The position numbers and the translations under genes are program-made. This document shows, piece by piece, positions 1 to 64,000 of a DNA stretch of 64,000 nt. Source of the DNA: Chryseobacterium piscicola (GTDB taxonomy: Bacteria > Bacteroidota > Bacteroidia > Flavobacteriales > Weeksellaceae); assembly GCF_900156685.1 (NCBI RefSeq), contig NZ_FTOJ01000001.1:1-64000 (forward strand), written 5' to 3'. The notes under the pieces are model-generated. The model searched no databases and was not told where the DNA came from. It saw only the letters and a program-made list of their open reading frames with translations. The number at the start of each line of letters is the position of its first letter. Position 1 is the first letter of the stretch.

Positions 1-1
1 G

Positions 2-145
2 TTTAAAAAAAAGGTTTTTTTTGCTTTTTATAGGAGAAGCTGGGCGGGTTTAGCGTCTTGTGATGAAATAATAATAGAATATACTGCATCATTTGGGCCT
101 GGGAAAATTCAATATTATAATTATCCGAAACAAAATCTTTACTAA
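2..145 (+). CDS. possible C-terminal end of a gene cut by the window edge
   Basis: A frame open from the left edge runs 47 codons to TAA at 143-145. Its last residues include a plausible run ending YNYPKQNLY. No start and no recognisable domain is visible, and an open stretch this short can occur by chance in AT-rich DNA. I list it because the neighbouring sequence up to 447 shows no other coding signal. The function is unknown. Confidence 0.2.
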   Translation, partial: FKKKVFFAFYRRSWAGLASCDEIIIEYTASFGPGKIQYYNYPKQNLY

Positions 146-447
146 AATTAAATGCTGATCTATATATAGAGATGAAAATTGTGTTCTCCTAAATCCTTTT
201 TTTTTAAAGTAGCTATGCGAATTTTTAGTTTACATTTGAATCTTTTCGGGTGTTAAATAATGCAAAATGATAAAATGAAAAATCTCTAATGAAATTTTGA
301 TTTTGAAAAAATGCGTTTTATAATACTAGATCTTAAAATATGGATTCTTCTATATACTGCTGCGTCTAGATTAGAAAGAAAATATTTTGTGGGAACCACC
401 AAAAAGGTTTGTTTACTGGATCGTGTTTTAGGAATAAATCTTCTTTA
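146..447. other. AT-rich intergenic stretch, nothing recognised
   Basis: No open frame with coding character, RNA gene or strong hairpin was seen. An 8-bp inverted pair, TAGGAGAA near 31-38 and TTCTCCTA near 183-190, brackets the end of the possible partial gene, but the arms are far apart and may be chance. Confidence 0.4.
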
Positions 448-525
448 TAGCCCCGATGGTAGCGGCATCCTTTTGTGATGAGGAACGAAGAGCAAAAGAT
501 ACAGCGGACAGCGGGTTCCCGGCTC
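448..525 (+). repeat. structured intergenic repeat, copy 1 (Flavo-1-like)
   Basis: The block starts TAGCCCCGAT and ends CAGCGGACAGCGGG followed by TTCCCGGCTC. Inside it CTTTTG pairs with CAAAAG, and CCCG near the left edge can pair with CGGG near the right edge. A second copy lies at 4561-4715 with the same conserved blocks but a different, still self-complementary, central stem. This pattern resembles what I remember of the Flavo-1 RNA motif of Flavobacteria. That name is a recollection, not a search result. A 64-codon open frame crossing this block on the other strand is an artefact of the repeat. Confidence 0.55.
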
Positions 526-656
526 ATAAAAAAAATGCAAGTTACAGTGAAGGAGTACACAGATCAAAATAGTAACATCTGGCATAGAATTAATAATGTA
601 TAAATTTATTTTCTACCTTTTCTACTTTAATTAGTGAAAAAATTTTAAGCAAAAAA

Positions 657-682
657 AAAGAGACTGAAAATTCAGTCTCTTT
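657..682 (-). terminator. bidirectional hairpin terminator after the NlpC/P60 gene
   Basis: A perfect 12-bp stem, AAAGAGACTGAA against TTCAGTCTCTTT with a two-base loop, is preceded by an A run on the plus strand. Read on the minus strand this is a stem followed by a T tract, 22 bases past the stop of the gene at 704-1408. Confidence 0.8.
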
Positions 683-703
683 CTTATCAATTATTTATTT
701 GTA

Positions 704-1408
704 TTATAAACTTGCTTGTACTTCGTAATTGGATGGAGTATTATAACTTTCGCCATTCTCATTAATCATTCTCTTGGCAAATCTAAACTTTGGGCCCCAA
801 TAAGAATCACTAAGAGATGAAACCATAACTCCTTTGGAAGTTGCAGCGTGGATAAATTTCACATCGCCATCTTCTGAAATACTTTCAACTATACCTACGT
901 GAGAGATTCTTCTACCGTGGGAAAAGAAAACCAAATCTCCTTTCTGTAACTCTGTTTTATCAATTGACTCTCCTTCTTGTGCTTGAGATGCTGCAACTCT
1001 TGGCAATGTAAGACTTGCTGCTGCTCCGAAAACTGATAGTACAAAAGCTGAACAGTCTATCCCATTTCTACTCGTCCCACCATACCTGTAAGGAGTTCCT
1101 AAATAAGTCTCTGCTTCTGTAAGAATATTGTCTATTACCTTATTGTATTTAATTGCTTTTGCAATTTCAGAATTTTTCAGTTTATTTTTTGCATTAGATA
1201 AAGCTATTGAATTTTCAGAAACAAAAGAACTAATAAGTTGTTTTTTGTCTATTTGTAATTTTTTATTATCAACAGCAGCAAAATTGGCATCTGATTTGTT
1301 GTCTTTAATGTAGGTTGTTGGTTTTGAAACAACATAATTAGTAACACAAGATTGTAAACTTACAGTAGAAATTAGCATTACCAAATACAACAAAACTCTT
1401 TTCTTCAT
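704..1408 (-). CDS. NlpC/P60-family cell-wall peptidase lipoprotein
   Basis: This 234-residue protein has a lipoprotein signal with lipobox LQSC (Cys21), so it is probably anchored in the envelope. Residues about 95-220 form an NlpC/P60 domain. The catalytic Cys119 lies in GIDCSAF, His170 in SHVGIV, and a third His187 in FIHAA completes the usual Cys-His-His set. The family cleaves D-Glu-meso-DAP (gamma-D-glutamyl) bonds in peptidoglycan peptides. Residues 22-94 are a linker of no clear family. The gene is single, with its own terminator at 657-682 and a TATTTTTG element upstream at 1457-1464. The exact peptide bond cut cannot be told from sequence. Confidence 0.88.
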   Translation of the reverse strand: MKKRVLLYLVMLISTVSLQSCVTNYVVSKPTTYIKDNKSDANFAAVDNKKLQIDKKQLISSFVSENSIALSNAKNKLKNSEIAKAIKYNKVIDNILTEAETYLGTPYRYGGTSRNGIDCSAFVLSVFGAAASLTLPRVAASQAQEGESIDKTELQKGDLVFFSHGRRISHVGIVESISEDGDVKFIHAATSKGVMVSSLSDSYWGPKFRFAKRMINENGESYNTPSNYEVQASL

Positions 1409-1456
1409 ATATAAATTATTATCGTGTTAAACGTCTTTTTTATCTTTAAAGCGTTA

Positions 1457-1464
1457 CAAAAATA
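1457..1464 (-). promoter_or_regulatory. putative -7 element for the NlpC/P60 gene
   Basis: Read on the minus strand the bases are TATTTTTG, an exact match to the Bacteroidota -7 consensus TAnnTTTG, about 50 bases before the start codon at 1408. I see no clear TTTG -33 element at the expected spacing. Confidence 0.45.
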
Positions 1465-1522
1465 TCGATTAACACTAAAAACGTTTCGAAAACGACGTAT
1501 AAAACCACTCTATTTAACACAC

Positions 1523-1549
1523 TTTAACATAATTATTAGTTATGTTAAA
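1523..1549. promoter_or_regulatory. perfect 10-bp inverted repeat TTTAACATAA/TTATGTTAAA
   Basis: The two arms are separated by seven bases. The inner sequence TTAACATAA/TTATGTTAA recurs as a longer inverted repeat at 61439-61485. It sits between two minus-strand genes, upstream of the NlpC/P60 promoter. It could be a protein-binding site or a weak hairpin, and the role is unknown. Confidence 0.4.
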
Positions 1550-1551
1550 AC

Positions 1552-1598
1552 AAATAAAACCTCAGACGTCCGTATATGGTAGTTTTGAGGTTTTATTT
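1552..1598 (-). terminator. hairpin terminator of the rtcB-prfH-TPR operon
   Basis: The arms AAATAAAACCTCA and TGAGGTTTTATTT form a perfect 13-bp stem around a 21-base loop. Read on the minus strand the stem ends in a T-rich tract. It lies about 170 bases past the stop of the TPR gene. Confidence 0.65.
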
Positions 1599-1769
1599 AT
1601 TAAGGTTTTTTAACAATTTGAAAAATTTGATAAGAAAGCTGATAAACATCATCAATTATAGCTTGATTTTAACTTATTGATATTTGATAACTCTATTCTT
1701 AGAAATACATTCCTTATATATATGAATGATCAATACTGCTAGAGAATTATTTTATCAAAATAAAGACAT

Positions 1770-2279
1770 TTATACCATTTTCTTCTTGTCTCCAAGTTTC
1801 TTAGGCATTTTAGATTTTATAAATTTCTTTCTATTTTTCATCAAATCTAAACTTTGTGATGTTAAGCAATACTTTTCTGCTTCTTTCAAAAACTTCAAAG
1901 CATTCACAAAGCTTCCTCTTATCTCGGAAAGCAAAGCCCTGTAAAACAATAAAATTGATCTGTCTATTCCTTTTATTTTTAAAGCATAATTGATCAGTTT
2001 TTCTGCTTCCTGCAAATCTTCATTATCCAAAAGACATTTTATGTAGTATTTTGGTGTATTCAGATTCGTCACATCACATTGCATCGCTTCTTTGAAATAC
2101 AGTTTTGCTTTTTCATAATCGGTTAGCATTTCACTGTAGATTCTTCCCATCAGACAAAGACTGTCCGCATCTTCAGGATCGTAAGAAAGCGCATAATTCA
2201 ATGCCTTCAGACAATCTGGCAAGTTGTATGGATAATTATCCAAAGCTTCGAAATAATATTTACTTTTAGTTATGGTCAT
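1770..2279 (-). CDS. small TPR-repeat protein, coupled to prfH
   Basis: This 169-residue, probably cytoplasmic protein has no signal peptide. Residues about 20-150 form helical pairs of tetratricopeptide type, such as ALNYALSYDPEDADSL, GRIYSEMLTDYEKAKLYFKEA and NALKFLKEAEKY. TPRs make protein-binding superhelices and have no catalytic activity themselves. The C-terminus is strongly basic. Its ATG lies inside the end of prfH: the 14 bases 2266-2279 are read in both genes, so translation is probably coupled and the protein made in step with PrfH. This placement suggests a part in RNA or ribosome repair, which is an inference. I know of no named family for it. Confidence 0.7.
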   Translation of the reverse strand: MTITKSKYYFEALDNYPYNLPDCLKALNYALSYDPEDADSLCLMGRIYSEMLTDYEKAKLYFKEAMQCDVTNLNTPKYYIKCLLDNEDLQEAEKLINYALKIKGIDRSILLFYRALLSEIRGSFVNALKFLKEAEKYCLTSQSLDLMKNRKKFIKSKMPKKLGDKKKMV

Positions 2280-2964
2280 TTCTGTAATTTTTTAATTCAT
2301 TTTTCAGTTGATTTCTTTCTTTTTTGAAAGATTTTTCCTGATGATTCTTTTTAAAATCGGTTCCCGAGAATGTTCGGATCGGATTTCCTCTTTGAACATT
2401 CAAATGATTGTTCCATGTTTCCTGCATTTGTTTTTCCAGTTGTTGGATATGAAATTCCATCACTTTTTCTTTGAGTCTGATGATGGAAAGTTTTTTATTT
2501 TCCAGTTGCGAACGAGAATCCTGAACAAAAACACTTTGTGCGGTTTTCACATAAGTCGCACGAACTGCTGTTTCCACTTTATTCACGTTTTGCCCACCAC
2601 TTCCTTGGCTTCTCGCCGTCTGAAGCTGAATTTCTTTTTCATTAAAATCGATTTTCTCCAAACCTTCCAGTTCAAAAAACCCGATGAACCATTTGCTTCT
2701 TTTGTGGAATTTTCTAAACGTGCTTTTACCAATCCAAAGAACGCTTCCAAGCCAGGTTTTCAGAAATTCGTTGACTTCTTTTCCTTTTAAGAGTAAAGTT
2801 GCTGATTTCAAAGTCAGGTTTTCATCGCCATTTTCTCTGTGGATGATTTCGTAATCGATTTTATTTTGTTTTGTTTCCTCAAGGAAAACTTTCAGAACTT
2901 TGGCAACTACCCATTGACATTCTAAAGGTCCTCTTCCCGAGGTGATTTGTATTATTTTGTCCAT
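2266..2964 (-). CDS. prfH: peptide chain release factor H (PrfH)
   Basis: The open frame starts farther upstream at 3051, but the first 29 codons lie in a hairpin-rich spacer. The start chosen is the ATG at 2964 (MDKIIQITSGRG), giving 232 residues. It carries the class I release-factor catalytic motif GGQ at 123-125 within GSGGQNVNKVETAVRA, and lacks the large codon-recognition domain of RF1/RF2. PrfH is known from RtcB-linked operons, where it frees the peptide from ribosomes stalled by decoding-centre damage so that RtcB can religate the 16S rRNA. Here rtcB lies directly upstream and a TPR gene overlaps its 3' end, which fits that role well. Confidence 0.9.
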   Translation of the reverse strand: MDKIIQITSGRGPLECQWVVAKVLKVFLEETKQNKIDYEIIHRENGDENLTLKSATLLLKGKEVNEFLKTWLGSVLWIGKSTFRKFHKRSKWFIGFFELEGLEKIDFNEKEIQLQTARSQGSGGQNVNKVETAVRATYVKTAQSVFVQDSRSQLENKKLSIIRLKEKVMEFHIQQLEKQMQETWNNHLNVQRGNPIRTFSGTDFKKNHQEKSFKKERNQLKNELKNYRNDHN

Positions 2965-2990
2965 TGTTTTTAAATTTGTTGTCGGTTGAT

Positions 2991-3049
2991 GGTTGTCAGT
3001 TGATGGTGCTAAGAAAATTCTAATAACCATCAACCAAAAACTAACAACC
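2991..3049 (-). promoter_or_regulatory. two-part inverted repeat between rtcB and prfH
   Basis: The inner arms GTTGATGGT (2999-3007) and ACCATCAAC (3026-3034) match perfectly, and the outer arms GGTTGT (2991-2996) and ACAACC (3044-3049) also match. The structure fills nearly all of the 88-base gap between the rtcB stop (3053) and the prfH start (2964). It could reduce or process the transcript between the genes. It also looks like the TTGATGGTTGTCAG-type simple repeats scattered in flavobacterial spacers. Confidence 0.5.
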
Positions 3050-3052
3050 ATT

Positions 3053-4444
3053 TTATTTATCCATTCTCACAATTCGGGGTTGAAACGTTCCGAGGATGTC
3101 GACCAATTCACTTTGAGCGTTCATCACTTCATTGATATCTTTGTACGCCATCGGTGCTTCTTCGGTATTTCCGCCCATCAAGGTGACATTTTTGAGTTTT
3201 AATTCTTTTTTAATGTCATTTTGAGTGAAACGGTTTCTGCATTCTCCTCTCGAAAAAGCTCGCCCAGCTCCGTGTGATGCTGAGTTCAGTGAATCTGGAT
3301 TTCCTTTTCCACGAACGATGAAACCTTTTGCCGTCATAGAACCCGGAATCATTCCCAACTCATTTTCGTTGGCAGGAGTTGCACCTTTTCTGTGAACGAT
3401 CACTTCTTTTCCGTTGTGAATTTCTTTCCACGCGAAATTGTGATGGTTTTCGATCCTGGCTTTCACTCTTCCACCAACGACTTTCACCAATCTTCTGTGA
3501 ATATCATCGTGACAGGCCGAAGCGTAATCTCCTGCGAGATTCATCGCTGTCCAATATTCTAATCCCAGATGTGTGCTCAAATCCAGCCAGGCGAAGTTTT
3601 GCGCTTCTTTTGGCAACGGACATTGTTCTGTCGCCACTCTCGAATAATATTGAGCGATTTCAGCACCCAATCCACGCGAACCGCTATGAGAAAGTATTCC
3701 GAGATATTTTCCTTTTGGAAGATTGATCTGTTTGTCTTCTTCCGTAATCTCCACTTCCCCGAATTCTACAAAGTGGTTTCCACCGCCGGAACTTCCCATT
3801 TGTTTGATGGCTTTTCCTTTTAATCTCCTCAAAATCGGAATTAAATCGAACGTATCTCTATCGAAAATTTCGTGGTCAACGTAAGATTTGTGCGTTTCGT
3901 AAATTCCGAATTTGGTGTGTTCGGCAAGCGCTTTTTCATATTTGTCTCTTGCGCCATCGAGATATGAAATTGGTGTATCCAAAATACTGAGTGCCATTCT
4001 GCAACCAATATCCATCCCGACTCCGTAAGGAATCACAGCATTTTCTACCGCGAGAACTCCGCCAATCGGAAGTCCGTAACCGCTGTGTGCATCTGGCATC
4101 AAAGCACCTTGTGTTGCAATCGGCAGTTTCAATGCAGTGTACAGTTGGTTTTTTGCCTCATCTGAAATATTGTTTCCGAAAATCTGGAAATTTGCTCGGT
4201 TGGTGTTGAGCATTCTTTTTTCTGTTTTCTTTGATGAAAGCAAAGCTTCCGCGATTTGTCCGAAGGTTAAATCTTTCTCGAAGTTTTCCGGATTTTGGTA
4301 GATTTCCTTTAAAAGAGATTTTACATAATGACTATTTTTGGTTGCAAAATTTCTTTTCATCACTTCCAAAGCAATGTTGACGCTCTGGTTGTTTGGATAT
4401 CCTAGTTTTAATATATCTTTTCCTTTTAGTTTTAAATTTCCCAT
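3053..4444 (-). CDS. rtcB: RNA-splicing ligase RtcB
   Basis: This 463-residue protein is a GTP- and Mn-dependent 3'-phosphate (2',3'-cyclic phosphate) RNA ligase. The metal and nucleotide ligands of the family are all present: Asp145 and Cys148 in GMDIGCRM, Asn223/His224 in GGGNHFVE, His253 in SHSGSRG, His334/335 in IENHHNFAW, and the guanylylated His391 in SHGAGRAFSR. It is the first gene of a three-gene minus-strand unit with prfH and a TPR gene. In this context the likely substrate is cleaved rRNA rather than spliced tRNA; that is known for PrfH-linked RtcB in other bacteria and inferred here. A short inverted repeat GTGAGA/TCTCAC (4469-4490) lies in its leader. No rtcR regulator is nearby. 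Confidence 0.95.
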   Translation of the reverse strand: MGNLKLKGKDILKLGYPNNQSVNIALEVMKRNFATKNSHYVKSLLKEIYQNPENFEKDLTFGQIAEALLSSKKTEKRMLNTNRANFQIFGNNISDEAKNQLYTALKLPIATQGALMPDAHSGYGLPIGGVLAVENAVIPYGVGMDIGCRMALSILDTPISYLDGARDKYEKALAEHTKFGIYETHKSYVDHEIFDRDTFDLIPILRRLKGKAIKQMGSSGGGNHFVEFGEVEITEEDKQINLPKGKYLGILSHSGSRGLGAEIAQYYSRVATEQCPLPKEAQNFAWLDLSTHLGLEYWTAMNLAGDYASACHDDIHRRLVKVVGGRVKARIENHHNFAWKEIHNGKEVIVHRKGATPANENELGMIPGSMTAKGFIVRGKGNPDSLNSASHGAGRAFSRGECRNRFTQNDIKKELKLKNVTLMGGNTEEAPMAYKDINEVMNAQSELVDILGTFQPRIVRMDK

Positions 4445-4560
4445 CTTTTTGATTTTTAGATAATAGACGTGAGATGATAGACATTCTCACATCGGATTTT
4501 TTTTCAACTAGATTTTTAGTTGATTTTTTACTGTCACATTGTTTTTTATGACAAATGTTG

Positions 4561-4715
4561 ATTAGGAGTTGTAGTTTCTAGCCCCGATTGCAGCGGTATC
4601 CTTTTTTTGCGTTGGCTTGAAAAAAGCGAAGGCAAAAAAGATATAGCGGAAAGCGGGAAATTGCTCCTTAAAAAAATAATAAGTAACAATTCGACGTAGT
4701 CAAACAGCTCCTAAT
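4561..4715 (+). repeat. structured intergenic repeat, copy 2 (Flavo-1-like)
   Basis: The core 4579-4668 repeats the conserved blocks of 448-525: TAGCCCCGATT, CAGCGGTATCC, and ATATAGCGGAAAGCGGG. The central stem is CTTTTTTTGC against GCAAAAAAG, longer than in copy 1 but paired at the same place, so the pairing is kept while the sequence changes. An outer inverted repeat, ATTAGGAGTTG (4561-4571) and CAGCTCCTAAT (4705-4715), closes the element with one G-U type mismatch. It lies upstream of rtcB between that gene and a 6S-like RNA. Confidence 0.6.
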
Positions 4716-4765
4716 AAAAAATTGATTTCGGGGAAACGTTTTGAGTTTGAAATATTGCGCAATAA

Positions 4766-4795
4766 AAAACCCGAAATCTTACGACTTCGGGTTTT
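4766..4795 (-). terminator. terminator of the 6S-like RNA
   Basis: The stem AAAACCCGAA/TTCGGGTTTT encloses a 10-base loop. On the minus strand it is followed by a T run. A 12-base palindrome TATTGCGCAATA (4753-4764) lies just beyond it. Confidence 0.75.
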
Positions 4796-4931
4796 GATAT
4801 TTCATTATACTGTTGTTCTAAGAATGTACCAAACCGCGAAGCCTCGCCTTTGCAAAAGGCAATCCTACTGATGTATGTAAGTTGTATTTGAACATTGCTT
4901 CGTTGTTATTTATTTGGTTGAACTTGATTTT
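4766..4931 (-). ncRNA. ssrS: 6S-like regulatory RNA (6S-Flavo type)
   Basis: On the minus strand a TATCTTTG promoter (4938-4945) is followed, about 150 bases on, by a strong terminator, with no open frame between. The transcript can fold into a rod: GTTC and ACCAAA near the 5' end pair with TTTGGT and GAAC near the 3' end, CGAAGC pairs with GCTTCG, and a terminal hairpin GCCTTT-tgc-AAAGGC caps it. A large unpaired bubble separates the last two stems. This order of closing stem, open bubble and terminal hairpin is the design of 6S RNA, which mimics an open promoter and binds RNA polymerase. A different structured RNA cannot be excluded. Confidence 0.6.
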
Positions 4932-4937
4932 CAGATG

Positions 4938-4945
4938 CAAAGATA
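4938..4945 (-). promoter_or_regulatory. -7 element of the 6S-like RNA
   Basis: Read on the minus strand the bases are TATCTTTG, an exact TAnnTTTG match. No coding start follows within 490 bases, so it drives the non-coding transcript ending at 4766. Confidence 0.6.
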
Positions 4946-5019
4946 TTATTTTTTTTGAATTTTAAAATAAAAATTTATTTTTTTTCACTCCCTCATGATT
5001 TCAATGTAATACAAAATGT

Positions 5020-5027
5020 TATATTTG
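5020..5027 (+). promoter_or_regulatory. -7 element of the DUF4836-like lipoprotein gene
   Basis: TATATTTG matches TAnnTTTG. A TTTC at 4999-5002 is a near -33 element, 17 bases upstream. Transcription would start near 5034, which rules out the in-frame ATG at 4955 and supports the start at 5048. Confidence 0.55.
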
Positions 5028-5047
5028 TTACCTTAATTCAAACTCAT

Positions 5048-6505
5048 ATGAAAAGCACTTTAATGAAAACATTACTTTATGCATTTGTACTTGTAATCTT
5101 TTTTTCTTGTAATTCTAACAAGAATGATGAGATCTTAACTTACACTACAGACACTACTTTGGGATTATCTCGGGTAAATCTTAAAGAAATCTCAAACAAA
5201 ATTCCGGTGGACAAAATTTTGAAAGAGAAAAAAAATCTGCAAGCAGAAGAAAAGCTGTTTTTACAGTTGGTTAATAAACCTGGAGAATCTGGAATAGACA
5301 TCGATAAGCCACTTTATTTTATAGTTGATCAAGGCAAAACGAATTCCGAATTTGATGCTAAAGCCTTTATGTGGATTAATGACAAAGCTAAATTTCAAAC
5401 AAGCATGTCTAATTTAACTAAATCTAAAGTCACAATAGACAACAAAGATAATATCCTCATCAATGGACAACTTGTAGGAAACATGAAAGGCGAAATGGCA
5501 ATCATGGTAAGCGAGAAGGCATACAATCCTTATGGTGGGTACAATTCTATGAATTCTTCTATGCCTCAAGGCTCTGAAAGAATAAATGCTCAATACTTTA
5601 CTGATTTCTGGGCTAGAAAAGGAACAAAAAATGCTGCCATAAAAGAGCAAATAAATAAATCTTTAGTTGGAGACAAAGACGTAAGCGGATGGGTAAATCT
5701 TGCTGCAGTAGCCAGTTTTGCATCAAAAGGTTATATTGAAACTCTTGCTATTAATAAGCTAATTAAAGATTCTGGTATTGGTTTCGATTTTAATTTTGAT
5801 AAAGGCAAAGCTGAAATGTCAACAAATACTTTTTTCAATAGTGATATGAAGAAAATTGTAGAAAAATACTATGACAAAAACAAAGTAAACTACGATCTTG
5901 TAAAAAATGTAGAGCTAGATAATGCAAAATCTTATACTATTGGATTTTTCAGTTTGGATTTCATGAAATATCTTGTAAAAGAAGCTGGATTTGAAGCCAC
6001 CATAAATCATTATTTGGCTTCAAGCAATAAGTCTTTGGAAGATATTACTTCAACTTTCACTGGAGATTATGCTTTTGTGGATTTCAAAGTAAAACAAGAT
6101 ACTACAGACTATTACAATTACAGATCAGACAATGCTATCGTTTTAGGATTTAACCCAAAAAACAAAGCTACATTAACCAGTTTGATGGATCAGTACCTTA
6201 CTTCTGCAGGTAAGAAATATATGGTAACAGACAATGAAGTAATTGTATCTGACAACGCAGAGGTACTTTCTCAGTTCCAAACTAAAAAAGAGGGTAAAAA
6301 TGCGAGTCTGGACAAGAAATCTGGCATTATGTCTTATTCTTGGTCTGATGGTAAAGATTACAATCAAAAAGAAAATGCGACTGTAAAAATCATCAATATG
6401 GTAAATGAATCTAAGGAAGAGGGTGGAAATCTTGTTTCGAAATCTACTTTTACTTTGGATAAAAAAGACGAAAACGCACTGTATTATTTGTTAATGAATG
6501 ACTAG
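5048..6505 (+). CDS. DUF4836-like surface lipoprotein
   Basis: The frame opens at 4955, but the promoter at 5020-5027 and the lipoprotein signal (MKTLLYAFVLVIFFSC, cleavage before the Cys) set the start at 5048, giving 485 residues. The mature protein is a long alpha/beta polypeptide with no catalytic motif and matches the general pattern of DUF4836 proteins of Bacteroidota, whose job is unknown. Its last bases overlap the start of the ABC ATPase gene by 8 bases, so it belongs to a lipoprotein-ATPase-permease operon. It may be the exported partner or substrate-handling subunit of that transporter (inference). Two other proteins of similar design are encoded at 33681-37013. Confidence 0.75.
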   Translation: MKSTLMKTLLYAFVLVIFFSCNSNKNDEILTYTTDTTLGLSRVNLKEISNKIPVDKILKEKKNLQAEEKLFLQLVNKPGESGIDIDKPLYFIVDQGKTNSEFDAKAFMWINDKAKFQTSMSNLTKSKVTIDNKDNILINGQLVGNMKGEMAIMVSEKAYNPYGGYNSMNSSMPQGSERINAQYFTDFWARKGTKNAAIKEQINKSLVGDKDVSGWVNLAAVASFASKGYIETLAINKLIKDSGIGFDFNFDKGKAEMSTNTFFNSDMKKIVEKYYDKNKVNYDLVKNVELDNAKSYTIGFFSLDFMKYLVKEAGFEATINHYLASSNKSLEDITSTFTGDYAFVDFKVKQDTTDYYNYRSDNAIVLGFNPKNKATLTSLMDQYLTSAGKKYMVTDNEVIVSDNAEVLSQFQTKKEGKNASLDKKSGIMSYSWSDGKDYNQKENATVKIINMVNESKEEGGNLVSKSTFTLDKKDENALYYLLMND

Positions 6506-7145
6506 TATTGTTTTAAATAATATTTCGCCAAAATATTTTACCCCGAAAAACATTGAAGATTCTGAAATCTGGAACAGAAATATCTCTTTCGAAAAAGGTA
6601 AAAAAAATCTAATCATAGCACCGTCCGGGAGTGGGAAATCTACTCTTGCGACGGCAATGCTGGGAACTCATTTTCAGTATCAAGGAGATATAAAATATGG
6701 GACTGAATTTGTGAAATCGTTGCATCTGGAGAAAATTGTTGAACATAGAAGACAAGGCATAAGTTTGCTTTTTCAGGATGTGAGGATGATTAAAAATCTC
6801 ACGATTTCTGAGAATATTCTGCTTCGTGTTTTTAATAAAGACCGGAAACAGTACTTATCTAAAATGGAAGATTACTCCAAAAGGCTCGGAATTGAGACCC
6901 TTTTAAACAAAAAAGCAGAAAACTGCTCTTACGGAGAACGCCAGCGAAGCGCCATCGTAAGAAGCTTGATTAATCCTACAGACTTTTTGATTTATGATGA
7001 ATGCTTCAGCCACTTAGACATCAATAATAAGAAGATTGCTTTTTCTCTAATCAATGAAATTTCTGAGGAAAGCGGAAGTTCGGTTATCTTTTTTGAACTA
7101 AACGAGTTTCCTTTCGAACATAATTATCACATTCTTCATTTATAA
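6498..7145 (+). CDS. ABC transporter ATP-binding protein, LolD/MacB-like
   Basis: The 215-residue ATPase shows Walker A APSGSGKST (41-49), the Q-loop in LFQDVRM (Gln93), the signature region SYGERQR (144-150) and Walker B FLIYDE (163-168). The usual switch His after Walker B is not seen; the strand that normally ends VTHD reads SSVIFFELNE here. The small size and the FtsX-type permease encoded next fit the type VII mechanotransmission family, which moves lipoproteins or peptides rather than pumping across a channel. It overlaps the upstream lipoprotein gene by 8 bases and is 4 bases from the permease gene. Confidence 0.85.
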   Translation: MTSIVLNNISPKYFTPKNIEDSEIWNRNISFEKGKKNLIIAPSGSGKSTLATAMLGTHFQYQGDIKYGTEFVKSLHLEKIVEHRRQGISLLFQDVRMIKNLTISENILLRVFNKDRKQYLSKMEDYSKRLGIETLLNKKAENCSYGERQRSAIVRSLINPTDFLIYDECFSHLDINNKKIAFSLINEISEESGSSVIFFELNEFPFEHNYHILHL

Positions 7146-7149
7146 TGCT

Positions 7150-8310
7150 ATGAAGAAAATTTTCAATTCACTTATTTTATACGCAGGATTATTCATCGCC
7201 TTTATTTTGGTTTTGTCTTGTCTGCAATTGTACGAAAATGCCAACCGTTTATTCGGAAATAAAAGCTCTGATAGTAACTATTGGTTGACATTCAGTAAGA
7301 AACTAACTCCGGAAAATATCGGAAGAAAAGAACTTCTTGGTTTTAATGAAAATGATATTTCAAAAATTAAAAACTGGTCTGAGGTAAAAAGTATTTATCC
7401 TTTTTCTGCCAACGAATTTAAAGCTTCGGCCAATGGCGGAGATTTCATTCCCTTTTATACCGATTTATATTTTGAAAGTGTAGATTTGAAAGCGATTGAT
7501 GTTCCTTTATCGGAAAAAGAATTTCAGGTGAAAGGAGACGAAATTCCTATTATTATTTCAAGAGAATATTTGAATCTTTACAACTACGGATTTGCCATCA
7601 ACCAAGGCTTACCGCAGATTTCTGAAGATTTCGCTAAAAAAATTGAAATCAACATCAACATTACTATTAACAAGGAAAACAAAACTTATAGAGGGAAAAT
7701 GGTTGGGCTTTCAGACAGGATTCATTCTGTTTTGATTCCGAAAAAATTCCTTGATTCGCTGAATGCTGCGGCAAAACCTGAGCTTGCCAGCCATCCTAAA
7801 ATTTACAACAGGGTTTTGGTTCAGGTAAAAGATTCGGGAGATGAAGGATTGGTTTCTAAAATGAAAGAAAACGGTTATGAATCTAATCAGGAAAGCCTTC
7901 GATCGGCAAAAATTAAGTCAAAATTATTTCTGGTCTTAAAAGTTATTGCGGTTTTAGGTATTTTCATTTTCGCATTATGCCTTTATATTATTGTAAATTT
8001 TATTAAAATTCAGTTTCTGGAAAAACAGGAAGAAGTTTCTATTAAAAACAGTTTGGGATATTCGCCGAAAAAAATGGTAAGTGATATCAGCAGGAAGTTT
8101 AGTTTAAACTTAATGTTTGTTTTAATTTTAAGTTTAGGGGTGATTGCTGCCGGACAATATCTGCTTGCGAAATCGGATGTTTCTAACGGTTTACTTTCGA
8201 TGTATGTGAATCCGTTTCTGTGGACAGTCATTATCATCATTCCGGTACTTGTGTATTTCTTTGTAAACATTCTGATATACCGCTGGCTACTGAAGTCTTG
8301 GAAATTATAA
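7150..8310 (+). CDS. FtsX/MacB-like ABC permease
   Basis: This 386-residue protein has one N-terminal membrane helix (about 8-28), an extracytoplasmic domain of about 225 residues, and three C-terminal helices (about 262-285, 313-336 and 353-376). This four-helix layout is that of FtsX/MacB/LolC-type permeases. The charged segment between helices 2 and 3 (FLEKQEEVSIKNSLGYSPKK) is the usual coupling region. It is cotranscribed with the ATPase and lipoprotein upstream and followed by a terminator. The transported substrate is unknown. Confidence 0.8.
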   Translation: MKKIFNSLILYAGLFIAFILVLSCLQLYENANRLFGNKSSDSNYWLTFSKKLTPENIGRKELLGFNENDISKIKNWSEVKSIYPFSANEFKASANGGDFIPFYTDLYFESVDLKAIDVPLSEKEFQVKGDEIPIIISREYLNLYNYGFAINQGLPQISEDFAKKIEININITINKENKTYRGKMVGLSDRIHSVLIPKKFLDSLNAAAKPELASHPKIYNRVLVQVKDSGDEGLVSKMKENGYESNQESLRSAKIKSKLFLVLKVIAVLGIFIFALCLYIIVNFIKIQFLEKQEEVSIKNSLGYSPKKMVSDISRKFSLNLMFVLILSLGVIAAGQYLLAKSDVSNGLLSMYVNPFLWTVIIIIPVLVYFFVNILIYRWLLKSWKL

Positions 8311-8313
8311 TAC

Positions 8314-8344
8314 AAAAACGACCATCATTTTGACGGTCGTTTTT
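8314..8344. terminator. bidirectional terminator between convergent genes
   Basis: AAAACGACC and GGTCGTTTT form a stem around an 11-base loop, with A and T runs on either side. It can end both the ABC operon (plus) and the gene at 8365-8868 (minus). Confidence 0.8.
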
Positions 8345-8364
8345 TATTTTTATAGAAGAATATT

Positions 8365-8868
8365 TTAATCTTTGGATCCTAAACCATCCATTGTATCACT
8401 CATTCCTTGCCCAGGTGTTGCTGAATTCATTCGTTCTGAGCCCAAAAAATATAGATTATGTTTAGCTTTTGCTATAATTCCTCTTTCTACATCTTCGGGT
8501 ATGTTGTCGGTAACTTCTTTTCTGATGGGTTCTCCTTCTCTTTGCTTAATGATTTCAATGGCCCCTTTTCCGTCGAGAATAAATTTAGCTTTTTGTGCTT
8601 CTTCATAATTGGCAGTATAAAGCACTACCGTTGTGTTTCCTCTGCTTTTTTTGCTGTACGCATCATGCATTTTCTTGTCACTTGAAAAAATATGATTCCA
8701 AAAATGTTTTGTATTTTCATCATCTTCAAAATTATCTGAAGCCTCTTCATGAATTTTTGATTTTGAAACGGTTATATCTTCGTCTCCAAACCCGTTATTT
8801 ACTAATTCTGCTCTTATTTCCTCCGTATCTACTGTGGGTGGAAATACTGAAATCACTGTGTAAGCCAT
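8365..8868 (-). CDS. general-stress-protein-like protein (YflT-like)
   Basis: The start at 8868 (MAYTVISVFPPTVDTEE) is preferred to the upstream in-frame ATG at 8913, because conservation-like features begin there. The 167-residue soluble protein opens with a beta-alpha-beta segment in which a residue range turns on 'new-angle' phrases such as VDTEEIRAELVNNGFGDEDITV, like the heat-induced YflT / stress protein 17M domain. A later segment (GNTTVVLYTANYEEAQKAKFIL) repeats the pattern. The C-terminus is low complexity and rich in Gly, Ser and Met. No enzyme motif is seen. The stress link is by resemblance only. Confidence 0.55.
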   Translation of the reverse strand: MAYTVISVFPPTVDTEEIRAELVNNGFGDEDITVSKSKIHEEASDNFEDDENTKHFWNHIFSSDKKMHDAYSKKSRGNTTVVLYTANYEEAQKAKFILDGKGAIEIIKQREGEPIRKEVTDNIPEDVERGIIAKAKHNLYFLGSERMNSATPGQGMSDTMDGLGSKD

Positions 8869-9188
8869 AATATTTTGTTTTTGGTTAAGACTGTAGATGC
8901 AAATGGTGTGCAAGAGTAGGCTTAAAAGAATGTTAAAAATAATTTGAAATCATAAAAGTTTTCATCCCTATCTATCTTTGCTTCTTTCATTGCAATTTCA
9001 TTAAAATTATTATCGTTCACATCTCATGACAACTCATTCCCAAATCTTCAATAGAAAACTTTAATAGATAAAAAGGATAAATCCTATATCCATAATCTGA
9101 ATCTACACAAAAATGATAGCTAAGGTAAAATTCTGTTGTGGGATTGAGCGAATCTCATTAGAATTGATTTTTCGTGTAGAATATTCAT

Positions 9189-11306
9189 TTAATCTAAAAA
9201 CCGATTCAAAATATCCACCGCACATTTCGGCAAATTCGTTCCGGGACCAAAAATAAAATCAGCTCCATTCGCATACAAGTATTCATAATCCTGTTGCGGA
9301 ATTACACCACCAACGACAATCGTAATATCTTCTGCACCGAGTTTTTTTAATTCTTCCACGACTTGAGGAACTAAAGTTTTGTGGCCCGCTGCCAAAGAAG
9401 ATACTCCTAAAATATGAATATCATTTTCTACCGCTTGTTTCGCCACCTCTTCCGGAGTTTGAAACAATGGGGCAACATCAACGTCAAATCCCATATCAGC
9501 AAATGCTGTTGCTACCACTTTTGCACCACGGTCATGACCATCCTGTCCCATTTTTGCCACCATAATTCTCGGGCGGCGCCCCTCTTCTTCTTCAAATTTT
9601 TGGGTAAGAGCAAGGGCTTTTCCAAAGTATTCGTTTTTACCTGCATTCATAGCGTAGACTCCCTGTATAGTTCTGATGTTGGCTTTATAGCGTCCGAAAG
9701 TTTCTTCCATAGCATCGCTCATTTCGCCCAAAGTAACTCTTCTGCGAGCCGCTTCGATACATAATGCCAAAAGATTTCCGTTTCCTGTTTTTGCAGACTC
9801 CCGGATTTCGTTTAAAACTTCTTCAACCGCTTCAGAATTTCTGCTCAGTTTTATAGATTCTAGTCTTTCGATTTGTTTTCTGCGAACTTCGGTGTTATCA
9901 ATATCTAAAATCTCCAATTGCATCTGTTTTAAATTTGATTTAAAAGAGTTGACACCGATGATAAATTCTTCGCCACTATCGATTTTAGCCTGCTTTATTG
10001 CAGAAGCTTCCTCAATTCTCATTTTCGGAATTCCGGCTTCAATGGCTTTCGTCATTCCGCCCTCTTTCTCTACCTCATCGATGAATTTCATAGCTTCTTC
10101 AATCATCTGCTGAGTTAAAGCTTCTACCAAATTGCTTCCACCCATAGGATCTACCACATCACAAATTCCGCTTTCCTGTTGAAGAATAATTTGAGTATTT
10201 CTCGCAATTTTCGCTGAATAATCTGTAGGAAGAGCAATAGCTTCATCCAAAGCGTTTGTGTGCAAAGATTGGGTTCCACCTAAAGCTGAAGACAAAGCTT
10301 CGATGGCAGTTCTTGTGATATTGTTAAAAGGTTCTTGTTCTGTTAAAGACCATCCGGAAGTCTGAGAATGGGTTCTTAATGCTAAAGATTTTGGGTTTTG
10401 AGGATTAAATTGCTTCAACAATGTTGCCCAAATATATCTTGCTGCACGCATTTTTGCAATTTCCATGAAGTGATTCATCCCAATTGCCCAGAAAAATGAC
10501 AACCTTGGAGCAAAATCATCTACATTCATACCTGCTTTTATTCCGGTTCTTACATATTCTAACCCATCGGCTAAAGTGTAAGCCATTTCCAAAACCGGCG
10601 TGGCACCTGCTTCCTGCATGTGGTATCCGGAAATTGAAATGGAGTTGAATTTTGGAATATTTTTAGAAGTATATTCAAAAATATCAGCAATAATCTTCAT
10701 GGAAGGTGTTGGCGGATAAATGTAAGTATTACGCACCATAAATTCTTTCAAAATATCATTCTGAATGGTTCCTGAAAGCTTATCTTGGGAAACGCCTTGT
10801 TCTTCTGCCGCAACAATATAAAAAGAAAGAATCGGTAAAACGGCACCATTCATCGTCATAGAAACTGAGATTTCATCCAATGGAATTTCATTAAACAAAA
10901 TTTTCATATCTTCAACAGAATCAATAGCAACACCGGCTTTTCCCACATCACCAACTACTCTTGCGTGATCCGAATCATAGCCTCTGTGTGTAGCCAAATC
11001 GAATGCCACGGAAAGGCCTTTTTGCCCGGCTGCCAAGTTTCTTCTGTAAAAAGCATTAGATTCTTCTGCTGTAGAAAATCCTGCGTATTGGCGAACTGTC
11101 CAAGGTTTCTGAACATACATCGTAGAGTAAGGTCCTCTTAAAAAAGGGGCAATTCCGGGAGAACTGTCTGCTATACTTTTATCTTTAATATCTTCAGCTG
11201 TATATTTTGACTTTAATTCTAATCCGTCTTTCTCGAATTGATAAATTTCAAGATGCTTTTCTAATATACTAAACTGGGGATTTTTGTTTTGAATTTCCCT
11301 TCTCAT
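9189..11306 (-). CDS. scpA: methylmalonyl-CoA mutase large subunit
   Basis: The 705-residue protein has the full two-domain structure: a TIM-barrel substrate domain (about 50-450) and a C-terminal cobalamin-binding domain (about 578-705). The B12 signature QDGHDRG supplies the lower axial ligand His591. His229 in [10 protein letters not shown] matches the catalytic His of the family. The enzyme interconverts (R)-methylmalonyl-CoA and succinyl-CoA in propionate metabolism. The small subunit gene, which often lies directly upstream, is absent: the upstream neighbour is a prolyl oligopeptidase. It must be elsewhere, or the enzyme works as a homodimer. Confidence 0.95.
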
Positions 11307-11464
11307 GAGTTCTGATTTAAGACCTTAAAAGTAAGCATTTTTGAGAGAATGTATTGTGATTGATTTTCAATATAAAACAACGAATATAAAACACATTAGT
11401 CACAAAAGAATTTTGATATTTACACTGCAGAAAAGAACACTGCATCTTATTTGGCTAAAGTGCT

Positions 11465-11502
11465 AAAAAAAGCGAGACTGTACTTACAATCTCGCTTTTT
11501 TT
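11465..11502 (-). terminator. terminator of the prolyl oligopeptidase gene
   Basis: AAAAAAAGCGAGA and TCTCGCTTTTTTT form a 13-bp stem with a 12-base loop, about 50 bases past the stop at 11551. It separates that gene from the mutase gene downstream. Confidence 0.8.
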
Positions 11503-11550
11503 AAAATTTCTCATTACAAACCAGTTCATTACTGGAAATGACGGTAATAA

Positions 11551-13662
11551 TTATTTATTCAGCTTTTTTATTCCCATTTCATACAAAGCAAAAGAAATTA
11601 AATCTGCATTTTCACTGATCACCTGATCGGTAGCTCTTCCTGCTCCGTGACCTGCATTTTTCTCAATTCTTACCAAAATAGGGTTGGTACACTTCTGTTT
11701 TTCCTGCAATTCTGCACCAAACTTAAATGAATGTGCCGGAACAACCCTGTCATCATGATCACTCGTGATAATCATCGTTGAAGGGTAACAAGTTCCTGCT
11801 TTTACATTATGAACCGGAGAATAAGATTTAAGATAATTAAACATTTCTTTGTTGTCTTCGGCAGTTCCGTAGTCGTAAGACCAACCCGCTCCTGCAGTGA
11901 ATTTGTTGTATCTCAACATATCTAAAACGCCAACTCCCGGGAAAGCTACTTTAGCCAAATCCGGACGCATCGTCATGGTTGCACCAACCAACAATCCGCC
12001 GTTTGACCTTCCCGAAAGTGCCATATATTCTTTTGAAGTATAACCTTTGTTTTGAAGATATTCTCCTGCAGCAATGAAATCTTCGAATACATTTTTCTTA
12101 TCCATTTTAGTTCCTGCATCGTGCCATTTCTTCCCATATTCTCCACCTCCACGGATGTTTGGAACAGCATAAATCCCGCCATTTTCCATCCAGATTGCAT
12201 TCACTACAGAGAATGAAGGTTGTAAACTAATATTAAAACCACCGTAAGAATAGAGCATCGTTGGGTTTTTCCCGTTGAGTTTAATTCCTTTTTTATAATT
12301 AATCATCATCGGAACTTTTGTTCCGTCTTTTGACGTGTAGAATACTTGTTCCGAAACATAATCTTCAGGATTAAATTTCACATTAGGTTTTTGATAAACT
12401 TCGGATTTTCCCGTATCTGCATTGAATTTATACGTCGTTCCTGGTGTAATGTAGTTGCTGAAAGAGTAATACATTTCTTTTTCGGTTTCTTTACCTCCAA
12501 AACCGCCTACATTTCCTTTTCCGGGAAGAGAAATTTCTCTGATGAGTTTTCCTGTTTTGTCGAATTGTTTTACTTTATCAATTGCATCAACCATGTAAGT
12601 TGCGAAGAAATAACCGCCACCGCCGGAGATCCCCAATACATTATCTGTTTCAGGAATTAGGTCTTTCCATGTTTCAGGAGATGGGTTTTGAATGGTAGTT
12701 TTTACCAGACGCATATTGGGAGCGTCTTTATCTGTGAAAATGAAAAGATTGTCGCCTTCTGTATCTACAATATTTACGTTGATATCAAAGCCTTTATTGA
12801 TCTGTACGAAGTCTCCTCCTTTTTTTAAATCTTTGATATACAATTCGTTTCCGTTGGTCGCATTGGCTGCAGAAATAATTAAAAACCTCTGGTCTTCCGA
12901 AACGCTTGCTCCTAAATATCTTCTCGGTGTTTTATCTCCTCCGAAAATCAACTGATCTGCAGCCTGTTTTGTGCCTAATTTGTGGAAGAAAACTTTATGT
13001 TTATCCGTCATTCCAGATAATACGGTTCCTTCTTTTGGTTTGTCGTAGCTAGAATAGTAAAAACCTTCATCGCCATGCCAAGAAATTCCGCTGAATTTTA
13101 CATCAACAATGGTTTCGTCTATTTGTTTTTTGGTTATAGCATCGATGATGATGATTTTATTCCAGTCGCTTCCACCTTCTGAAATGGCATAAGCTGCTAA
13201 GTTTCCCTTTTTATTGAAAGACAGACTTGAAAGTGACGTCGTTCCTTTTTCTGAAAATTTATTTGGATCTAAAAAAACTTCTGTCGTTTTGGTTTTATTA
13301 TCGGTTCTGTACAAAACAGATTGCGCCTGAAGCCCGTTATTTTTATAGTAATACGTGTAATCTCCTTCTTTGAAAGGTGCACCGATTTTTTCGTAATTCC
13401 AGATGTCTGTCAGCTGCTTTACAATTTCCTTTCTGAAAGGAATTTTAGATAAATAATTCTGGCTGTAGGCAACTTCCTCGTCTACCCATTTTTTGGTAGG
13501 TTCAGAATCATTTTCCAAATCTCTGTACGGGTCTGCAACTGCAGTTCCGAAATAAGTATCGGTTTGATTTCCTTTTATAGCTTTAGGATAATTCATTTTT
13601 TGGGAATAAAACGTAGCTGAAAACAATACTCCAGCTGTTAACAATATTGGTTTAAGATTCAT
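11551..13662 (-). CDS. prolyl oligopeptidase (S9A), secreted
   Basis: The start is the ATG at 13662 (MNLKPILL). The frame can be read from a TTG at 13680, but the ATG begins a clean signal peptide ending near FYSQ. The 703-residue enzyme has an N-terminal seven-blade propeller (about 75-430) and a C-terminal alpha/beta hydrolase. The nucleophile Ser553 is in SGRSNGG, the Asp in SDHDDRVVP (about 637) and the His672 in AGHGAGRATDQ. It cleaves after proline in short peptides. Size and signal match the periplasmic prolyl endopeptidase known from Flavobacterium meningosepticum. It is followed by a terminator and appears monocistronic. Confidence 0.93.
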   Translation of the reverse strand: MNLKPILLTAGVLFSATFYSQKMNYPKAIKGNQTDTYFGTAVADPYRDLENDSEPTKKWVDEEVAYSQNYLSKIPFRKEIVKQLTDIWNYEKIGAPFKEGDYTYYYKNNGLQAQSVLYRTDNKTKTTEVFLDPNKFSEKGTTSLSSLSFNKKGNLAAYAISEGGSDWNKIIIIDAITKKQIDETIVDVKFSGISWHGDEGFYYSSYDKPKEGTVLSGMTDKHKVFFHKLGTKQAADQLIFGGDKTPRRYLGASVSEDQRFLIISAANATNGNELYIKDLKKGGDFVQINKGFDINVNIVDTEGDNLFIFTDKDAPNMRLVKTTIQNPSPETWKDLIPETDNVLGISGGGGYFFATYMVDAIDKVKQFDKTGKLIREISLPGKGNVGGFGGKETEKEMYYSFSNYITPGTTYKFNADTGKSEVYQKPNVKFNPEDYVSEQVFYTSKDGTKVPMMINYKKGIKLNGKNPTMLYSYGGFNISLQPSFSVVNAIWMENGGIYAVPNIRGGGEYGKKWHDAGTKMDKKNVFEDFIAAGEYLQNKGYTSKEYMALSGRSNGGLLVGATMTMRPDLAKVAFPGVGVLDMLRYNKFTAGAGWSYDYGTAEDNKEMFNYLKSYSPVHNVKAGTCYPSTMIITSDHDDRVVPAHSFKFGAELQEKQKCTNPILVRIEKNAGHGAGRATDQVISENADLISFALYEMGIKKLNK

Positions 13663-13705
13663 TGCGAATGATTTTCTCAAAAATAAGGAAAGTTGCGGGA
13701 ATAAA

Positions 13706-13730
13706 AAAAGCTTCTGTGAAAGAAGCTTTT
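13706..13730 (-). terminator. terminator after the secreted protein gene
   Basis: AAAAGCTTCT and AGAAGCTTTT form a 10-bp stem with loop GTGAA. On the minus strand it ends in a T run and lies 20 bases past the stop at 13750. Confidence 0.75.
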
Positions 13731-13749
13731 GAATTCAATAATCGGTTAT

Positions 13750-14292
13750 TTAAAAAGTCTTTTCTTCTTTTCTACGAACTAATTTGTTTCCTTTTACTTT
13801 GTAAGTTATGTTATAATGTTCTCCACTTAATCCTACATGCATGACGTAAGAAATTAAATTATTTTTAGCTTCTATATCATTATATTGGGATGATGAATAT
13901 TCTCCAATTCTATAATATAAGATGTGTAAATCTTCAAGTTGTATTTCTTGTCCGTTTCTATGAACCTGCTCCACTTTGTCATAAGTCACTTTCCAATCAT
14001 CTCTATAACTCTCATTTTCTAGATCACTTTTAAAATCATCAGTTTCATAATATAGTATATCTACAAAATCTAATAAAATTTTATCTGAGAACTTTGAAAA
14101 ATTCGGTTGCGTTTTTAAATCTTTAATTGTTGCTAGCTTAAAATATCTATCATAATACATATTCTTTTCTGATTCTTTTAAAGATTGATATTCTTTCCTA
14201 AGTTCAGGAATTGAATTGATTTTTGAAAATCTGTTTTGTGAAAATACTGTAACACTTACAGTAAGCATAAAAAGTAAAAAGATTTTTTGCAT
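13750..14292 (-). CDS. small secreted protein of unknown function
   Basis: The 180-residue protein begins with a signal peptide (MQKIFLLFMLTVSVTVFSQ). The mature part is charged and rich in Tyr, Asp and Lys, with two-helix-like stretches near 30-50 and a basic tail (KLVRRKEEK). No lipobox, metal motif or known domain is seen. It stands alone between the tRNA operon terminator and the prolyl oligopeptidase gene, with its own terminator. The function is unknown; export to the periplasm is probable. Confidence 0.6.
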   Translation of the reverse strand: MQKIFLLFMLTVSVTVFSQNRFSKINSIPELRKEYQSLKESEKNMYYDRYFKLATIKDLKTQPNFSKFSDKILLDFVDILYYETDDFKSDLENESYRDDWKVTYDKVEQVHRNGQEIQLEDLHILYYRIGEYSSSQYNDIEAKNNLISYVMHVGLSGEHYNITYKVKGNKLVRRKEEKTF

Positions 14293-14447
14293 TTGTTTGT
14301 TTATTAAAATTAATTTCCAAATATATTAACTAATCATTCATTATTTTTACGGGATCACGTAATTACAATAAAAAAATCAGATTTAGATTAAGAAATTTGC
14401 CTAGCCCCCAAGTTTTGGAATTGATCCCCATGAATAGGCATAAAATA

Positions 14448-14477
14448 AAAAACTCTCAGAATAATCTGAGAGTTTTT
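14448..14477 (-). terminator. terminator of the folC-tRNA transcript
   Basis: AAAAACTCTCAGA and TCTGAGAGTTTTT form a perfect 13-bp stem with loop ATAA, starting two bases past the 3' end of the last tRNA. It ends the minus-strand tRNA transcript. Confidence 0.85.
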
Positions 14478-14478
14478 G

Positions 14479-14553
14479 TGGGCCCTGAGGGATTCGAACC
14501 CCCGACCCTCTGGGTGTAAACCAGATGCTCTGAACCAACTGAGCTAAGAGCCC
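14479..14553 (-). tRNA. tRNA-Val (TAC), copy 2
   Basis: A complete cloverleaf is seen on the minus strand: acceptor GGGCTCT pairs with AGGGCCC, the D arm has AGCTCAGTTGGTT, the anticodon stem TCTGG/CCAGA holds the loop TTTACAC with anticodon TAC, and the T arm contains GGTTCGAAT. The 3' CCA is not encoded. The sequence is identical to the copy at 14587-14661. Confidence 0.95.
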
Positions 14554-14586
14554 TGAATTTTTTTGAAAGGTTTCAGTAAACCTTTG

Positions 14587-14661
14587 TGGGCCCTGAGGGA
14601 TTCGAACCCCCGACCCTCTGGGTGTAAACCAGATGCTCTGAACCAACTGAGCTAAGAGCCC
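14587..14661 (-). tRNA. tRNA-Val (TAC), copy 1
   Basis: This gene is identical to the one 33 bases downstream, with anticodon TAC in the loop TTTACAC. It starts 39 bases past the folC stop on the same strand, with no TAnnTTTG element in between, so the pair is probably processed from a transcript shared with folC. Confidence 0.95.
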
Positions 14662-14700
14662 TAGACGATTTCTCGTTTTGAGTGGTGCAAATATACACAC

Positions 14701-15945
14701 TTATTTTATATCAGTCAAGTTTTTTTCTAAAAATTCTCCAACAACAAAGTTACTTCCGCCAATAAAAATCATTTCTTCATTTGTACACTTCTGTTTTGCA
14801 GAAAGATACGCTTCCTGCACCGAATCGAAAATTTTATAAAATATTTTTGAATTTTTTAGCAAAACTTCATAATCTAAAGGATGTCTTCCTCTTTCGATGC
14901 TCGGTTTTGCAAAATAAAACTCAGAATTTTCGGGAAGAATAGACATTACGTCATCAATTTTCTTGTCATTCACAAAACCTAAAACAATATGTTTCCGTTT
15001 CGGAATTGAATTTAACTGTGAAAAAACATATTCCAAACCTGCCTGATTGTGTCCCGTATCACAGATTGTAAGCGGATTTTGAGAGAATTCAAACCACCGA
15101 CCGATGAAACCCGTATTTTGATGCACCTTTATCAGTCCGGTTTTAATGTTTTCATCAGAAATATTGAAATTCTGCTTCTTCAATTCATCAATTAAAGCCA
15201 AAACTACTTTTATATTTTTTTGCTGATAATTTCCTTTTAAATCGGATTTCAGCTCTGTTTCGAATAATGTAGCATCAATAAACGGAGCATTTTCCTTTTC
15301 GGCTTTGGCTATAATGATGTTTTTTACCAATTCATTTTCATCTCCGAAAATAATTGGAGTTTCTGGCTTAATAATGCCAGCCTTCTCAAATGCTATCTCT
15401 TGGATCGTATTTCCCAAAATATTTTGATGATCAAGCTGAACATTGGTAATAGCTGATACTATAGGCTTAATGATGTTTGTGGAGTCTAATCTTCCTCCTA
15501 AACCAACTTCTATAATTGCAAAATCTACTTTTTTTTGAGCGAAATATTCAAACGCCATAATGGTTGTAAATTCAAAGAAGGAAGGCTGGATGTCTTCCGG
15601 AAGGGTTTTCAGTTTTTGAATAAAATTATAAACAAATTTTTTATCGCCGTTTTCTCCGTTAACTTTGATTCTTTCGGTAAAATCAATAAGATGGGGAGAA
15701 TTGTACAAACCTACCGTATAACCAGCTTCTTGAAGAACTGAAGCCAGCATATTGCTGGTAGAACCTTTACCATTGGTTCCACCGATGTGGATGCATTTTA
15801 TTTTTTCTTGTGGATTTCCAAAAAAAGCACAAAGTCTGGTAATGTTTTCCAATCCAGGTTTGTAGGCCTTCTCACCATCAATCTGATAATTTGGAGCTTG
15901 TACGAAAAGCCATTCTACAGCTTCTTGGTATTGCTGATTTGTCAT
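14701..15945 (-). CDS. folC: bifunctional folylpolyglutamate / dihydrofolate synthase
   Basis: The 414-residue Mur-ligase-type enzyme adds L-glutamate to folates, and in many bacteria also makes dihydrofolate from dihydropteroate. The ATP-binding loop GTNGKGST is at 56-63. The segment IEVGLGGRLDSTNII that follows is characteristic of FolC, as is GDTGH-like ICDTGHNQAG in the C-terminal domain. The length is usual for the family. It is cytoplasmic. Two tRNA-Val genes follow on the same strand, and the gene is divergent from the TolC-family gene at 16044. Confidence 0.93.
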   Translation of the reverse strand: MTNQQYQEAVEWLFVQAPNYQIDGEKAYKPGLENITRLCAFFGNPQEKIKCIHIGGTNGKGSTSNMLASVLQEAGYTVGLYNSPHLIDFTERIKVNGENGDKKFVYNFIQKLKTLPEDIQPSFFEFTTIMAFEYFAQKKVDFAIIEVGLGGRLDSTNIIKPIVSAITNVQLDHQNILGNTIQEIAFEKAGIIKPETPIIFGDENELVKNIIIAKAEKENAPFIDATLFETELKSDLKGNYQQKNIKVVLALIDELKKQNFNISDENIKTGLIKVHQNTGFIGRWFEFSQNPLTICDTGHNQAGLEYVFSQLNSIPKRKHIVLGFVNDKKIDDVMSILPENSEFYFAKPSIERGRHPLDYEVLLKNSKIFYKIFDSVQEAYLSAKQKCTNEEMIFIGGSNFVVGEFLEKNLTDIK

Positions 15946-16043
15946 GCTACAAAATTCTTGAAAGTTTTTTTAAAAAAAAATATAAATTTCACATCTGTTG
16001 TAACTTTTTTGCAATGAGATCGTCTAATTTGAAAAAAGCTGAT

Positions 16044-17384
16044 ATGAAAAAATTTCTGTTTATTCTTGCGGGATTTTCTGTTTTGAGCCTTAATGCTCAG
16101 AAAAAATGGTCGTTGCGGGAATGTGTAGATTATGCCGTGAAAAACAATCTGCAGGTAATTCAGAATGAATACAACAAACAAAACCAAGATGCCAATCTGA
16201 AAATTGCAAAAAACAATTATTTACCAACCGTTTCTGCAAATGTTGGAAATAATGTAAGTTTTGGGCAGGCTTCTTTGGGAACAGGAAGTATTAGAAACGA
16301 TAGATTCAGCAATAATGCTAATATTGGAGCCGATGTTTTGCTTTACAACAATGGCAGATTAGAAAAAACGATTAGAAAAACTCAGTTTGATGTAGAGGCA
16401 AGCCAATACGATATTGAAACTATAAAAAATGATATTTCACTTCAGATTGCTCAGCAATACCTGAATGCACTTTTGAATAAAGAGATTGTAAAAATCAATC
16501 AAAGTGCAGTTTCTAATGCTCAAAAACAATTTGATCGTTCAAAAGCTACAACTGAAGTGGGAACTACAGCACAAACTGTCTTAGCAGAAGCTTCTGCTGC
16601 ACTTGCAAGAGAAAAGCAAAACCTAAAAACTGCCGAAATTAATGTTGGGAGAAGTCTTTTTGCTTTAGCACAGCTCCTTCAACTTAGAGATTATAAAGAT
16701 TTTGATGTAGAAAATGTGGATGTTTCAGATCAACTTACACCACAACTGGTTGCTGTAGATGAAGTTCTTACCACAGCTTACGAAAATCAACCTCAGATTA
16801 AAGCGGCTGAAATCAGAATAAAATCCGCCGAGGCACAAACCGTAGTTACGAGAACCGCATTCTATCCTACCCTTACAGCATCTGTAGGAATTGGAAGTTT
16901 CTACAATAATTTACTGAATACCAACAATGTGGGGTCGGATTTTTTTTACGTCAGTGAAAAATCTTTCTTTCAACAATACAAATCCAACTTTGGTCAGCAA
17001 GCGGGGCTTTCACTAAATGTTCCGATTTTTAATAAAGGAATCACAAGACTTCAGGTAGAGCAGTCTAAAATTAATGAAAGTATAGCTAAAAATAATTATG
17101 AACAGCAAAAATTTGCAGTAAGACAAAGCGTGCAGCAAGCTCAATTTGATGCCAATGCCAATTACGAAATTTATATTGCAGCCACGGAGGCGGAGAAAAA
17201 CACAAAACTTTCTTTAGATTTTTCTGAAAAAAGCTACGCTGCAGGTCGTTCTACAATTTTTGATGTGAATATTGCGAGAAATAATTATGCAAATGCACAA
17301 GGCTCTGTAGCTCAGTCTAAGTACAACTATCTTTTTAGTTTAAAATTGTTGAATTTTTATGCGGGAATTCCTTTAACTTTGTAG
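16044..17384 (+). CDS. TolC-family outer membrane efflux protein
   Basis: The frame opens upstream at 15891 but overlaps folC; the start at 16044 (MKKFLFILAGFSVLSLNAQ) gives a clear signal peptide and 446 residues. The mature protein has the duplicated helical pattern of outer membrane efflux proteins, with long Ala/Gln/Asn-rich heptad stretches such as NEYNKQNQDANLKIAKNNYLP and its second-half counterpart near 290-330. Family members form trimeric outer membrane channels for drug pumps or type I secretion. No membrane fusion or inner membrane pump gene is adjacent. The next gene, sprT-like, starts one base after the stop. Confidence 0.88.
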   Translation: MKKFLFILAGFSVLSLNAQKKWSLRECVDYAVKNNLQVIQNEYNKQNQDANLKIAKNNYLPTVSANVGNNVSFGQASLGTGSIRNDRFSNNANIGADVLLYNNGRLEKTIRKTQFDVEASQYDIETIKNDISLQIAQQYLNALLNKEIVKINQSAVSNAQKQFDRSKATTEVGTTAQTVLAEASAALAREKQNLKTAEINVGRSLFALAQLLQLRDYKDFDVENVDVSDQLTPQLVAVDEVLTTAYENQPQIKAAEIRIKSAEAQTVVTRTAFYPTLTASVGIGSFYNNLLNTNNVGSDFFYVSEKSFFQQYKSNFGQQAGLSLNVPIFNKGITRLQVEQSKINESIAKNNYEQQKFAVRQSVQQAQFDANANYEIYIAATEAEKNTKLSLDFSEKSYAAGRSTIFDVNIARNNYANAQGSVAQSKYNYLFSLKLLNFYAGIPLTL

Positions 17385-17385
17385 C

Positions 17386-17976
17386 ATGTCTATTCAAATT
17401 CTGGAAAAACATTTACCAGACAATTGCAGAACGCATTTAAAAAACTGGTTTTCAGATCATTCAATTCATATTAAAATTACGAAAGATCGCAGTTCTAAGC
17501 TTGGAGATTACAGAAAAAAACGTGATGGTTCACATATTATTACGATTAATTCCACTTTAAAGCCCGAACTTTTTTTCTTTGTCTTGACTCATGAATTGGC
17601 GCATCTCATTGCATTCGAGAAATACGGAAGAAGAATTGCTCCTCACGGAAATGAATGGAAACACACTTTCAGAATGATGCTTTTAGAGAGTATTGAGGTC
17701 TATACTGAAGAATTCAAACCTATTCTCACCTATTTTTCAAGATCTCCGAAGGCTAATTTTATGGCAAGCCCAGAGCTTGTGAAATACTTTCGCTTTGAAA
17801 ACAATGAAGAAGAAGGTATTTTTGTAGAAACTCTTAAGAAGGGAGAAAATTTTATGTTCCGAAATCAAAAGTATGTTTTAGAAGGTCTGATCAAAAAAAA
17901 CTATCTTTGTGTGAACCTCGCTACGGGCAGACAGTATTCTTTCAGACCTATGGTAAAGGTGCAAAATTGTAGTTAA
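17386..17976 (+). CDS. SprT-like zinc metallopeptidase-domain protein
   Basis: The 196-residue cytoplasmic protein carries HELAH (69-73) followed by His87 in APHGNEWK, the zinc set of the SprT/Spartan-like fold. The residue range 20-110 forms the peptidase-like core. In animals this fold digests DNA-protein crosslinks; the bacterial role is not known. It starts one base after the TolC-family gene and ends four bases before the guanylyltransferase gene, so the three are probably one operon, although no functional link is evident. Confidence 0.82.
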   Translation: MSIQILEKHLPDNCRTHLKNWFSDHSIHIKITKDRSSKLGDYRKKRDGSHIITINSTLKPELFFFVLTHELAHLIAFEKYGRRIAPHGNEWKHTFRMMLLESIEVYTEEFKPILTYFSRSPKANFMASPELVKYFRFENNEEEGIFVETLKKGENFMFRNQKYVLEGLIKKNYLCVNLATGRQYSFRPMVKVQNCS

Positions 17977-17980
17977 AAAA

Positions 17981-19063
17981 ATGTCAACATCAAATCAATA
18001 CTGCGTCATCATGGCAGGTGGCATCGGTAGCCGTTTCTGGCCATTAAGTACGCAAAAATTCCCTAAACAGTTTCAGGATATTCTAGGAACAGGTCGCACA
18101 ATGATTCAGCAGACCTATGATCGAATCTGCAAACTGATTCCGAAAGAAAATATTTTTGTTATTACCAACAAAGAATATATCACAATTTCTCATCAACAGC
18201 TTCCCGAAGTGCCCCAGGAAAACATTGTTGGAGAGCCTCTAATGAAGAATACATCGGCCTGCAACCTTTACATGGCAAACAAAATCCGAGAAATAAATCC
18301 TGATGCCACCATGATTGTTTTGCCGGCAGATCATTTGATTTTAAAAGAAGATATATTTCTTGAAAAAGCCAAAATAGCCCTGAACTTGGCTGCAAAAAAA
18401 GATTACCTCGTTACTCTTGGCATTACACCAACCAGACCTGATATTGGATACGGATATATTCAGATTGTAGACAAAGAAGGCTCAGATTTTCACAAAGTAA
18501 AAACGTTTACCGAGAAACCTATTTTAGAATTAGCTACCACTTTTCTTGAAAGCGGAGATTTTCTTTGGAACGCGGGAATTTTTATCTGGAATGTGAAGAC
18601 GATTCAAAAAGCATTTGAAGAATTTTTACCAGAGATGACCCAGCAGTTTACCTCTTGTGAATATAATGCTGACAGCGAAACGAGCTGTATTGAAAATATT
18701 TATCCTAAAGTTCAGAAAATCTCCATAGACAACGGAATTTTGGAAAAAGCAAAAAATGTTTACGTTATTCCAGCTGATTTGGGATGGAGTGATTTGGGAA
18801 CATGGACTTCCGTTTTTGAAAACAGTGAAAAAGATGAGAACAACAATGCCAACCCTCACAAAAATTCGCTTTCTTATAATTCTTCGGGAAACATTATTCA
18901 TCTGAAAAATTTAAATAAAGCTGTTGTGATAGACGGTTTGAAAGATTTTATCGTTGTAGATACAGATAAAGTCCTTTTAATTTGCCCAAGAGATCACGAT
19001 CAGCTCATTAAAGAATATGTTCTAGATCTGAAAAATCTTAAAAAAGGAGATAAGTTCATGTAA
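17981..19063 (+). CDS. manC: mannose-1-phosphate guanylyltransferase
   Basis: The 360-residue enzyme begins with the nucleotidyltransferase signature MAGGIGSRFWPLST and has the sugar-1-phosphate pocket pattern FTEKP (Glu/Lys, near 170) and WNAGIF (near 190). It makes GDP-mannose from GTP and mannose 1-phosphate for surface polysaccharides. The length is that of the single-function enzyme, without the phosphomannose isomerase domain of longer homologues. It lies four bases after the sprT-like gene. Confidence 0.92.
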   Translation: MSTSNQYCVIMAGGIGSRFWPLSTQKFPKQFQDILGTGRTMIQQTYDRICKLIPKENIFVITNKEYITISHQQLPEVPQENIVGEPLMKNTSACNLYMANKIREINPDATMIVLPADHLILKEDIFLEKAKIALNLAAKKDYLVTLGITPTRPDIGYGYIQIVDKEGSDFHKVKTFTEKPILELATTFLESGDFLWNAGIFIWNVKTIQKAFEEFLPEMTQQFTSCEYNADSETSCIENIYPKVQKISIDNGILEKAKNVYVIPADLGWSDLGTWTSVFENSEKDENNNANPHKNSLSYNSSGNIIHLKNLNKAVVIDGLKDFIVVDTDKVLLICPRDHDQLIKEYVLDLKNLKKGDKFM

Positions 19064-19096
19064 AAAGTCGGCATTATTTCTGCTGCAATCTATTTT

Positions 19097-19762
19097 ATGA
19101 AGATTTTAAAGAACACCGGAGTTTTAGTTTTAATGTTTTTTTCTGTATTTGTTTTTTCTCAAGAGAAGAAGAAATTTACCAATGTACAGAATGTTTTGGC
19201 TAAAATAATCCCTAATGATAAGTTTGATTTTTGGGTATTGGTGTACAATAGTTACGGCAAAAATCAGGAGGTGAAAGCCTCTGGAACAAAGAAAGATTAT
19301 CTTCCGCAATTTTCAGGTTTTGATCTTACACCCAGTAAAGATACATTTTTTTACATCGTAAATTCTAAAGGCGGAAAAATAAGCTACATTACAGAATTGA
19401 AGGATTTAAAACCATTCATAGGAGACATCGATAATGCAGAGGAAGCTGCTCTTTCTGCCGTACTGGAAGGATACATTATTGACGAAGAATTTGTAGACCT
19501 TGCCGCAAATTATTATCAAGACGCCAAAAATTATTATCTAGATTTGGGGAAAGTGACTTCTAAAGAATGCCCATACCAAAAGAAACATTTCACGATAACA
19601 GTTTCAAAATCGGCAGGAAAAATTGAAAATATAAAAGAAAATGGTTCCTACATAGAACTTTACAATAAAAAATGCATCAATAATCCGCGACTTTTAAAAT
19701 TAGAAAAAAAGGAAGAAACTAAAGATGATCCTAAGAAGCAACCTGCAAAAAAACGAAAATAA
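19097..19762 (+). CDS. secreted protein of unknown function with Lys/Pro-rich tail
   Basis: The 221-residue protein has a signal peptide (MKILKNTGVLVLMFFSVFVFSQ). The mature domain has no known motif; its two Cys (in KECPYQ and NKKCINN, near 160 and 195) could form a disulfide. The end is highly basic (KKEETKDDPKKQPAKKRK). The last 38 bases overlap the start of the GNAT gene, so the two are probably coupled. The function is unknown. Confidence 0.6.
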   Translation: MKILKNTGVLVLMFFSVFVFSQEKKKFTNVQNVLAKIIPNDKFDFWVLVYNSYGKNQEVKASGTKKDYLPQFSGFDLTPSKDTFFYIVNSKGGKISYITELKDLKPFIGDIDNAEEAALSAVLEGYIIDEEFVDLAANYYQDAKNYYLDLGKVTSKECPYQKKHFTITVSKSAGKIENIKENGSYIELYNKKCINNPRLLKLEKKEETKDDPKKQPAKKRK

Positions 19763-20264
19763 TATTTTTGAAACTGAAAGACTTATTATTCGTTTAATTT
19801 CTTTACACGATACCCAGCTTGTTTTTGATTTGTATAATATGCCCAAATTTATAGAGTTCATTGGCAACAGACATATCACCAATCTTGAAGCTGCGGAAAA
19901 TTATATTGAAAACAAATTTTTCCCTCAAATAGATCGTTTGGGTTACGGAAATTACACTATTATCTTAAAGGAAGGAACTATTAAAATTGGTGCAGTTGGT
20001 ATTTTTGAGCGTGAAGGTTTAGACGTTGCCGACATTGGTTTCTCTGTACTAGAGGAGTTTGAAGGTAAAGGCTTAATGTACGAGGCGGCTCATAAAATAA
20101 AGGAAGTCGTGATGCAAAATTTTGGTTTAAAGACAATTTCGGCAATCACTACAAAAGACAATTTCTCTTCTCAGAAACTAATTCAAAAATTGGATTTAAA
20201 ATTCAAAAACTTCATAACTCTTCCAAATGAAGATAAAGAATTGATGTATTTTGAGAGTGAATAA
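19725..20264 (+). CDS. GNAT-family N-acetyltransferase, RimJ/RimL-like
   Basis: The 179-residue protein opens with TERLIIRLISLHD, the usual first strand of RimJ/RimL-type GNAT enzymes. Residues about 105-120 give the acetyl-CoA-binding pattern DIGFSVLEEFEGKGLMYEA, in which EGKG fits the Q/RxxGxG/A loop. A later segment (TISAITTKDNFSSQKLIQKL) is the family's ligand strand. The substrate could be a protein N-terminus, an amino acid or an antibiotic and cannot be told here. The start chosen overlaps the upstream gene by 38 bases; no later in-frame ATG keeps the first strand. Confidence 0.85.
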   Translation: MILRSNLQKNENNIFETERLIIRLISLHDTQLVFDLYNMPKFIEFIGNRHITNLEAAENYIENKFFPQIDRLGYGNYTIILKEGTIKIGAVGIFEREGLDVADIGFSVLEEFEGKGLMYEAAHKIKEVVMQNFGLKTISAITTKDNFSSQKLIQKLDLKFKNFITLPNEDKELMYFESE

Positions 20265-20278
20265 TATTTAAATAAAAA

Positions 20279-20305
20279 ACTTTCACAGAAAAAATCTATG
20301 AAAGC
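20279..20305 (-). terminator. probable terminator of the calpain-like operon
   Basis: CTTTCA and TGAAAG, extended past a small internal loop by GA and TC, form a hairpin. On the minus strand it is followed by TTTTTTATTT, about 30 bases past the stop at 20337. Confidence 0.55.
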
Positions 20306-20336
20306 TTGATATAAAATTTTGGCTTGTTTTGAATGA

Positions 20337-21638
20337 TTATTTCGCAACTCCCATCCCTGCAAAATAGTATTTGAAAGCATTAATTTCCAATGCAAAAACT
20401 CCATCATTACCAATCATATTGATGGGTCTCCAAAAGCTGTTATCGAAGAAACTGATGAGACCCTGATAAGAATTTAAGCCATTGGGCTCTGTCACTCCCC
20501 AAGGGTTTCTAAGGATAATGTAGCTTTTATTATTGATTAATGCCCAACCTAAAATGGTATAAGCATGGTTTGCCACAATATTTGACCCTGAATAGTCTCC
20601 AGATCCATAAGTCCATGCTACCATTGGATGAATGGTTTTCATGCTCATTGAGTTTTCTCTCACGATACCGTATAATTGATCTGCAGTTCTTGTATTTGTG
20701 TAATAATACAAAGGCGTTTTGTTGTTTAATTGAGCAATTGCTTTTACAGGATCTCCGTAAGCTGTTTTTGTAATATCCGGCTTATCGTCATTGGTATTGT
20801 TGATCCATTTTGCAAATGCTTTTTCGTAGACAGCAGGCCAAATCTCTCCCGCATCATTACTTCTGCAGTATATAGGGTTGCTGTAATTGTTAACAATTGT
20901 ATTGTCTGTAACCTCTATCAACTTTGTTGCAGCGTCTTTTCCGCCACCTTTTGTATAAAACTGGACAGCATTTACGCGTTCTGTTTCTCCCACTCCGGTA
21001 GCACGTACTTTATGCTGTATGGCATAAGGTGTTGCCCAAGCCAAGGCTACAATAGCAGAGATAAAATAGCAGTTCCCTACAGCACCCTGAATAGGATCAT
21101 TAAATTCTGTAACATCATTGAAGAAATTCCCTCTGTCGCTCCAAGAGCAGTTAGCTGGCGTCCAGCCCGTATTTGAGTTTTGAGTATTAAAGAGAATTTC
21201 TCTGATAGCCGGAGACAGTATGGTGTTGCTGATTGTGTTATTGAGTTTCGGGACATTCAATACTACTTTTACTTCTCCCCTGTCTAGTCTTGCATTTTTT
21301 ACAGAAATCCCGTCAAGGTCTTTAACACCAAAATTGGAAAGATCTCTCAAGTTTTTGATCGTTGAGAAGTTAATTGTTTCTAACTTATCTACCGCTCTCA
21401 CTTTAATATCTTCCATTTTCATGGTTGTTATAGTGTTGTCTTTTGCAAGCTGTAATCCCGCATAAAGTGGCGAATTAAATTTAATGTCAAAAAGTTCTGC
21501 ATAATTTTTTTCTAAAGCCTGCTCAATAATTTGATAAGATTTTGCGTCTTTCCAATCAAACTTTCTTCCTGTAATTGCTTCTGTTAATGCGTAAGGATTG
21601 ATCACTCCTATTAGCATTTCTTTTGGTGCTTGATCCAT
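20337..21638 (-). CDS. calpain-like (C2) cysteine protease
   Basis: The 433-residue protein has the papain-like triad of calpains in the right order and spacing: Cys190 in QGAVGNCYFISAI, His358 in ANHAYTILGW and Asn378 in LRNPWG. The helper Gln is in the same QGAVGNC stretch (Gln184). The N-terminal 150 residues are a separate region with a beta-rich run near 95-130 and no family I can name. There is no signal peptide, so the protein is cytoplasmic or exported by a non-Sec route. Eukaryotic calpains are calcium-activated; no EF-hand is seen here. A 131-residue gene lies 9 bases upstream in the same unit and may encode a regulator or inhibitor (inference). Confidence 0.87.
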   Translation of the reverse strand: MDQAPKEMLIGVINPYALTEAITGRKFDWKDAKSYQIIEQALEKNYAELFDIKFNSPLYAGLQLAKDNTITTMKMEDIKVRAVDKLETINFSTIKNLRDLSNFGVKDLDGISVKNARLDRGEVKVVLNVPKLNNTISNTILSPAIREILFNTQNSNTGWTPANCSWSDRGNFFNDVTEFNDPIQGAVGNCYFISAIVALAWATPYAIQHKVRATGVGETERVNAVQFYTKGGGKDAATKLIEVTDNTIVNNYSNPIYCRSNDAGEIWPAVYEKAFAKWINNTNDDKPDITKTAYGDPVKAIAQLNNKTPLYYYTNTRTADQLYGIVRENSMSMKTIHPMVAWTYGSGDYSGSNIVANHAYTILGWALINNKSYIILRNPWGVTEPNGLNSYQGLISFFDNSFWRPINMIGNDGVFALEINAFKYYFAGMGVAK

Positions 21639-21652
21639 GATAATAATTGTTT

Positions 21653-22048
21653 TTAATGGTTAATGATTTTATTAATATTGTTTAAAAAATCTGAGTTGTA
21701 GAGAAAAAGAAAGCGATTGAAAAGATCGATACCAGGGAGGTCATCATTTTGAATAAAACTCTTTTCAGAATTTCGTTGGCATAATTCTAAGGTTCGTTGG
21801 CTTCCACCTACTTTCGAAGAAGACTTGGAGAGCATTTTTAGATTGATAAGACCAATGATAAGTTGCTCCAAGATCAAAACATTTATTTTTTTTGATTCCG
21901 AATAAACATTTTTTTCATCAAGATCATACCCCTTGAAAACTTTGAGCTCCGCAATACCATTGCTCGAAAAAACGAGATCGTAACGGTATGCGTATTCTGG
22001 CGGAACACTTCCGTTATTGAATGTGGCAATTACTTTTTTATCTTTCAT
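21653..22048 (-). CDS. small partner protein of the calpain-like protease
   Basis: The start at 22048 (MKDKKVIATFNNGSVPPEY) is the first ATG; an earlier TTG at 22069 is less likely. The 131-residue protein has no signal peptide and no membrane helix. The first 60 residues are beta-rich, with YRYDLVFSSNGIAELKVFKGY. The rest is helical and ends with several Asn and Ile. It ends 14 bases before the protease start on the same strand. Small proteins beside cysteine proteases are often their inhibitors or chaperones, but I see no known inhibitor motif, so that role is a guess. Confidence 0.55.
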   Translation of the reverse strand: MKDKKVIATFNNGSVPPEYAYRYDLVFSSNGIAELKVFKGYDLDEKNVYSESKKINVLILEQLIIGLINLKMLSKSSSKVGGSQRTLELCQRNSEKSFIQNDDLPGIDLFNRFLFLYNSDFLNNINKIINH

Positions 22049-22142
22049 AACTCTAGTTTGATAATCCAAAACTAAAACAATGTAACAAGCATAATATCAG
22101 TATATTCACTATTTTTAACCCGTGAAAAAACGGTAAATAAAA

Positions 22143-22168
22143 AAAGCTGCCACAATTGTGACAGCTTT
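22143..22168 (-). terminator. terminator downstream of the SufT-like gene
   Basis: AAAGCTG and CAGCTTT flank a self-complementary CACAATTGTG core, giving a nearly perfect 26-base hairpin. On the minus strand a T run follows. It lies 30 bases past the stop at 22198. Confidence 0.75.
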
Positions 22169-22197
22169 CTGTATTATTGAATTTAAAGATTCAAACA

Positions 22198-22524
22198 TTA
22201 AAGCATTCCCAGCTCAAATTTCGCCTCTTCGCTCATCATATCTTTATTCCAGCTTGGCTCGAAGGTTAGTTCGAGATCTACCTCGTTTACTTGTTCTACT
22301 TCTTTCACTTTATCTTTCACTTCTTGTGGAAGTGTTTCGGCTACGGGACAGTTGGGTGTGGTAAGGGTCATGATGATCTTCACATCGGCCTCTTCGGAAA
22401 TCTGCACGTCGTAAATTAATCCAAGCTCATAAATGTCGACCGGAATTTCAGGGTCGTAAACCGTTTTTAAAACACCAATTATTTCTTCACCAATATCTGC
22501 GATTTGATCGTCTGTAAATTTCAT
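22198..22524 (-). CDS. sufT: MIP18-family Fe-S assembly protein (SufT-like)
   Basis: The 108-residue protein is a DUF59/MIP18 domain alone. It has the family stretch YDPEIPVDIYELGLIYDV (23-40) and TTPNCP with the conserved Cys59. Members help mature iron-sulfur proteins and often accompany suf genes. Here the sufABCD cluster is about 24 kb away, and the upstream neighbour on the same strand is a 3'-5' exonuclease 18 bases before it. The name sufT follows the family, and is less certain than the fold. Confidence 0.82.
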   Translation of the reverse strand: MKFTDDQIADIGEEIIGVLKTVYDPEIPVDIYELGLIYDVQISEEADVKIIMTLTTPNCPVAETLPQEVKDKVKEVEQVNEVDLELTFEPSWNKDMMSEEAKFELGML

Positions 22525-22542
22525 TTTTATGATTAATCTAAA

Positions 22543-23235
22543 TTAAGAATACCTTTTCAACAAATCTTCCTGACGCATACGCCGGAAAATATTTGCCAAA
22601 GTTAAGACATCTTTTTCACAATAATCTACAATTCTCTGCAAGTCTTTTTCTATGTAGTAAATTGATGAAACCATTGAGCCATCTATATCATCTTTTGGCG
22701 TAGGAATACCGAAAACATGAGCCAGAAGTTCCAGAGAAACGAAGCTTTTGTAATCTCCGAATTTCCAAAGTTCCATCGTATCGATGTGCGGAATTTCCCA
22801 AGGTTTTTTTCCGAAAAGCTGAAATGGTGTTGGTGGTTGCATACCATTGATGAGGAAACGTCTCGCAATCCAAGGAAAATCAAATTCTTTACCATTATGG
22901 GCGCACAGAATAACATCACGAAGCTTCGGACTGTTGAAAATTTCTCCAAATTCTAAAAGAAGTCTTTTTTCTTCGTCATTTGCAAAACTTTTGATTTTCA
23001 AAGTGTCATTTTTTTCAAGCATTCCTATGGTGATGCAGATAATTTTACCAAATTCTGCCATGATTCCGGCTCGGTTATAAAAGTCTTCCGGTGAAATCTC
23101 GTCTTTGCGCTGATATCTCGTTTTCTTATCCCAGAGGGTTTGTTCTACATCTGGAATCTCCTCCCAATTTCCGTACTGCGGAACAGTCTCTATATCAATA
23201 AATAAAACTTTTTCTAAAGGAATATTTTGTATCAT
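22543..23235 (-). CDS. predicted 3'-5' exonuclease, PolB-like
   Basis: The 230-residue protein has the RNase H-like exonuclease fold of the DEDD superfamily: Exo I is FIDIET with Asp14 and Glu16, Exo II lies around CAHNGKEFDFPWI (near 115), and Exo III is YCEKDVLTLANIF near the C-terminus, with its Tyr 4 residues before the Asp as in the DEDDy type. It resembles the stand-alone proofreading domain of family B DNA polymerases that is common in Bacteroidota. The role (repair, editing or RNA trimming) is not established. It precedes the SufT-like gene by 18 bases. Confidence 0.85.
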   Translation of the reverse strand: MIQNIPLEKVLFIDIETVPQYGNWEEIPDVEQTLWDKKTRYQRKDEISPEDFYNRAGIMAEFGKIICITIGMLEKNDTLKIKSFANDEEKRLLLEFGEIFNSPKLRDVILCAHNGKEFDFPWIARRFLINGMQPPTPFQLFGKKPWEIPHIDTMELWKFGDYKSFVSLELLAHVFGIPTPKDDIDGSMVSSIYYIEKDLQRIVDYCEKDVLTLANIFRRMRQEDLLKRYS

Positions 23236-23305
23236 ATTTGTGTTTATTATTTAATAACTATTTTACTCTTTTTAAACCCTTTTACGTTTAGCAATTTTCT
23301 AGAAC

Positions 23306-23653
23306 TCATCCTACCTGCAAGCCGTTTTTCGTTGGCAATGAAAGAGAAAGAAGCGTTACATCTTTAGAATCTTCGCCGTAAACTCCCAAAACAAGACATT
23401 CACTAAAGAAATTGGCAATCTGTTTTTTAGGAAAATTAACCACCGCTAAAATTTGTTTTCCTACTAAATCTTCCTTGCTGTAGAGAGAAGTGATTTGTGC
23501 AGCAGATTTCTTCATTCCCAAGTCTCCAAAATCAATTTCAAGCTGATAAGACGGATTTCTCGCTTCTTCAAAATCACTTACAGAAATAATTGCTCCGCAC
23601 CGAATGTCTAATTTCTCAAAATCAGTCCAGGATATTTCTGGTTTTATATTCAT
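23306..23653 (-). CDS. CsaA-like tRNA-binding protein
   Basis: The 115-residue protein is a single EMAP-II/tRNA-binding OB-fold. It has the domain's typical opening (FEKLDIRCGAIISV), the central GMKKSAAQITSLY and the closing SLSLPTKNGLQVG. This domain is found at the ends of some aminoacyl-tRNA synthetases and alone as CsaA, a reported secretion chaperone of Bacillus, or as YgjH. The physiological role in Bacteroidota is not known. It is monocistronic. Confidence 0.88.
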   Translation of the reverse strand: MNIKPEISWTDFEKLDIRCGAIISVSDFEEARNPSYQLEIDFGDLGMKKSAAQITSLYSKEDLVGKQILAVVNFPKKQIANFFSECLVLGVYGEDSKDVTLLSLSLPTKNGLQVG

Positions 23654-23972
23654 TTTAGTTTTGTATTTACTGATCTCTAAAACAAAAGTATTAAAATTTA
23701 GATTTACAATTTATTTACTACCAAACGATTTTGTTTTTTTATGCTTAAATACTAACCCATTTTAATAAAAAAAGAGAACATGATCTGCAAATTAAAAATC
23801 ACTTTCCAATTGATAAAAACGTTTACTTTAATTCTCATTTGCTTTCTATTAGAATAAAAAAAAAGAGAATTGACTTTGATATTTCTCAATAAAGATAGAA
23901 GTATTAAAATTTAAATCTAAAAACTTTGATGATTTGCTTTAAAATTTTTAAATTTACTTAAAACACAAAGCA
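23654..23972. other. AT-rich spacer before the comM-like gene
   Basis: No gene or RNA was found. A short direct repeat, AAGTATTAAAATTTA, occurs near 23689 and again near 23899. A 25-codon frame near 23780 is too short and too Leu/Ile-rich to trust. The promoter for the gene at 23973 must lie near the right end, but I cannot place it with confidence. Confidence 0.4.
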
Positions 23973-25508
23973 ATGCTGATCAAAATATACGGAAGTGCCA
24001 TCTTCGGAGTTTCTGCACAAACCATTACCATTGAAGTTAATATTGATACCGGCGGTGTAGGCTACCATCTCGTAGGTCTACCCGACAATGCCATCAAAGA
24101 AAGCAGTTATAGAATTTCTGCTGCGCTGAAAAATGTGGGTTTCAAAATACCTGGAAAGAAAATCACGATAAACATGGCTCCTGCAGATCTCAGAAAAGAA
24201 GGTGCTGCGTATGATCTGAGCATTGCAATGGGGATTTTAGTGGCTTCAGACCAAATAGTAGCAGAAAACATTCAAGATTATATCATCATGGGCGAACTTT
24301 CTTTAGATGGAAGTCTGCAACCTATTAAAGGAGTTCTGCCGATTGCTATTCAAGCTCGTGAAGAAGGTTTTAAAGGAATTATTTTACCTAAGCAAAATAC
24401 CCGAGAAGCGGCTATTGTTAATAATTTGGATGTCTACGGAGTTGAAAACATTAAAGAAGTTATTGACTTTTTTAATGAAGGAACACCCATCCAGAAGGTA
24501 GTTTTAGATACCCGGAAAGAATTTCAGGATAAAATTAACAGTTTTCCTTTTGATTTTTCTGAGGTAAAAGGCCAGCAAACTGCCAAAAGAGCAATGGAAG
24601 TTGCTGCAGCAGGCGGACACAATATTATCCTCATCGGCCCACCTGGCAGCGGAAAAACCATGCTCGCCAAAAGAGTTCCTAGTATTTTGCCACCACTTAC
24701 TTTAAAGGAAGCTTTAGAAACCACAAAAATTCATTCTGTAGCAGGAAAAATGGGTACGGAAACTTCTTTAATGACAACACGTCCTTTTCGCAGTCCGCAC
24801 CATACAATTTCAGATGTAGCACTTGTTGGCGGCGGGAGTTATCCTCAACCTGGAGAAATTTCTCTGGCTCACAACGGTGTTTTGTTTCTAGACGAAATGC
24901 CGGAATTCAAAAGAACGGTTTTAGAAGTAATGAGACAACCTTTGGAAGATCGTGAAGTAACGATTTCAAGAGCTCGATTTACTGTAAATTATCCTTCGAG
25001 CTTTATGTTGGTTGCTTCAATGAACCCCAGTCCAAGTGGATACTTCCCCGACGATCCACAAAATACATCGTCTGTTTTGGAAATGCAAAGGTATATGAAT
25101 AAGCTTTCGGGACCACTTTTAGACCGAATTGACATTCATGTTGAGGTGCAAAAAGTAGAGTTTGAACAATTGGCTGAAAAGAAAAAAGGCGAAAACAGTG
25201 AAGATATTAGAAAGCGTGTTTTGATAGCTCGTGAGATTCAGAATGAGCGATATAAAGATTTGGCCATCAGCTACAATGCTCAAATTGGATCCCGAGAATT
25301 GGAAAAGTTTTGTGAATTGGATGAAGCATCTTTTAACCTCATCAAAATGGCAATGGAAAAACTGAATCTTTCTGCAAGAGCTTATGACAGAATTTTAAAA
25401 GTTGCCCGAACGATTGCTGATCTTGAGGAATCTGATAACATCGAATCTCATCATATTTCTGAAGCCATACAGTACAGAAGTCTTGATCGGGAGTTTTGGA
25501 ATGTTTGA
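23973..25508 (+). CDS. comM: YifB/ComM-family Mg-chelatase-like AAA ATPase
   Basis: The 511-residue protein has the three parts of the family: an N-terminal Lon-like fold (about 1-165), an AAA+ Mg-chelatase domain with Walker A GPPGSGKT (222-229) and Walker B LFLDEMPEF (near 310), and a C-terminal helical domain (about 400-511). In Vibrio, ComM is a branch-migration helicase needed for natural transformation; in non-transformable species the role is less clear. dprA at 43344-44453 is another recombination gene in this window. The gene is monocistronic, ending at a bidirectional terminator. Confidence 0.93.
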   Translation: MLIKIYGSAIFGVSAQTITIEVNIDTGGVGYHLVGLPDNAIKESSYRISAALKNVGFKIPGKKITINMAPADLRKEGAAYDLSIAMGILVASDQIVAENIQDYIIMGELSLDGSLQPIKGVLPIAIQAREEGFKGIILPKQNTREAAIVNNLDVYGVENIKEVIDFFNEGTPIQKVVLDTRKEFQDKINSFPFDFSEVKGQQTAKRAMEVAAAGGHNIILIGPPGSGKTMLAKRVPSILPPLTLKEALETTKIHSVAGKMGTETSLMTTRPFRSPHHTISDVALVGGGSYPQPGEISLAHNGVLFLDEMPEFKRTVLEVMRQPLEDREVTISRARFTVNYPSSFMLVASMNPSPSGYFPDDPQNTSSVLEMQRYMNKLSGPLLDRIDIHVEVQKVEFEQLAEKKKGENSEDIRKRVLIAREIQNERYKDLAISYNAQIGSRELEKFCELDEASFNLIKMAMEKLNLSARAYDRILKVARTIADLEESDNIESHHISEAIQYRSLDREFWNV

Positions 25509-25564
25509 TAGACTTGGTGAGTAATGGAGAACTTATTAAATAAGCTCTTAAAAATTAAGTAAAA

Positions 25565-25592
25565 AAAAACCGCAGAATAAATTCTACGGTTT
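25565..25592. terminator. bidirectional terminator between comM and the S46 peptidase
   Basis: AAAACCGCAGAAT and ATTCTACGGTTTT form a stem with one mismatch between an A run and a T-rich tail. It serves the convergent genes at 23973-25508 and 25615-27813. Confidence 0.75.
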
Positions 25593-25614
25593 TAAAATAT
25601 TTTTTTTAGAAAAA

Positions 25615-27813
25615 TTATTTTTTCTTTTTTGCAGGAGCTGTGGTTGATACTTTAGACTTACCTGTATCTGCAGGAGTATTTTCGTCTTTAATTAATTTCA
25701 ACTCGTCTACAATTCTTCTTGCACCAGCAAATTTATCGATCGTCCAAAGTACAAAACGAACATCTACGCTAATGGTTTTTTGAGAATCTTTTTCGAAAAC
25801 GATATCTCCACTTAAAGCTTCGCTGTTACCATCGAATGCGATACCGATTAAATTACCATCGCCATCAATTACCGGGGAACCAGAGTTTCCTCCTGTAATA
25901 TCGTTGTTTGAAAGGAAGTTTACAGGCAAATACCCCGCTTTGTCAGCATACATTCCGTAATCTTTAGCTCCTTGAAGCGCTAATACTCTTTGCGGAAGAT
26001 CAAACTCTTCGTCATTCGGCTTGAATTTCCCTACTAAACCTTCCATAGTAGTATAGTAGTTATCTGTAACACCAAAATAGTTTCTGTCTTCTCTCACAGG
26101 TAATGTATCGATTTGCCCGTAAGTAAGTCTCATTGTAGAATTGGCATCTGGATAGAATTTTTTCTCAGGAACTGCCTTCATTAATCCTGCAAGGAAAAGT
26201 CTGTTGTTTTTTGCAAAATTCTCATCAACTTTCACAAATCTCTCAGACTGCACTTTTTGGTCTGCCATTATTCCTTTTGCAATTTTCAATAAAGGATCTG
26301 CATCTAATTTCAAACGATCAGGATTTTGTAAGAAATTGGTTACCGAAGTTTTATTGGCAAAAATGGAAGAGAACGCAATTGAAGAAAGATTTTTAGCATC
26401 AAGACCCATCAATGTTGGTAAAGCTACATCTGCATTTACCTTAGATTGATAAAGATTTACCATAGAATTCATCATTTCACCTTCCAATTCAGGATTGATG
26501 CTTTCGTACGTTTGCTTGATGGCATCTTCTAATTTTGCTTTCATAGCAAGTCTACCAGCCATATCTTGTGTAGCATAAGTATTTAATAAGCTTGAAAGCT
26601 GTAGAGCTATGGTAAAATACTTAGAATTTCTTGTTAAAAGAGAAGCATAATTTCTTTCTACACTTCTATTGGTCGTTTGTTTGTAGTAGATTTTGATATC
26701 ATCTAAAATCCCGTCATACATAGAATTTGCATCTTGAGAAGCCCAATTTCTGAATGTACTTTCAAGATTTTGCTTGTCTGCTATTGTTCCGTTTTTGATT
26801 ACCGCATCAATGGTACCTTGTCTGTTTTTCCAATAGTTGGCTACTGAAGCATATTGTGAAGCGTATGCCAATTGAGTGGTTTTCTCTTTGTCCATATACT
26901 TTTTCATCACATCCATCACCAATTTTGAAGCTTCAACCCAAGCCGGATAATCTTTGCTTACCATCTGCTCAATTCCGTATGAAGTCAGGTAACGGTTGGT
27001 TCTACCTGGATAACCCAAAATCATAGAAAAATCACCAGGTTTAATTCCTTTTAAAGAAACTGGAAGCGAATGCTTAGGCTTCAAAGGAACGTTGGAAGGA
27101 GAAAACTCTGCAGGGTTTCCGGCAGCATCAGCATAAACTCTGAAAACCGTGAAGTCTGCAGTATGCCTTGGCCATTCCCAATTGTCTGTATCGCCACCAA
27201 ATTTTCCTAATGATGATGGTGGTGCACCTACCAATCTAATGTCTTTATAATCTTGGTATACGAAATAGTAAAATTCGTTTCCGTTGAAGAAATCTTTTAC
27301 CACAACCGTATATTTACCGTTTTCTGAATTTTCTGTCTGTATAGCTTTGGTTTCCGCATCAATTACCGCTTTTCTTTCGGCACCAGACATATTGTTGTTG
27401 AGTTTTGAATTGATTCTTTGCGTAGCATCGTCCATTCTTACCAAAAATCTTACGTAAAGATCTTTTGCATTAAACTCGTCTTTGTCTTTCATTGCCCAGA
27501 AACCATTTTTCAGGTAATCTTTTGAAGGGGTTGACGCTGCCGCCACTGCTCCGTAACCGCAATGGTGGTTTGTAAAAATAAGACCTCTATCTGAAACAAT
27601 CTCTCCTGTACAAAATCCTCCGAAGCTTACGATAGCATCTTTTAGACTTGAATTGTTTACAGAATAAATCTCTTCTGGAGTAAGATGAAGACCTTCTTTC
27701 TGCATGTCTACACCATTAAGTCTCTTAACGAGCATCAGAAGCCACATTCCTTCATCTGCCCTCATCTGAGCGAAACTCAGTAAAAAAGTGAATAGTAATA
27801 GTATTCTTTTCAT
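25615..27813 (-). CDS. S46 family dipeptidyl-peptidase, DPP7-like
   Basis: The 732-residue exported enzyme has a signal peptide (MKRILLLFTFLLSFAQMRA) and the chymotrypsin-like S46 features: the catalytic His in FTNHHCG (83/84) and Ser644 in GGNSGSPV. The S1-pocket position is Gly (FDGNSEALSGD, Gly about 662). As I recall, DPP7 has Gly there, preferring hydrophobic or neutral P1, and the Asp/Glu-specific DPP11 has Arg. S46 enzymes release dipeptides from peptide N-termini in the periplasm and feed amino-acid fermentation or growth. The long helical middle domain blocks longer substrates. A Lys/Ala-rich tail ends the protein. The gene is divergent from the META gene. Confidence 0.92.
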   Translation of the reverse strand: MKRILLLFTFLLSFAQMRADEGMWLLMLVKRLNGVDMQKEGLHLTPEEIYSVNNSSLKDAIVSFGGFCTGEIVSDRGLIFTNHHCGYGAVAAASTPSKDYLKNGFWAMKDKDEFNAKDLYVRFLVRMDDATQRINSKLNNNMSGAERKAVIDAETKAIQTENSENGKYTVVVKDFFNGNEFYYFVYQDYKDIRLVGAPPSSLGKFGGDTDNWEWPRHTADFTVFRVYADAAGNPAEFSPSNVPLKPKHSLPVSLKGIKPGDFSMILGYPGRTNRYLTSYGIEQMVSKDYPAWVEASKLVMDVMKKYMDKEKTTQLAYASQYASVANYWKNRQGTIDAVIKNGTIADKQNLESTFRNWASQDANSMYDGILDDIKIYYKQTTNRSVERNYASLLTRNSKYFTIALQLSSLLNTYATQDMAGRLAMKAKLEDAIKQTYESINPELEGEMMNSMVNLYQSKVNADVALPTLMGLDAKNLSSIAFSSIFANKTSVTNFLQNPDRLKLDADPLLKIAKGIMADQKVQSERFVKVDENFAKNNRLFLAGLMKAVPEKKFYPDANSTMRLTYGQIDTLPVREDRNYFGVTDNYYTTMEGLVGKFKPNDEEFDLPQRVLALQGAKDYGMYADKAGYLPVNFLSNNDITGGNSGSPVIDGDGNLIGIAFDGNSEALSGDIVFEKDSQKTISVDVRFVLWTIDKFAGARRIVDELKLIKDENTPADTGKSKVSTTAPAKKKK

Positions 27814-27898
27814 TTTCTAAATAATTTTTGTGTGGCTAAATTACTAATTTTTACTTTATTTTAAGTTTAAATGGTACGAAAATGGAGAGATAAAACGA

Positions 27899-28333
27899 AT
27901 GAAAAAGGCAATATCAATATTTTTCGGCTTTTTGTGTTTAGCATTAGTGGTAAATTGCTCTGCAGTGGGGGTTCAAAATAGAGAAATTCAAAGACAGTGG
28001 ATGATGATTTCATTTAAAAATTTCACCAAAGAACAATTGGTAAAAAGCAAATCTGAAATAAACCTAACCTCAGCAATAAAAGATGGAAAAATTCAAGGTA
28101 CGGCTTTTATGGGTTGCAACAGAATGTTTTTCACAGCAGAAATTAAATCTAAAAACAAAATAGAATTTTCCGGAATTGGTTCTACTTTAATGGCTTGTGA
28201 AAATATGAAACTGGAAGATGAATTTTCTAAAGAATTAAAAAAAATGAAAAACTACACGGTGGAAGGTCATTTTTTAACTGTAACTGACAATAAAGGAAGC
28301 ATAATGAGGTTTATTGCAGCAGATTGGGACTGA
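27899..28333 (+). CDS. META-domain lipoprotein (HslJ-like)
   Basis: The 144-residue protein has a lipoprotein signal ending LVVNC (Cys20) and then a META domain (about 30-140), recognised from GTAFMGCNRMFFTAEI and MACENMKLEDEFSKEL. In E. coli, HslJ is heat-inducible and linked to novobiocin resistance; the family role is unknown. The two internal Cys (in GCNRM and ACENM) are the usual family pair. It is divergent from the S46 peptidase gene, with the start codon right at the end of an AT-rich leader. Confidence 0.83.
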   Translation: MKKAISIFFGFLCLALVVNCSAVGVQNREIQRQWMMISFKNFTKEQLVKSKSEINLTSAIKDGKIQGTAFMGCNRMFFTAEIKSKNKIEFSGIGSTLMACENMKLEDEFSKELKKMKNYTVEGHFLTVTDNKGSIMRFIAADWD

Positions 28334-29117
28334 TTTTTATAAATTTAAATCCAAAACTAAGCTAATTAAAAAAAACATATTTCCTTATAGTAAGCCATTA
28401 TTATTTTAAAATACAATTAAGAAGTTAATTAAACGTATACTTAAGACAATTTTCTCATCCCTATCATTTATTATATAGACATAAAAGCTTGCTTACATTT
28501 AGCTTTTCAATTATTTTTAAACAGACTCTCCATGTTTTATCATGTAAAGACCAATATAAAAATACTGTTTGCCATTATTTAAAATCATCAAATTCCGAAC
28601 AAAAAACTGCTTGATGCATCTACTTTCTAAAAAGGACAAACATTTCCTTTTTGAAGCAAATTTCATATAAAATCTGAAATATAGAATTGCAGACAAGCGC
28701 ATTTTTAAAATTTTTCCGCAGTTCAATACCATTTAGTCAAAGAAAATTAATTCCTAAAATAAAAAGACCTACCTCCAAAGTTTATGAAAATTTTTTCTTC
28801 AGAATAAAAAAAACAAAAAATCCCTAAGTTTTTAAATATCAAATTTATAAAGTTAAAAAAATCAACCGCTTTCCGTTAACCTTTCTTTAAACATAGGTAG
28901 TCTGAATAGATCTAAGTGAAAAGAACATAAATATTAAAAAAATAAACAATAAGCTAAGAGAATTCTATTTAAAACAAACCGATTTTGTTTAAATTCCGAT
29001 ACTAGTTTTAGAAAAAGATCCTTTTTTAACTTGTTAAAACCTTATTCACGCAGACTTTTGTTGTATTTTCAGATAAAAAATGTTATCTTGTAAATCTTAT
29101 AAATTATACAAAATTTA
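28334..29117. other. long AT-rich spacer, no gene recognised
   Basis: The 780-base stretch holds no frame with coding features on either strand. A 71-codon frame on the minus strand at 28517-28732 has no family, is rich in Lys, Phe and Cys, and has no promoter or neighbour to support it. No tRNA, hairpin-with-T-run or repeat was found. A weak -33/-7 pair (TTTTG and TATCTTG) lies near 29054-29095 and may serve hflX. The stretch could hide an unannotated small RNA or a very decayed gene. Confidence 0.4.
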
Positions 29118-30335
29118 ATGTTAGAAAAGAAACAACACAATTACGAAAAGGCAGTTTTGGTGGGCGTTGTCACTCAAAATCAAGACGAAGAGAAGTTGCA
29201 GGAATATATGGATGAGCTAGAGTTTTTAGCTTTCACGGCGGGCGCTACTATAGACAAACGCTTTACTCAAAAACTCACTCAACCCGATTCCAAAACATTT
29301 GTAGGAAGTGGAAAAGCCCAAGAGATAAAAGAATACGTAAAAGAAAATGGGATTGGAACTATTATTTTTGATGATGAACTGTCTCCTTCGCAACTCAAAA
29401 ACCTTGAAAAAGAAATTGAGGTTAAAATTCTTGACCGCACCAATCTTATTCTTGATATTTTTGCACAAAGAGCACAAACTTCTTATGCAAGAACTCAAGT
29501 AGAGTTGGCACAATACCAATATCTTCTTCCTAGATTAACCAGAATGTGGACCCATCTTGAACGCCAGAAAGGAGGAATAGGGATGCGTGGACCCGGTGAA
29601 ACGGAAATAGAAACCGACAGAAGAATCATCCGAGATAGAATATCTTTATTGAAAGACAAGCTGAAAACCATTGACAGACAAATGGCAACCCAGCGAACCA
29701 ATCGTGGAAAAGTAGTACGTGCTGCTCTGGTGGGATACACCAATGTGGGTAAATCTACCTTGATGAATGCGATATCTAAATCTGATGTTTTTGCTGAAAA
29801 TAAACTCTTTGCAACACTTGATACAACAGTAAGAAAAGTAGTTATCGGAAACTTGCCATTCCTTTTAACCGACACGGTAGGGTTTATCAGAAAATTACCT
29901 ACGCAACTGGTAGAGTCTTTCAAATCTACTTTGGACGAGGTGAGAGAGGCAGATTTGCTGATTCATGTTGTCGATATTTCGCATGAAAGTTTTGAAGATC
30001 ACATAGAATCGGTAAATCAAATTTTAATGGAAATTAATGCTCATCAAAAACCGATGATCATGGTTTTTAATAAAATTGACGATTTCAGCTACGAAAAGAA
30101 GGACGAAGACGATCTTACACCTGCTTCAAAGAAAAATATATCGCTAGAAGAATGGACGAAAACGTGGATGGCTAAATCTAAATATCCTACAGTTTTTATT
30201 TCAGCTTTAACGAAAGAAAACTTCCCAGAAATGAAAAGAATGATCTACGATGAGGTAATGAAAATTCATATTTCGAGATTTCCATACAACGATTTTCTTT
30301 TTGAATATTTCGACAACGACGACGAAAACAATTGA
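29118..30335 (+). CDS. hflX: GTPase HflX
   Basis: The 405-residue protein has the HflX layout: an N-terminal nucleotide-binding-like domain (1-150), the linker GMRGPGETEIETDRR (155-169), and a G domain with G1 GYTNVGKST (206-214) and G3 DTVG near 248. HflX splits stalled or hibernating 70S ribosomes during heat or antibiotic stress. No ribosome gene is near, but the RNA-repair operon at 1770-4444 has a related aim. The downstream DUF4919 gene starts at its stop codon. Confidence 0.95.
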   Translation: MLEKKQHNYEKAVLVGVVTQNQDEEKLQEYMDELEFLAFTAGATIDKRFTQKLTQPDSKTFVGSGKAQEIKEYVKENGIGTIIFDDELSPSQLKNLEKEIEVKILDRTNLILDIFAQRAQTSYARTQVELAQYQYLLPRLTRMWTHLERQKGGIGMRGPGETEIETDRRIIRDRISLLKDKLKTIDRQMATQRTNRGKVVRAALVGYTNVGKSTLMNAISKSDVFAENKLFATLDTTVRKVVIGNLPFLLTDTVGFIRKLPTQLVESFKSTLDEVREADLLIHVVDISHESFEDHIESVNQILMEINAHQKPMIMVFNKIDDFSYEKKDEDDLTPASKKNISLEEWTKTWMAKSKYPTVFISALTKENFPEMKRMIYDEVMKIHISRFPYNDFLFEYFDNDDENN

Positions 30336-30337
30336 TG

Positions 30338-30955
30338 ATGAAAAAATGTCTTTTTTTTGTAATGTTATTGATTGGAGGATTTTTTTATGCTCAAAAAACG
30401 CCACCCAACCTAAAAGTTATCAAAAAAAATCTTGAAAACAAGAAATCTGAATTTAATTTTGAGAAACTAATTTTCAAATACAAAGGGCTTCCTAAATCTT
30501 TAGACAACATGGAGGCTCAGCATTTGTACTACGGCAGAAATTTCCAGAAAACGGTTTCTACTTCAAGTACAGAATTCAAAAATCTTGCTGATGCCTTTAA
30601 AGATAAAGATGTAGATGAAACTATCAATCTCGCAAAAGAGGTCTATGGTAAAGACCCTACCAATCTTGATGTTTTGTTGATTTTACTTCGGGGCTACGAT
30701 ACAAAAAAAGACATTTCAAACTTTTCCCATCACATGAATCAACTAAAAAGCCTTACCGATGCAATAAAAAACTCGGGAGACGGCAAATCTGACAAAACAG
30801 CATACGTTGTGAATTCTGTTGGTGACGAATATATCCTTCTCAATATGCTCAACATCGGGCAAGATTACAATCGCGGTTCGCAATCTGCCAACGGTGCAAT
30901 GTATGATGTTTGGCAAAAGGGGGAAGAAAAACTCTATATAAAAGTACTTTACTAA
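30338..30955 (+). CDS. DUF4919 family secreted protein
   Basis: The start is set at the ATG at 30338 (MKKCLFFVMLLIGG); the frame is open from a TTG at 30332, and the upstream stop overlaps it. The 206-residue protein has a signal peptide and a DUF4919 domain with the typical C-terminal phrase YDVWQKGEEKLYIKVLY. The middle part has TPR-like helix pairs (NLAKEVYGKDPTNLDVLLILLR). It is a Bacteroidota family of unknown function. Coupling to hflX is suggested by the TGATG junction. Confidence 0.72.
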   Translation: MKKCLFFVMLLIGGFFYAQKTPPNLKVIKKNLENKKSEFNFEKLIFKYKGLPKSLDNMEAQHLYYGRNFQKTVSTSSTEFKNLADAFKDKDVDETINLAKEVYGKDPTNLDVLLILLRGYDTKKDISNFSHHMNQLKSLTDAIKNSGDGKSDKTAYVVNSVGDEYILLNMLNIGQDYNRGSQSANGAMYDVWQKGEEKLYIKVLY

Positions 30956-30979
30956 GGCTTTTAAACATAAAATTTTTTA

Positions 30980-32263
30980 ATGGAATTATATTATTCATTT
31001 TCAGCACTTATCGTTTTAGCATCTATATTCGCCTACATCAATTACAGGTTTTTAAAGCTTCCGAGCACCATCGGAATTATGGTCATTGCCATTATGGTTT
31101 CTATCATTTTGGTTTTATTTGGCGAAAGCTTCCTCCCAAAAACATTCGGCCATTTGAATAATTTAATGAAAAGCATCGATTTTACAGAAGTTTTAATGGG
31201 TGCCATGCTGAATTTCCTTCTCTTTGCAGGAGGCATCCACATTAACATCAATGACCTGAAGGAACAGTTTCGGCCAGTTTTGATATTTTCTACTGCCGGA
31301 GTTATTATTTCAACTTTTATAGTAGGATTTGGCATGTTTTACCTGCTGCCTTTGGTGGGGCTAAAAATACCCTTTATTTACTGCCTAGTTTTCGGAGCAT
31401 TGATTTCTCCTACAGATCCCGTTGCCGTACTAAGTGTACTAAAACAAGCCAATATTTCAAAATCGCTTGAAACAAAAATTGCAGGAGAATCACTGTTTAA
31501 TGATGGTATGGCGGTTGTGGTCTTTACTGTCGTATTACAATTGGCAGTAGGCAGTGAAGTAGATTTAGGCATAGAAAATATCACCATACTATTGGCGAAA
31601 GAAGCAGGTGGAGGTTTGCTTTTGGGCGTAGTTTTAGGTTGGGTTACCTCCAGATTAATGCGTGAGGTTGATGATTACATTATTTCCGTTTTGGTGACAC
31701 TTGCCGTTGTGATGGGAGGCTATCTTGTTGCAAGACAAATGCATGTATCTGGGCCTTTAACGATGGTTGCTGCGGGATTATTTATGGGCAATTTCAATGT
31801 TCGCTTTAAAATGAAATCTATCACACAAGATTACCTCATTAAATTTTGGGAATTAATTGATGAAATCCTGAATGCTGTATTATTCCTTTTCATCGGGTTT
31901 GAATTGCTTATGATAAAAGATTTAAACCATTACGTAATTCCTGGCTTGATAGCTATTGCAGTAGTGCTTGTAGCGAGATTTATTTCGATTTGGGGACCTA
32001 CTAAATTTATGTCTTTCAAAACAAGATTTAGCCCGCAAACGATAAAAGTTTTATTTTGGGGTGGAATTCGTGGTGGTGTTTCTATCGCCTTAGCGATGTC
32101 TATCCCGAAAGGCGAATACAGCAATGCTATTTTAAGTATTACTTATTGCGTTGTGGTTTTTTCAATTATTGTACAAGGGCTTACAATTGCGAAAGTTGCC
32201 AATCCGAAACAGATAGAAGAGGAAGAAAAAAACATAGAAATCATTAGCACAGACAAAAAATAG
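30980..32263 (+). CDS. Na+/H+ antiporter, CPA1 (NhaP) type
   Basis: The 427-residue inner membrane protein has about 12 hydrophobic segments. It carries the CPA ion-binding motif in SPTDPVAVLSVL (near 140) and the conserved GESLFNDGMAVV segment (near 170). The usual NhaP end follows, including FWGGIRGGVSIALAMSIPKG. It exchanges cytoplasmic Na+ or K+ for protons and helps pH and salt balance. It ends 10 bases before an AlkD-like gene in the same direction. Confidence 0.9.
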   Translation: MELYYSFSALIVLASIFAYINYRFLKLPSTIGIMVIAIMVSIILVLFGESFLPKTFGHLNNLMKSIDFTEVLMGAMLNFLLFAGGIHININDLKEQFRPVLIFSTAGVIISTFIVGFGMFYLLPLVGLKIPFIYCLVFGALISPTDPVAVLSVLKQANISKSLETKIAGESLFNDGMAVVVFTVVLQLAVGSEVDLGIENITILLAKEAGGGLLLGVVLGWVTSRLMREVDDYIISVLVTLAVVMGGYLVARQMHVSGPLTMVAAGLFMGNFNVRFKMKSITQDYLIKFWELIDEILNAVLFLFIGFELLMIKDLNHYVIPGLIAIAVVLVARFISIWGPTKFMSFKTRFSPQTIKVLFWGGIRGGVSIALAMSIPKGEYSNAILSITYCVVVFSIIVQGLTIAKVANPKQIEEEEKNIEIISTDKK

Positions 32264-32273
32264 AGGCAAAATA

Positions 32274-32984
32274 ATGATAAAAGATATAAAAAACGCACTT
32301 GCCGAACTTTCTATTCCAGAAAAAGCCGCTTTTTTACCTAAATTTTTCAAAACGGGAAAAGGAGAATATGGCGAGGGCGACTTATTCTTAGGTGTGAAAG
32401 TTCCAGACCAGCGAGCGGTAGCAAAAGAATTTTATGCAAAAATCTCTTTACCTGAAATTGGCGAGCTGCTGTCTTCACAATACCATGAGCATCGTCTGAC
32501 TGCACTTTTCATGCTGATTTCTAAATTTGAAAAAACAAAAAACACCTCTTTAAAAGACCAAATTGCTCTATTTTATCTAAATAATCTTAAAGGTATCAAC
32601 AATTGGGATCTTGTAGACAGCAGCTGTTACAAAATTTTGGGTCGTTATGCATTTGAAAATCAAAAAGAAGACTTGCTCATAGTACTTTCTGAGTCTGAAG
32701 ATTTATGGCACAAAAGAATTGCTGTTGTAAGTACAATGCATTACCTAAAAAAAAGTAATTTTGAACTGACAAAAAAAATCGTTTTGAGAAACCTTTCTCA
32801 CAGTCATGACCTTATGCACAAAGCAAATGGGTGGCTTTTGCGGGAAATGGGAAACAAAAACGAAACCGAATTAATAGATTTTCTAAATGCTCACTACAAA
32901 AAAATGCCTCGTACAAGCCTTCGGTATGCGATTGAAAAGCTAGATGAAAATGTAAGACAAGATTATTTAAAAGGAAAAATTTAA
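32274..32984 (+). CDS. DNA alkylation repair protein, AlkD-like
   Basis: The 236-residue cytoplasmic protein is made of helical HEAT-like repeats. The family phrases FLGVKVPDQRAVAKEF (near 40), NWDLVDSSCYKILG (near 105), LWHKRIAVVSTMHYL (near 140) and SHDLMHKANGWLLREMG (near 180) are all present. AlkD-type DNA glycosylases remove 3- and 7-methylpurines, without base flipping. Trp-Asp near 107 and the Arg near 145 lie where the catalytic cleft residues are expected. It heads, or lies within, a run of three exported-protein genes. Confidence 0.88.
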   Translation: MIKDIKNALAELSIPEKAAFLPKFFKTGKGEYGEGDLFLGVKVPDQRAVAKEFYAKISLPEIGELLSSQYHEHRLTALFMLISKFEKTKNTSLKDQIALFYLNNLKGINNWDLVDSSCYKILGRYAFENQKEDLLIVLSESEDLWHKRIAVVSTMHYLKKSNFELTKKIVLRNLSHSHDLMHKANGWLLREMGNKNETELIDFLNAHYKKMPRTSLRYAIEKLDENVRQDYLKGKI

Positions 32985-33005
32985 ACTAAAAATACAGATC
33001 ATATT

Positions 33006-33668
33006 ATGAAATCAAAATACTTTCTGTTTCTCATCCCATTGTTGTTTCTGACAAGCTGTTTTGATATTTTAGACAAAGTAAACATCAAAGCCGATGGAAG
33101 TGGAGATTACACTTTGATTCTAAACGCCAGCAAAAGCAAAACAAGAATCGCTTCTCTCTCAAAAATGGAAACCGTGAATGGTAAAAAAATTCCAAAAAAA
33201 TCTGAAATTGAAGCTAAAATCAATCAAGCAGCACATATTTTCAAATCTACTCCAGGGATATCAAATGTGAAAACTTCGATGGATTTTGATAATTATATCA
33301 TTAAATTAAGTTGCAGCTTCAAAAAAATAGAAAACATCAACGCCGGCCTTGAGAATTTAAAAGCAAAAAAAATCTTAGGGAAAATGATTCCTACCAATAT
33401 GTACAATCAAAATATTGAGAAAAAAATATTTACAAGAAATAAAATCAACACCTTCAAAGAAGATTACAACAAACTGACAGCAGCAGACAAAGAAGTTTTT
33501 GCCACTGCAAAATACGTATCTGTAATGCAGTTTGAAAATGCAATTAAATCTCAAAGCAACAGTGTTTACCTTCTTTCACCAAACAAAAAAGCATTGAAGC
33601 TAGAGGGTAATATTCTTGATTTTATTCTTCAGAAAAAACAACTTCAAAACAATATCCTATTCCAATAA
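33006..33668 (+). CDS. lipoprotein of unknown function, AlkD operon
   Basis: The 220-residue protein has a lipoprotein signal with lipobox LTSC (Cys18), then FDILDKVNIKADGSGDYTLILN, a phrase also seen in other envelope lipoproteins of Bacteroidota. The mature part is Lys/Asn-rich and mainly beta strand, with a helix near 50-80. It follows the AlkD-like gene by 21 bases and precedes the DUF4836-like pair by 12. The function is unknown, and envelope location is fairly sure. Confidence 0.65.
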   Translation: MKSKYFLFLIPLLFLTSCFDILDKVNIKADGSGDYTLILNASKSKTRIASLSKMETVNGKKIPKKSEIEAKINQAAHIFKSTPGISNVKTSMDFDNYIIKLSCSFKKIENINAGLENLKAKKILGKMIPTNMYNQNIEKKIFTRNKINTFKEDYNKLTAADKEVFATAKYVSVMQFENAIKSQSNSVYLLSPNKKALKLEGNILDFILQKKQLQNNILFQ

Positions 33669-33680
33669 ACCATCAACTTC

Positions 33681-35789
33681 ATGAAAAAATATTTAATAAA
33701 AACACAGAAAATCTTCCTCCTTCTCTTCGCTTTTGGATTTATAGGCGCACAGCAGAGCTCTAAATTACCTAAAGACGCTCTTTTTTACATGGAAATCAAC
33801 GGGAAACATCTCAATAACAAGATTAATTGGGCAAAGGTAAATCCGTTTTTTAAAGAGCTTTCTAAAGATGATGATAAAAAAACTGCGTCTTGGAATGACT
33901 ACTCTAAAACGGGAATAAAATACGATGAAACACAATACCATTACGCTTCAGCGAATGATTCTATTTATGCTTACACCACTTATTTTACTTTAGACAACAA
34001 TCAAAAATTTACAGAATTCATCAATTCTATAAAGAAAAAAGGCCAAGAAGTAACCAAAAAAAATAATTACGAATATGTTGACATAGACGATAATATTTTT
34101 GTAGCATGGAATGACAAAAAGGCGGTTCTGAAAATGATGAACTACAACAAACCGTATGAATATGAAACCTATTCAGACAGTGCCGTAGCCGTTGTAGATA
34201 GCACAACTGTGGCCACAGTGGATAGCGTAGCCGTAGCAGATGATTATGAAATTGAAGAAGAAAGACCTTTCGATTACAAAGAGGAAATCGCAAATCTGAA
34301 AGAAGAGATTGCGTATATGAAACAAAACATCAAAGATTACAATGCAGAGATCCTAAAAACTCAAAAAGACATTAAATATCTAGAAAAACACCATAAATAT
34401 CCTGAAGAAAAGGTTACTAAAGAACCAATTAGAGACACTACCTACACAGAAAGTGATGAAGAGGAAGTTCCACCACCGCCACCCGTAGGACCACGCAAAC
34501 AGGGCGAAGAGGAGGATGAAGATGAGACTGAAGTGTATGATTACGAAGCTGAAGCCGCTATTGATTCTGCTTACTATAAAGAAATGGACTCTCTAAATAT
34601 TGAGAAATTTAAAATGGTGAAAAATTTTGCAGAAGCAGACTTCGACAAATATTTCAATTCAAATTTTGAGCTTGAAGTTTCTAAGGATGTTTTGAATTTC
34701 AGAGATGCCAATTCTGATGTATTTATTTACACAGATTACGCGAAAATTTTCGGACTACAATCTTACAAAAGCCTTTACAGAAATTTTGATTTTGACCAGA
34801 TTTTAGGAAAAATGTATAATTCTAATTCATCCTACAATCTCTATTTTGATGATGACAAGGTACGATTAATCAACAATTACCAACACAAAAACAGCGACAT
34901 AAACAATGGTTTCTCTGCACTCTATAAAGGAAAAAAGAACAAAAAACTAACAGCCCTTATAAACGACAAAAGCATCGGATATTATGCACTGAACATTAAT
35001 GGCTATAAGTATTTTGACCTTATCTACACCTTATTTGAGAATACCGGTGATGGAAATTATCAGAAAGAAATTAAACTGATGATGGAAACCATAAAAATAG
35101 TTTTAGACGAAGAAGCTATTTCAAAAATAGCTCCTGGAAACGGAATTTTTGTTTTGAATGAATTGAAATCTAAAAAAGTAGAGTACACAGATTACGAGTA
35201 CGACGAAGATTACAACGAAAAGGAAATTAAAAAAACCAAAGATGTTACGGTTCCTGATTTTACATTCGCATTCGCTACAGAAAACGAAAAATATTGGATC
35301 CGAATTTTTGATATGCTTATTTCTAATAAAGACATAGGGAAAAACTTCATCAAAGAAGGCGATTTCTATAGATTTAAGGAAGGCACAAATCAAGGACCCG
35401 TTGATCAATTGTATTTTACCGTAAAAGACGGAATTGTTTATCTTACAACTGCAAAAGAAAACATCAACCCAAAAACCCAGTCTGAAATTTCAAAAAAATG
35501 GATGAAAGATTCTGAAAAATACCCAGTATCAGGAAGATTAAACCTTCAAAAATTACTCATTGGTATTGACCAAGAATTCAAAGATTCTTCTGAGATAAAA
35601 CTTCTAAATCTGATGAAAAAAAATGCAGGTGAATTTAATTACAAAAGTGAAATAAAAAGCAACAGCATACAGACAGAGATTGATTATAACATTAAAACTT
35701 CTGCAGAAAACAGCTTGATGTATTTCTTTGATTTAATTGATGAAATCTACAAAATAACAGATTCTGAGAAGAAAAATCATACTTTATAA
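33681..35789 (+). CDS. DUF4836-like exported protein with acidic coiled-coil insertion
   Basis: The 702-residue protein has a signal peptide (1-23). Residues 28-157 and 310-702 look like one alpha/beta domain, the DUF4836-like pattern LPKDALFYMEINGKHLNNKI followed by KFTEFINSIKKKG. A large insertion at about 158-310 breaks it: a Val/Asp/Ser-rich stretch, a coiled coil with heptads (EEIANLKEEIAYMKQN), a run of five prolines (264-268) and a very acidic patch. The gene's neighbour (35790-37013) has the same core without the insertion. No catalytic motif is seen. It lies in an envelope-protein operon, and its stop codon abuts the next start. Confidence 0.7.
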   Translation: MKKYLIKTQKIFLLLFAFGFIGAQQSSKLPKDALFYMEINGKHLNNKINWAKVNPFFKELSKDDDKKTASWNDYSKTGIKYDETQYHYASANDSIYAYTTYFTLDNNQKFTEFINSIKKKGQEVTKKNNYEYVDIDDNIFVAWNDKKAVLKMMNYNKPYEYETYSDSAVAVVDSTTVATVDSVAVADDYEIEEERPFDYKEEIANLKEEIAYMKQNIKDYNAEILKTQKDIKYLEKHHKYPEEKVTKEPIRDTTYTESDEEEVPPPPPVGPRKQGEEEDEDETEVYDYEAEAAIDSAYYKEMDSLNIEKFKMVKNFAEADFDKYFNSNFELEVSKDVLNFRDANSDVFIYTDYAKIFGLQSYKSLYRNFDFDQILGKMYNSNSSYNLYFDDDKVRLINNYQHKNSDINNGFSALYKGKKNKKLTALINDKSIGYYALNINGYKYFDLIYTLFENTGDGNYQKEIKLMMETIKIVLDEEAISKIAPGNGIFVLNELKSKKVEYTDYEYDEDYNEKEIKKTKDVTVPDFTFAFATENEKYWIRIFDMLISNKDIGKNFIKEGDFYRFKEGTNQGPVDQLYFTVKDGIVYLTTAKENINPKTQSEISKKWMKDSEKYPVSGRLNLQKLLIGIDQEFKDSSEIKLLNLMKKNAGEFNYKSEIKSNSIQTEIDYNIKTSAENSLMYFFDLIDEIYKITDSEKKNHTL

Positions 35790-37013
35790 ATGAAGAAAAA
35801 ATGGTTCCTTTTTTCAATGGCAATCATTGCCCTTCTGGCGATATATTTTGGGCTTTATTACAAAAATAAAGAACTGAAATATATCCCAGACAGTGCAGAT
35901 GCAGTTGTTTTGATTGATGTGAAAAATTTCACAAGAAAATATTTATTTGAAACACTCACACATCCATCAGCTTGGTTTAAGGACAATAAAAAGAAAGACA
36001 AAATTTCTTGGAGAGATGCTGGAATTAAAATACCAGATTTCGTGCAATTATTTCATCTCAAAAACGAAAGTTTTTATAATTGGAATACCGTATTAGAAAT
36101 TAAAAACAAAGAAGAGTTTCTACTATTTCTTAAAAAAAATGGCTTTCAAAATAAAAGACATAATATCTACAGTAACGGAAATTTTAGCTTAAAAATAAGC
36201 GGAGAAATCTGCATTATCGGCACATCAGAAAAAAATCTTTCACATATAGAAAATTCTTTACAATCTACCAAAAACTTCATCAATACAGACGATTTTATGA
36301 CTGAAGGTATTGGCAGTTTAGGTATTATTAATAATAAAAAAATAGAAAAATATCCTATTACTCTGGAAGATAATTTTATTGAAATTTCGAACTTCGGTGA
36401 TTCTAAACACGCAACATCTTTTCTATCTAAAAACATAAACTCTACAGAATTTGCTACGGCACAGCTTGATCAAAAAAACATTCAAATCATTACAAAAATT
36501 TTAAAAACTGATTTTTTATCTCATAAGAAAATCAACGCTATTGAAGCTAATGTAGATTTAAAACAAGTTACAGATACTATAGTTAGTTATGATTACGACG
36601 ATAATTTTAATGAAATTGAAAAGATCAGTTATCAAAAAATTGTTCAGCCGCAGTACTTTATTCAAATTAATACAAAAAACAAAGAAGATCTGTGGACTTA
36701 TTTTGAACAAAAGAAATACATCAATAATCAGAATCAATTTAACGCAATTCCTTTTTCACCAAACAAAATTTCAAAAAATGAGACCGGAATTTTGATTCAC
36801 TCTGATATTCATCCTAAAATAAAAAACAATTTTAAAGAGAACTTCATCCTTATAAAAAATAATCCCCTAATACTCTCGTCATTTAAAAGCGTAACCGCCT
36901 CTGGGCAAAAAAAAATAACGGATGCAGCATATCTTTTTTATTTAAATCAAGATAAAAATTTTTTTATAAGACTTGCGTTTAAACATCAAGAATTACCTTT
37001 AATTTTGAGGTAA
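35790..37013 (+). CDS. membrane-anchored paralogue of the DUF4836-like protein
   Basis: The 407-residue protein has an N-terminal membrane helix (about 5-24) without a lipobox. The extracytoplasmic part starts YIPDSADAVVLIDVKNF, like the gene just upstream, and keeps the same order of short alpha/beta units (EFLLFLKKNGF, IIGTSEKNLSHIENSL). It is rich in Asn, Ile and Lys. Its start codon directly follows the stop codon of the upstream gene, so the two are cotranslated and may act as a pair. The function is unknown. Confidence 0.65.
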   Translation: MKKKWFLFSMAIIALLAIYFGLYYKNKELKYIPDSADAVVLIDVKNFTRKYLFETLTHPSAWFKDNKKKDKISWRDAGIKIPDFVQLFHLKNESFYNWNTVLEIKNKEEFLLFLKKNGFQNKRHNIYSNGNFSLKISGEICIIGTSEKNLSHIENSLQSTKNFINTDDFMTEGIGSLGIINNKKIEKYPITLEDNFIEISNFGDSKHATSFLSKNINSTEFATAQLDQKNIQIITKILKTDFLSHKKINAIEANVDLKQVTDTIVSYDYDDNFNEIEKISYQKIVQPQYFIQINTKNKEDLWTYFEQKKYINNQNQFNAIPFSPNKISKNETGILIHSDIHPKIKNNFKENFILIKNNPLILSSFKSVTASGQKKITDAAYLFYLNQDKNFFIRLAFKHQELPLILR

Positions 37014-37209
37014 TTTACATTTAAAATCTGCATCTCTTTATTAATTTAATTCAACGACATTCAAAACAAATAATTGTGAATAGTGTTCGTTATCAAAAAG
37101 AAAGGTAGTTCAGCACGTTCAGTATAAACATCAAATTTAGTAAATAGATGAAAATCTTTACTGTAATGACAGATTGCGACCAATCATTAAATTTAAAAAC
37201 CATTATCCG

Positions 37210-37548
37210 ATGAATGCTGATCATCTTGCTCTAATAAAAACTTTTACACACTATTTTCTTCACCTCATTTTTCCTGCATTTATCGCATACCTTTTCTACA
37301 GAAAACAGTGGAAAAAGGCTTATTTCATTATGCTAGCGACATTATTGGTAGACATTGATCATTTGTTTGCCAATCCTATTTTCGATCCGGATAGAATGAG
37401 TATAGGTTTTCATTTTTTACATTCTTATCCTGCAATTGCGGTGTATTTTTTGATGCTATTTTTTAAAGGAAATTCCAGAATCATAGGAATCGGATTGCTA
37501 TTTCACATGTTGACCGATTATCAAGATTTTGTACTTTGGCCACATTAA
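37210..37548 (+). CDS. DUF6122-like small membrane protein
   Basis: The start at 37210 (MNADHLALIKTF) is preferred to the in-frame ATG at 37174. The 112-residue protein has three or four hydrophobic segments and the His/Asp-rich pattern of this family: THYFLHLIFPAF, LLVDIDHLFANP, FHFLHSYP and FHMLTDYQD. The His and Asp residues resemble those of the YdjM-like membrane-bound metal-dependent hydrolases. No enzyme activity is proved. It overlaps the upstream part of the next open frame but not the chosen start of the antiporter gene. Confidence 0.6.
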   Translation: MNADHLALIKTFTHYFLHLIFPAFIAYLFYRKQWKKAYFIMLATLLVDIDHLFANPIFDPDRMSIGFHFLHSYPAIAVYFLMLFFKGNSRIIGIGLLFHMLTDYQDFVLWPH

Positions 37549-37612
37549 TAGTTTATTAATATTTTCTTTTAAAATTTATTTTTCAATAGATTTTTTGTAT
37601 TTTACAACTATT

Positions 37613-38683
37613 ATGAAAATTAAAGAATTCATTCACTATACTTACATTTTTCCTGTACTGGCAGTAATCTATTACTTCGTTGGATTGATGGGAACTGGTG
37701 TAATCTTCGACATCATTGCCGGAATTTTATTAACAGGGAGTGTACTATCTGCTGTACACCACGCAGAAGTAGTAGCACATAAAGTAGGCGAACCCTACGG
37801 AACCATTATTCTTGCATTGTGTATTACCATCATAGAAGTTGCTTTGATTGTTTCGTTAATGGTGGCTGGGGGCAAACAAGCTATTACACTGGCAAGAGAC
37901 ACAATCTTTGCAGCTGTAATGATTATTCTGAACGGAATCATCGGTATATGTATATTGGTGGGTGGTGTAAAATATTTTGAACAATACTTTGCTCGTACAT
38001 CGGCTACAACCTATTTGATTAGCATTGTTTCTATTTTGGTTATTACCTTAGTGCTTCCAAACTACACATCAAGCATCAATGGGCCTTACTATAATAACGC
38101 ACAACTGATATTTGTTTCCATAGCCTGTTTAGTTATTTATGGCGTCTTTTTGATGGTGCAAACAGTAAGACACAGAAGCTATTTTGTTCCCGCAGACGGA
38201 AATGCTGAAGAACATTATACTCCCAATAAAACGCAGGCAATTATTAGTTTTGCTTTTTTAGTCATTTGTCTTATAATTGTGGTAATGCTAGCGAAAGGAT
38301 TATCTGGATCCATTGAAGACATGGTACAAAGCATGGGTGCACCCAAATCTTTAGTTGGAGTTATTATTGCTGCGGTTATTTTACTTCCCGAAGGTGTTGC
38401 CGCAATTCGTGCAGCGAGAAATAATCAGATACAGTCGAGTTTAAATCTGGCTTTAGGATCAGCTTTGGCGAGTATCGGTTTGAGCATTCCTGCAATTTCT
38501 GCCGTGAGTATAATGTACGATATTCCGCTGGTTTTAGGTTTGGACAAGAAAGATATTATTCTTCTTACATTATCTGTGTTTATCGTGATGCTATCTCTAA
38601 GCAGGGGGAAAACGAATGTTCTGTACGGAACTGTGTTGCTGGTTAATTTAGCCGCTTACATTTTTACCGTAATTGTGCCGTAA
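37613..38683 (+). CDS. Ca2+/H+ antiporter, CaCA family (ChaA-like)
   Basis: The start at 37613 (MKIKEFIHYTYIFPVL) gives a 356-residue membrane protein with about 11 hydrophobic segments. The first CaCA repeat has HHAEVVAHKVGEPYGT with the ion-binding Glu, and the second has ILLPEGVAAIRAARNNQIQSSL, the matching inverted copy. ChaA-type proteins expel Ca2+ or Na+ in exchange for protons. The upstream leader overlaps the end of the DUF6122-like gene's spacer, and the gene is probably monocistronic. Confidence 0.88.
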   Translation: MKIKEFIHYTYIFPVLAVIYYFVGLMGTGVIFDIIAGILLTGSVLSAVHHAEVVAHKVGEPYGTIILALCITIIEVALIVSLMVAGGKQAITLARDTIFAAVMIILNGIIGICILVGGVKYFEQYFARTSATTYLISIVSILVITLVLPNYTSSINGPYYNNAQLIFVSIACLVIYGVFLMVQTVRHRSYFVPADGNAEEHYTPNKTQAIISFAFLVICLIIVVMLAKGLSGSIEDMVQSMGAPKSLVGVIIAAVILLPEGVAAIRAARNNQIQSSLNLALGSALASIGLSIPAISAVSIMYDIPLVLGLDKKDIILLTLSVFIVMLSLSRGKTNVLYGTVLLVNLAAYIFTVIVP

Positions 38684-38714
38684 TAAGCCTAAATTCATTT
38701 TATAAAAGGCATTT

Positions 38715-39239
38715 TTAAAACTTATACTTCTTCGAAATTATTTTTTGAGAATAAATTTTCAAGTCTTGTAATTCTGAGCTCAAGTTTTTTGCTTTATCAA
38801 TTTTCCCCGGTTGGTAGATGAGTTTAATCGTTTTGGGAGATATATCTTGATTAAATCTTCGGTTATAAAAAATGATGTATTCTGTATTGATTTGAAACTT
38901 TACTTTCTGTTTTGGTTTTGCAATCACAAAATCTTCTATATGTAATTTTCTAATTTCTTGAAGCTGATAAGGTGGAACTTCCCATTGATCAATTGAATTT
39001 TTAGGAGAAACCTCGATGTTATAAAAGTAATTATATTCGTTAGGGTTAAGTTTACCTGGATGGTCAGTAGGTAAAGGCAAAATGATCTCTTCACTAGAAT
39101 TATTAATAAGTTCACAATACAAAATGTAATGTGTAGATTCATTTTCGACAGTTTTTTCAATGTTTAATATTTCAATTTTTTGTCCGAAATAAAAACAAAA
39201 ATTTAGAATTAATGCAGCAATTAAAAGTTTTAATTTCAT
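38715..39239 (-). CDS. secreted protein of unknown function
   Basis: The 174-residue protein has a short signal peptide (MKLKLLIAALILNFCFYFG). The mature part is beta-rich and resembles an Ig-like or DUF-type outer domain (NSSEEIILPLPTDHPG, and TEYIIFYNRRFNQD), without any catalytic motif. It lies 24 bases downstream of the truncated haemoglobin gene on the same strand, so they may share a transcript. The function is unknown. Confidence 0.55.
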   Translation of the reverse strand: MKLKLLIAALILNFCFYFGQKIEILNIEKTVENESTHYILYCELINNSSEEIILPLPTDHPGKLNPNEYNYFYNIEVSPKNSIDQWEVPPYQLQEIRKLHIEDFVIAKPKQKVKFQINTEYIIFYNRRFNQDISPKTIKLIYQPGKIDKAKNLSSELQDLKIYSQKIISKKYKF

Positions 39240-39263
39240 GAAGTATTAGTGTAAATAAATTTA

Positions 39264-39644
39264 TTATAATTTTCTTGCCATTTCCATTTTGTAAGCCATT
39301 AAATTAGCAATATTTTCAGACTTTATAATCGCCATGTTGGCATTTTCTCCACTGAAATTTTCTTCGATGGTTTGCTTCCACAATTTAAGCCACTGTTCGA
39401 AATGATGTTTTTCCATTGCTTCCATTGCGTTTATTGGGAAGTGTACCGCCATCGGATTTCCTTTATAGCTCATTTGCCCGAATAAAATAGTTTCCCAAAA
39501 AGAATACATTTTTGGCAAATGCTTTTCAAAATCAACTTTTATAATATCTTTAAAGAAGAAACCAATCGTTTCATCATCAATTACTTTTGTATAAAAACTA
39601 TTGACTAAAAGCTCAATATCTTCTCTTGATTCCAGTTTTTTCAT
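39264..39644 (-). CDS. group III truncated haemoglobin
   Basis: The 126-residue cytoplasmic protein has the short 2-on-2 globin pattern of group III: FYTKVIDDETIGFFF (helix B region), FWETILFG (helix E), and the proximal His81 in EKHHFEQWLKLW (helix F). These haem proteins bind O2, NO or sulfide; the role of group III is not settled. It is divergent from the KirBac channel gene and followed by a small secreted-protein gene. Confidence 0.88.
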   Translation of the reverse strand: MKKLESREDIELLVNSFYTKVIDDETIGFFFKDIIKVDFEKHLPKMYSFWETILFGQMSYKGNPMAVHFPINAMEAMEKHHFEQWLKLWKQTIEENFSGENANMAIIKSENIANLMAYKMEMARKL

Positions 39645-39716
39645 AGATCAAATTTAGCTTAATTTAAAATAAAAATTTTGATTGTAAAATTGATAAATTT
39701 CATAATAACAATATTT

Positions 39717-39724
39717 TATCTTTG
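39717..39724 (+). promoter_or_regulatory. -7 element of the KirBac gene
   Basis: TATCTTTG matches TAnnTTTG exactly, 46 bases before the ATG at 39770. A TTTC near 39698 is a weak -33 candidate at a short spacing. Confidence 0.45.
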
Positions 39725-39769
39725 TAAATTAATAACGTAAAAAAAGGCTTCACAAATGAATAAGTAATT

Positions 39770-40741
39770 ATGGCAAGAGGTTTTAAGAAAAAAATAAAAC
39801 AAGAAAACGCAGAAAATAGTGGTTTTGGAAGTCGCGCTTCGGGACGTTTTATCAATAAAGACGGGCTTCCGAATGTACGAAGAAAAGGAGTCAACGTTTT
39901 CAACAGGCTGAGTTGGTATCATACGATGTTGAATTTATCATCATTCCGATTTATCACCTACCTGGTAATCATGTATATCCTAATCAATCTTATTTTTGCA
40001 TTTATTTATTACCTCATTGGCGTAGAGCATCTTACCGGCATTGATAAAAGTGATCCTATGAACGAATTTATTGATGTCTTTTTCTTCAGTTCGCAGACTT
40101 TTACAACGGTAGGTTACGGAAGAATAGCACCAATTGGCTTTGCAGCAAGTTTGGTTGCCACTTTTGAAGCATTTCTTGGATTGCTAACATTCGCCATCGC
40201 CACTGGTTTATTTTACGGAAGATTTTCAAGGCCCAGAGCTTATCTTAGATTTTCAGATATTGCAGTAATTGCTCCTTTCCAAGAAGCTACAGCATTGATG
40301 TTTAGATTAGCTCCTTACAAAAACAATGCATTGACAGACGCTGATGTTACCCTTTCTACTGCAATTGAGATTAATGAAGAAGGAACAACGAAGAGTAATT
40401 TTTACCGTTTAGAAACTCAATTAAGTAAAATAAACACATTAGCTCTGAACTGGACGGTAGTTCATAAAATAGACGAAAACTCTCCATTCTTCGGGTTTTT
40501 AGCTGATGATTTTAAAAATACCAATATTGAAATTATCGTTCATGTAAGAGCGTTTGATGAAGTTTTTTCTAATACTGTTGTTCAGAGATCTTCTTATGTA
40601 TCTCAAGAAATTATTTATGGTGCAAAATTTTCACCAATGTATTATCCCGACCAAGAAAAAGATTCTACAGTTTTGGATCTTGATAAAATTAATGAATATC
40701 AAAAAGTTGAACTTCCAGTTTTAGAAACAGAAAAAGTATAA
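39770..40741 (+). CDS. inward-rectifier-type potassium channel (KirBac-like)
   Basis: The 323-residue inner membrane protein has an N-terminal slide segment (about 40-56), TM1 (60-82), a pore loop with the K+ selectivity filter TVGYG (113-117) and TM2 (124-149). Residues 155-300 form the cytoplasmic beta-rich Kir domain (RPRAYLRFSDIAVIAPFQ and so on). KirBac channels carry K+ and are gated by ligands or lipids. The YkgJ-like gene follows directly, with its ATG after the stop. Confidence 0.92.
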   Translation: MARGFKKKIKQENAENSGFGSRASGRFINKDGLPNVRRKGVNVFNRLSWYHTMLNLSSFRFITYLVIMYILINLIFAFIYYLIGVEHLTGIDKSDPMNEFIDVFFFSSQTFTTVGYGRIAPIGFAASLVATFEAFLGLLTFAIATGLFYGRFSRPRAYLRFSDIAVIAPFQEATALMFRLAPYKNNALTDADVTLSTAIEINEEGTTKSNFYRLETQLSKINTLALNWTVVHKIDENSPFFGFLADDFKNTNIEIIVHVRAFDEVFSNTVVQRSSYVSQEIIYGAKFSPMYYPDQEKDSTVLDLDKINEYQKVELPVLETEKV

Positions 40742-41230
40742 ATGAATTTAGACCCAAACAAGAAACAAGCTTTACAAAAGCAAAAAGAGCATAAGAAATT
40801 CTTAGAAGTTTTGAAAAAAAAACCTCCCAAAAACTTAGATTATATTGTGCAAGAAGTACATGACAAGGTTTTTGAGAAAGTAGATTGTCTTCAATGTGCC
40901 AATTGTTGTAAAACAACAGGACCACTTTATACAGAAAAAGACATCGAGCGAATTTCAAAACATTTGCGCATGAAGCAGGTGGACTTTGAAAATAAATTTT
41001 TGCGTGTAGATGAAGAAAATGACAAAGTTTTACAAAATCTTCCCTGCTTTTTTCTGAATCAAGATAATACGTGTTCTATTTATGATGTTCGTCCGAAAGC
41101 ATGTAGAGAATACCCGCATACAGACCGAAAAAAAATCTATCAAATTAATGATTTAATGATCCAAAACACAATAATTTGCCCCGCCGCATTTGAGTTTGTA
41201 GAAGCTATGATGAAGAATTTGAATAAATAA
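40742..41230 (+). CDS. YkgJ-family cysteine-cluster protein
   Basis: The 162-residue cytoplasmic protein has eight Cys: 49, 52, 55, 56, 102, 111, 121 and 146, in the family patterns CxxCxxCC and CSIYDVRPKACREYP. The family is thought to bind zinc or an iron-sulfur cluster; one Bacteroidota relative is in DNA or metal homeostasis, but no role is fixed. The ATG directly follows the KirBac stop (TAAATG), so the pair is coupled, for unknown reasons. Confidence 0.85.
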   Translation: MNLDPNKKQALQKQKEHKKFLEVLKKKPPKNLDYIVQEVHDKVFEKVDCLQCANCCKTTGPLYTEKDIERISKHLRMKQVDFENKFLRVDEENDKVLQNLPCFFLNQDNTCSIYDVRPKACREYPHTDRKKIYQINDLMIQNTIICPAAFEFVEAMMKNLNK

Positions 41231-41233
41231 AAT

Positions 41234-41596
41234 TTAAGTTTTATTAATCTTTGAGATTCTGAATTTCACCATTTTTTTTATTAAATCCAATGGTAAACTT
41301 TCTTTTATTGGAAACTGAACGGCCCCTTTTGAAAACTTATATTTTTTTTCAATAAAATCATTTTCAAAATATTCAATGACTTCTGGCAAGGGATAGAAAC
41401 CAATATGATTTTTGTAAGCAGCAAAATAAACCAACACCTTTTTATTGTATTTAAAGGCAGGCATTTGATAACTAATGCATTCTTCTAAATCAGATTGTAG
41501 AGAATGAATAAGTTCCCGCAGCTGTTCAAGTTTTTGCTGGGTTTCTTCGGGAAAGAGAATAAAATATTCTTCAAAATTTTCAAATATGATTTTCAT
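41234..41596 (-). CDS. DUF1801 (YdhG-like) family protein
   Basis: The 120-residue protein has the DUF1801 pattern: LEQLRELIHSLQSDLEECISYQMPAFKYNKKVLVYFAAYKNH is its core and ends IGFYPLPEVIEYF. The later stretch SKGAVQFPIKESLP is also typical. Some relatives are called iron chaperones by analogy with YdhG/frataxin-like folds, without proof. It is convergent with the YkgJ-like gene (3 bases between stops). Confidence 0.78.
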   Translation of the reverse strand: MKIIFENFEEYFILFPEETQQKLEQLRELIHSLQSDLEECISYQMPAFKYNKKVLVYFAAYKNHIGFYPLPEVIEYFENDFIEKKYKFSKGAVQFPIKESLPLDLIKKMVKFRISKINKT

Positions 41597-41678
41597 GGAT
41601 TTTTCACAACATTAAATTTAATTCAAAAATTCAAATACTGCTTCAAGACTAAAAACAATAAACCAACATTTAAATAAA

Positions 41679-41707
41679 AAAGCATTGAACTGGACATTCA
41701 ATGCTTT
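41679..41707 (-). terminator. second hairpin downstream of gdhA
   Basis: AAAGCATTGAA and TTCAATGCTTT form a perfect 11-bp stem with a 7-base loop. On the minus strand it ends in a T-rich tail. It lies 54 bases beyond the first terminator and upstream of the DUF1801 gene, so it may back up the first. Confidence 0.6.
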
Positions 41708-41760
41708 CACTTTCACTATTACTTTTTCCCATTTATAGTCCCGGGACAGGTTATAACAAA

Positions 41761-41787
41761 AAAGATCGGGAAAGCATTCCCGACCTT
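41761..41787 (-). terminator. terminator of gdhA
   Basis: The GC-rich stem GGTCGGGAA/TTCCCGATC (minus-strand sense) lies just past the gdhA stop at 41794. The T tract after it is short, perhaps the reason for the second hairpin. Confidence 0.7.
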
Positions 41788-41793
41788 TATATT

Positions 41794-43152
41794 TTATACA
41801 ACTCCTTGAGCCAACATTGCTTCTGCTACTTTCACAAATCCAGCTATGTTTGCGCCTTTCACGTAGTTTACATATCCGTCTTCCTCTTTACCGTAGTCTC
41901 TACAAGCCTTGTGGATTCCGATCATGATTTCTTTCAGTCTTGCATCAACTTCCTCAGAAGTCCAGTTGAGTCTGATTGAGTTTTGAGTCATTTCTAAACC
42001 TGAAGTGGCTACACCACCAGCATTGGAAGCTTTCCCAGGAGAGAACAACACTTTGTTTTCTAGGAAATAATTAATTGCTTCTAAAGTGGAAGGCATATTT
42101 GCCGCTTCCGTTACACAAAGACAACCATTTTCAACCAAAAGTTTAGCGTCATCAAAGTCAAGCTCATTTTGTGTTGCTGAAGGAATTGCTACATCACATT
42201 TTACTTCCCAAGGTCTTTTTCCGGCATAGAAAACAGCAGATGGATATTTTTTTGCATAGTCTTCAGCTCTATTGTTTCCAGAAGATCTCAATTCCAAAAG
42301 GAAATCTATTTTATCACCATCAATTCCGTCTTTATCATAGATATACCCATCTGGTCCTGAAAGTGTTACCACTTTTCCACCAAGCTCATGTACTTTTTTA
42401 ATAACTCCCCAAGCTACGTTACCGAAACCTGATACTGTTACTATTTTATCTTTAAAAGTTTGCCCGATAGTCTTCAACATCTGCTCTGCAAAGTACACAA
42501 CACCGTATCCTGTAGCTTCAGGACGGATTAATGAACCTCCATAAGCAAGACCTTTCCCGGTAAGCACTCCTGTAAATTCGTTTCTTACTTTTTTGTATTG
42601 ACCGAATAAGTACCCGATTTCTCTAGCTCCCACACCAATGTCTCCAGCAGGTACATCCGTTTCAGGACCAATGTGCTTGCACAATTCTGTCATGAAAGCT
42701 TGGCAGAAACGCATTACTTCCATATCTGTTTTTCCCTGAGGATCAAAATCTGAACCTCCTTTCCCTCCTCCCATTGGAAGAGTAGTTAAAGAGTTTTTGA
42801 AAACCTGCTCGAATGCTAAAAACTTAAGTACAGAAAGATTTACTGTAGGATGAAAACGAATCCCTCCTTTGTAAGGTCCAATTGCAGAGTTCATCTGAAT
42901 TCTGAAACCTCTATTCACTTGAATTTCTCCTTTATCATCAACCCATGGAACTCTGAAAATAATAATTCTCTCGGCTTCAGCCATTCTTTCAAGAAGCTTC
43001 ATGCCTGTATATTCTTTTCTGGTCAAGATAAATGGAATTACTGTGATAGCAACTTCTTTTACTGCCTGTAAAAATTCTGGCTCATTCGGGTTTTTTGCTT
43101 CAATTTTTGCAATAAACTCCTGAATTTTTTGGTCAATATTATATTGTTCCAT
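41794..43152 (-). CDS. gdhA: NADP-specific glutamate dehydrogenase
   Basis: The 452-residue enzyme (hexameric, class I size) makes glutamate from 2-oxoglutarate and ammonia with NADPH. The active-site stretch PMGGGKGGSDFDPQGK contains the catalytic Lys and Asp, and the dinucleotide-binding pattern VSGFGNVAWG is near 238. It ends at two hairpins (41679-41787). With the type III glutamine synthetase at the right edge, it gives the window both ammonia-assimilation routes. Confidence 0.96.
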   Translation of the reverse strand: MEQYNIDQKIQEFIAKIEAKNPNEPEFLQAVKEVAITVIPFILTRKEYTGMKLLERMAEAERIIIFRVPWVDDKGEIQVNRGFRIQMNSAIGPYKGGIRFHPTVNLSVLKFLAFEQVFKNSLTTLPMGGGKGGSDFDPQGKTDMEVMRFCQAFMTELCKHIGPETDVPAGDIGVGAREIGYLFGQYKKVRNEFTGVLTGKGLAYGGSLIRPEATGYGVVYFAEQMLKTIGQTFKDKIVTVSGFGNVAWGVIKKVHELGGKVVTLSGPDGYIYDKDGIDGDKIDFLLELRSSGNNRAEDYAKKYPSAVFYAGKRPWEVKCDVAIPSATQNELDFDDAKLLVENGCLCVTEAANMPSTLEAINYFLENKVLFSPGKASNAGGVATSGLEMTQNSIRLNWTSEEVDARLKEIMIGIHKACRDYGKEEDGYVNYVKGANIAGFVKVAEAMLAQGVV

Positions 43153-43343
43153 ATTAGGTAAGGTTGAATATTATGTCAACAAATTTAATTTTTTTTTCAA
43201 GATTCACAACACCTTATTTGATATTTGCTGATAATTCAATAATAATGCATCACTATATTATTAAATCAACAATATTAAATCAAATTTTGCTAAAAATTAA
43301 ATGTTATATATGAAATAATGTAATATTAAGAAATCATTAATTC

Positions 43344-44453
43344 TTATAATGCTATAAATTGTCTCCCAGAAAATGATTTTACTTTTCCTAAAAGCTCGAG
43401 TTCAAGGATGACAGGTAATAATTTGTGAGAAGATAACGATATTTTCTCCGCCAAATCATCTAAAGTAACATGTGGATTTTCCGCAATACATTTGTATATT
43501 AATTCTTGATTTTCAGATAATTGAATAATAACTTTACTGTGAGGAAAAAGCTCACCAATTTTCTCTTTAGAATCATTAAAACCAATAAGATCGAGCAAAT
43601 CTTTAACCGTTGAAATTGCCGTTGCTTTATTCTGAAAAATTAGATGATTGCATCCTTGGCTGAATTTATCTGTAACTCTCCCCGGAAGTGCAAAAACATC
43701 TCTATTGTAAGTATTGGCGAAGGTTGCAGTACTTATAGAACCACCGCCAAAAGCTGTTTCTACAACAATAGTGGCTGGGGAAATACCTGCTACAATTCTG
43801 TTTCTCTGTATGAAATTTTCTCTGTCGGGTTTTCTCAAAGAATTGAATTCTGTAAGTAATCCTCCTTTTTCTTCCAAAATCTTCTCTGAGAGCTTCTTGT
43901 TTTTTGAAGGATAAAAAGTGTGAAAACCATGAGCCAACACACCAATAGTAGGAATTTCATGATTCAAAGACTGCTCATGAACTTCTTTATCAACCCCCAA
44001 AGCCAAACCGCTTACAGAAATAAAAGAATGTGCTTTTGTTTCTTCAAAAAAATCTTCAATAAATTTTTTACCGTAAGAAGTGATATTTCTTGTTCCTACA
44101 ACACTTATGGCTTTAAGCTTAGTATCAAAATTTCCTTTTTGATAGAGAATTGCGGGAGCATCATCGCATTCATTAAGTAAAAATGGAAGCTCATTTTGAT
44201 GCCTTAGATTTATCTTAATTGAATTCTTTTCGCAAAACAGAATTTCTTTTTCAGCAAATTTTAAGTATTGAGAGTTTCCAATATCTGAAACTGTTTTCAT
44301 GCCTATACCATCGGTTTTGCTGAGCTCTTTTTTTGAAAATTTCCAGACATTTTCTGCCGTTCCAAACCTGCGGACCAATTTCAAAAAATTGATATCTCCT
44401 ATAAAATTGCACTCTCGCAGTGCAATAGAATAAAGTTGCTCTTCTGTGTACAT
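43344..44453 (-). CDS. dprA: DNA processing protein DprA
   Basis: The 369-residue protein has an N-terminal helical part (1-75), the Rossmann-like DprA core with SVVGTRNITSYG (near 117) and SGLALGVDKEVHEQ (near 150), RNRIVAGIS (near 215), and a C-terminal winged-helix domain (about 310-369). DprA loads RecA on incoming single-stranded DNA during transformation. It is encoded 30 bases after the rhomboid protease gene in the same direction. It and the comM-like gene hint that the organism may be competent. Confidence 0.94.
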   Translation of the reverse strand: MYTEEQLYSIALRECNFIGDINFLKLVRRFGTAENVWKFSKKELSKTDGIGMKTVSDIGNSQYLKFAEKEILFCEKNSIKINLRHQNELPFLLNECDDAPAILYQKGNFDTKLKAISVVGTRNITSYGKKFIEDFFEETKAHSFISVSGLALGVDKEVHEQSLNHEIPTIGVLAHGFHTFYPSKNKKLSEKILEEKGGLLTEFNSLRKPDRENFIQRNRIVAGISPATIVVETAFGGGSISTATFANTYNRDVFALPGRVTDKFSQGCNHLIFQNKATAISTVKDLLDLIGFNDSKEKIGELFPHSKVIIQLSENQELIYKCIAENPHVTLDDLAEKISLSSHKLLPVILELELLGKVKSFSGRQFIAL

Positions 44454-44483
44454 TTGCGTTTTATTTTAATCAAATGTAATAAA

Positions 44484-45263
44484 TTATGATCTTTTTTTTC
44501 TTAAATCTTCCAAATGATCCCAAATATCTTCTCTTTTTTGATAAGGCAGTTCCAAAAAATCATCAGGATGATTTTCTTTATATTCTTGCCAAAGTTTATC
44601 GTCTTTTTCGCTGTAATAATTAGGAAATTCCCAGATAAACTTCTTCTTTTTTTCGCCCGATTTTTTAAAACTAAACGCCAATACACTTCCCACAACAGCG
44701 CCAGCTAAATGTGCTTGCCAAGAAATTTTACTCGGTTCCTGCATGCTGCTGAATAATTCTTCGGGAAACATTCCCCAAACCAAACTACCGTAGTATAAAA
44801 CAACCAAAAGTGATAGGGTAAGAAGCTTCATATTCCATCTAAAAACTCCGCTGAAGAAAAGAAAAAACGCTAACAGATATACTACTCCACTGGCCCCAAT
44901 TGTACATGTATATTGATAATTACCCGTAAAAACATCGATTGGAGGCAATACCCAGAGCAAAAACCCTGTTGCAACCCACCCTATCACAAAAACTTTATTA
45001 GCAACTATGGGATAAAATTGATATAGAAAAAACATCAGTACGGCTATTGGGATAGAATTGCTCACAATATGATCTATACTTCCGTGAAGAAGCGGCGAAG
45101 TGATAATTCCCAAAAGGCCTTCGGGCAGCAATGGTATGATTGCGCCAAAACAACTGTCGAAAAAGCCGTTCACCTGCAACAGATAGCCAAACCACATCGT
45201 AGCAAGCATCAAAAACGGATAAAGCAGTGCCTTCTTTGAAATTACATTCTTAATCATATCCAT
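44484..45263 (-). CDS. rhomboid intramembrane serine protease
   Basis: The 259-residue inner membrane protein has six hydrophobic segments. The catalytic dyad is Ser125 in GASG (123-126) and His185 in AHLAG; HGSIDHIVSNS (60-70) is the oxyanion-hole helix. Rhomboids cut substrates within the membrane. A soluble C-terminal tail of about 60 residues (EKKKKFIWEFPNYYSEKDD) is characteristic of the Bacteroidota subgroup, not of GlpG. It heads the dprA unit. Confidence 0.9.
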   Translation of the reverse strand: MDMIKNVISKKALLYPFLMLATMWFGYLLQVNGFFDSCFGAIIPLLPEGLLGIITSPLLHGSIDHIVSNSIPIAVLMFFLYQFYPIVANKVFVIGWVATGFLLWVLPPIDVFTGNYQYTCTIGASGVVYLLAFFLFFSGVFRWNMKLLTLSLLVVLYYGSLVWGMFPEELFSSMQEPSKISWQAHLAGAVVGSVLAFSFKKSGEKKKKFIWEFPNYYSEKDDKLWQEYKENHPDDFLELPYQKREDIWDHLEDLRKKRS

Positions 45264-45456
45264 TAGCTCACAAAACGAAAGCCAAGGATAAATGTCGGTA
45301 ATTTTGGCTTTTAATTTATGTTTTTAAGTATAAACGAGACAGAAAGTTATTAATTATCAAAACATAAATTATTATGAATTAATCATTTTGAAAAATATAA
45401 ATTTATCTCTAAACTATTTCGTAAAAATCTGCCAGATGTGTCAATTTATATATTCT

Positions 45457-45464
45457 TATTTTTG
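45457..45464 (+). promoter_or_regulatory. -7 element of the DUF3078 gene
   Basis: TATTTTTG is an exact TAnnTTTG match, 27 bases before the ATG at 45491. No clear TTTG -33 element is seen. Confidence 0.5.
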
Positions 45465-45490
45465 CATCGAACAAATTATTTATTACAAAT

Positions 45491-46423
45491 ATGAGGAATA
45501 TTTTTCTACTATTTATGATGTATACAGGGTTCCAGATGAGTGCCCAAGTGATCATAAGCGATTCTGCTGTAGTTGACACAATAAAAAAGCCAAGATATTG
45601 GTCTATAACAGGACAAAACGCCGTAATGTTTAATCAAGCTGCGTTTTCTAACTGGGTGGGCGGTGGCGCAAACAATGTGGGCTGGCTCGCTAGCGTGAAC
45701 GAAAATTTAACTTACGAAAGAGATAAAAATCTTTGGGAAAACGTAATTATCTTAAATTATGGGCAAAACACCACACAAGGTTTAGGAACAAGAAAAACTC
45801 AGGATGTCATTAATATTTCATCGAACTACGGTCGTCAGTTTTCTAAAAGTTGGTATATTTCTACAGGGGTGAGCCTTCTAAGTCAGTTTTCTCCGGGATA
45901 CGAAGATGGAAATAATCCTTTGGCAAAGAAAATATCAGCTTTCATGGCTCCAGGATATGTAAATGCAGGTGTGGGTGTTACTTACAGACCTAATGACAAT
46001 CTTACTGTAACGATGAGACCTGCCAATGCAAGATTTACCTTTGTTTTAGATAAAGAATTACAATTTAAAAACAATTATGGTTTAAAAGCAGACGGTGATA
46101 GCTTTTTGATGCAGTTTGGTTTTTATGGTAATGCTATCTACAAAATACAACTTATGAAAAATATTGAAATGATTAATACAGGAACTCTGTTTTCTAATTA
46201 TCTGGAGAATCCTGACCACATGGTTTTGTCGTATAATATGCTTTTGAAAATGGTAATCAATAAACATATTTCTTCTAATATTATGCTCGATTTATTCTAT
46301 GATCACAATCAAATTCAAAAAACACAGCTAAAACAAACACTTGGGGTTGGTTTTGCTTACAATATTGATAACGGAGTAAAAAAATCTGACAGAAAAGACC
46401 ATCAGTCTTGGACTAAGAAATAA
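45491..46423 (+). CDS. DUF3078 outer-membrane-type protein
   Basis: The 310-residue protein has a signal peptide (MRNIFLLFMMYTGFQMSAQ) and the DUF3078 pattern: YWSITGQNAVMFNQAAFSNWVGGGANNVG (start of domain), TRKTQDVINISSNYGRQF and YVNAGVGVTYRPND. Most of the rest is amphipathic beta strand, consistent with an outer membrane barrel. It is a Bacteroidota family of unknown function. The gene is convergent with sufD across a terminator. Confidence 0.82.
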   Translation: MRNIFLLFMMYTGFQMSAQVIISDSAVVDTIKKPRYWSITGQNAVMFNQAAFSNWVGGGANNVGWLASVNENLTYERDKNLWENVIILNYGQNTTQGLGTRKTQDVINISSNYGRQFSKSWYISTGVSLLSQFSPGYEDGNNPLAKKISAFMAPGYVNAGVGVTYRPNDNLTVTMRPANARFTFVLDKELQFKNNYGLKADGDSFLMQFGFYGNAIYKIQLMKNIEMINTGTLFSNYLENPDHMVLSYNMLLKMVINKHISSNIMLDLFYDHNQIQKTQLKQTLGVGFAYNIDNGVKKSDRKDHQSWTKK

Positions 46424-46440
46424 TTATTTTCAATCACCAT

Positions 46441-46471
46441 AAAAAAGCACTTCAAATTGAAGTGCTTTTTT
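46441..46471. terminator. bidirectional terminator between DUF3078 and sufD
   Basis: AAAAAAGCACTTCAA and TTGAAGTGCTTTTTT form a 15-bp stem around a one-base centre, flanked by A and T runs. It ends both the plus-strand gene and the suf transcript. Confidence 0.8.
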
Positions 46472-46490
46472 ATTTATGTAATATTTGAGA

Positions 46491-47798
46491 TTAAAACTCA
46501 ATACTGACTTCTAATTTCTCTGTTAAAAGCTTAGATATTTTTTCTTTTAAAGGTTCAATATCAATATTCTGCATGGCATCATTAGCAAATGCAAAAAGCA
46601 ATAATGCTTGGGCTTCTTTTTTAGAAATACCTCTTGCTCTTAAATAAAACAATGCGTCTTTATTCAACTGACCTACCGTACAACCATGAGAACATTTCAC
46701 ATCATCTGCAAAAATCTCCAACTGAGGCTTGGTATCAATCGTAGCACCTTCGCTCAATAGAACGTTGTTGTTTTGCTGATACGCGTTGGTTTTCTGAGCA
46801 ATCTTATTTACAAAAACTTTACCGTTGAAAACTCCGTGAGATTTATCTTTAAAAATACCTTTGTAATTCTGGTAACTCTGACAGTTTGGCGTGTTGTGAT
46901 GAACCGCCGTGTGGTGATCTACCAACTGATTTTTTCCTATAATGGTAATTCCGTTCATAAAAGAGTTGATGTTTTCTCCGTTATGTATAAAATCAAGATT
47001 GTTTCTGATGATTTTCCCGCCGAATGTAAAGGTATTTACCGTCGTTAAACTATCTCTTTCTTGTTTAGCAAATGTGTGATCTACCAAATAAGAAGTGTCG
47101 CTGTCATTTTGAATTTTGTGCCAATCTGCTTTTGCATTCTGATACGTAAAAATTTCTGTTACCGAATTGGTAAACACAAAACTCTCATCAAAATTATGGT
47201 GACTTTCAATGATTTCTACTTTTGCGCCTTCTTCTACAATTAATAAATTTCTTGTATTATAGAATGTGTTATCTTCCTGATTTTGAGAAAGATAAAAAAC
47301 ATGAATTGGCTTTTCGATGATCACGTTTTTCGGCACCTTCAGGAAAAAGCCGTATTTGCAATATGCGTGATTTAAGTTGGTAAAAGCCAAATCTTTTGCG
47401 GCAATTGTATTGAAATATTGCTCAAAAACCTCTTTGTGATTTTCATCATTCAGAGCATAGTTGAAAGATAAAAATTCTGCATTCTCGATAGAAATATTTG
47501 AAAGCTCTTTGTGAAGCTGTCCGTTTACAAATACAATCCAATCAAAATTTTCTTCCCCCAAATGAAGCTTTTCAAGCTGTTCTTTGGTGATGTTATGACT
47601 TTCTTTCGGGAAAAAATTATAATCTTTCTCGGTGATTTCTTTGAGGTTGGTGTACTTGTATTCTTCGTCTTTCTTGGTAGGAAAACCTTTCATTGCAAAT
47701 TTCTGAAGCGCAGTTTTTCTGTCGTCATCTAAAAATCTGTGACGAAGTGTGCCCAGAAATTCGGTGTGATTATGTAAAATTTGTTCGTTTAAACTCAT
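46491..47798 (-). CDS. sufD: Fe-S cluster assembly protein SufD
   Basis: The start at 47798 (MSLNEQILHNHTEF) is preferred to an upstream in-frame ATG at 47855. The 435-residue protein is a SufBD-family beta-helix protein with the C-terminal SufD signature CSHGCTVGQLNKDALFYLRARG and the helper DVKCSHG Cys. With SufB and SufC it forms the SufBC2D scaffold that assembles Fe-S clusters under oxidative stress or iron limitation. It is last in the cluster; no sufS or sufE follows, because the next gene is convergent. Confidence 0.94.
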   Translation of the reverse strand: MSLNEQILHNHTEFLGTLRHRFLDDDRKTALQKFAMKGFPTKKDEEYKYTNLKEITEKDYNFFPKESHNITKEQLEKLHLGEENFDWIVFVNGQLHKELSNISIENAEFLSFNYALNDENHKEVFEQYFNTIAAKDLAFTNLNHAYCKYGFFLKVPKNVIIEKPIHVFYLSQNQEDNTFYNTRNLLIVEEGAKVEIIESHHNFDESFVFTNSVTEIFTYQNAKADWHKIQNDSDTSYLVDHTFAKQERDSLTTVNTFTFGGKIIRNNLDFIHNGENINSFMNGITIIGKNQLVDHHTAVHHNTPNCQSYQNYKGIFKDKSHGVFNGKVFVNKIAQKTNAYQQNNNVLLSEGATIDTKPQLEIFADDVKCSHGCTVGQLNKDALFYLRARGISKKEAQALLLFAFANDAMQNIDIEPLKEKISKLLTEKLEVSIEF

Positions 47799-47901
47799 TA
47801 TTTGAACGTTTATTTTGCCATCGTGAGAGATGTATAGATTCCTACAGTATGACAAATATTGCGTTTAATTTTTTAATTTTTAAATGCTTTTAATTTTTAT
47901 A

Positions 47902-48645
47902 TTAATTTAAAAGCCAATCGTAACCTTTACTTTCTAATTCTAAAGCCAAGGATTTATCACCTGTTTTAATGATTTTTCCGTTCGCCAAAACGTGTACATA
48001 ATCAGGTTCAATATAATTCAGCAATCTTTGATAATGCGTAATCAAAAGAACAGCATTTCCTTCATTTTTAAACTGGTTTACACCATCTGCAACGATTCTC
48101 AAAGCATCAATATCCAACCCTGAATCTGTTTCGTCAAGAATTGCCAATTTAGGATTCAGCATCATCATCTGAAAAATCTCGTTTCTTTTCTTTTCTCCTC
48201 CTGAGAATCCTTCGTTCAATGATCTTGAAAGGAAATCTTTTTTTATTCCTAATTTCTCAGATTTTTCACGAATCATAGCCAGCATTTCTTTTGCAGGCAT
48301 ATCATCTAATCCATTTGCTTTTCTGTTTTCATTCAAAGCAGCTTTAATAAAATTCGTCACAGAAACTCCCGGAATTTCTACTGGATATTGAAATGAAAGG
48401 AAAATTCCTTTGTGCGCTCTTTCTTCAGGAGCATCTTCAATAATGTTTTCACCTTGAAAAAGAATTTCTCCTTCCGTCACTTCGTAATCTTCTTTTCCTG
48501 CAATTACAGAAGAAAGTGTAGATTTTCCGGCTCCGTTGGGGCCCATGATTGCATGAACTTCACCCGGCTTTATTTCAAGATTGATACCTTTTAATATCTG
48601 TGCGCCATCTTCAATTCTGGCATGTAAGTTTTTAATATTTAACAT
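47902..48645 (-). CDS. sufC: Fe-S cluster assembly ATPase SufC
   Basis: The start at 48645 (MLNIKNLHARIEDG) gives 247 residues. Walker A GPNGAGKST is at 35-43, the signature is in NEGFSGGEKKRNEI near 153, and Walker B is KLAILDETDSGLD near 170. SufC is an ABC-type ATPase that drives shape changes in SufBD. It lies between sufD and the decayed GxxExxY gene. The sufC-sufD gap is 103 bases. Confidence 0.96.
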   Translation of the reverse strand: MLNIKNLHARIEDGAQILKGINLEIKPGEVHAIMGPNGAGKSTLSSVIAGKEDYEVTEGEILFQGENIIEDAPEERAHKGIFLSFQYPVEIPGVSVTNFIKAALNENRKANGLDDMPAKEMLAMIREKSEKLGIKKDFLSRSLNEGFSGGEKKRNEIFQMMMLNPKLAILDETDSGLDIDALRIVADGVNQFKNEGNAVLLITHYQRLLNYIEPDYVHVLANGKIIKTGDKSLALELESKGYDWLLN

Positions 48646-48743
48646 TCTGTTGTTATAATTTATCGCAAGGTTAAACAAGTTTTATTTAATTGCGGATATT
48701 TTTTAAGTTATACAAAGGCGTTTCACTTATTTCCGAAATACAA

Positions 48744-49113
48744 TTAGCTTAGGCCATTTGCAATTCTTTTCACACCATCTTTAAATAACTGAGAATTGAA
48801 ATTCAATAACATTCCCAGTCTATAATTTCCCAATCTTAAATAATTTTTCAATTGAGAAGCGTGAAAGCTGTTTAGGCTTTCTACGGATTTAATTTCCAAG
48901 ACTACTTTGTTTTCACATTTTAAAAGCTTTACGTATCAGTAATTCATCATAATTGATATCTAAAAACTTTTGTCTCTCTACTTCTAAACCAGATTTTTGA
49001 ATTTCATAATGTAAGCATTCTTCATAAACGCTCTCAAATAATCCGACTCCAATTTGCCTATGAATCTTTAATCCTCTTTCAAATACAATCTTTGAAATTT
49101 CATTTTCTGTCAT
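48744..49113 (-). pseudogene. decayed GxxExxY-family gene inside the suf cluster
   Basis: The first 66 codons (from ATG 49113) match the start of GxxExxY proteins: KIHRQIGVGLFESVYEECLHYEI. The frame then ends at TGA (48913). Shifting frame at the AAAGCTTTTAAAATG stretch gives the C-terminal half in the other frame, CENKVVLEIKSVESLNSFHAS and RIANGLS, up to a TAA at 48744. Compared with the family, a few residues are lost at the shift, so a small deletion plus frameshift killed it. GxxExxY proteins are nuclease-like proteins of unknown role. It lies between sufB and sufC, on the same strand. Confidence 0.88.
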
Positions 49114-49256
49114 CTATTTGTTTTTCGCAAAGATAAACAAGTCAAATATGAAATGAAATTAAATTGTATTACTTCTTTAAGCTTTAGCGGCTTTGTTTTA
49201 GTTTAAATGTTTTCTAACAATTAAAAAAAAACTTTGTCTCGCTTTGCGTTTAAAAA

Positions 49257-50705
49257 TTATCCTACAGAACCTTCCAAAGAAATCTCAAGTAATTTCTGAG
49301 CTTCAATGGCAAATTCCATTGGTAATTTATTCAAAACTTCTTTACTGAAACCATTGACGATCAAAGCAATTGCTCTTTCCGTATCAATACCTCTCTGGTT
49401 ACAGTAGAAAATCTGGTCTTCCCCGATTTTTGAAGTGGTAGCTTCGTGTTCTAGCTGAGCCGTTGGGTCTTTAATTTCAATATAGGGGAAAGTATGCGCT
49501 CCACATTCATTACCCATCAATAATGAGTCACATTGTGAGAAGTTTCTCGCTCCTTTTGCTGAAGGCATTACTTTTACCAATCCTCTGTAAGAGTTTTGGG
49601 ATTTTCCGGCAGAAATCCCTTTGGAAATAATTGTTGATTTGGTGTTTTTACCAATGTGAATCATCTTTGTACCCGTATCAGCATATTGATGATTATTGGT
49701 TACCGCGATAGAGTAAAACTCACCGATAGATCCGTCACCTTTTAAAATGCAAGAAGGATATTTCCAAGTTACTGCAGAACCTGTTTCCACCTGAGTCCAT
49801 GAGATTTTTGCTTTTGTTTCGCACAATCCTCTTTTTGTCACAAAATTGAAAACACCACCTTTACCTTCTTCATTTCCCGGATACCAGTTTTGAACTGTTG
49901 AATATTTTATTTCTGCGTTATCTAAAGCAATCAATTCTACAACTGCAGCATGAAGTTGGTTTTCATCTCTTGATGGAGCCGTACAGCCTTCAAGATAAGA
50001 AACATAACTGCCTTCGTCAGCGATGACAAGGGTTCTTTCAAACTGACCTGTTCCAGACTGATTGATTCGGAAATAGGTTGATAATTCCATTGGGCATCTT
50101 ACGCCTTTTGGAATATAGCAGAAACTTCCATCAGAAAATACTGCGGAGTTTAATGCTGCGTAAAAGTTATCTCCTCTTGGAACTACTTTTCCAAGATATT
50201 TCTTCACCAAATCCGGATGATTTTTAATGGCTTCGGAAATTGAACAGAAGATAATTCCTTTTTCTGCTAATGTATCCTGAAAAGTTGTTTTTACAGAAAT
50301 AGAATCGATTACAATATCAACGGCAACATTTGAAAGTCTTTTCTGCTCTTCAATGTTGATTCCTAATTTAGCAAAAGTGGCTAATAATTCCGGATCTACT
50401 TCGTCTAAGCTTGCCAATTCTGGTTTCGCTTTCGGTGCTGCATAATATTTTATGGCCTGAAAATCTGGTTTTGTGTATTTGATGTTTGCCCATTCAGGCT
50501 CCTCCATTTTCAACCAAATTTTGAAAGATTCTAAACGCCATTCTGTCATCCATTCCGGCTCTTCTTTTTTAGCAGAAATAGCGCGGACGATGTCTTCGTT
50601 TAAACCAGTGGGAAAATCTTCGTAATCGAGTATCGTTTCCCAGCCGAATTCGTATTTTTTGTTTTCTAAATCGACTCTTAAGTCGTCTTCAGTATATTTT
50701 GACAT
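49257..50705 (-). CDS. sufB: Fe-S cluster assembly protein SufB
   Basis: The 482-residue SufBD-family protein has the SufB features [19 protein letters not shown] and the C-terminal CSQ-type stretch [22 protein letters not shown] with its Cys near 394 and 403. It is the scaffold subunit where the cluster is thought to form. The length is usual. Both its neighbours in the suf order are decayed genes rather than sufA or sufC directly. Confidence 0.96.
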
Positions 50706-50740
50706 TTCTTAAATGATTAAAAAATTAAATGATTAAAAAA

Positions 50741-51110
50741 TTAGTTTCGCTTTTTATTATCAGTTTTAGATAGATGATCAATAAATTTTGACAATTGTTT
50801 TGAAATTATTTTACAATCATTAATTAAATCGGTTGTATCTTCTTCGTAATAACATCAAACAAGGGCTTACTATATTTCTTACTTCTCCACGTTACTTTAG
50901 AATGTTTTAAATATCTAATGATTTGTGTATTGTTACTATATTCGCTGCCTTCTGCGATGTTATTTGTAATTGACAAAACGGCTCTTTTAATTTGATTTGT
51001 CAATTCAAATTATTTTTCTTTGAAATTTTCTTTGCTTAAAAGATTAAAAACATTTTTGTAAGATCAGTTGCTTGTTTGTAAACTTCAAAATTTTCAAATT
51101 TTACAGTCAT
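50741..51110 (-). pseudogene. decayed four-helix-bundle (23S rRNA IVP-type) gene
   Basis: From ATG 51110 the frame reads MTVKFENFEVYKQATDLTKMF before it breaks. Further on, and in another frame, come ELTNQIKRAVLSITNNIAEGSE, which is the hallmark stretch of the family, and the C-terminal NDCKIISKQLSKFIDHL to a TAA at 50741. At least two frameshifts and a premature stop (near EKFELT) are present. Intact members are about 120 residues. They were first found inside 23S rRNA intervening sequences and are also common as free genes. It lies between sufA and sufB, on the suf strand. Confidence 0.85.
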
Positions 51111-51160
51111 GAATAATCTTTAATTTTTAATTATTTTATCTTTTAATAATTATAGAATAA

Positions 51161-51490
51161 TTACAAAGAAAAACTTTCTCCACAACCACATGTTCTGGAT
51201 GCATTAGGATTATTAAAAATAAATCCTTTCCCGTTCAATCCTCCGGAGTATTCTAAAGTAGTACCTGCCAAATAAAGTATCGATTTTTTTTCGACAACGA
51301 TTTTTATTCCGTTATCTTCAAAAATCTGGTCTGTTTCTGTTTTTTTATTATCGAAACCCAACATATACTCTAATCCTGAACAACCACCGCTCTTCACTCC
51401 AACTCTTATATAATCTTCAGCAGGATTGAAGCCGTCTTCTGTCATCAGTTGAACAGCTTTCACCTTTGCTTGATCGCTTACTTTTATCAT
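51161..51490 (-). CDS. sufA: HesB/IscA-type Fe-S carrier (SufA)
   Basis: The 109-residue protein has the three ligand Cys of A-type carriers: Cys37 in SGGCSGLEY, and Cys101 and Cys103 in TCGCGES. It would pass clusters from the SufBCD scaffold to target enzymes. It opens the cluster on the minus strand. A TAAATTCG near 51525-51535 could be its -7 box but has one mismatch. The distance to sufB is enlarged by the decayed gene between them. Confidence 0.92.
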   Translation of the reverse strand: MIKVSDQAKVKAVQLMTEDGFNPAEDYIRVGVKSGGCSGLEYMLGFDNKKTETDQIFEDNGIKIVVEKKSILYLAGTTLEYSGGLNGKGFIFNNPNASRTCGCGESFSL

Positions 51491-51591
51491 TGTTTCTATT
51501 TAGAATGAATTTAGTTTGCGAATTTACGACTAATAATCAGTAAATAAAAATCAGTGTTTTTATTTTTAACTATTTTTATCATTGATAAATT

Positions 51592-51599
51592 TAACTTTG
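51592..51599 (+). promoter_or_regulatory. -7 element of the GLPGLI gene
   Basis: TAACTTTG matches TAnnTTTG exactly, 37 bases before the ATG at 51636. Confidence 0.5.
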
Positions 51600-51635
51600 T
51601 CGAGAGATTAATATCCAACCTTAAAATTAAACAGA

Positions 51636-52493
51636 ATGAAAAAAATTCTCTTCTTAGCTGCTTCATTTGTAGCCATCAGCATTAATGCACAAGTTAATAG
51701 ATTTGTTTATCAGGTCACCATGAAATCTGATGCTGAAAATAAGAATGATGTAAAAACCGAAAATGCTTACCTTGATATTTCAGAAGAGAAATCTCAGTTT
51801 TCGTCTGAAAACTCGATTAAAAGAGACTCTATAATACAAGCAATGATTCAAAGCGGAGGTGCAAGAAATTTTAATCGGGAACAGATGGAAGGTTTAAGAT
51901 CAAACATCAATTACACTATAGAAAAAGATAAAAAATCTCAGAAAACTACTTTTAAAAATAGAATCGGACGAGATATCTATTCTTACGAAGAAGACAGACC
52001 TATCAACTGGAAAATACTTTCTGAAACAACAAAAATAGGCAATTACAAAGTACAAAAAGCCGAAACAGAATTTGCCGGCAGAAAATGGACCGCATGGTTC
52101 ACTACAGATTTACCGTACCAGGATGGGCCATACAAATTCTCGGGACTTCCAGGATTGGCAGTGAAAGTAGAAGATGATAAGGGAGACTATTCTTTTGATT
52201 TAATGAAGAATTACAAAATCGCAGATTTCCCTGCCATCAGCAGGTTTGGAAACACCATGAAAGTAAAACGCACAGACTATGCTAAACAACAGGAGAAATA
52301 TAGAAAAGATCCAGAATCTTTTATCGGTGCGCAAATTACCGGAGGTGGCGGAGCGGGCACAATGAGAATTAACGCTCCAATGGGAAGTGGATTTGGCGGC
52401 GGAAATCAAAACCCCGCAGAAATGAAAAAAAGAATAGAGGAAAGAATAAAGGAAGAAATAAAACGCAATAGCAACCCAATAGAATTAAATTAA
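51636..52493 (+). CDS. GLPGLI family secreted protein
   Basis: The 285-residue protein has a signal peptide (MKKILFLAASFVAISINAQ) and a GLPGLI domain with the naming motif in YKFSGLPGLAVKVEDDKGD (near 170) and the upstream WTAWFTTDLPYQDGPYKF. The C-terminus is unusual, with a Gly-rich run (GGGGAGTMRINAPMGSGFGG) and a charged Lys/Glu tail. The family is widespread in Bacteroidota with no known role. A terminator follows. Confidence 0.85.
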   Translation: MKKILFLAASFVAISINAQVNRFVYQVTMKSDAENKNDVKTENAYLDISEEKSQFSSENSIKRDSIIQAMIQSGGARNFNREQMEGLRSNINYTIEKDKKSQKTTFKNRIGRDIYSYEEDRPINWKILSETTKIGNYKVQKAETEFAGRKWTAWFTTDLPYQDGPYKFSGLPGLAVKVEDDKGDYSFDLMKNYKIADFPAISRFGNTMKVKRTDYAKQQEKYRKDPESFIGAQITGGGGAGTMRINAPMGSGFGGGNQNPAEMKKRIEERIKEEIKRNSNPIELN

Positions 52494-52496
52494 AAT

Positions 52497-52533
52497 AAAA
52501 AAGCCGAAGTTTTTATAAAGCTTCGGCTTTTTT
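52497..52533 (+). terminator. terminator of the GLPGLI gene
   Basis: AAAAAGCCGAAG and CTTCGGCTTTTT form a 12-bp stem with an 11-base loop and a T run, starting four bases past the stop. Confidence 0.8.
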
Positions 52534-52591
52534 AAGCTTCAGAATAAATAAATTACTCGTTTTTTGTTTACATTTACATAAATAAGCTTTT

Positions 52592-53209
52592 GTGAAATAT
52601 TTCATTTTAATTTTTTCATTTCTCTCAGCATCTGTTTTCTCGCAACAAACTGATGATTTTCGATCTATCAAAGGTTATTATAATCAACATCGAAATATGC
52701 TGAATCAAGAATTTAAAAAGAAATTTGATAAAGAACAAAACACTTTTGTAAAAATAGGAATCAAAAATGATTTTCAGCTTTTTATGAAAAAAATGGACAG
52801 TATTGAAAATATTGCTCTCATCGGCGCTCTTCTAAAAACAAAAAATTTGGAAGATCTGCAACATTTTAAAAGCTTAAAATCAAACCAAAATAATAACGTT
52901 TTTCCTCAGACTATTGATAAAAACGCAGACTATCCTGGTGGCATCAATGCTTTGAGACAAGAGGTCGCCAATCTTTTCTATTCTGATGGAGTATACTCGG
53001 AAATAAAAGATGTAAAAACCCAAGTTGCCTTTATCGTAGAAAAAGACGGCAGCATCTCTAATGTAAAGGCCGAAGGAGAAAATTTTACTTTCAACAGACA
53101 GGCAGAGATTGCTTTATATTCGGTTTTTGAAAGATTCTCTCCGGCTTATATGAACGGAAATCCCGTTAGATACAGATTCCGACTGCCTTTAAGTTTACAA
53201 TTTGATTAA
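52592..53209 (+). CDS. secreted protein with TonB C-terminal-like domain
   Basis: The start codon is GTG; it is accepted because the signal peptide (MKYFILIFSFLSASVFSQ) begins there and no ATG comes before residue 51. The 205-residue protein has a charged middle part and a C-terminal domain (about 115-205) with YPGGINALRQEVANLF, TQVAFIVEKDGSISNVKAEG and a closing YRFRLPLSLQF, the pattern of energy-transducer TonB C-terminal domains. No TonB membrane helix or Pro-rich linker is present, so it is not a standard TonB. Confidence 0.72.
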   Translation: MKYFILIFSFLSASVFSQQTDDFRSIKGYYNQHRNMLNQEFKKKFDKEQNTFVKIGIKNDFQLFMKKMDSIENIALIGALLKTKNLEDLQHFKSLKSNQNNNVFPQTIDKNADYPGGINALRQEVANLFYSDGVYSEIKDVKTQVAFIVEKDGSISNVKAEGENFTFNRQAEIALYSVFERFSPAYMNGNPVRYRFRLPLSLQFD

Positions 53210-53246
53210 ATATTAACGAAAAATTTTACTATTTCGTGGGAATGTT

Positions 53247-53254
53247 TATTTTTG
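53247..53254 (+). promoter_or_regulatory. -7 element of the outer membrane protein gene
   Basis: TATTTTTG matches TAnnTTTG exactly, 11 bases before the ATG at 53265, giving a very short leader or nearly leaderless mRNA. A TTTCG near 53232 is a partial -33 element. Confidence 0.45.
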
Positions 53255-53264
53255 AAAAAAAAAC

Positions 53265-53831
53265 ATGAAACGAATTTTCACAATCCTTGCGGTTTTCACA
53301 ACTCTGTTTTCACTTAATGCTCAGGATCTTAATAACAATCAAGAATCTGAAACACATAGAAAAAACGACATTGTTATTGATCCTATTCTTCTGATAGCAG
53401 TACCAATGATCAATGTTTCTTACGAAAGGCTTCTTAGTAAAGACATGGGTGTAGGAGTAAACGCAATGATTACATTGAGCGACGAAGTAGATGATTTCAA
53501 ACAATTCTCTCCTTATTTCAGATATTATATGGGAAAAAAGTTTGCACAAGGATTCTTTTTTGAGGGTTTCGTTCCTATCACTACCCAGAAAGGAGATTAT
53601 TATGGTATAAACTATGACGATCCTACAAACTCTTATTATTATAGCTACAGAGGAGATAAAAGTGTGACCACAATAGGGCTCGGCTTTGGCGTTGGTGGCA
53701 AATGGATTATTAAAGACAGATTGGTAATAGAAGCTAGTGGCGGTATTGCAAGAAGATTCGGAAACGGAGACCGCTATGATGTAGGTGAAGTTACCGGAAA
53801 AATAATGGGCGGTATTGGTTACAGATTTTAA
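53265..53831 (+). CDS. small outer-membrane beta-barrel protein
   Basis: The 188-residue protein has a signal peptide (MKRIFTILAVFTTLFSLNAQ). The mature part alternates polar and hydrophobic residues in about eight strands, ending in Phe (GKIMGGIGYRF), the usual last residue of outer membrane barrels. It is rich in Tyr and Gly. Similar proteins are common in Bacteroidota as DUF3575-like or OmpW-like barrels; the family here is not certain. A terminator follows. Confidence 0.7.
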   Translation: MKRIFTILAVFTTLFSLNAQDLNNNQESETHRKNDIVIDPILLIAVPMINVSYERLLSKDMGVGVNAMITLSDEVDDFKQFSPYFRYYMGKKFAQGFFFEGFVPITTQKGDYYGINYDDPTNSYYYSYRGDKSVTTIGLGFGVGGKWIIKDRLVIEASGGIARRFGNGDRYDVGEVTGKIMGGIGYRF

Positions 53832-53853
53832 TTATTTCTAAATAACGTTTTTG

Positions 53854-53880
53854 AAAAGCTTAGTTTTGTACTAAGCTTTT
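53854..53880 (+). terminator. terminator before tadA
   Basis: AAAAGCTTAGT and ACTAAGCTTTT form an 11-bp stem with loop TTTGT and a T-rich tail ending at the tadA start. Confidence 0.75.
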
Positions 53881-53887
53881 ATTTTTT

Positions 53888-54319
53888 ATGTTTACAGACG
53901 AATATTTTATGAAAATAGCTTTAAAAGAAGCTGAAATAGCATTTGATAAAGATGAAGTTCCAATTGGCTGTGTTGTAGTTTGCAATGACAGAGTGATTGC
54001 AAAGTCTCATAATTTAACTGAAACTCTAAATGATGTTACTGCCCACGCTGAAATGCAGGCCATCACTGCTGCCGCAAACTTTTTGGGCGGAAAATACCTC
54101 ATCAATTGTACTTTATATGTAACATTAGAGCCTTGTGTAATGTGTTCGGGAGCTCTTTCTTGGTCACAGATTTCAAAAGTAGTGATTGGTGCACGTGACG
54201 AACAGCGCGGGTTTATCAATAAAAACCTAAGCCTTCATCCTAAAACAGAAATCGTCACCGGAATAATGGAACATGAATGCTCAACGATTGTAAAAGAGTT
54301 TTTCAAATCCAAAAGATAA
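53888..54319 (+). CDS. tadA: tRNA-specific adenosine deaminase TadA
   Basis: The 143-residue enzyme has the zinc deaminase set: HAE (53-55) and PCVMC (82-86, Cys83 and Cys86). It turns A34 into inosine in the anticodon of tRNA-Arg(ACG), allowing reading of CGC and CGA codons. The length and spacing are usual. The ATG lies just 8 bases past a terminator hairpin, so its own promoter must lie within or overlap that hairpin, or it is read through. It is convergent with coaX. Confidence 0.93.
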   Translation: MFTDEYFMKIALKEAEIAFDKDEVPIGCVVVCNDRVIAKSHNLTETLNDVTAHAEMQAITAAANFLGGKYLINCTLYVTLEPCVMCSGALSWSQISKVVIGARDEQRGFINKNLSLHPKTEIVTGIMEHECSTIVKEFFKSKR

Positions 54320-54366
54320 ATTTAGGCTAAAGCGCCTATTCAGGCTAAAATAAAAACTGCCTCAAC

Positions 54367-55125
54367 CTAAAGATTTTTCCCTAAAAAATACAGTCCTTTC
54401 AACGTATGAAGTCGGTCTGCAAGGTGAATTTTATCGGTTAGCGGTTTGTAAACGTGAGAAACACCGCCAGTGGCAATTACAAAGCAATCATCTTTTACCT
54501 CATCATTAATTCGGTCGATAAATCCTTCTACCATACCTAGGAATCCGTATACCATACCACTTTGCATGCAGGTTATGGTATCTAATCCCAAAACAGATTT
54601 TGGCTTTACCAATTCAATCTCTGGAAGCTGAGCAGTTTGGCTGATGAGAGAATTTAATGATGTCACGATTCCCGGGGCGATGATTACGCCTAAACATTCA
54701 CCATTTTCTGCGACGCAGCTTGCTGTAAGCGCAGTTCCAAAATCAAGTACAATTTTTTTCCTATTGGGGTACATATTATGTGCCGCCACAAGGTTGGCAT
54801 AGATGTCTGTTCCCATTTGTTTGGATTTCGCAACGACTTCAGAAGGCGTATTACGGTCTACCATTACAGGTATAATGCCGTGAATTTTTCTTATTGCCGA
54901 ATTAATTTCCCTTGTTAGCTGTGGTACAACTGATCCAATGATTATTTTCTCTATTTTTTTGGGATCAATTTTATAGGTTTGATACAAGATCAGCATCTGC
55001 CCGTGAAGTTCATCAGCGGTACGGTAAGGTTTTGTATTGATCACCCACGAGATGTCGCAATTGTCATCATCAAAAAGGCCAAATCTTATATTGCTGTTTC
55101 CAACATTGATTACGATAGAATTCAT
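54367..55125 (-). CDS. coaX: type III pantothenate kinase
   Basis: The start at 55125 (MNSIVINVGNSNIRFG) gives 252 residues, with the phosphate-loop NVGNSNIRFG (7-16) and the ASKHA pattern KIVLDFGTALTASCV (near 120). A GGVSHVY stretch lies near 228. CoaX starts coenzyme A synthesis by phosphorylating pantothenate; it needs a monovalent cation and is not feedback inhibited. The gene is alone, convergent with tadA. Confidence 0.94.
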   Translation of the reverse strand: MNSIVINVGNSNIRFGLFDDDNCDISWVINTKPYRTADELHGQMLILYQTYKIDPKKIEKIIIGSVVPQLTREINSAIRKIHGIIPVMVDRNTPSEVVAKSKQMGTDIYANLVAAHNMYPNRKKIVLDFGTALTASCVAENGECLGVIIAPGIVTSLNSLISQTAQLPEIELVKPKSVLGLDTITCMQSGMVYGFLGMVEGFIDRINDEVKDDCFVIATGGVSHVYKPLTDKIHLADRLHTLKGLYFLGKNL

Positions 55126-55233
55126 TGAATAGCTTTTCGGTGGTAAATTTAACAATTTTCATAAAAAGAGCCTTTTAATATCTGTAAAATTGGTTTATAA
55201 TTGTAAAAACAATTGATTAAGCTCGAAACACTA

Positions 55234-56067
55234 ATGAAAAAACTTATAATTCTCATATTCATCAGTCAATTTGCAATTCTTTTCTCTCAGAAAAACGTCA
55301 AAATGTACAACGAGAGAAAAAGTGACACCATCACATTCTATGTTGACAATCAGGAGATTTATCCTGTTTCATTAGTTTTCAACGGTCAGCCGGAAACGAA
55401 TAATTTAAAGAAACCTGAAATATTTAAAACTACTCAGGTCATTCCTGCAAAAACAACGAAGCAAAAAGTGACTTTCTTTATCGTGAACGATAAAAATAAA
55501 GGCTGGGGAATCAAAAAAATGCCCGGATACAAAAGCTACATCGGTGATATCACGATAAAAGATTACGACACTCAATACGTTTACGATTTACCTTTTGGAA
55601 AGGGAAAAGCATTCTGGATCCATCAGGGGTACAACGGAACGTTTTCTCACCAAAATGAAAATTCTTTAGATTTCATCATGCCCGAAGGCACGGAAGTTTT
55701 AGCATCAAGAGAAGGCTTAGTCATTGATATTGTACAGAATAATAACCAAAGCTGCCCGACCAGAAGCTGTGCCCCTTTCGGGAATTATGTTTCTATATTG
55801 CATCCCGACGGAACGATTGCGCAATATTATCATTTAGAACAAAACGGTGTTCAGGTAAAACTCGGGGACAATGTGACGAAAGGACAATTCATTGCTTACA
55901 GTGGAAATACCGGCTGGAGCAGTGGGCCTCATCTTCATTTTAATGTTTATATTTCAAGTGCGACGGCAGAGAAAAATAGAATTACGGTAAAAACGCTTTT
56001 TAAAACCGGACATGGGGATAAGGTAGAATATTTGGAGGAAAAGAAATCTTATTCGAGAGGATATTAA
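55234..56067 (+). CDS. M23-family peptidase, secreted
   Basis: The start is the ATG at 55234 (MKKLIILIFISQFAILFSQ); an open TTG at 55213 is less likely. The 277-residue protein has a signal peptide, a beta domain (about 20-130) and an M23/LytM domain (about 140-260). Its zinc pattern is HQNENSLDFIMPEG (His and Asp) and HLHFNVYIS (the HxH). Such enzymes cut peptidoglycan cross-bridges; some lack activity and only regulate. The gene stops 4 bases inside the convergent STM3941-like gene. Confidence 0.88.
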   Translation: MKKLIILIFISQFAILFSQKNVKMYNERKSDTITFYVDNQEIYPVSLVFNGQPETNNLKKPEIFKTTQVIPAKTTKQKVTFFIVNDKNKGWGIKKMPGYKSYIGDITIKDYDTQYVYDLPFGKGKAFWIHQGYNGTFSHQNENSLDFIMPEGTEVLASREGLVIDIVQNNNQSCPTRSCAPFGNYVSILHPDGTIAQYYHLEQNGVQVKLGDNVTKGQFIAYSGNTGWSSGPHLHFNVYISSATAEKNRITVKTLFKTGHGDKVEYLEEKKSYSRGY

Positions 56068-56627
56068 TTATTCTTAAATTGATTCACATTATCAACCAGC
56101 AATGTATAAAGTTCATCAAATTTTATTTGTAATGAATTAGCCGAAATACAGATTGGCGTTTCATAATATCTGAAATTTAACTTGAGCCCTCTAAGTTTCA
56201 ACCACTGAGTTGTTTTATTAAGATAATCTATTGGATTCCGCACTATGATAAGGATAAATTTGTTTTGATTAACAGTCACCATTTTAACTTCTCTTATGTC
56301 TTTCCACGGTATAAAACCCAATGCAAGAGCACTGGAATTATCATTAATCCCTTTTTCGTTAATAATTAGTCCTGGTTTTTTATTAAACAATCTAAACAAC
56401 ATTGTTATTGCTGCAAGACCGAAAAAAACAACACAAACAAAACCCGCCAGAAAACGAGGAAAAGGTTTCATTATCCAAGCATATCTGTTTGAATGATTGA
56501 TAGATTCCGGTTCATATATTATTAAAATTAACCCAAGAACAACAAATAGTACTGCCCCAATAAAAAGCAACGTCATTTTCATTTTACTTAAGGGAATTAC
56601 TACCGGAACAATCTTTTTACTCATCAT
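56064..56627 (-). CDS. STM3941-like membrane protein
   Basis: The 187-residue protein has two hydrophobic helices (about 18-40 and 62-85) and then a PH-like beta domain with GLIINEKGINDNSSALALGFIPWKDI, a pattern I associate with STM3941-type proteins. The family has no known function. Its last 4 bases overlap the end of the M23 gene on the other strand. It is alone. Confidence 0.65.
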   Translation of the reverse strand: MMSKKIVPVVIPLSKMKMTLLFIGAVLFVVLGLILIIYEPESINHSNRYAWIMKPFPRFLAGFVCVVFFGLAAITMLFRLFNKKPGLIINEKGINDNSSALALGFIPWKDIREVKMVTVNQNKFILIIVRNPIDYLNKTTQWLKLRGLKLNFRYYETPICISANSLQIKFDELYTLLVDNVNQFKNN

Positions 56628-56729
56628 TATTAATTCTTTTTTAGGTTGTCAAAAATAAATCAAAGAATCGAAAGAAAAATAACTCTCGTGTATTTATAAT
56701 CTATGAGAATTCTGATAATAAAAAACTAA

Positions 56730-56752
56730 GTCACAGATTCCAAATCTGCGAC
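56730..56752 (-). terminator. hairpin after the interrupted gene
   Basis: GTC-A-CAGATT and AATCTG-C-GAC form a stem with one mismatch pair, and an A run on the plus side gives a T run on the minus strand. It begins 8 bases past the stop at 56760. Confidence 0.55.
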
Positions 56753-56759
56753 ATCAGAC

Positions 56760-57179
56760 TTACTTAATATATAATTCTTCAACACCAGCATAATTGGCTG
56801 TGACAAAATATTCAAGATATTTTAGTGATTTATCAAAATCAATTGACCAAACATCATCTACTATCATTATTTCCTTTGTACCTAAAAGCCCAAATAGAAT
56901 TTTTACTTTCTTTGGTCTTTTATACTAAAGAGAAAATTCAATTTCTTTATTTTTATTAAAATCAGCTGTAAGTCCAAAGCTTTTTTCATTTGATAAGCAG
57001 GTAAAATCTAATGATGGATTATAATAAACAGAATTTTTATCTAAACTATCTGATAACTGCAATTGTTCTTTCCACGGATAATTTTTGGCAATAATCATCA
57101 CTTCATTAGCAGAAATTATTTCATTTCTGTACTCAATTTTCTTTTGATCTGGATAGCAAATAGAATATTTGTAATTCAT
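56760..57179 (-). pseudogene. small gene cut by one in-frame TAG
   Basis: From ATG 57179 the frame gives 84 residues to a TAG at 56925-56927. The same frame continues without another stop for 54 codons (KVKILFGLLGTKEIMIVDDVW and SLKYLEYFVTANYAGVEELYIK) to a TAA at 56760-56762, just before a terminator. The two parts fit together as one protein of about 138 residues with an Asp/Trp-rich later half. A single point mutation is the simplest reading. The family is not recognised. No signal peptide is present. Confidence 0.78.
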
Positions 57180-57351
57180 AATAAATTTGTTTTATGGCCT
57201 GCCGTACCAAATATACAATTTCTTAATAGCAGAACCTTAGAATTGAAAAGTTCTCTTTATTATCTCCACCAAATCATTTCAAACAATTGGGTCTTACGGA
57301 CTGTACTTCATAGGAATTTTATCATATTAAAACCCAAAACATATCCTTTTT

Positions 57352-57530
57352 AAACCAAATGCAACTGCGTTTAGTCTCCCGCAATTTGTTGGAAACAAAA
57401 TGCAACAGCAGGAAGTCTCCCGCAAACTGGCGGAAACAAACGTCAACTGCATGAAGTCTCCCGCAAGTTGCAGGAAACAAAATGCAACTTACAGAAGCTC
57501 CAAACACCGTTGTTTGTAACCAAATGCAGT
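57352..57530 (-). repeat. 41-bp tandem repeat array, four copies plus a part
   Basis: The units begin AAACC/AAACAAAATGCAAC at 57352, 57393, 57434 and 57475, an exact 41-bp period, with a fifth partial copy near 57517. Each of the first three contains GTCTCCCGCAA followed by a GGAAAC. As minus-strand RNA, GTTTCC and GGGAGAC pair, and in the third unit the whole 23-base segment forms an 11-bp stem with two G-U pairs and a one-base loop. It lies between the M1 peptidase terminator and a decayed gene. 41 is not a multiple of 3, so it is not a coding repeat. Confidence 0.85.
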
Positions 57531-57547
57531 TTGTGTTTATATAAAAC

Positions 57548-57576
57548 AATCCCCAAAGAGTTTTTCTTTGGGGATT
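57548..57576 (-). terminator. terminator of the M1 peptidase gene
   Basis: AATCCCCAAAG and CTTTGGGGATT form an 11-bp stem, 21 bases past the stop at 57598. On the minus strand a TTTTAT tail follows. Confidence 0.78.
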
Positions 57577-57597
57577 ATTATTTCATTTAAAACTCAG

Positions 57598-59439
57598 CTA
57601 TTTCACTTCAACAAAATTGTTCTCAGGATTTACATCCGCCATTCTCTGGCTGAAATCTATTCCTAAAAGTGACAGTTGAGATTTGGTGTAAGGAATCGTC
57701 AGTGTATATTCTTTCTGCGTCCAAGGCCAGTATTTTTCTGTAGTGAAATCACCGTAACCGTCTTTCTGTTTCCAGGTGTGGGTCATGTTCATCGGAATGT
57801 AGTAGGTAATGATTTTCTTATCTGTCGTCATTACAGAAAAATCAATAGGCATCGGAACCTGACCGTTGTTCAACAATGTGATCGTTGTAGATTTTGCATC
57901 GTATTGTATGTCTTTAATTCCGTAGTCAATCGTTTTTATGGTGTTGATCCAGTAATGATGAAACCACTTCAGATCCATCCCCGAAATTTTCTGTGCGATA
58001 TGAAGGAAATCTCTGTCTGTTGGATGTTTCATGCTCCACTCTTTGAAATATTCGGTCATTATTTTTTCTAAATTCTGCTCACCCACTATGTAACCTAACT
58101 GCACCAAATACAATTCACCTTTTACATAACTTGCAAAACTATACGCGGTACCGTTGTCGTGATGGTCGCCAAGCCAAACTGCAGGTTCTTCAATTCCTTT
58201 TTGTACAATTCCTCTATACGCATTTATTTTATCCACAAAAGGATTTGGTCTTTCATCCGTTGGAGGAAATAATTGATGCATTACTATACTTTCTGCATAG
58301 CTTGTAAAACCTTCATCCATCCACGGTCTCAGGGGTTCGTTGGTTGCCAGCATTTGCTGATACCAAGAGTGAGAACCTTCATGAACCATTAATCCCATTA
58401 AATCTTCAAGGTTTTTTGATTCTCCTAAAATCATGGTACACATTCCGTATTCCATACCGCCGTCTCCACCTTGGATGAAAGCGTAAGAAGGATAAGCATA
58501 TTTTCCGAAGCGTGAATTCATGATTTGGAAATATTTCGTCACTAAAGGCTGTGCCTCTTCCCAAACTTTGGTTTTATCGTTCTTTTGATAGACAAAAAAT
58601 ACTTTCGGGCCTTGCGGAACATCAAAACTTTTTACGGAATAATCTCTGTCTGCCGCCCAAGCGAAGTCGAGCATGTTTTTGGCTGTCCATTTCCAGGTTG
58701 CTTTATTTTTATCGGCTTTAATATTTGCTGATGGATCATAACCTTTTACTTCTTTTGGGTTCAAAAGCGTTCCGCCCGCTCCTACTACATAATCTTTATT
58801 AATTTTAATAGTTACATCAAAATCTGCAAATGGAGCATGAAATTCTCTTCCCACATAATCGAAAGTTGCCCAGCCATCATAATCGTATTCTGCGATTTTT
58901 GGATACCATTGAGACATGGTCATATCAACTCCTTCACGGTTGTTTCTTCCACTACGTCTAATCTGCTGAGGAATTACAGCATCCCATTCCATCGTGAAAG
59001 TGGTTTTGGAATTGGGCTTTAGAGATTCATTTAAATACACCTTCATCACCGTTTCCTGAATTTCAAACTTCACATTCTTTCCGTTTTGTTTGATCCAGTG
59101 GATATTCTGCGCACCTTCCTGATCTTTTGGAATTGATGCCAGTCTTGAAACTCCGTCTTTCTGCAATCTCGAATCCCCGTTTTTCCCTTGTCCGCCAACT
59201 CTTTGATCCATCATTGAATTGGGTTTAAAAGCATTCCAATACAAATGGAAATACACGACATTGAGTTCGTCGGGAGAGTTATTGGAATAGCTTAAAGTTT
59301 GATTTCCTTCGTAGGTGAATTTTTCTGCATTGACGTCAATATCCATTTTGTATTGGGCAGCCTGCTGGTAATAAGCGTTCTGCTGAGCCTGAAATTGTGA
59401 AAGGATCAAAGCAAAGAGTATTGCAAACGATTTTTTCAT
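57598..59439 (-). CDS. M1-family zinc metallopeptidase, secreted
   Basis: The 613-residue exported enzyme (signal peptide MKKSFAILFALILSQFQAQ) has the M1 features: GGMEYG (327-332) for substrate recognition, HEGSH (353-357) as the HExxH zinc site, and Glu376 in MDEGFT as the third ligand, 18 residues after the second His. M1 aminopeptidases release N-terminal residues from peptides. The family reads as a Bacteroidota subgroup without the long ERAP-type C-terminal domain. It ends at a terminator, and the tandem repeat lies beyond. Confidence 0.92.
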   Translation of the reverse strand: MKKSFAILFALILSQFQAQQNAYYQQAAQYKMDIDVNAEKFTYEGNQTLSYSNNSPDELNVVYFHLYWNAFKPNSMMDQRVGGQGKNGDSRLQKDGVSRLASIPKDQEGAQNIHWIKQNGKNVKFEIQETVMKVYLNESLKPNSKTTFTMEWDAVIPQQIRRSGRNNREGVDMTMSQWYPKIAEYDYDGWATFDYVGREFHAPFADFDVTIKINKDYVVGAGGTLLNPKEVKGYDPSANIKADKNKATWKWTAKNMLDFAWAADRDYSVKSFDVPQGPKVFFVYQKNDKTKVWEEAQPLVTKYFQIMNSRFGKYAYPSYAFIQGGDGGMEYGMCTMILGESKNLEDLMGLMVHEGSHSWYQQMLATNEPLRPWMDEGFTSYAESIVMHQLFPPTDERPNPFVDKINAYRGIVQKGIEEPAVWLGDHHDNGTAYSFASYVKGELYLVQLGYIVGEQNLEKIMTEYFKEWSMKHPTDRDFLHIAQKISGMDLKWFHHYWINTIKTIDYGIKDIQYDAKSTTITLLNNGQVPMPIDFSVMTTDKKIITYYIPMNMTHTWKQKDGYGDFTTEKYWPWTQKEYTLTIPYTKSQLSLLGIDFSQRMADVNPENNFVEVK

Positions 59440-59538
59440 TGAAGTTTTATTTTTTTTAAAGATAAGTAAATTTTTATTTCCTACGGATTATAGAGATTTT
59501 TACGGATGTTTACGCTTAAGAACCTTAGGAACAAAAAA

Positions 59539-59571
59539 AATCCTTCAAGTTATTTGAAACCTTGAAGGATT
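59539..59571 (-). terminator. terminator of the DUF6909-like gene
   Basis: AATCCTTCAAG and CTTGAAGGATT form an 11-bp stem with an 11-base loop. The A run at 59533-59540 gives the T tract on the minus strand, 25 bases past the stop. Confidence 0.75.
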
Positions 59572-59595
59572 AGATTTTAAAATTTAATTAAAATT

Positions 59596-61287
59596 TTATT
59601 TTTTAGAAGAAATCTCTTTCTTTCCGCTTAGTAAAATCTTTTCTAAGATTCTTAAAGTAATCAGATACGTTGGTTTTACACCTGTTAATCCCAATCCTCC
59701 AGAAGACAAAGTAGCGCCTGTTTCCAAAGGATTATCTGAAGCATAGTAAGCATAACTCACAAATAAATCAGGTGCAATATGATGTCTGATTTTTGAGGCC
59801 ACCTGAATTGCTTTTTGGTAATGCGCCCCCTCCATTTCAAGACCAATTGCTTTCCAAGAAGTGTTCATAAAATACTGAAGAATGTCTCTATTTTGAAGTG
59901 AAGTTCCTAAAACAGTAATCATCGGTCCTTCAAAAGCTTTTAATTCATCATCTTTAAAATCTTCTAATTTCAAAGCGTTTTCAAAAGGATAATTATCTGC
60001 AGTTCCTTCAAAAATATGAGAAGTAGGGATCATAATATCACCTTTTCCGCCTTCAAGAATTCCGGCTTTCCCCATGATGGAAACAGATTTTACTTTCATC
60101 ATATAGACTTCACCTTTTTGCTCGAAAGGTCTCAGTAACTCATCCATCACTTCAAAAGCCTGCTCTCCAAAAGCATAATCGAAAACCATAATGACATCAT
60201 CCCCGTCATATTTCAAATGCCCGAAAGGCGTGTCCTTAAGATTGGTTTTGCTTAAATCGATAATCTGAACATCAATATTACTTCCGCTTTTATCGTTGAT
60301 ATAGATTAAACCTTCATCTAAAGCATATTTTGAAACTTTATCTCGAAGTTCTTTTTTATCTGAAATATCTCCGTAAAGCTTGTAATCTACTTCTTTGGTA
60401 TCTTTTTTCTTTAGGGCGTCATTTCCGTACAGCATATTTTTCACAGAATGCATATTTGCCGAAATAATGTGTAGCGGACGCATGTGTAGATTGTTTTCAA
60501 ATAAAACTTCTTTCACTTTGTGAGCCCATTTTTCACCAAAATAATGATGCCCTACTCTTTCTTTAAGAATTGCACTGAAATAAATTTCTCTTTCTCTGCT
60601 TTGTTTAGCATCTTCTAAACTCACTTTTCCTAAATGGTAAATAATTTTGAATAATCTGTCCGGATTTTCATCATCTCCAAAAGTATTATAAGCATTTAGA
60701 GTTTCATCAAAAGTTCTTCCTATTAAAGAAGAAAGGTGAATCAGCGCCACTTCTTTTTCTCTTCTGCTGAATTTCTTTTCGCCTTTTACCACTTCTTCGA
60801 TGATTTTGAAAGCTCTTGTAGGCTTCCAGTTTTCATCCTGAATAAATGCGAGGTTACGAATTTTATCTGCTTCTATAAATAAAAACGTTAAATGCGTAAG
60901 GATATCATAGATTTCTGAACGCCCCAAAAGAACTTCAATATTCATTTGGTGCTCATCTATTCTGTAACAGTTTCTTCTTCTCTTTTTAGGAACGATCGGC
61001 TCGAAACTTCCTTTATCAAAACCTTCGTCTGATGTAAGATGAATGAAGGCACATTCTTCAATACCTTCTGGAAGCCTGTCTAAAACATACATCAAACCAT
61101 CCAATTCCAATTTGCTTGGAATGCTCATGGTACCGTAAATTTCCGGATTGATCGTCTTCAACAAACTTCTAATGCTTTCTCCGGAAACTCCGCTTGGCTT
61201 GAAAAAACCTCTATAAAACAGATGTCTCATAGAAATGTATAGTCTTTCAATTGCCTCGGTGGTTTCTCTTGCTCTAGAATTTGTCAT
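59596..61287 (-). CDS. DUF6909-like protein with nucleoside-phosphorylase-like C-terminus
   Basis: The 563-residue cytoplasmic protein has an all-helical first half (about 1-330) of no known fold. The second half (about 390-550) follows the phosphorylase/MTAN layout: SIMGKAGILEGGKGDIMIP, then GLEMEGAHYQKAI in the place of the ribose-binding Glu motif VDMEGA, and YAYYASDNPL in the place of the catalytic SD motif. AMP nucleosidase and nucleoside phosphorylases share this. The protein may act on a nucleotide, but no catalytic proof exists. The family name is from memory. It is monocistronic. Confidence 0.68.
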   Translation of the reverse strand: MTNSRARETTEAIERLYISMRHLFYRGFFKPSGVSGESIRSLLKTINPEIYGTMSIPSKLELDGLMYVLDRLPEGIEECAFIHLTSDEGFDKGSFEPIVPKKRRRNCYRIDEHQMNIEVLLGRSEIYDILTHLTFLFIEADKIRNLAFIQDENWKPTRAFKIIEEVVKGEKKFSRREKEVALIHLSSLIGRTFDETLNAYNTFGDDENPDRLFKIIYHLGKVSLEDAKQSREREIYFSAILKERVGHHYFGEKWAHKVKEVLFENNLHMRPLHIISANMHSVKNMLYGNDALKKKDTKEVDYKLYGDISDKKELRDKVSKYALDEGLIYINDKSGSNIDVQIIDLSKTNLKDTPFGHLKYDGDDVIMVFDYAFGEQAFEVMDELLRPFEQKGEVYMMKVKSVSIMGKAGILEGGKGDIMIPTSHIFEGTADNYPFENALKLEDFKDDELKAFEGPMITVLGTSLQNRDILQYFMNTSWKAIGLEMEGAHYQKAIQVASKIRHHIAPDLFVSYAYYASDNPLETGATLSSGGLGLTGVKPTYLITLRILEKILLSGKKEISSKK

Positions 61288-61438
61288 ATATTAAATTTTT
61301 TTATAAAAAGTCTGCTAAGTTACGAAAAATATTTTAAATATTTTAAACCGCTTTAAATCAAACGATTACTATTTAAACTAAACTTTTTAAAATTAATATT
61401 TATGTTTCTATTGCGAAAGAATTTTGGAATAAGTTTTA

Positions 61439-61485
61439 TTAACATAATATAAATCACACAAGCAATGTTTTTTATATTATGTTAA
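61439..61485. promoter_or_regulatory. perfect 15-bp inverted repeat upstream of the small secreted-protein gene
   Basis: TTAACATAATATAAA (61439-61453) and TTTATATTATGTTAA (61471-61485) pair exactly around a 17-base spacer. The inner TTAACATAA/TTATGTTAA is shared with the inverted repeat at 1523-1549. It lies 40 bases upstream of the -33 element of the next promoter, a usual place for a regulator-binding site. Confidence 0.5.
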
Positions 61486-61524
61486 GTTTCTAATTTGCAA
61501 TTATTTAAATAAGTTAAAAAAAAC

Positions 61525-61554
61525 TTTGCTGCGTGAAATATTTTAATATTTTTG
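61525..61554 (+). promoter_or_regulatory. full -33/-7 promoter of the broken secreted-protein gene
   Basis: TTTG at 61525-61528 and TATTTTTG at 61547-61554 match the Bacteroidota consensus TTTG-N18/19-TAnnTTTG with an 18-base spacer. This is the most complete promoter in the window, and it serves a gene that no longer has an open frame. Confidence 0.65.
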
Positions 61555-61583
61555 TAATTCAAACATAATTAAATTCATAAACT

Positions 61584-61806
61584 ATGAAAAAAAATCTTAT
61601 CTACTGCGTTATTATTCGCAGGAGCGACATTAGGTTTCGCTAAAGACAACGTTCAAAATCAAAAATCTACGAACATCGAATCATCGAAAGTAGAGAGCAA
61701 TGTTGAAAAATCCCAAATAACTTACCAATTTGACTCTATCGAAGAGGCACAAAAATTCTTTGCAGAATGCACAGATGTTGTTTTTGCTACTCAAGTATTC
61801 TTATAA
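61584..61806 (+). pseudogene. small secreted protein, frameshifted in an A8 run
   Basis: The ATG at 61584 is followed by eight A; read as is, the frame stops after 19 codons. Removing one A gives MKKILSTALLFAGATLGFA, a signal peptide, and then a mature part with NIESSKVESNVEKSQ and TYQFDSIEEAQKFFAECTDVV, ending at TAA 61804-61806. About 73 residues in all. A run of eight A is a common slippage site, so the gene could switch phase or be plainly dead. Its last codons merge with the receptor fragment downstream, so the 3' end is probably lost too. Confidence 0.7.
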
Positions 61807-62875
61807 AAGTGAAAATGCCAAGTTATCAGAGTTTTTCACCTCCGAATCTGAAGTGAAAAATTTAAAAACTCACGATTTTCTCAATGAAATAATTATTAAA
61901 AAAGGCGTAGGCAGCTACGATTTATCAGGAACTTTAAGATCCCATTTTCTTAATTTTAACCAAATTGAGAAAAATTATTTTGAAAAGAACTTGCAGGTAC
62001 AATACAAGCTAAAGTCAAAAGCAAGTATGGTGTTTAGTCTGGAATACGCAAATCGATATCAATCACCGGATTTCTTAGACCTTTTCTATAACAGAAACTA
62101 TAATCCAACTTTATCTTACAATCAGAATCTTTCTTTATTACCCGAAACTTTGATTAATACACATAGTTTAAAATTTAATTTTATCAGTTTCAATTTATCA
62201 AAAGGACATCATTTTTTTTCAATATTGGCGTATGAAAAAGCAAATTCCAATTTATCAAAAGACGTAATCAATTTTGGACTGTTTTCTCAATCACTTAATG
62301 TTCTTGGTAATTTAAACGATCGTTGGCTCTTAGTCATTTCTGACGACAGAAGAATAGGAACTTCTTTTTTACTTAAATCAAAATTAACAGCATTAACTAA
62401 TCGCACAAAAAATTTTATCAATCAGCAATCCAATGAAACTGACTTGAAAAACATAGAAATAGGGCAAAAAATTTCATCCAAGTTTGAAAAATTCCCTGTA
62501 CAATTTGATTTAGGATATACATTCACAAAATCTTTTTTTAAGCAGAGTTTGTTCAATACATCTTCTAATCAACAAAATATAAAAGTGTCTTTAGGATTAC
62601 GTGCAAACATTCGAAAAGAATGGATAGGAAATGTATTGGGAGAATACTTTATTCAGAAAACACAACAAAATACATTAAAAAACTTTCTATTGGGCGGTCA
62701 AATATCATACAGAAAAGATAAATCCGTTTTAGAATATAATATAGCAATGAATAATATTTTAAATCTAAATTCATTTAATTATATAAATAGTTCTGTTTCA
62801 CTTTTAGGAATAGATGAAACTTCAATAGTAGCTTTACATGGTTATATTACGGGAGGATTAAAATATTATTTTTAA
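61780..62875 (+). pseudogene. C-terminal fragment of a TonB-dependent-type receptor barrel
   Basis: The frame is open from a TTG at 61730, but its first 17 codons only shadow the secreted-protein gene. From about 61780 on it encodes about 365 residues of amphipathic beta strands with alternating turns (SLEYANRYQSPDFLDLFYNRNYNP, then ITGGLKYYF at the end), like the last half of a TonB-dependent or CarboxypepD-type outer membrane protein. Signal peptide, plug and the first barrel strands are missing, and no promoter of its own is seen. A deletion probably fused it to the small gene upstream. Confidence 0.72.
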
Positions 62876-62943
62876 AAAATTATCAAAAATAAAACTACCC
62901 CTTAAAATTTCAGGGCAAAAACACTTTTCATTCATTTTTTTTG

Positions 62944-62951
62944 TAAATTTG
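62944..62951 (+). promoter_or_regulatory. -7 element of the glutamine synthetase gene
   Basis: TAAATTTG matches TAnnTTTG, 21 bases before the ATG at 62973. A TTTTC near 62925 is a weak -33 candidate. Confidence 0.5.
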
Positions 62952-62972
62952 CCCCATAAAATACAACACTCT

Positions 62973-64000
62973 ATGTCAACTTTAAGATTTAAAGCTTTAG
63001 AAACTTTACCATTCAAGGACTTTAGAAAAGATAATTCGGTAGAAATTCCTGCTAAATTATCAGAATTGTTTTGTGAAAATGTATTCTCTGAAAATACCAT
63101 GAGAGAATACCTCACAAAAGAAGCATTCCAATCTATTATGGATGCTATTAAAAAGGGAACTAAAATCCAGAGATTAATAGCTGATCAAGTTGCTGTAGCA
63201 ATGAAAGACTGGGCAATGAGCAAAGGTGTTACCCATTACACGCACTGGTTTCAGCCATTAACAGGATCTACTGCAGAAAAGCACGACTCATTCTTCACGC
63301 CAATTGAAGGCGGAAGAGCAATCGAGAGATTCAGTGGAAACTTATTGATCCAACAAGAGCCAGATGCATCTTCTTTCCCGAACGGTGGTATCAGAAACAC
63401 ATTTGAAGCAAGAGGCTACACGGCTTGGGATCCTACATCTCCGGCATTCATTATGGGAACTACTTTATGTATTCCGTCAATCTTTATTTCTTATACAGGA
63501 GAAACTTTAGACTACAAAGCGCCTTTACTTAGAGCTTTGCACGCTGTAGACGAAGCTGCAACTAATGTAATGCAGTATTTCGACAAAAATGTAACAAAAG
63601 TAACTCCTACTTTAGGTTGGGAGCAAGAATATTTTTTGGTTGATTCTGCATTGTATCAATCTCGTCCGGATTTGGTTTTGACAGGTAAAACATTATTAGG
63701 ACATTCTCCTGCAAAAGGACAGCAGTTAGACGACCATTATTTTGGTTCAATTCCCACGAGAGTCATGAATTTCATGAAAGAATTGGAAGTTGAATGTATG
63801 AAATTGGGTATCCCAGTAACAACAAGACACAACGAAGTAGCTCCAAACCAATTTGAGCTGGCTCCTATGTTTGAAGAAGTAAACGTTGCCGTAGACCACA
63901 ACTCTCTGTTGATGGACGTTATGGCAAGAATTGCTCACAGACACCATTTCCATATTTTGTTCCACGAAAAACCATTCGCAGGAGTAAACGGAAGCGGAAA
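62973..64000 (+). CDS. glnN: glutamine synthetase type III, 5' part
   Basis: The frame from ATG 62973 is open for 342 codons to the window edge, so the gene continues to the right. Type III enzymes are about 730 residues. The start [19 protein letters not shown] and the glycine-rich FERFSGNLL-like [11 protein letters not shown] are typical, as are [12 protein letters not shown] and [21 protein letters not shown] with metal-binding Glu residues. The enzyme makes glutamine from glutamate and ammonia with ATP. Together with gdhA it serves nitrogen assimilation. Confidence 0.93.

What the first reader, a model, noticed from the sequence alone, without database searches (positions are those of the whole stretch)
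20337..22048. Calpain-like protease with a small co-encoded partner
Bacterial calpains are sparsely studied. Here the full triad (Cys190, His358, Asn378) is present in a protein without signal peptide, and a 131-residue protein lies 14 bases upstream on the same strand. Cysteine proteases in bacteria often come with an inhibitor that protects the producer. The N-terminal 150 residues do not match any family I know and may be a targeting or regulatory part.
Basis: partly seen in the sequence, partly recalled or inferred. Interest (0 to 1): 0.6.

Follow-up and report, generated by a model that had tools for sequence, protein, structure and literature searches.

The report
Calpain-like protease with Mago-fold partner
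Some Chryseobacterium bacteria carry a two-gene unit in which a calpain-like protein-cutting enzyme is always inherited together with a small protein whose predicted shape resembles Mago nashi, a protein otherwise familiar from eukaryotes; the small protein probably controls the enzyme, but this has not been tested.

Summary
A 433-aa calpain-family (C2) protease with Cys190/His358/Asn378 lies 14 bases behind a 131-aa protein in Chryseobacterium. By layout the two genes form one operon: a Bacteroidota-type -7 box sits at a fixed place before the partner in 8 of 8 loci. The pair behaves as one heritable unit: the same 10 of 148 Chryseobacterium genomes carry both genes, adjacent in each; none carries only one; other species have the site empty. 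Both genes are under purifying selection, the partner evolving about 2.7 times faster. The partner matches no Pfam family, but its AlphaFold model (pLDDT 87.5) has Mago nashi structures as its top seven PDB hits. It is a signal-less offshoot of a wider family of exported Bacteroidota proteins, most of which are not next to proteases. The protease's first 70 residues are a conserved domain shared with a distant relative that has no partner. A T6SS effector/immunity reading is disfavoured: the host lacks an intact TssC. Most likely the partner restrains the protease in the cytoplasm (about 50%); binding and inhibition are untested, and my contact model failed.

The parts
20337..21638 (-). calpain-like (C2) cysteine protease, 433 aa
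   Evidence: PF00648 E=6e-19; orthologue alignment
21429..21638 (-). conserved N-terminal domain of the protease (residues 1-70), no known family
   Evidence: 46% identical to the distant relative L030; no Pfam match
21174..21428 (-). variable linker region of the protease (residues 71-155)
   Evidence: 17% identical to L030
21069..21071 (-). catalytic Cys190 codon
   Evidence: invariant; aligned to calpain Cys
20565..20567 (-). catalytic His358 codon
   Evidence: invariant; aligned to calpain His
20505..20507 (-). catalytic Asn378 codon
   Evidence: invariant; aligned to calpain Asn
21653..22048 (-). partner, 131 aa, no signal peptide seen, predicted Mago nashi-like fold
   Evidence: AlphaFold pLDDT 87.5; Foldseek PDB top 7 all Mago; wider family by profile comparison
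21980..22021 (-). partner motif FNNGSVPPEYAYRY (residues 10-23)
   Evidence: mostly invariant; shared with the wider family
21800..21811 (-). partner motif VGGS (residues 80-83)
   Evidence: GGS invariant, V nearly so; GG shared with the wider family
22067..22074 (-). Bacteroidota-type -7 promoter box TAGTTTTG, starting 26 bases before the partner ATG
   Evidence: same box at -25/-26 in 8 of 8 loci
22143..22168 (-). hairpin with T-run ending the upstream DUF59 gene, setting the pair apart as its own transcription unit
   Evidence: read directly from the sequence

Best explanation
The two genes form a self-contained operon encoding a cytoplasmic calpain-like protease and a dedicated small regulator. 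The regulator is made first, folds as a Mago nashi-like module of beta-sheet plus helices, and most likely binds the protease and holds it inactive until a signal or a target releases it, in the manner of other bacterial protease/inhibitor operons. Shown here: the genes, the operon layout, the strict co-inheritance as a unit, selection on both, a confident partner model and its fold match. Inferred: cytoplasmic location, physical binding, inhibition rather than activation or substrate delivery, and the trigger.
For: Co-occurrence 10 of 10 with no singletons among 148 Chryseobacterium genomes. One genomic site, with clean empty sites in 20 non-carriers. The pattern needs at least 4 changes on a flanking-gene tree, both genes together each time. 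Partner-first operon with its own conserved -7 box. Correlated divergence, partial r=0.88 after controlling for flanking genes, and a faster partner. A distant family member lies 12 bases behind a C10 papain-clan protease. Small co-encoded inhibitors of bacterial cysteine proteases are an established pattern: Spi, staphostatins and Bfi (PMC2873492), Cpi1 (PMC12136450).
Against: A full-length relative of the protease (G355) has no detectable partner. The partner's wider family is present in 28 of 29 genomes of one Bacteroidota family and mostly sits by housekeeping genes; one C10 neighbour among about 45 members could be chance. No interface was predicted. Linkage and correlated divergence also follow from joint inheritance or transfer alone. 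No resemblance to a known inhibitor fold was found.
Confidence: 0.5

Rival explanations
1. The partner is an activating or substrate-presenting subunit: the Mago-like module binds a third protein or the protease's N-terminal domain and delivers substrates or switches the enzyme on.
For: Mago is an obligate protein-binding module with Y14 in eukaryotes (established knowledge; title of PMC3885619). The linkage evidence fits equally well. A partnerless relative exists, so constant restraint is not obligatory for this protease type.
Against: No third gene is conserved in the unit. A partnerless relative also argues against an obligatory activator.
Confidence: 0.25
2. An antibacterial effector and its immunity protein: the protease is delivered into competitors and the partner protects the producer.
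For: Patchy distribution as a unit, a faster-evolving small protein, and the precedent of Cpe1/Cpi1 (PMC12136450).
Against: No signal peptide seen and no delivery domain found. The window's genome has only a 65-residue interrupted TssC remnant; 9 of 10 carriers but also 18 of 19 non-carriers have TssC, so there is no association. Fixed chromosomal site; no plasmid or phage copies.
Confidence: 0.12
3. The two proteins share only a promoter and a site; the partner acts elsewhere, as its exported relatives presumably do.
For: Relatives of the partner mostly occur apart from proteases.
Against: No sampled Chryseobacterium genome keeps one gene without the other, despite at least 4 gain or loss events.
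Confidence: 0.13

Closest known systems
Bacterial calpain homologues (MEROPS C2; Rawlings 2015, PMC4631099)
   Same: C2 catalytic domain at the C-terminus, full triad, rare and patchy within a genus, chromosomal; acidic side chains of calcium site 1 appear retained (D181, E265) and site 2 incomplete, as reported for some bacterial homologues
   Different: Conserved 70-residue N-terminal domain without a family, and a linked small partner; the paper's main text does not mention Chryseobacterium or flavobacteria
Mago nashi / MAGOH (PF02792)
   Same: Predicted fold and order of elements (four strands, helix, two strands, two helices); weak sequence hints in the wider family (Pfam E=0.025 for one member; MAGOH ranks 2nd to 13th among about 1,000 shuffles)
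   Different: Below every sequence threshold; bacterial; no exon junction complex; paired with a protease
Bacterial cysteine protease/inhibitor operons: SpeB-Spi, staphopain-staphostatin, Bfp-Bfi (PMC2873492)
   Same: Small protein encoded next to a papain-clan protease as one unit
   Different: Proteases there are exported C10/C47 enzymes; no sequence or fold match to these inhibitors found; inhibition not shown here
Protealysin-emfourin (Serratia; PMC9505478)
   Same: Intracellular protease and small co-encoded protein in one operon
   Different: M4 metalloprotease; no emfourin match found by Pfam or PDB searches
Cpe1-Cpi1 (PMC12136450)
   Same: Papain-like protease with a small cognate protein beside it
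   Different: T6SS- and CDI-associated toxins; no delivery link here

Membership tests
Calpain family C2 (PF00648) | catalytic-domain profile match above curated cut-off | tested here: met
   68.7 bits against 23.8
Calpain family C2 (PF00648) | Cys/His/Asn triad with Gln before Cys | tested here: met
   C190, H358, N378, Q184 invariant
Calpain family C2 (PF00648) | C2-like and penta-EF-hand domains (classical calpains only) | tested here: not met
   no such Pfam domain; so a non-classical member
Calpain family C2 (PF00648) | calcium activation | tested here: inconclusive
   site 1 acidic residues align (D181, E265), site 2 incomplete (hand reading; site list from PMC4631099); activity not testable
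Mago nashi (PF02792) | sequence profile match above cut-off | tested here: not met
   no hit for the partner; one distant relative E=0.025, 15 bits against 27
Mago nashi (PF02792) | Mago fold | tested here: met
   on a predicted model only; top 7 PDB hits Mago, probability 0.96-1.00, best TM 0.57/0.53, rmsd 5.3
Mago nashi (PF02792) | binds Y14 / exon junction complex | not testable with these tools
   needs binding experiments
Small cysteine protease inhibitor (Spi, staphostatin, emfourin types) | co-encoded with its protease | tested here: met
Small cysteine protease inhibitor (Spi, staphostatin, emfourin types) | sequence or fold match to a known inhibitor | tested here: not met
   none in Pfam, PDB sequences or the 50 listed Foldseek hits
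Small cysteine protease inhibitor (Spi, staphostatin, emfourin types) | inhibits the protease | not testable with these tools
   fused model pLDDT 42, uninformative
T6SS effector/immunity pair | delivery domain, or a working secretion system in the host | tested here: not met
   no delivery domain; only a TssC remnant in the window's own genome

The most novel reading that the evidence does not exclude
The partner belongs to a bacterial branch of the Mago nashi fold, and this branch has become a dedicated inhibitor or regulator of a calpain-like protease: a new inhibitor fold class, and a prokaryotic relative of an exon junction complex core protein.
Probability: 0.25. Interest if true: 0.75.

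Novelty: new variant of a known kind. Interest (0 to 1): 0.5.

Why it matters
The function of bacterial calpains is unknown: the cyanobacterial survey says so (PMC9380684), and Rawlings notes that possibly no bacterial homologue has been characterised biochemically (PMC4631099). A calpain strictly linked to one small protein gives a concrete, cheap test of how a bacterial calpain is controlled. If the Mago-like fold is real, it would also give Mago nashi a possible prokaryotic relative.

Tried and rejected
Emfourin or staphostatin identity for the partner: no profile, PDB-sequence or fold support. Contact prediction: no two-chain tool is on hand, so I used a locus (L014) where the two genes lie in one frame with a very short joint and read the partner's stop as Gly; the model failed (pLDDT 42, pTM 0.30) and says nothing either way. 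T6SS effector: no association with TssC. Phage or plasmid cargo: no matches. Direct profile comparison of the partner with MAGOH: no support (probability 0.2%); with larger family profiles MAGOH falls in the top 0.2-1.3% of shuffles, suggestive only. The viral fold hit A0A8S5VF75 was not followed. A PADLOC hit at E=0.003 looks like chance. Further C10-like hits near family members (E 1e-23 to 1e-33) I read as shared secretion-tail similarity; not checked by Pfam.

Full report
Observation. The partner's start is best taken as the ATG at 22048: the longer TTG frame begins inside the promoter box. The protease is a C2 peptidase by Pfam and by PDB sequence similarity to calpains. The triad and Gln184 are invariant in 11 aligned Chryseobacterium sequences and in a 43%-identical distant relative.

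Distribution. Of 148 Chryseobacterium genomes, 10 carry the partner and the same 10 carry the protease, adjacent in each (genus from the record titles). In a 395-genome sample of the phylum the protease profile found only one case outside the genus, G355 in another family. There the protease has the same N-terminal domain, and no partner is seen by ORF listing or profile search. Other calpain domains in the phylum sample have unrelated architectures.

Unit and site. In the carriers examined the pair follows the DUF59 gene. In 20 non-carriers DUF59 is followed without the pair, in 19 of them by a sulfurtransferase gene. On a tree of two flanking genes the carriers fall in several clades and at least four changes are needed (only two genes and midpoint rooting, so indicative). 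No genome with a single gene was seen. A hairpin ends DUF59, and a TAnnTTTG box lies 25-26 bases before the partner ATG in 8 of 8 loci. Only about 14 bases separate partner and protease. This is an operon by layout; no transcript was measured.

Selection. Pairwise dN is well below dS for both genes, though many dS values are near saturation. Partner dN is about 2.7 times protease dN. Partner and protease distances correlate at 0.97, and at 0.88 after removing flanking-gene distances. With nine taxa and non-independent pairs this shows shared history and does not by itself show contact.

Protease anatomy. Against G355, identity is 46% for residues 1-70, 17% for 71-155 and 50% for 156-433. So the unknown N-terminal part is a conserved domain plus a linker. 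By hand reading, acidic residues of calcium site 1 are kept (D181, E265), while site 2 appears to lack at least two ligands; the residue list is from Rawlings.

Partner. It has no match in Pfam, NCBIfam, PHROGs or PDB sequences. AlphaFold gave pLDDT 87.5 and pTM 0.82. Foldseek against the PDB returned Mago nashi for the first seven hits (E 3.4e-4 to 9.2e-3, probability 0.96-1.00); all other listed hits have probability below 0.4. The best TM is only 0.57/0.53 with rmsd 5.3, so this is a fold-level resemblance, not established homology. Profile comparison links the partner to exported or lipoprotein-like proteins of another Bacteroidota class (probability 95.9% and 96.9% over 81-85 columns; E-values are for a single comparison). 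One of these gives a sub-threshold Mago_nashi hit and lies 12 bases behind a C10 protease with a type IX secretion tail. Most others adjoin housekeeping genes, so that protease neighbour may be chance.

Secretion. The window's own genome has only a broken TssC fragment, while 9 of 10 carriers and 18 of 19 non-carriers have TssC. This speaks against a T6SS effector.

Conclusion. The linkage is firm; the fold is likely; the mechanism is inference. I put restraint of the protease by the partner at 0.5, activation or substrate delivery at 0.25, effector/immunity at 0.12, and no functional link at 0.13.

Noticed in passing
L051:1402-3045 (G210): A calpain domain fused behind a segment that looks like DUF4157 (HELTHVVQQ motif, by eye), the kind seen with extracellular contractile injection systems, with a 129-aa protein with a hydrophobic N-terminus directly downstream.
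   Followed up: no
L097:170-2695 (G325): Peptidase C10 with a type IX secretion tail followed 12 bases later by a lipoprotein of the partner's wider family.
   Followed up: partly
G000:C5:168450-168626: The window's genome holds only a 65-residue interrupted TssC fragment where nearly all relatives have an intact T6SS TssC; possible loss of the T6SS.
   Followed up: no
L082-L130: An unnamed exported protein family (motif GPVSPEYQYSY ... GG) present in 28 of 29 genomes of one Bacteroidota family, often in tandem copies; one member has a sub-threshold DUF6438 hit.
   Followed up: partly
L013:9324-10726: Two neighbouring ORFs with identical C-terminal halves, apparently a recent tandem duplication.
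   Followed up: no
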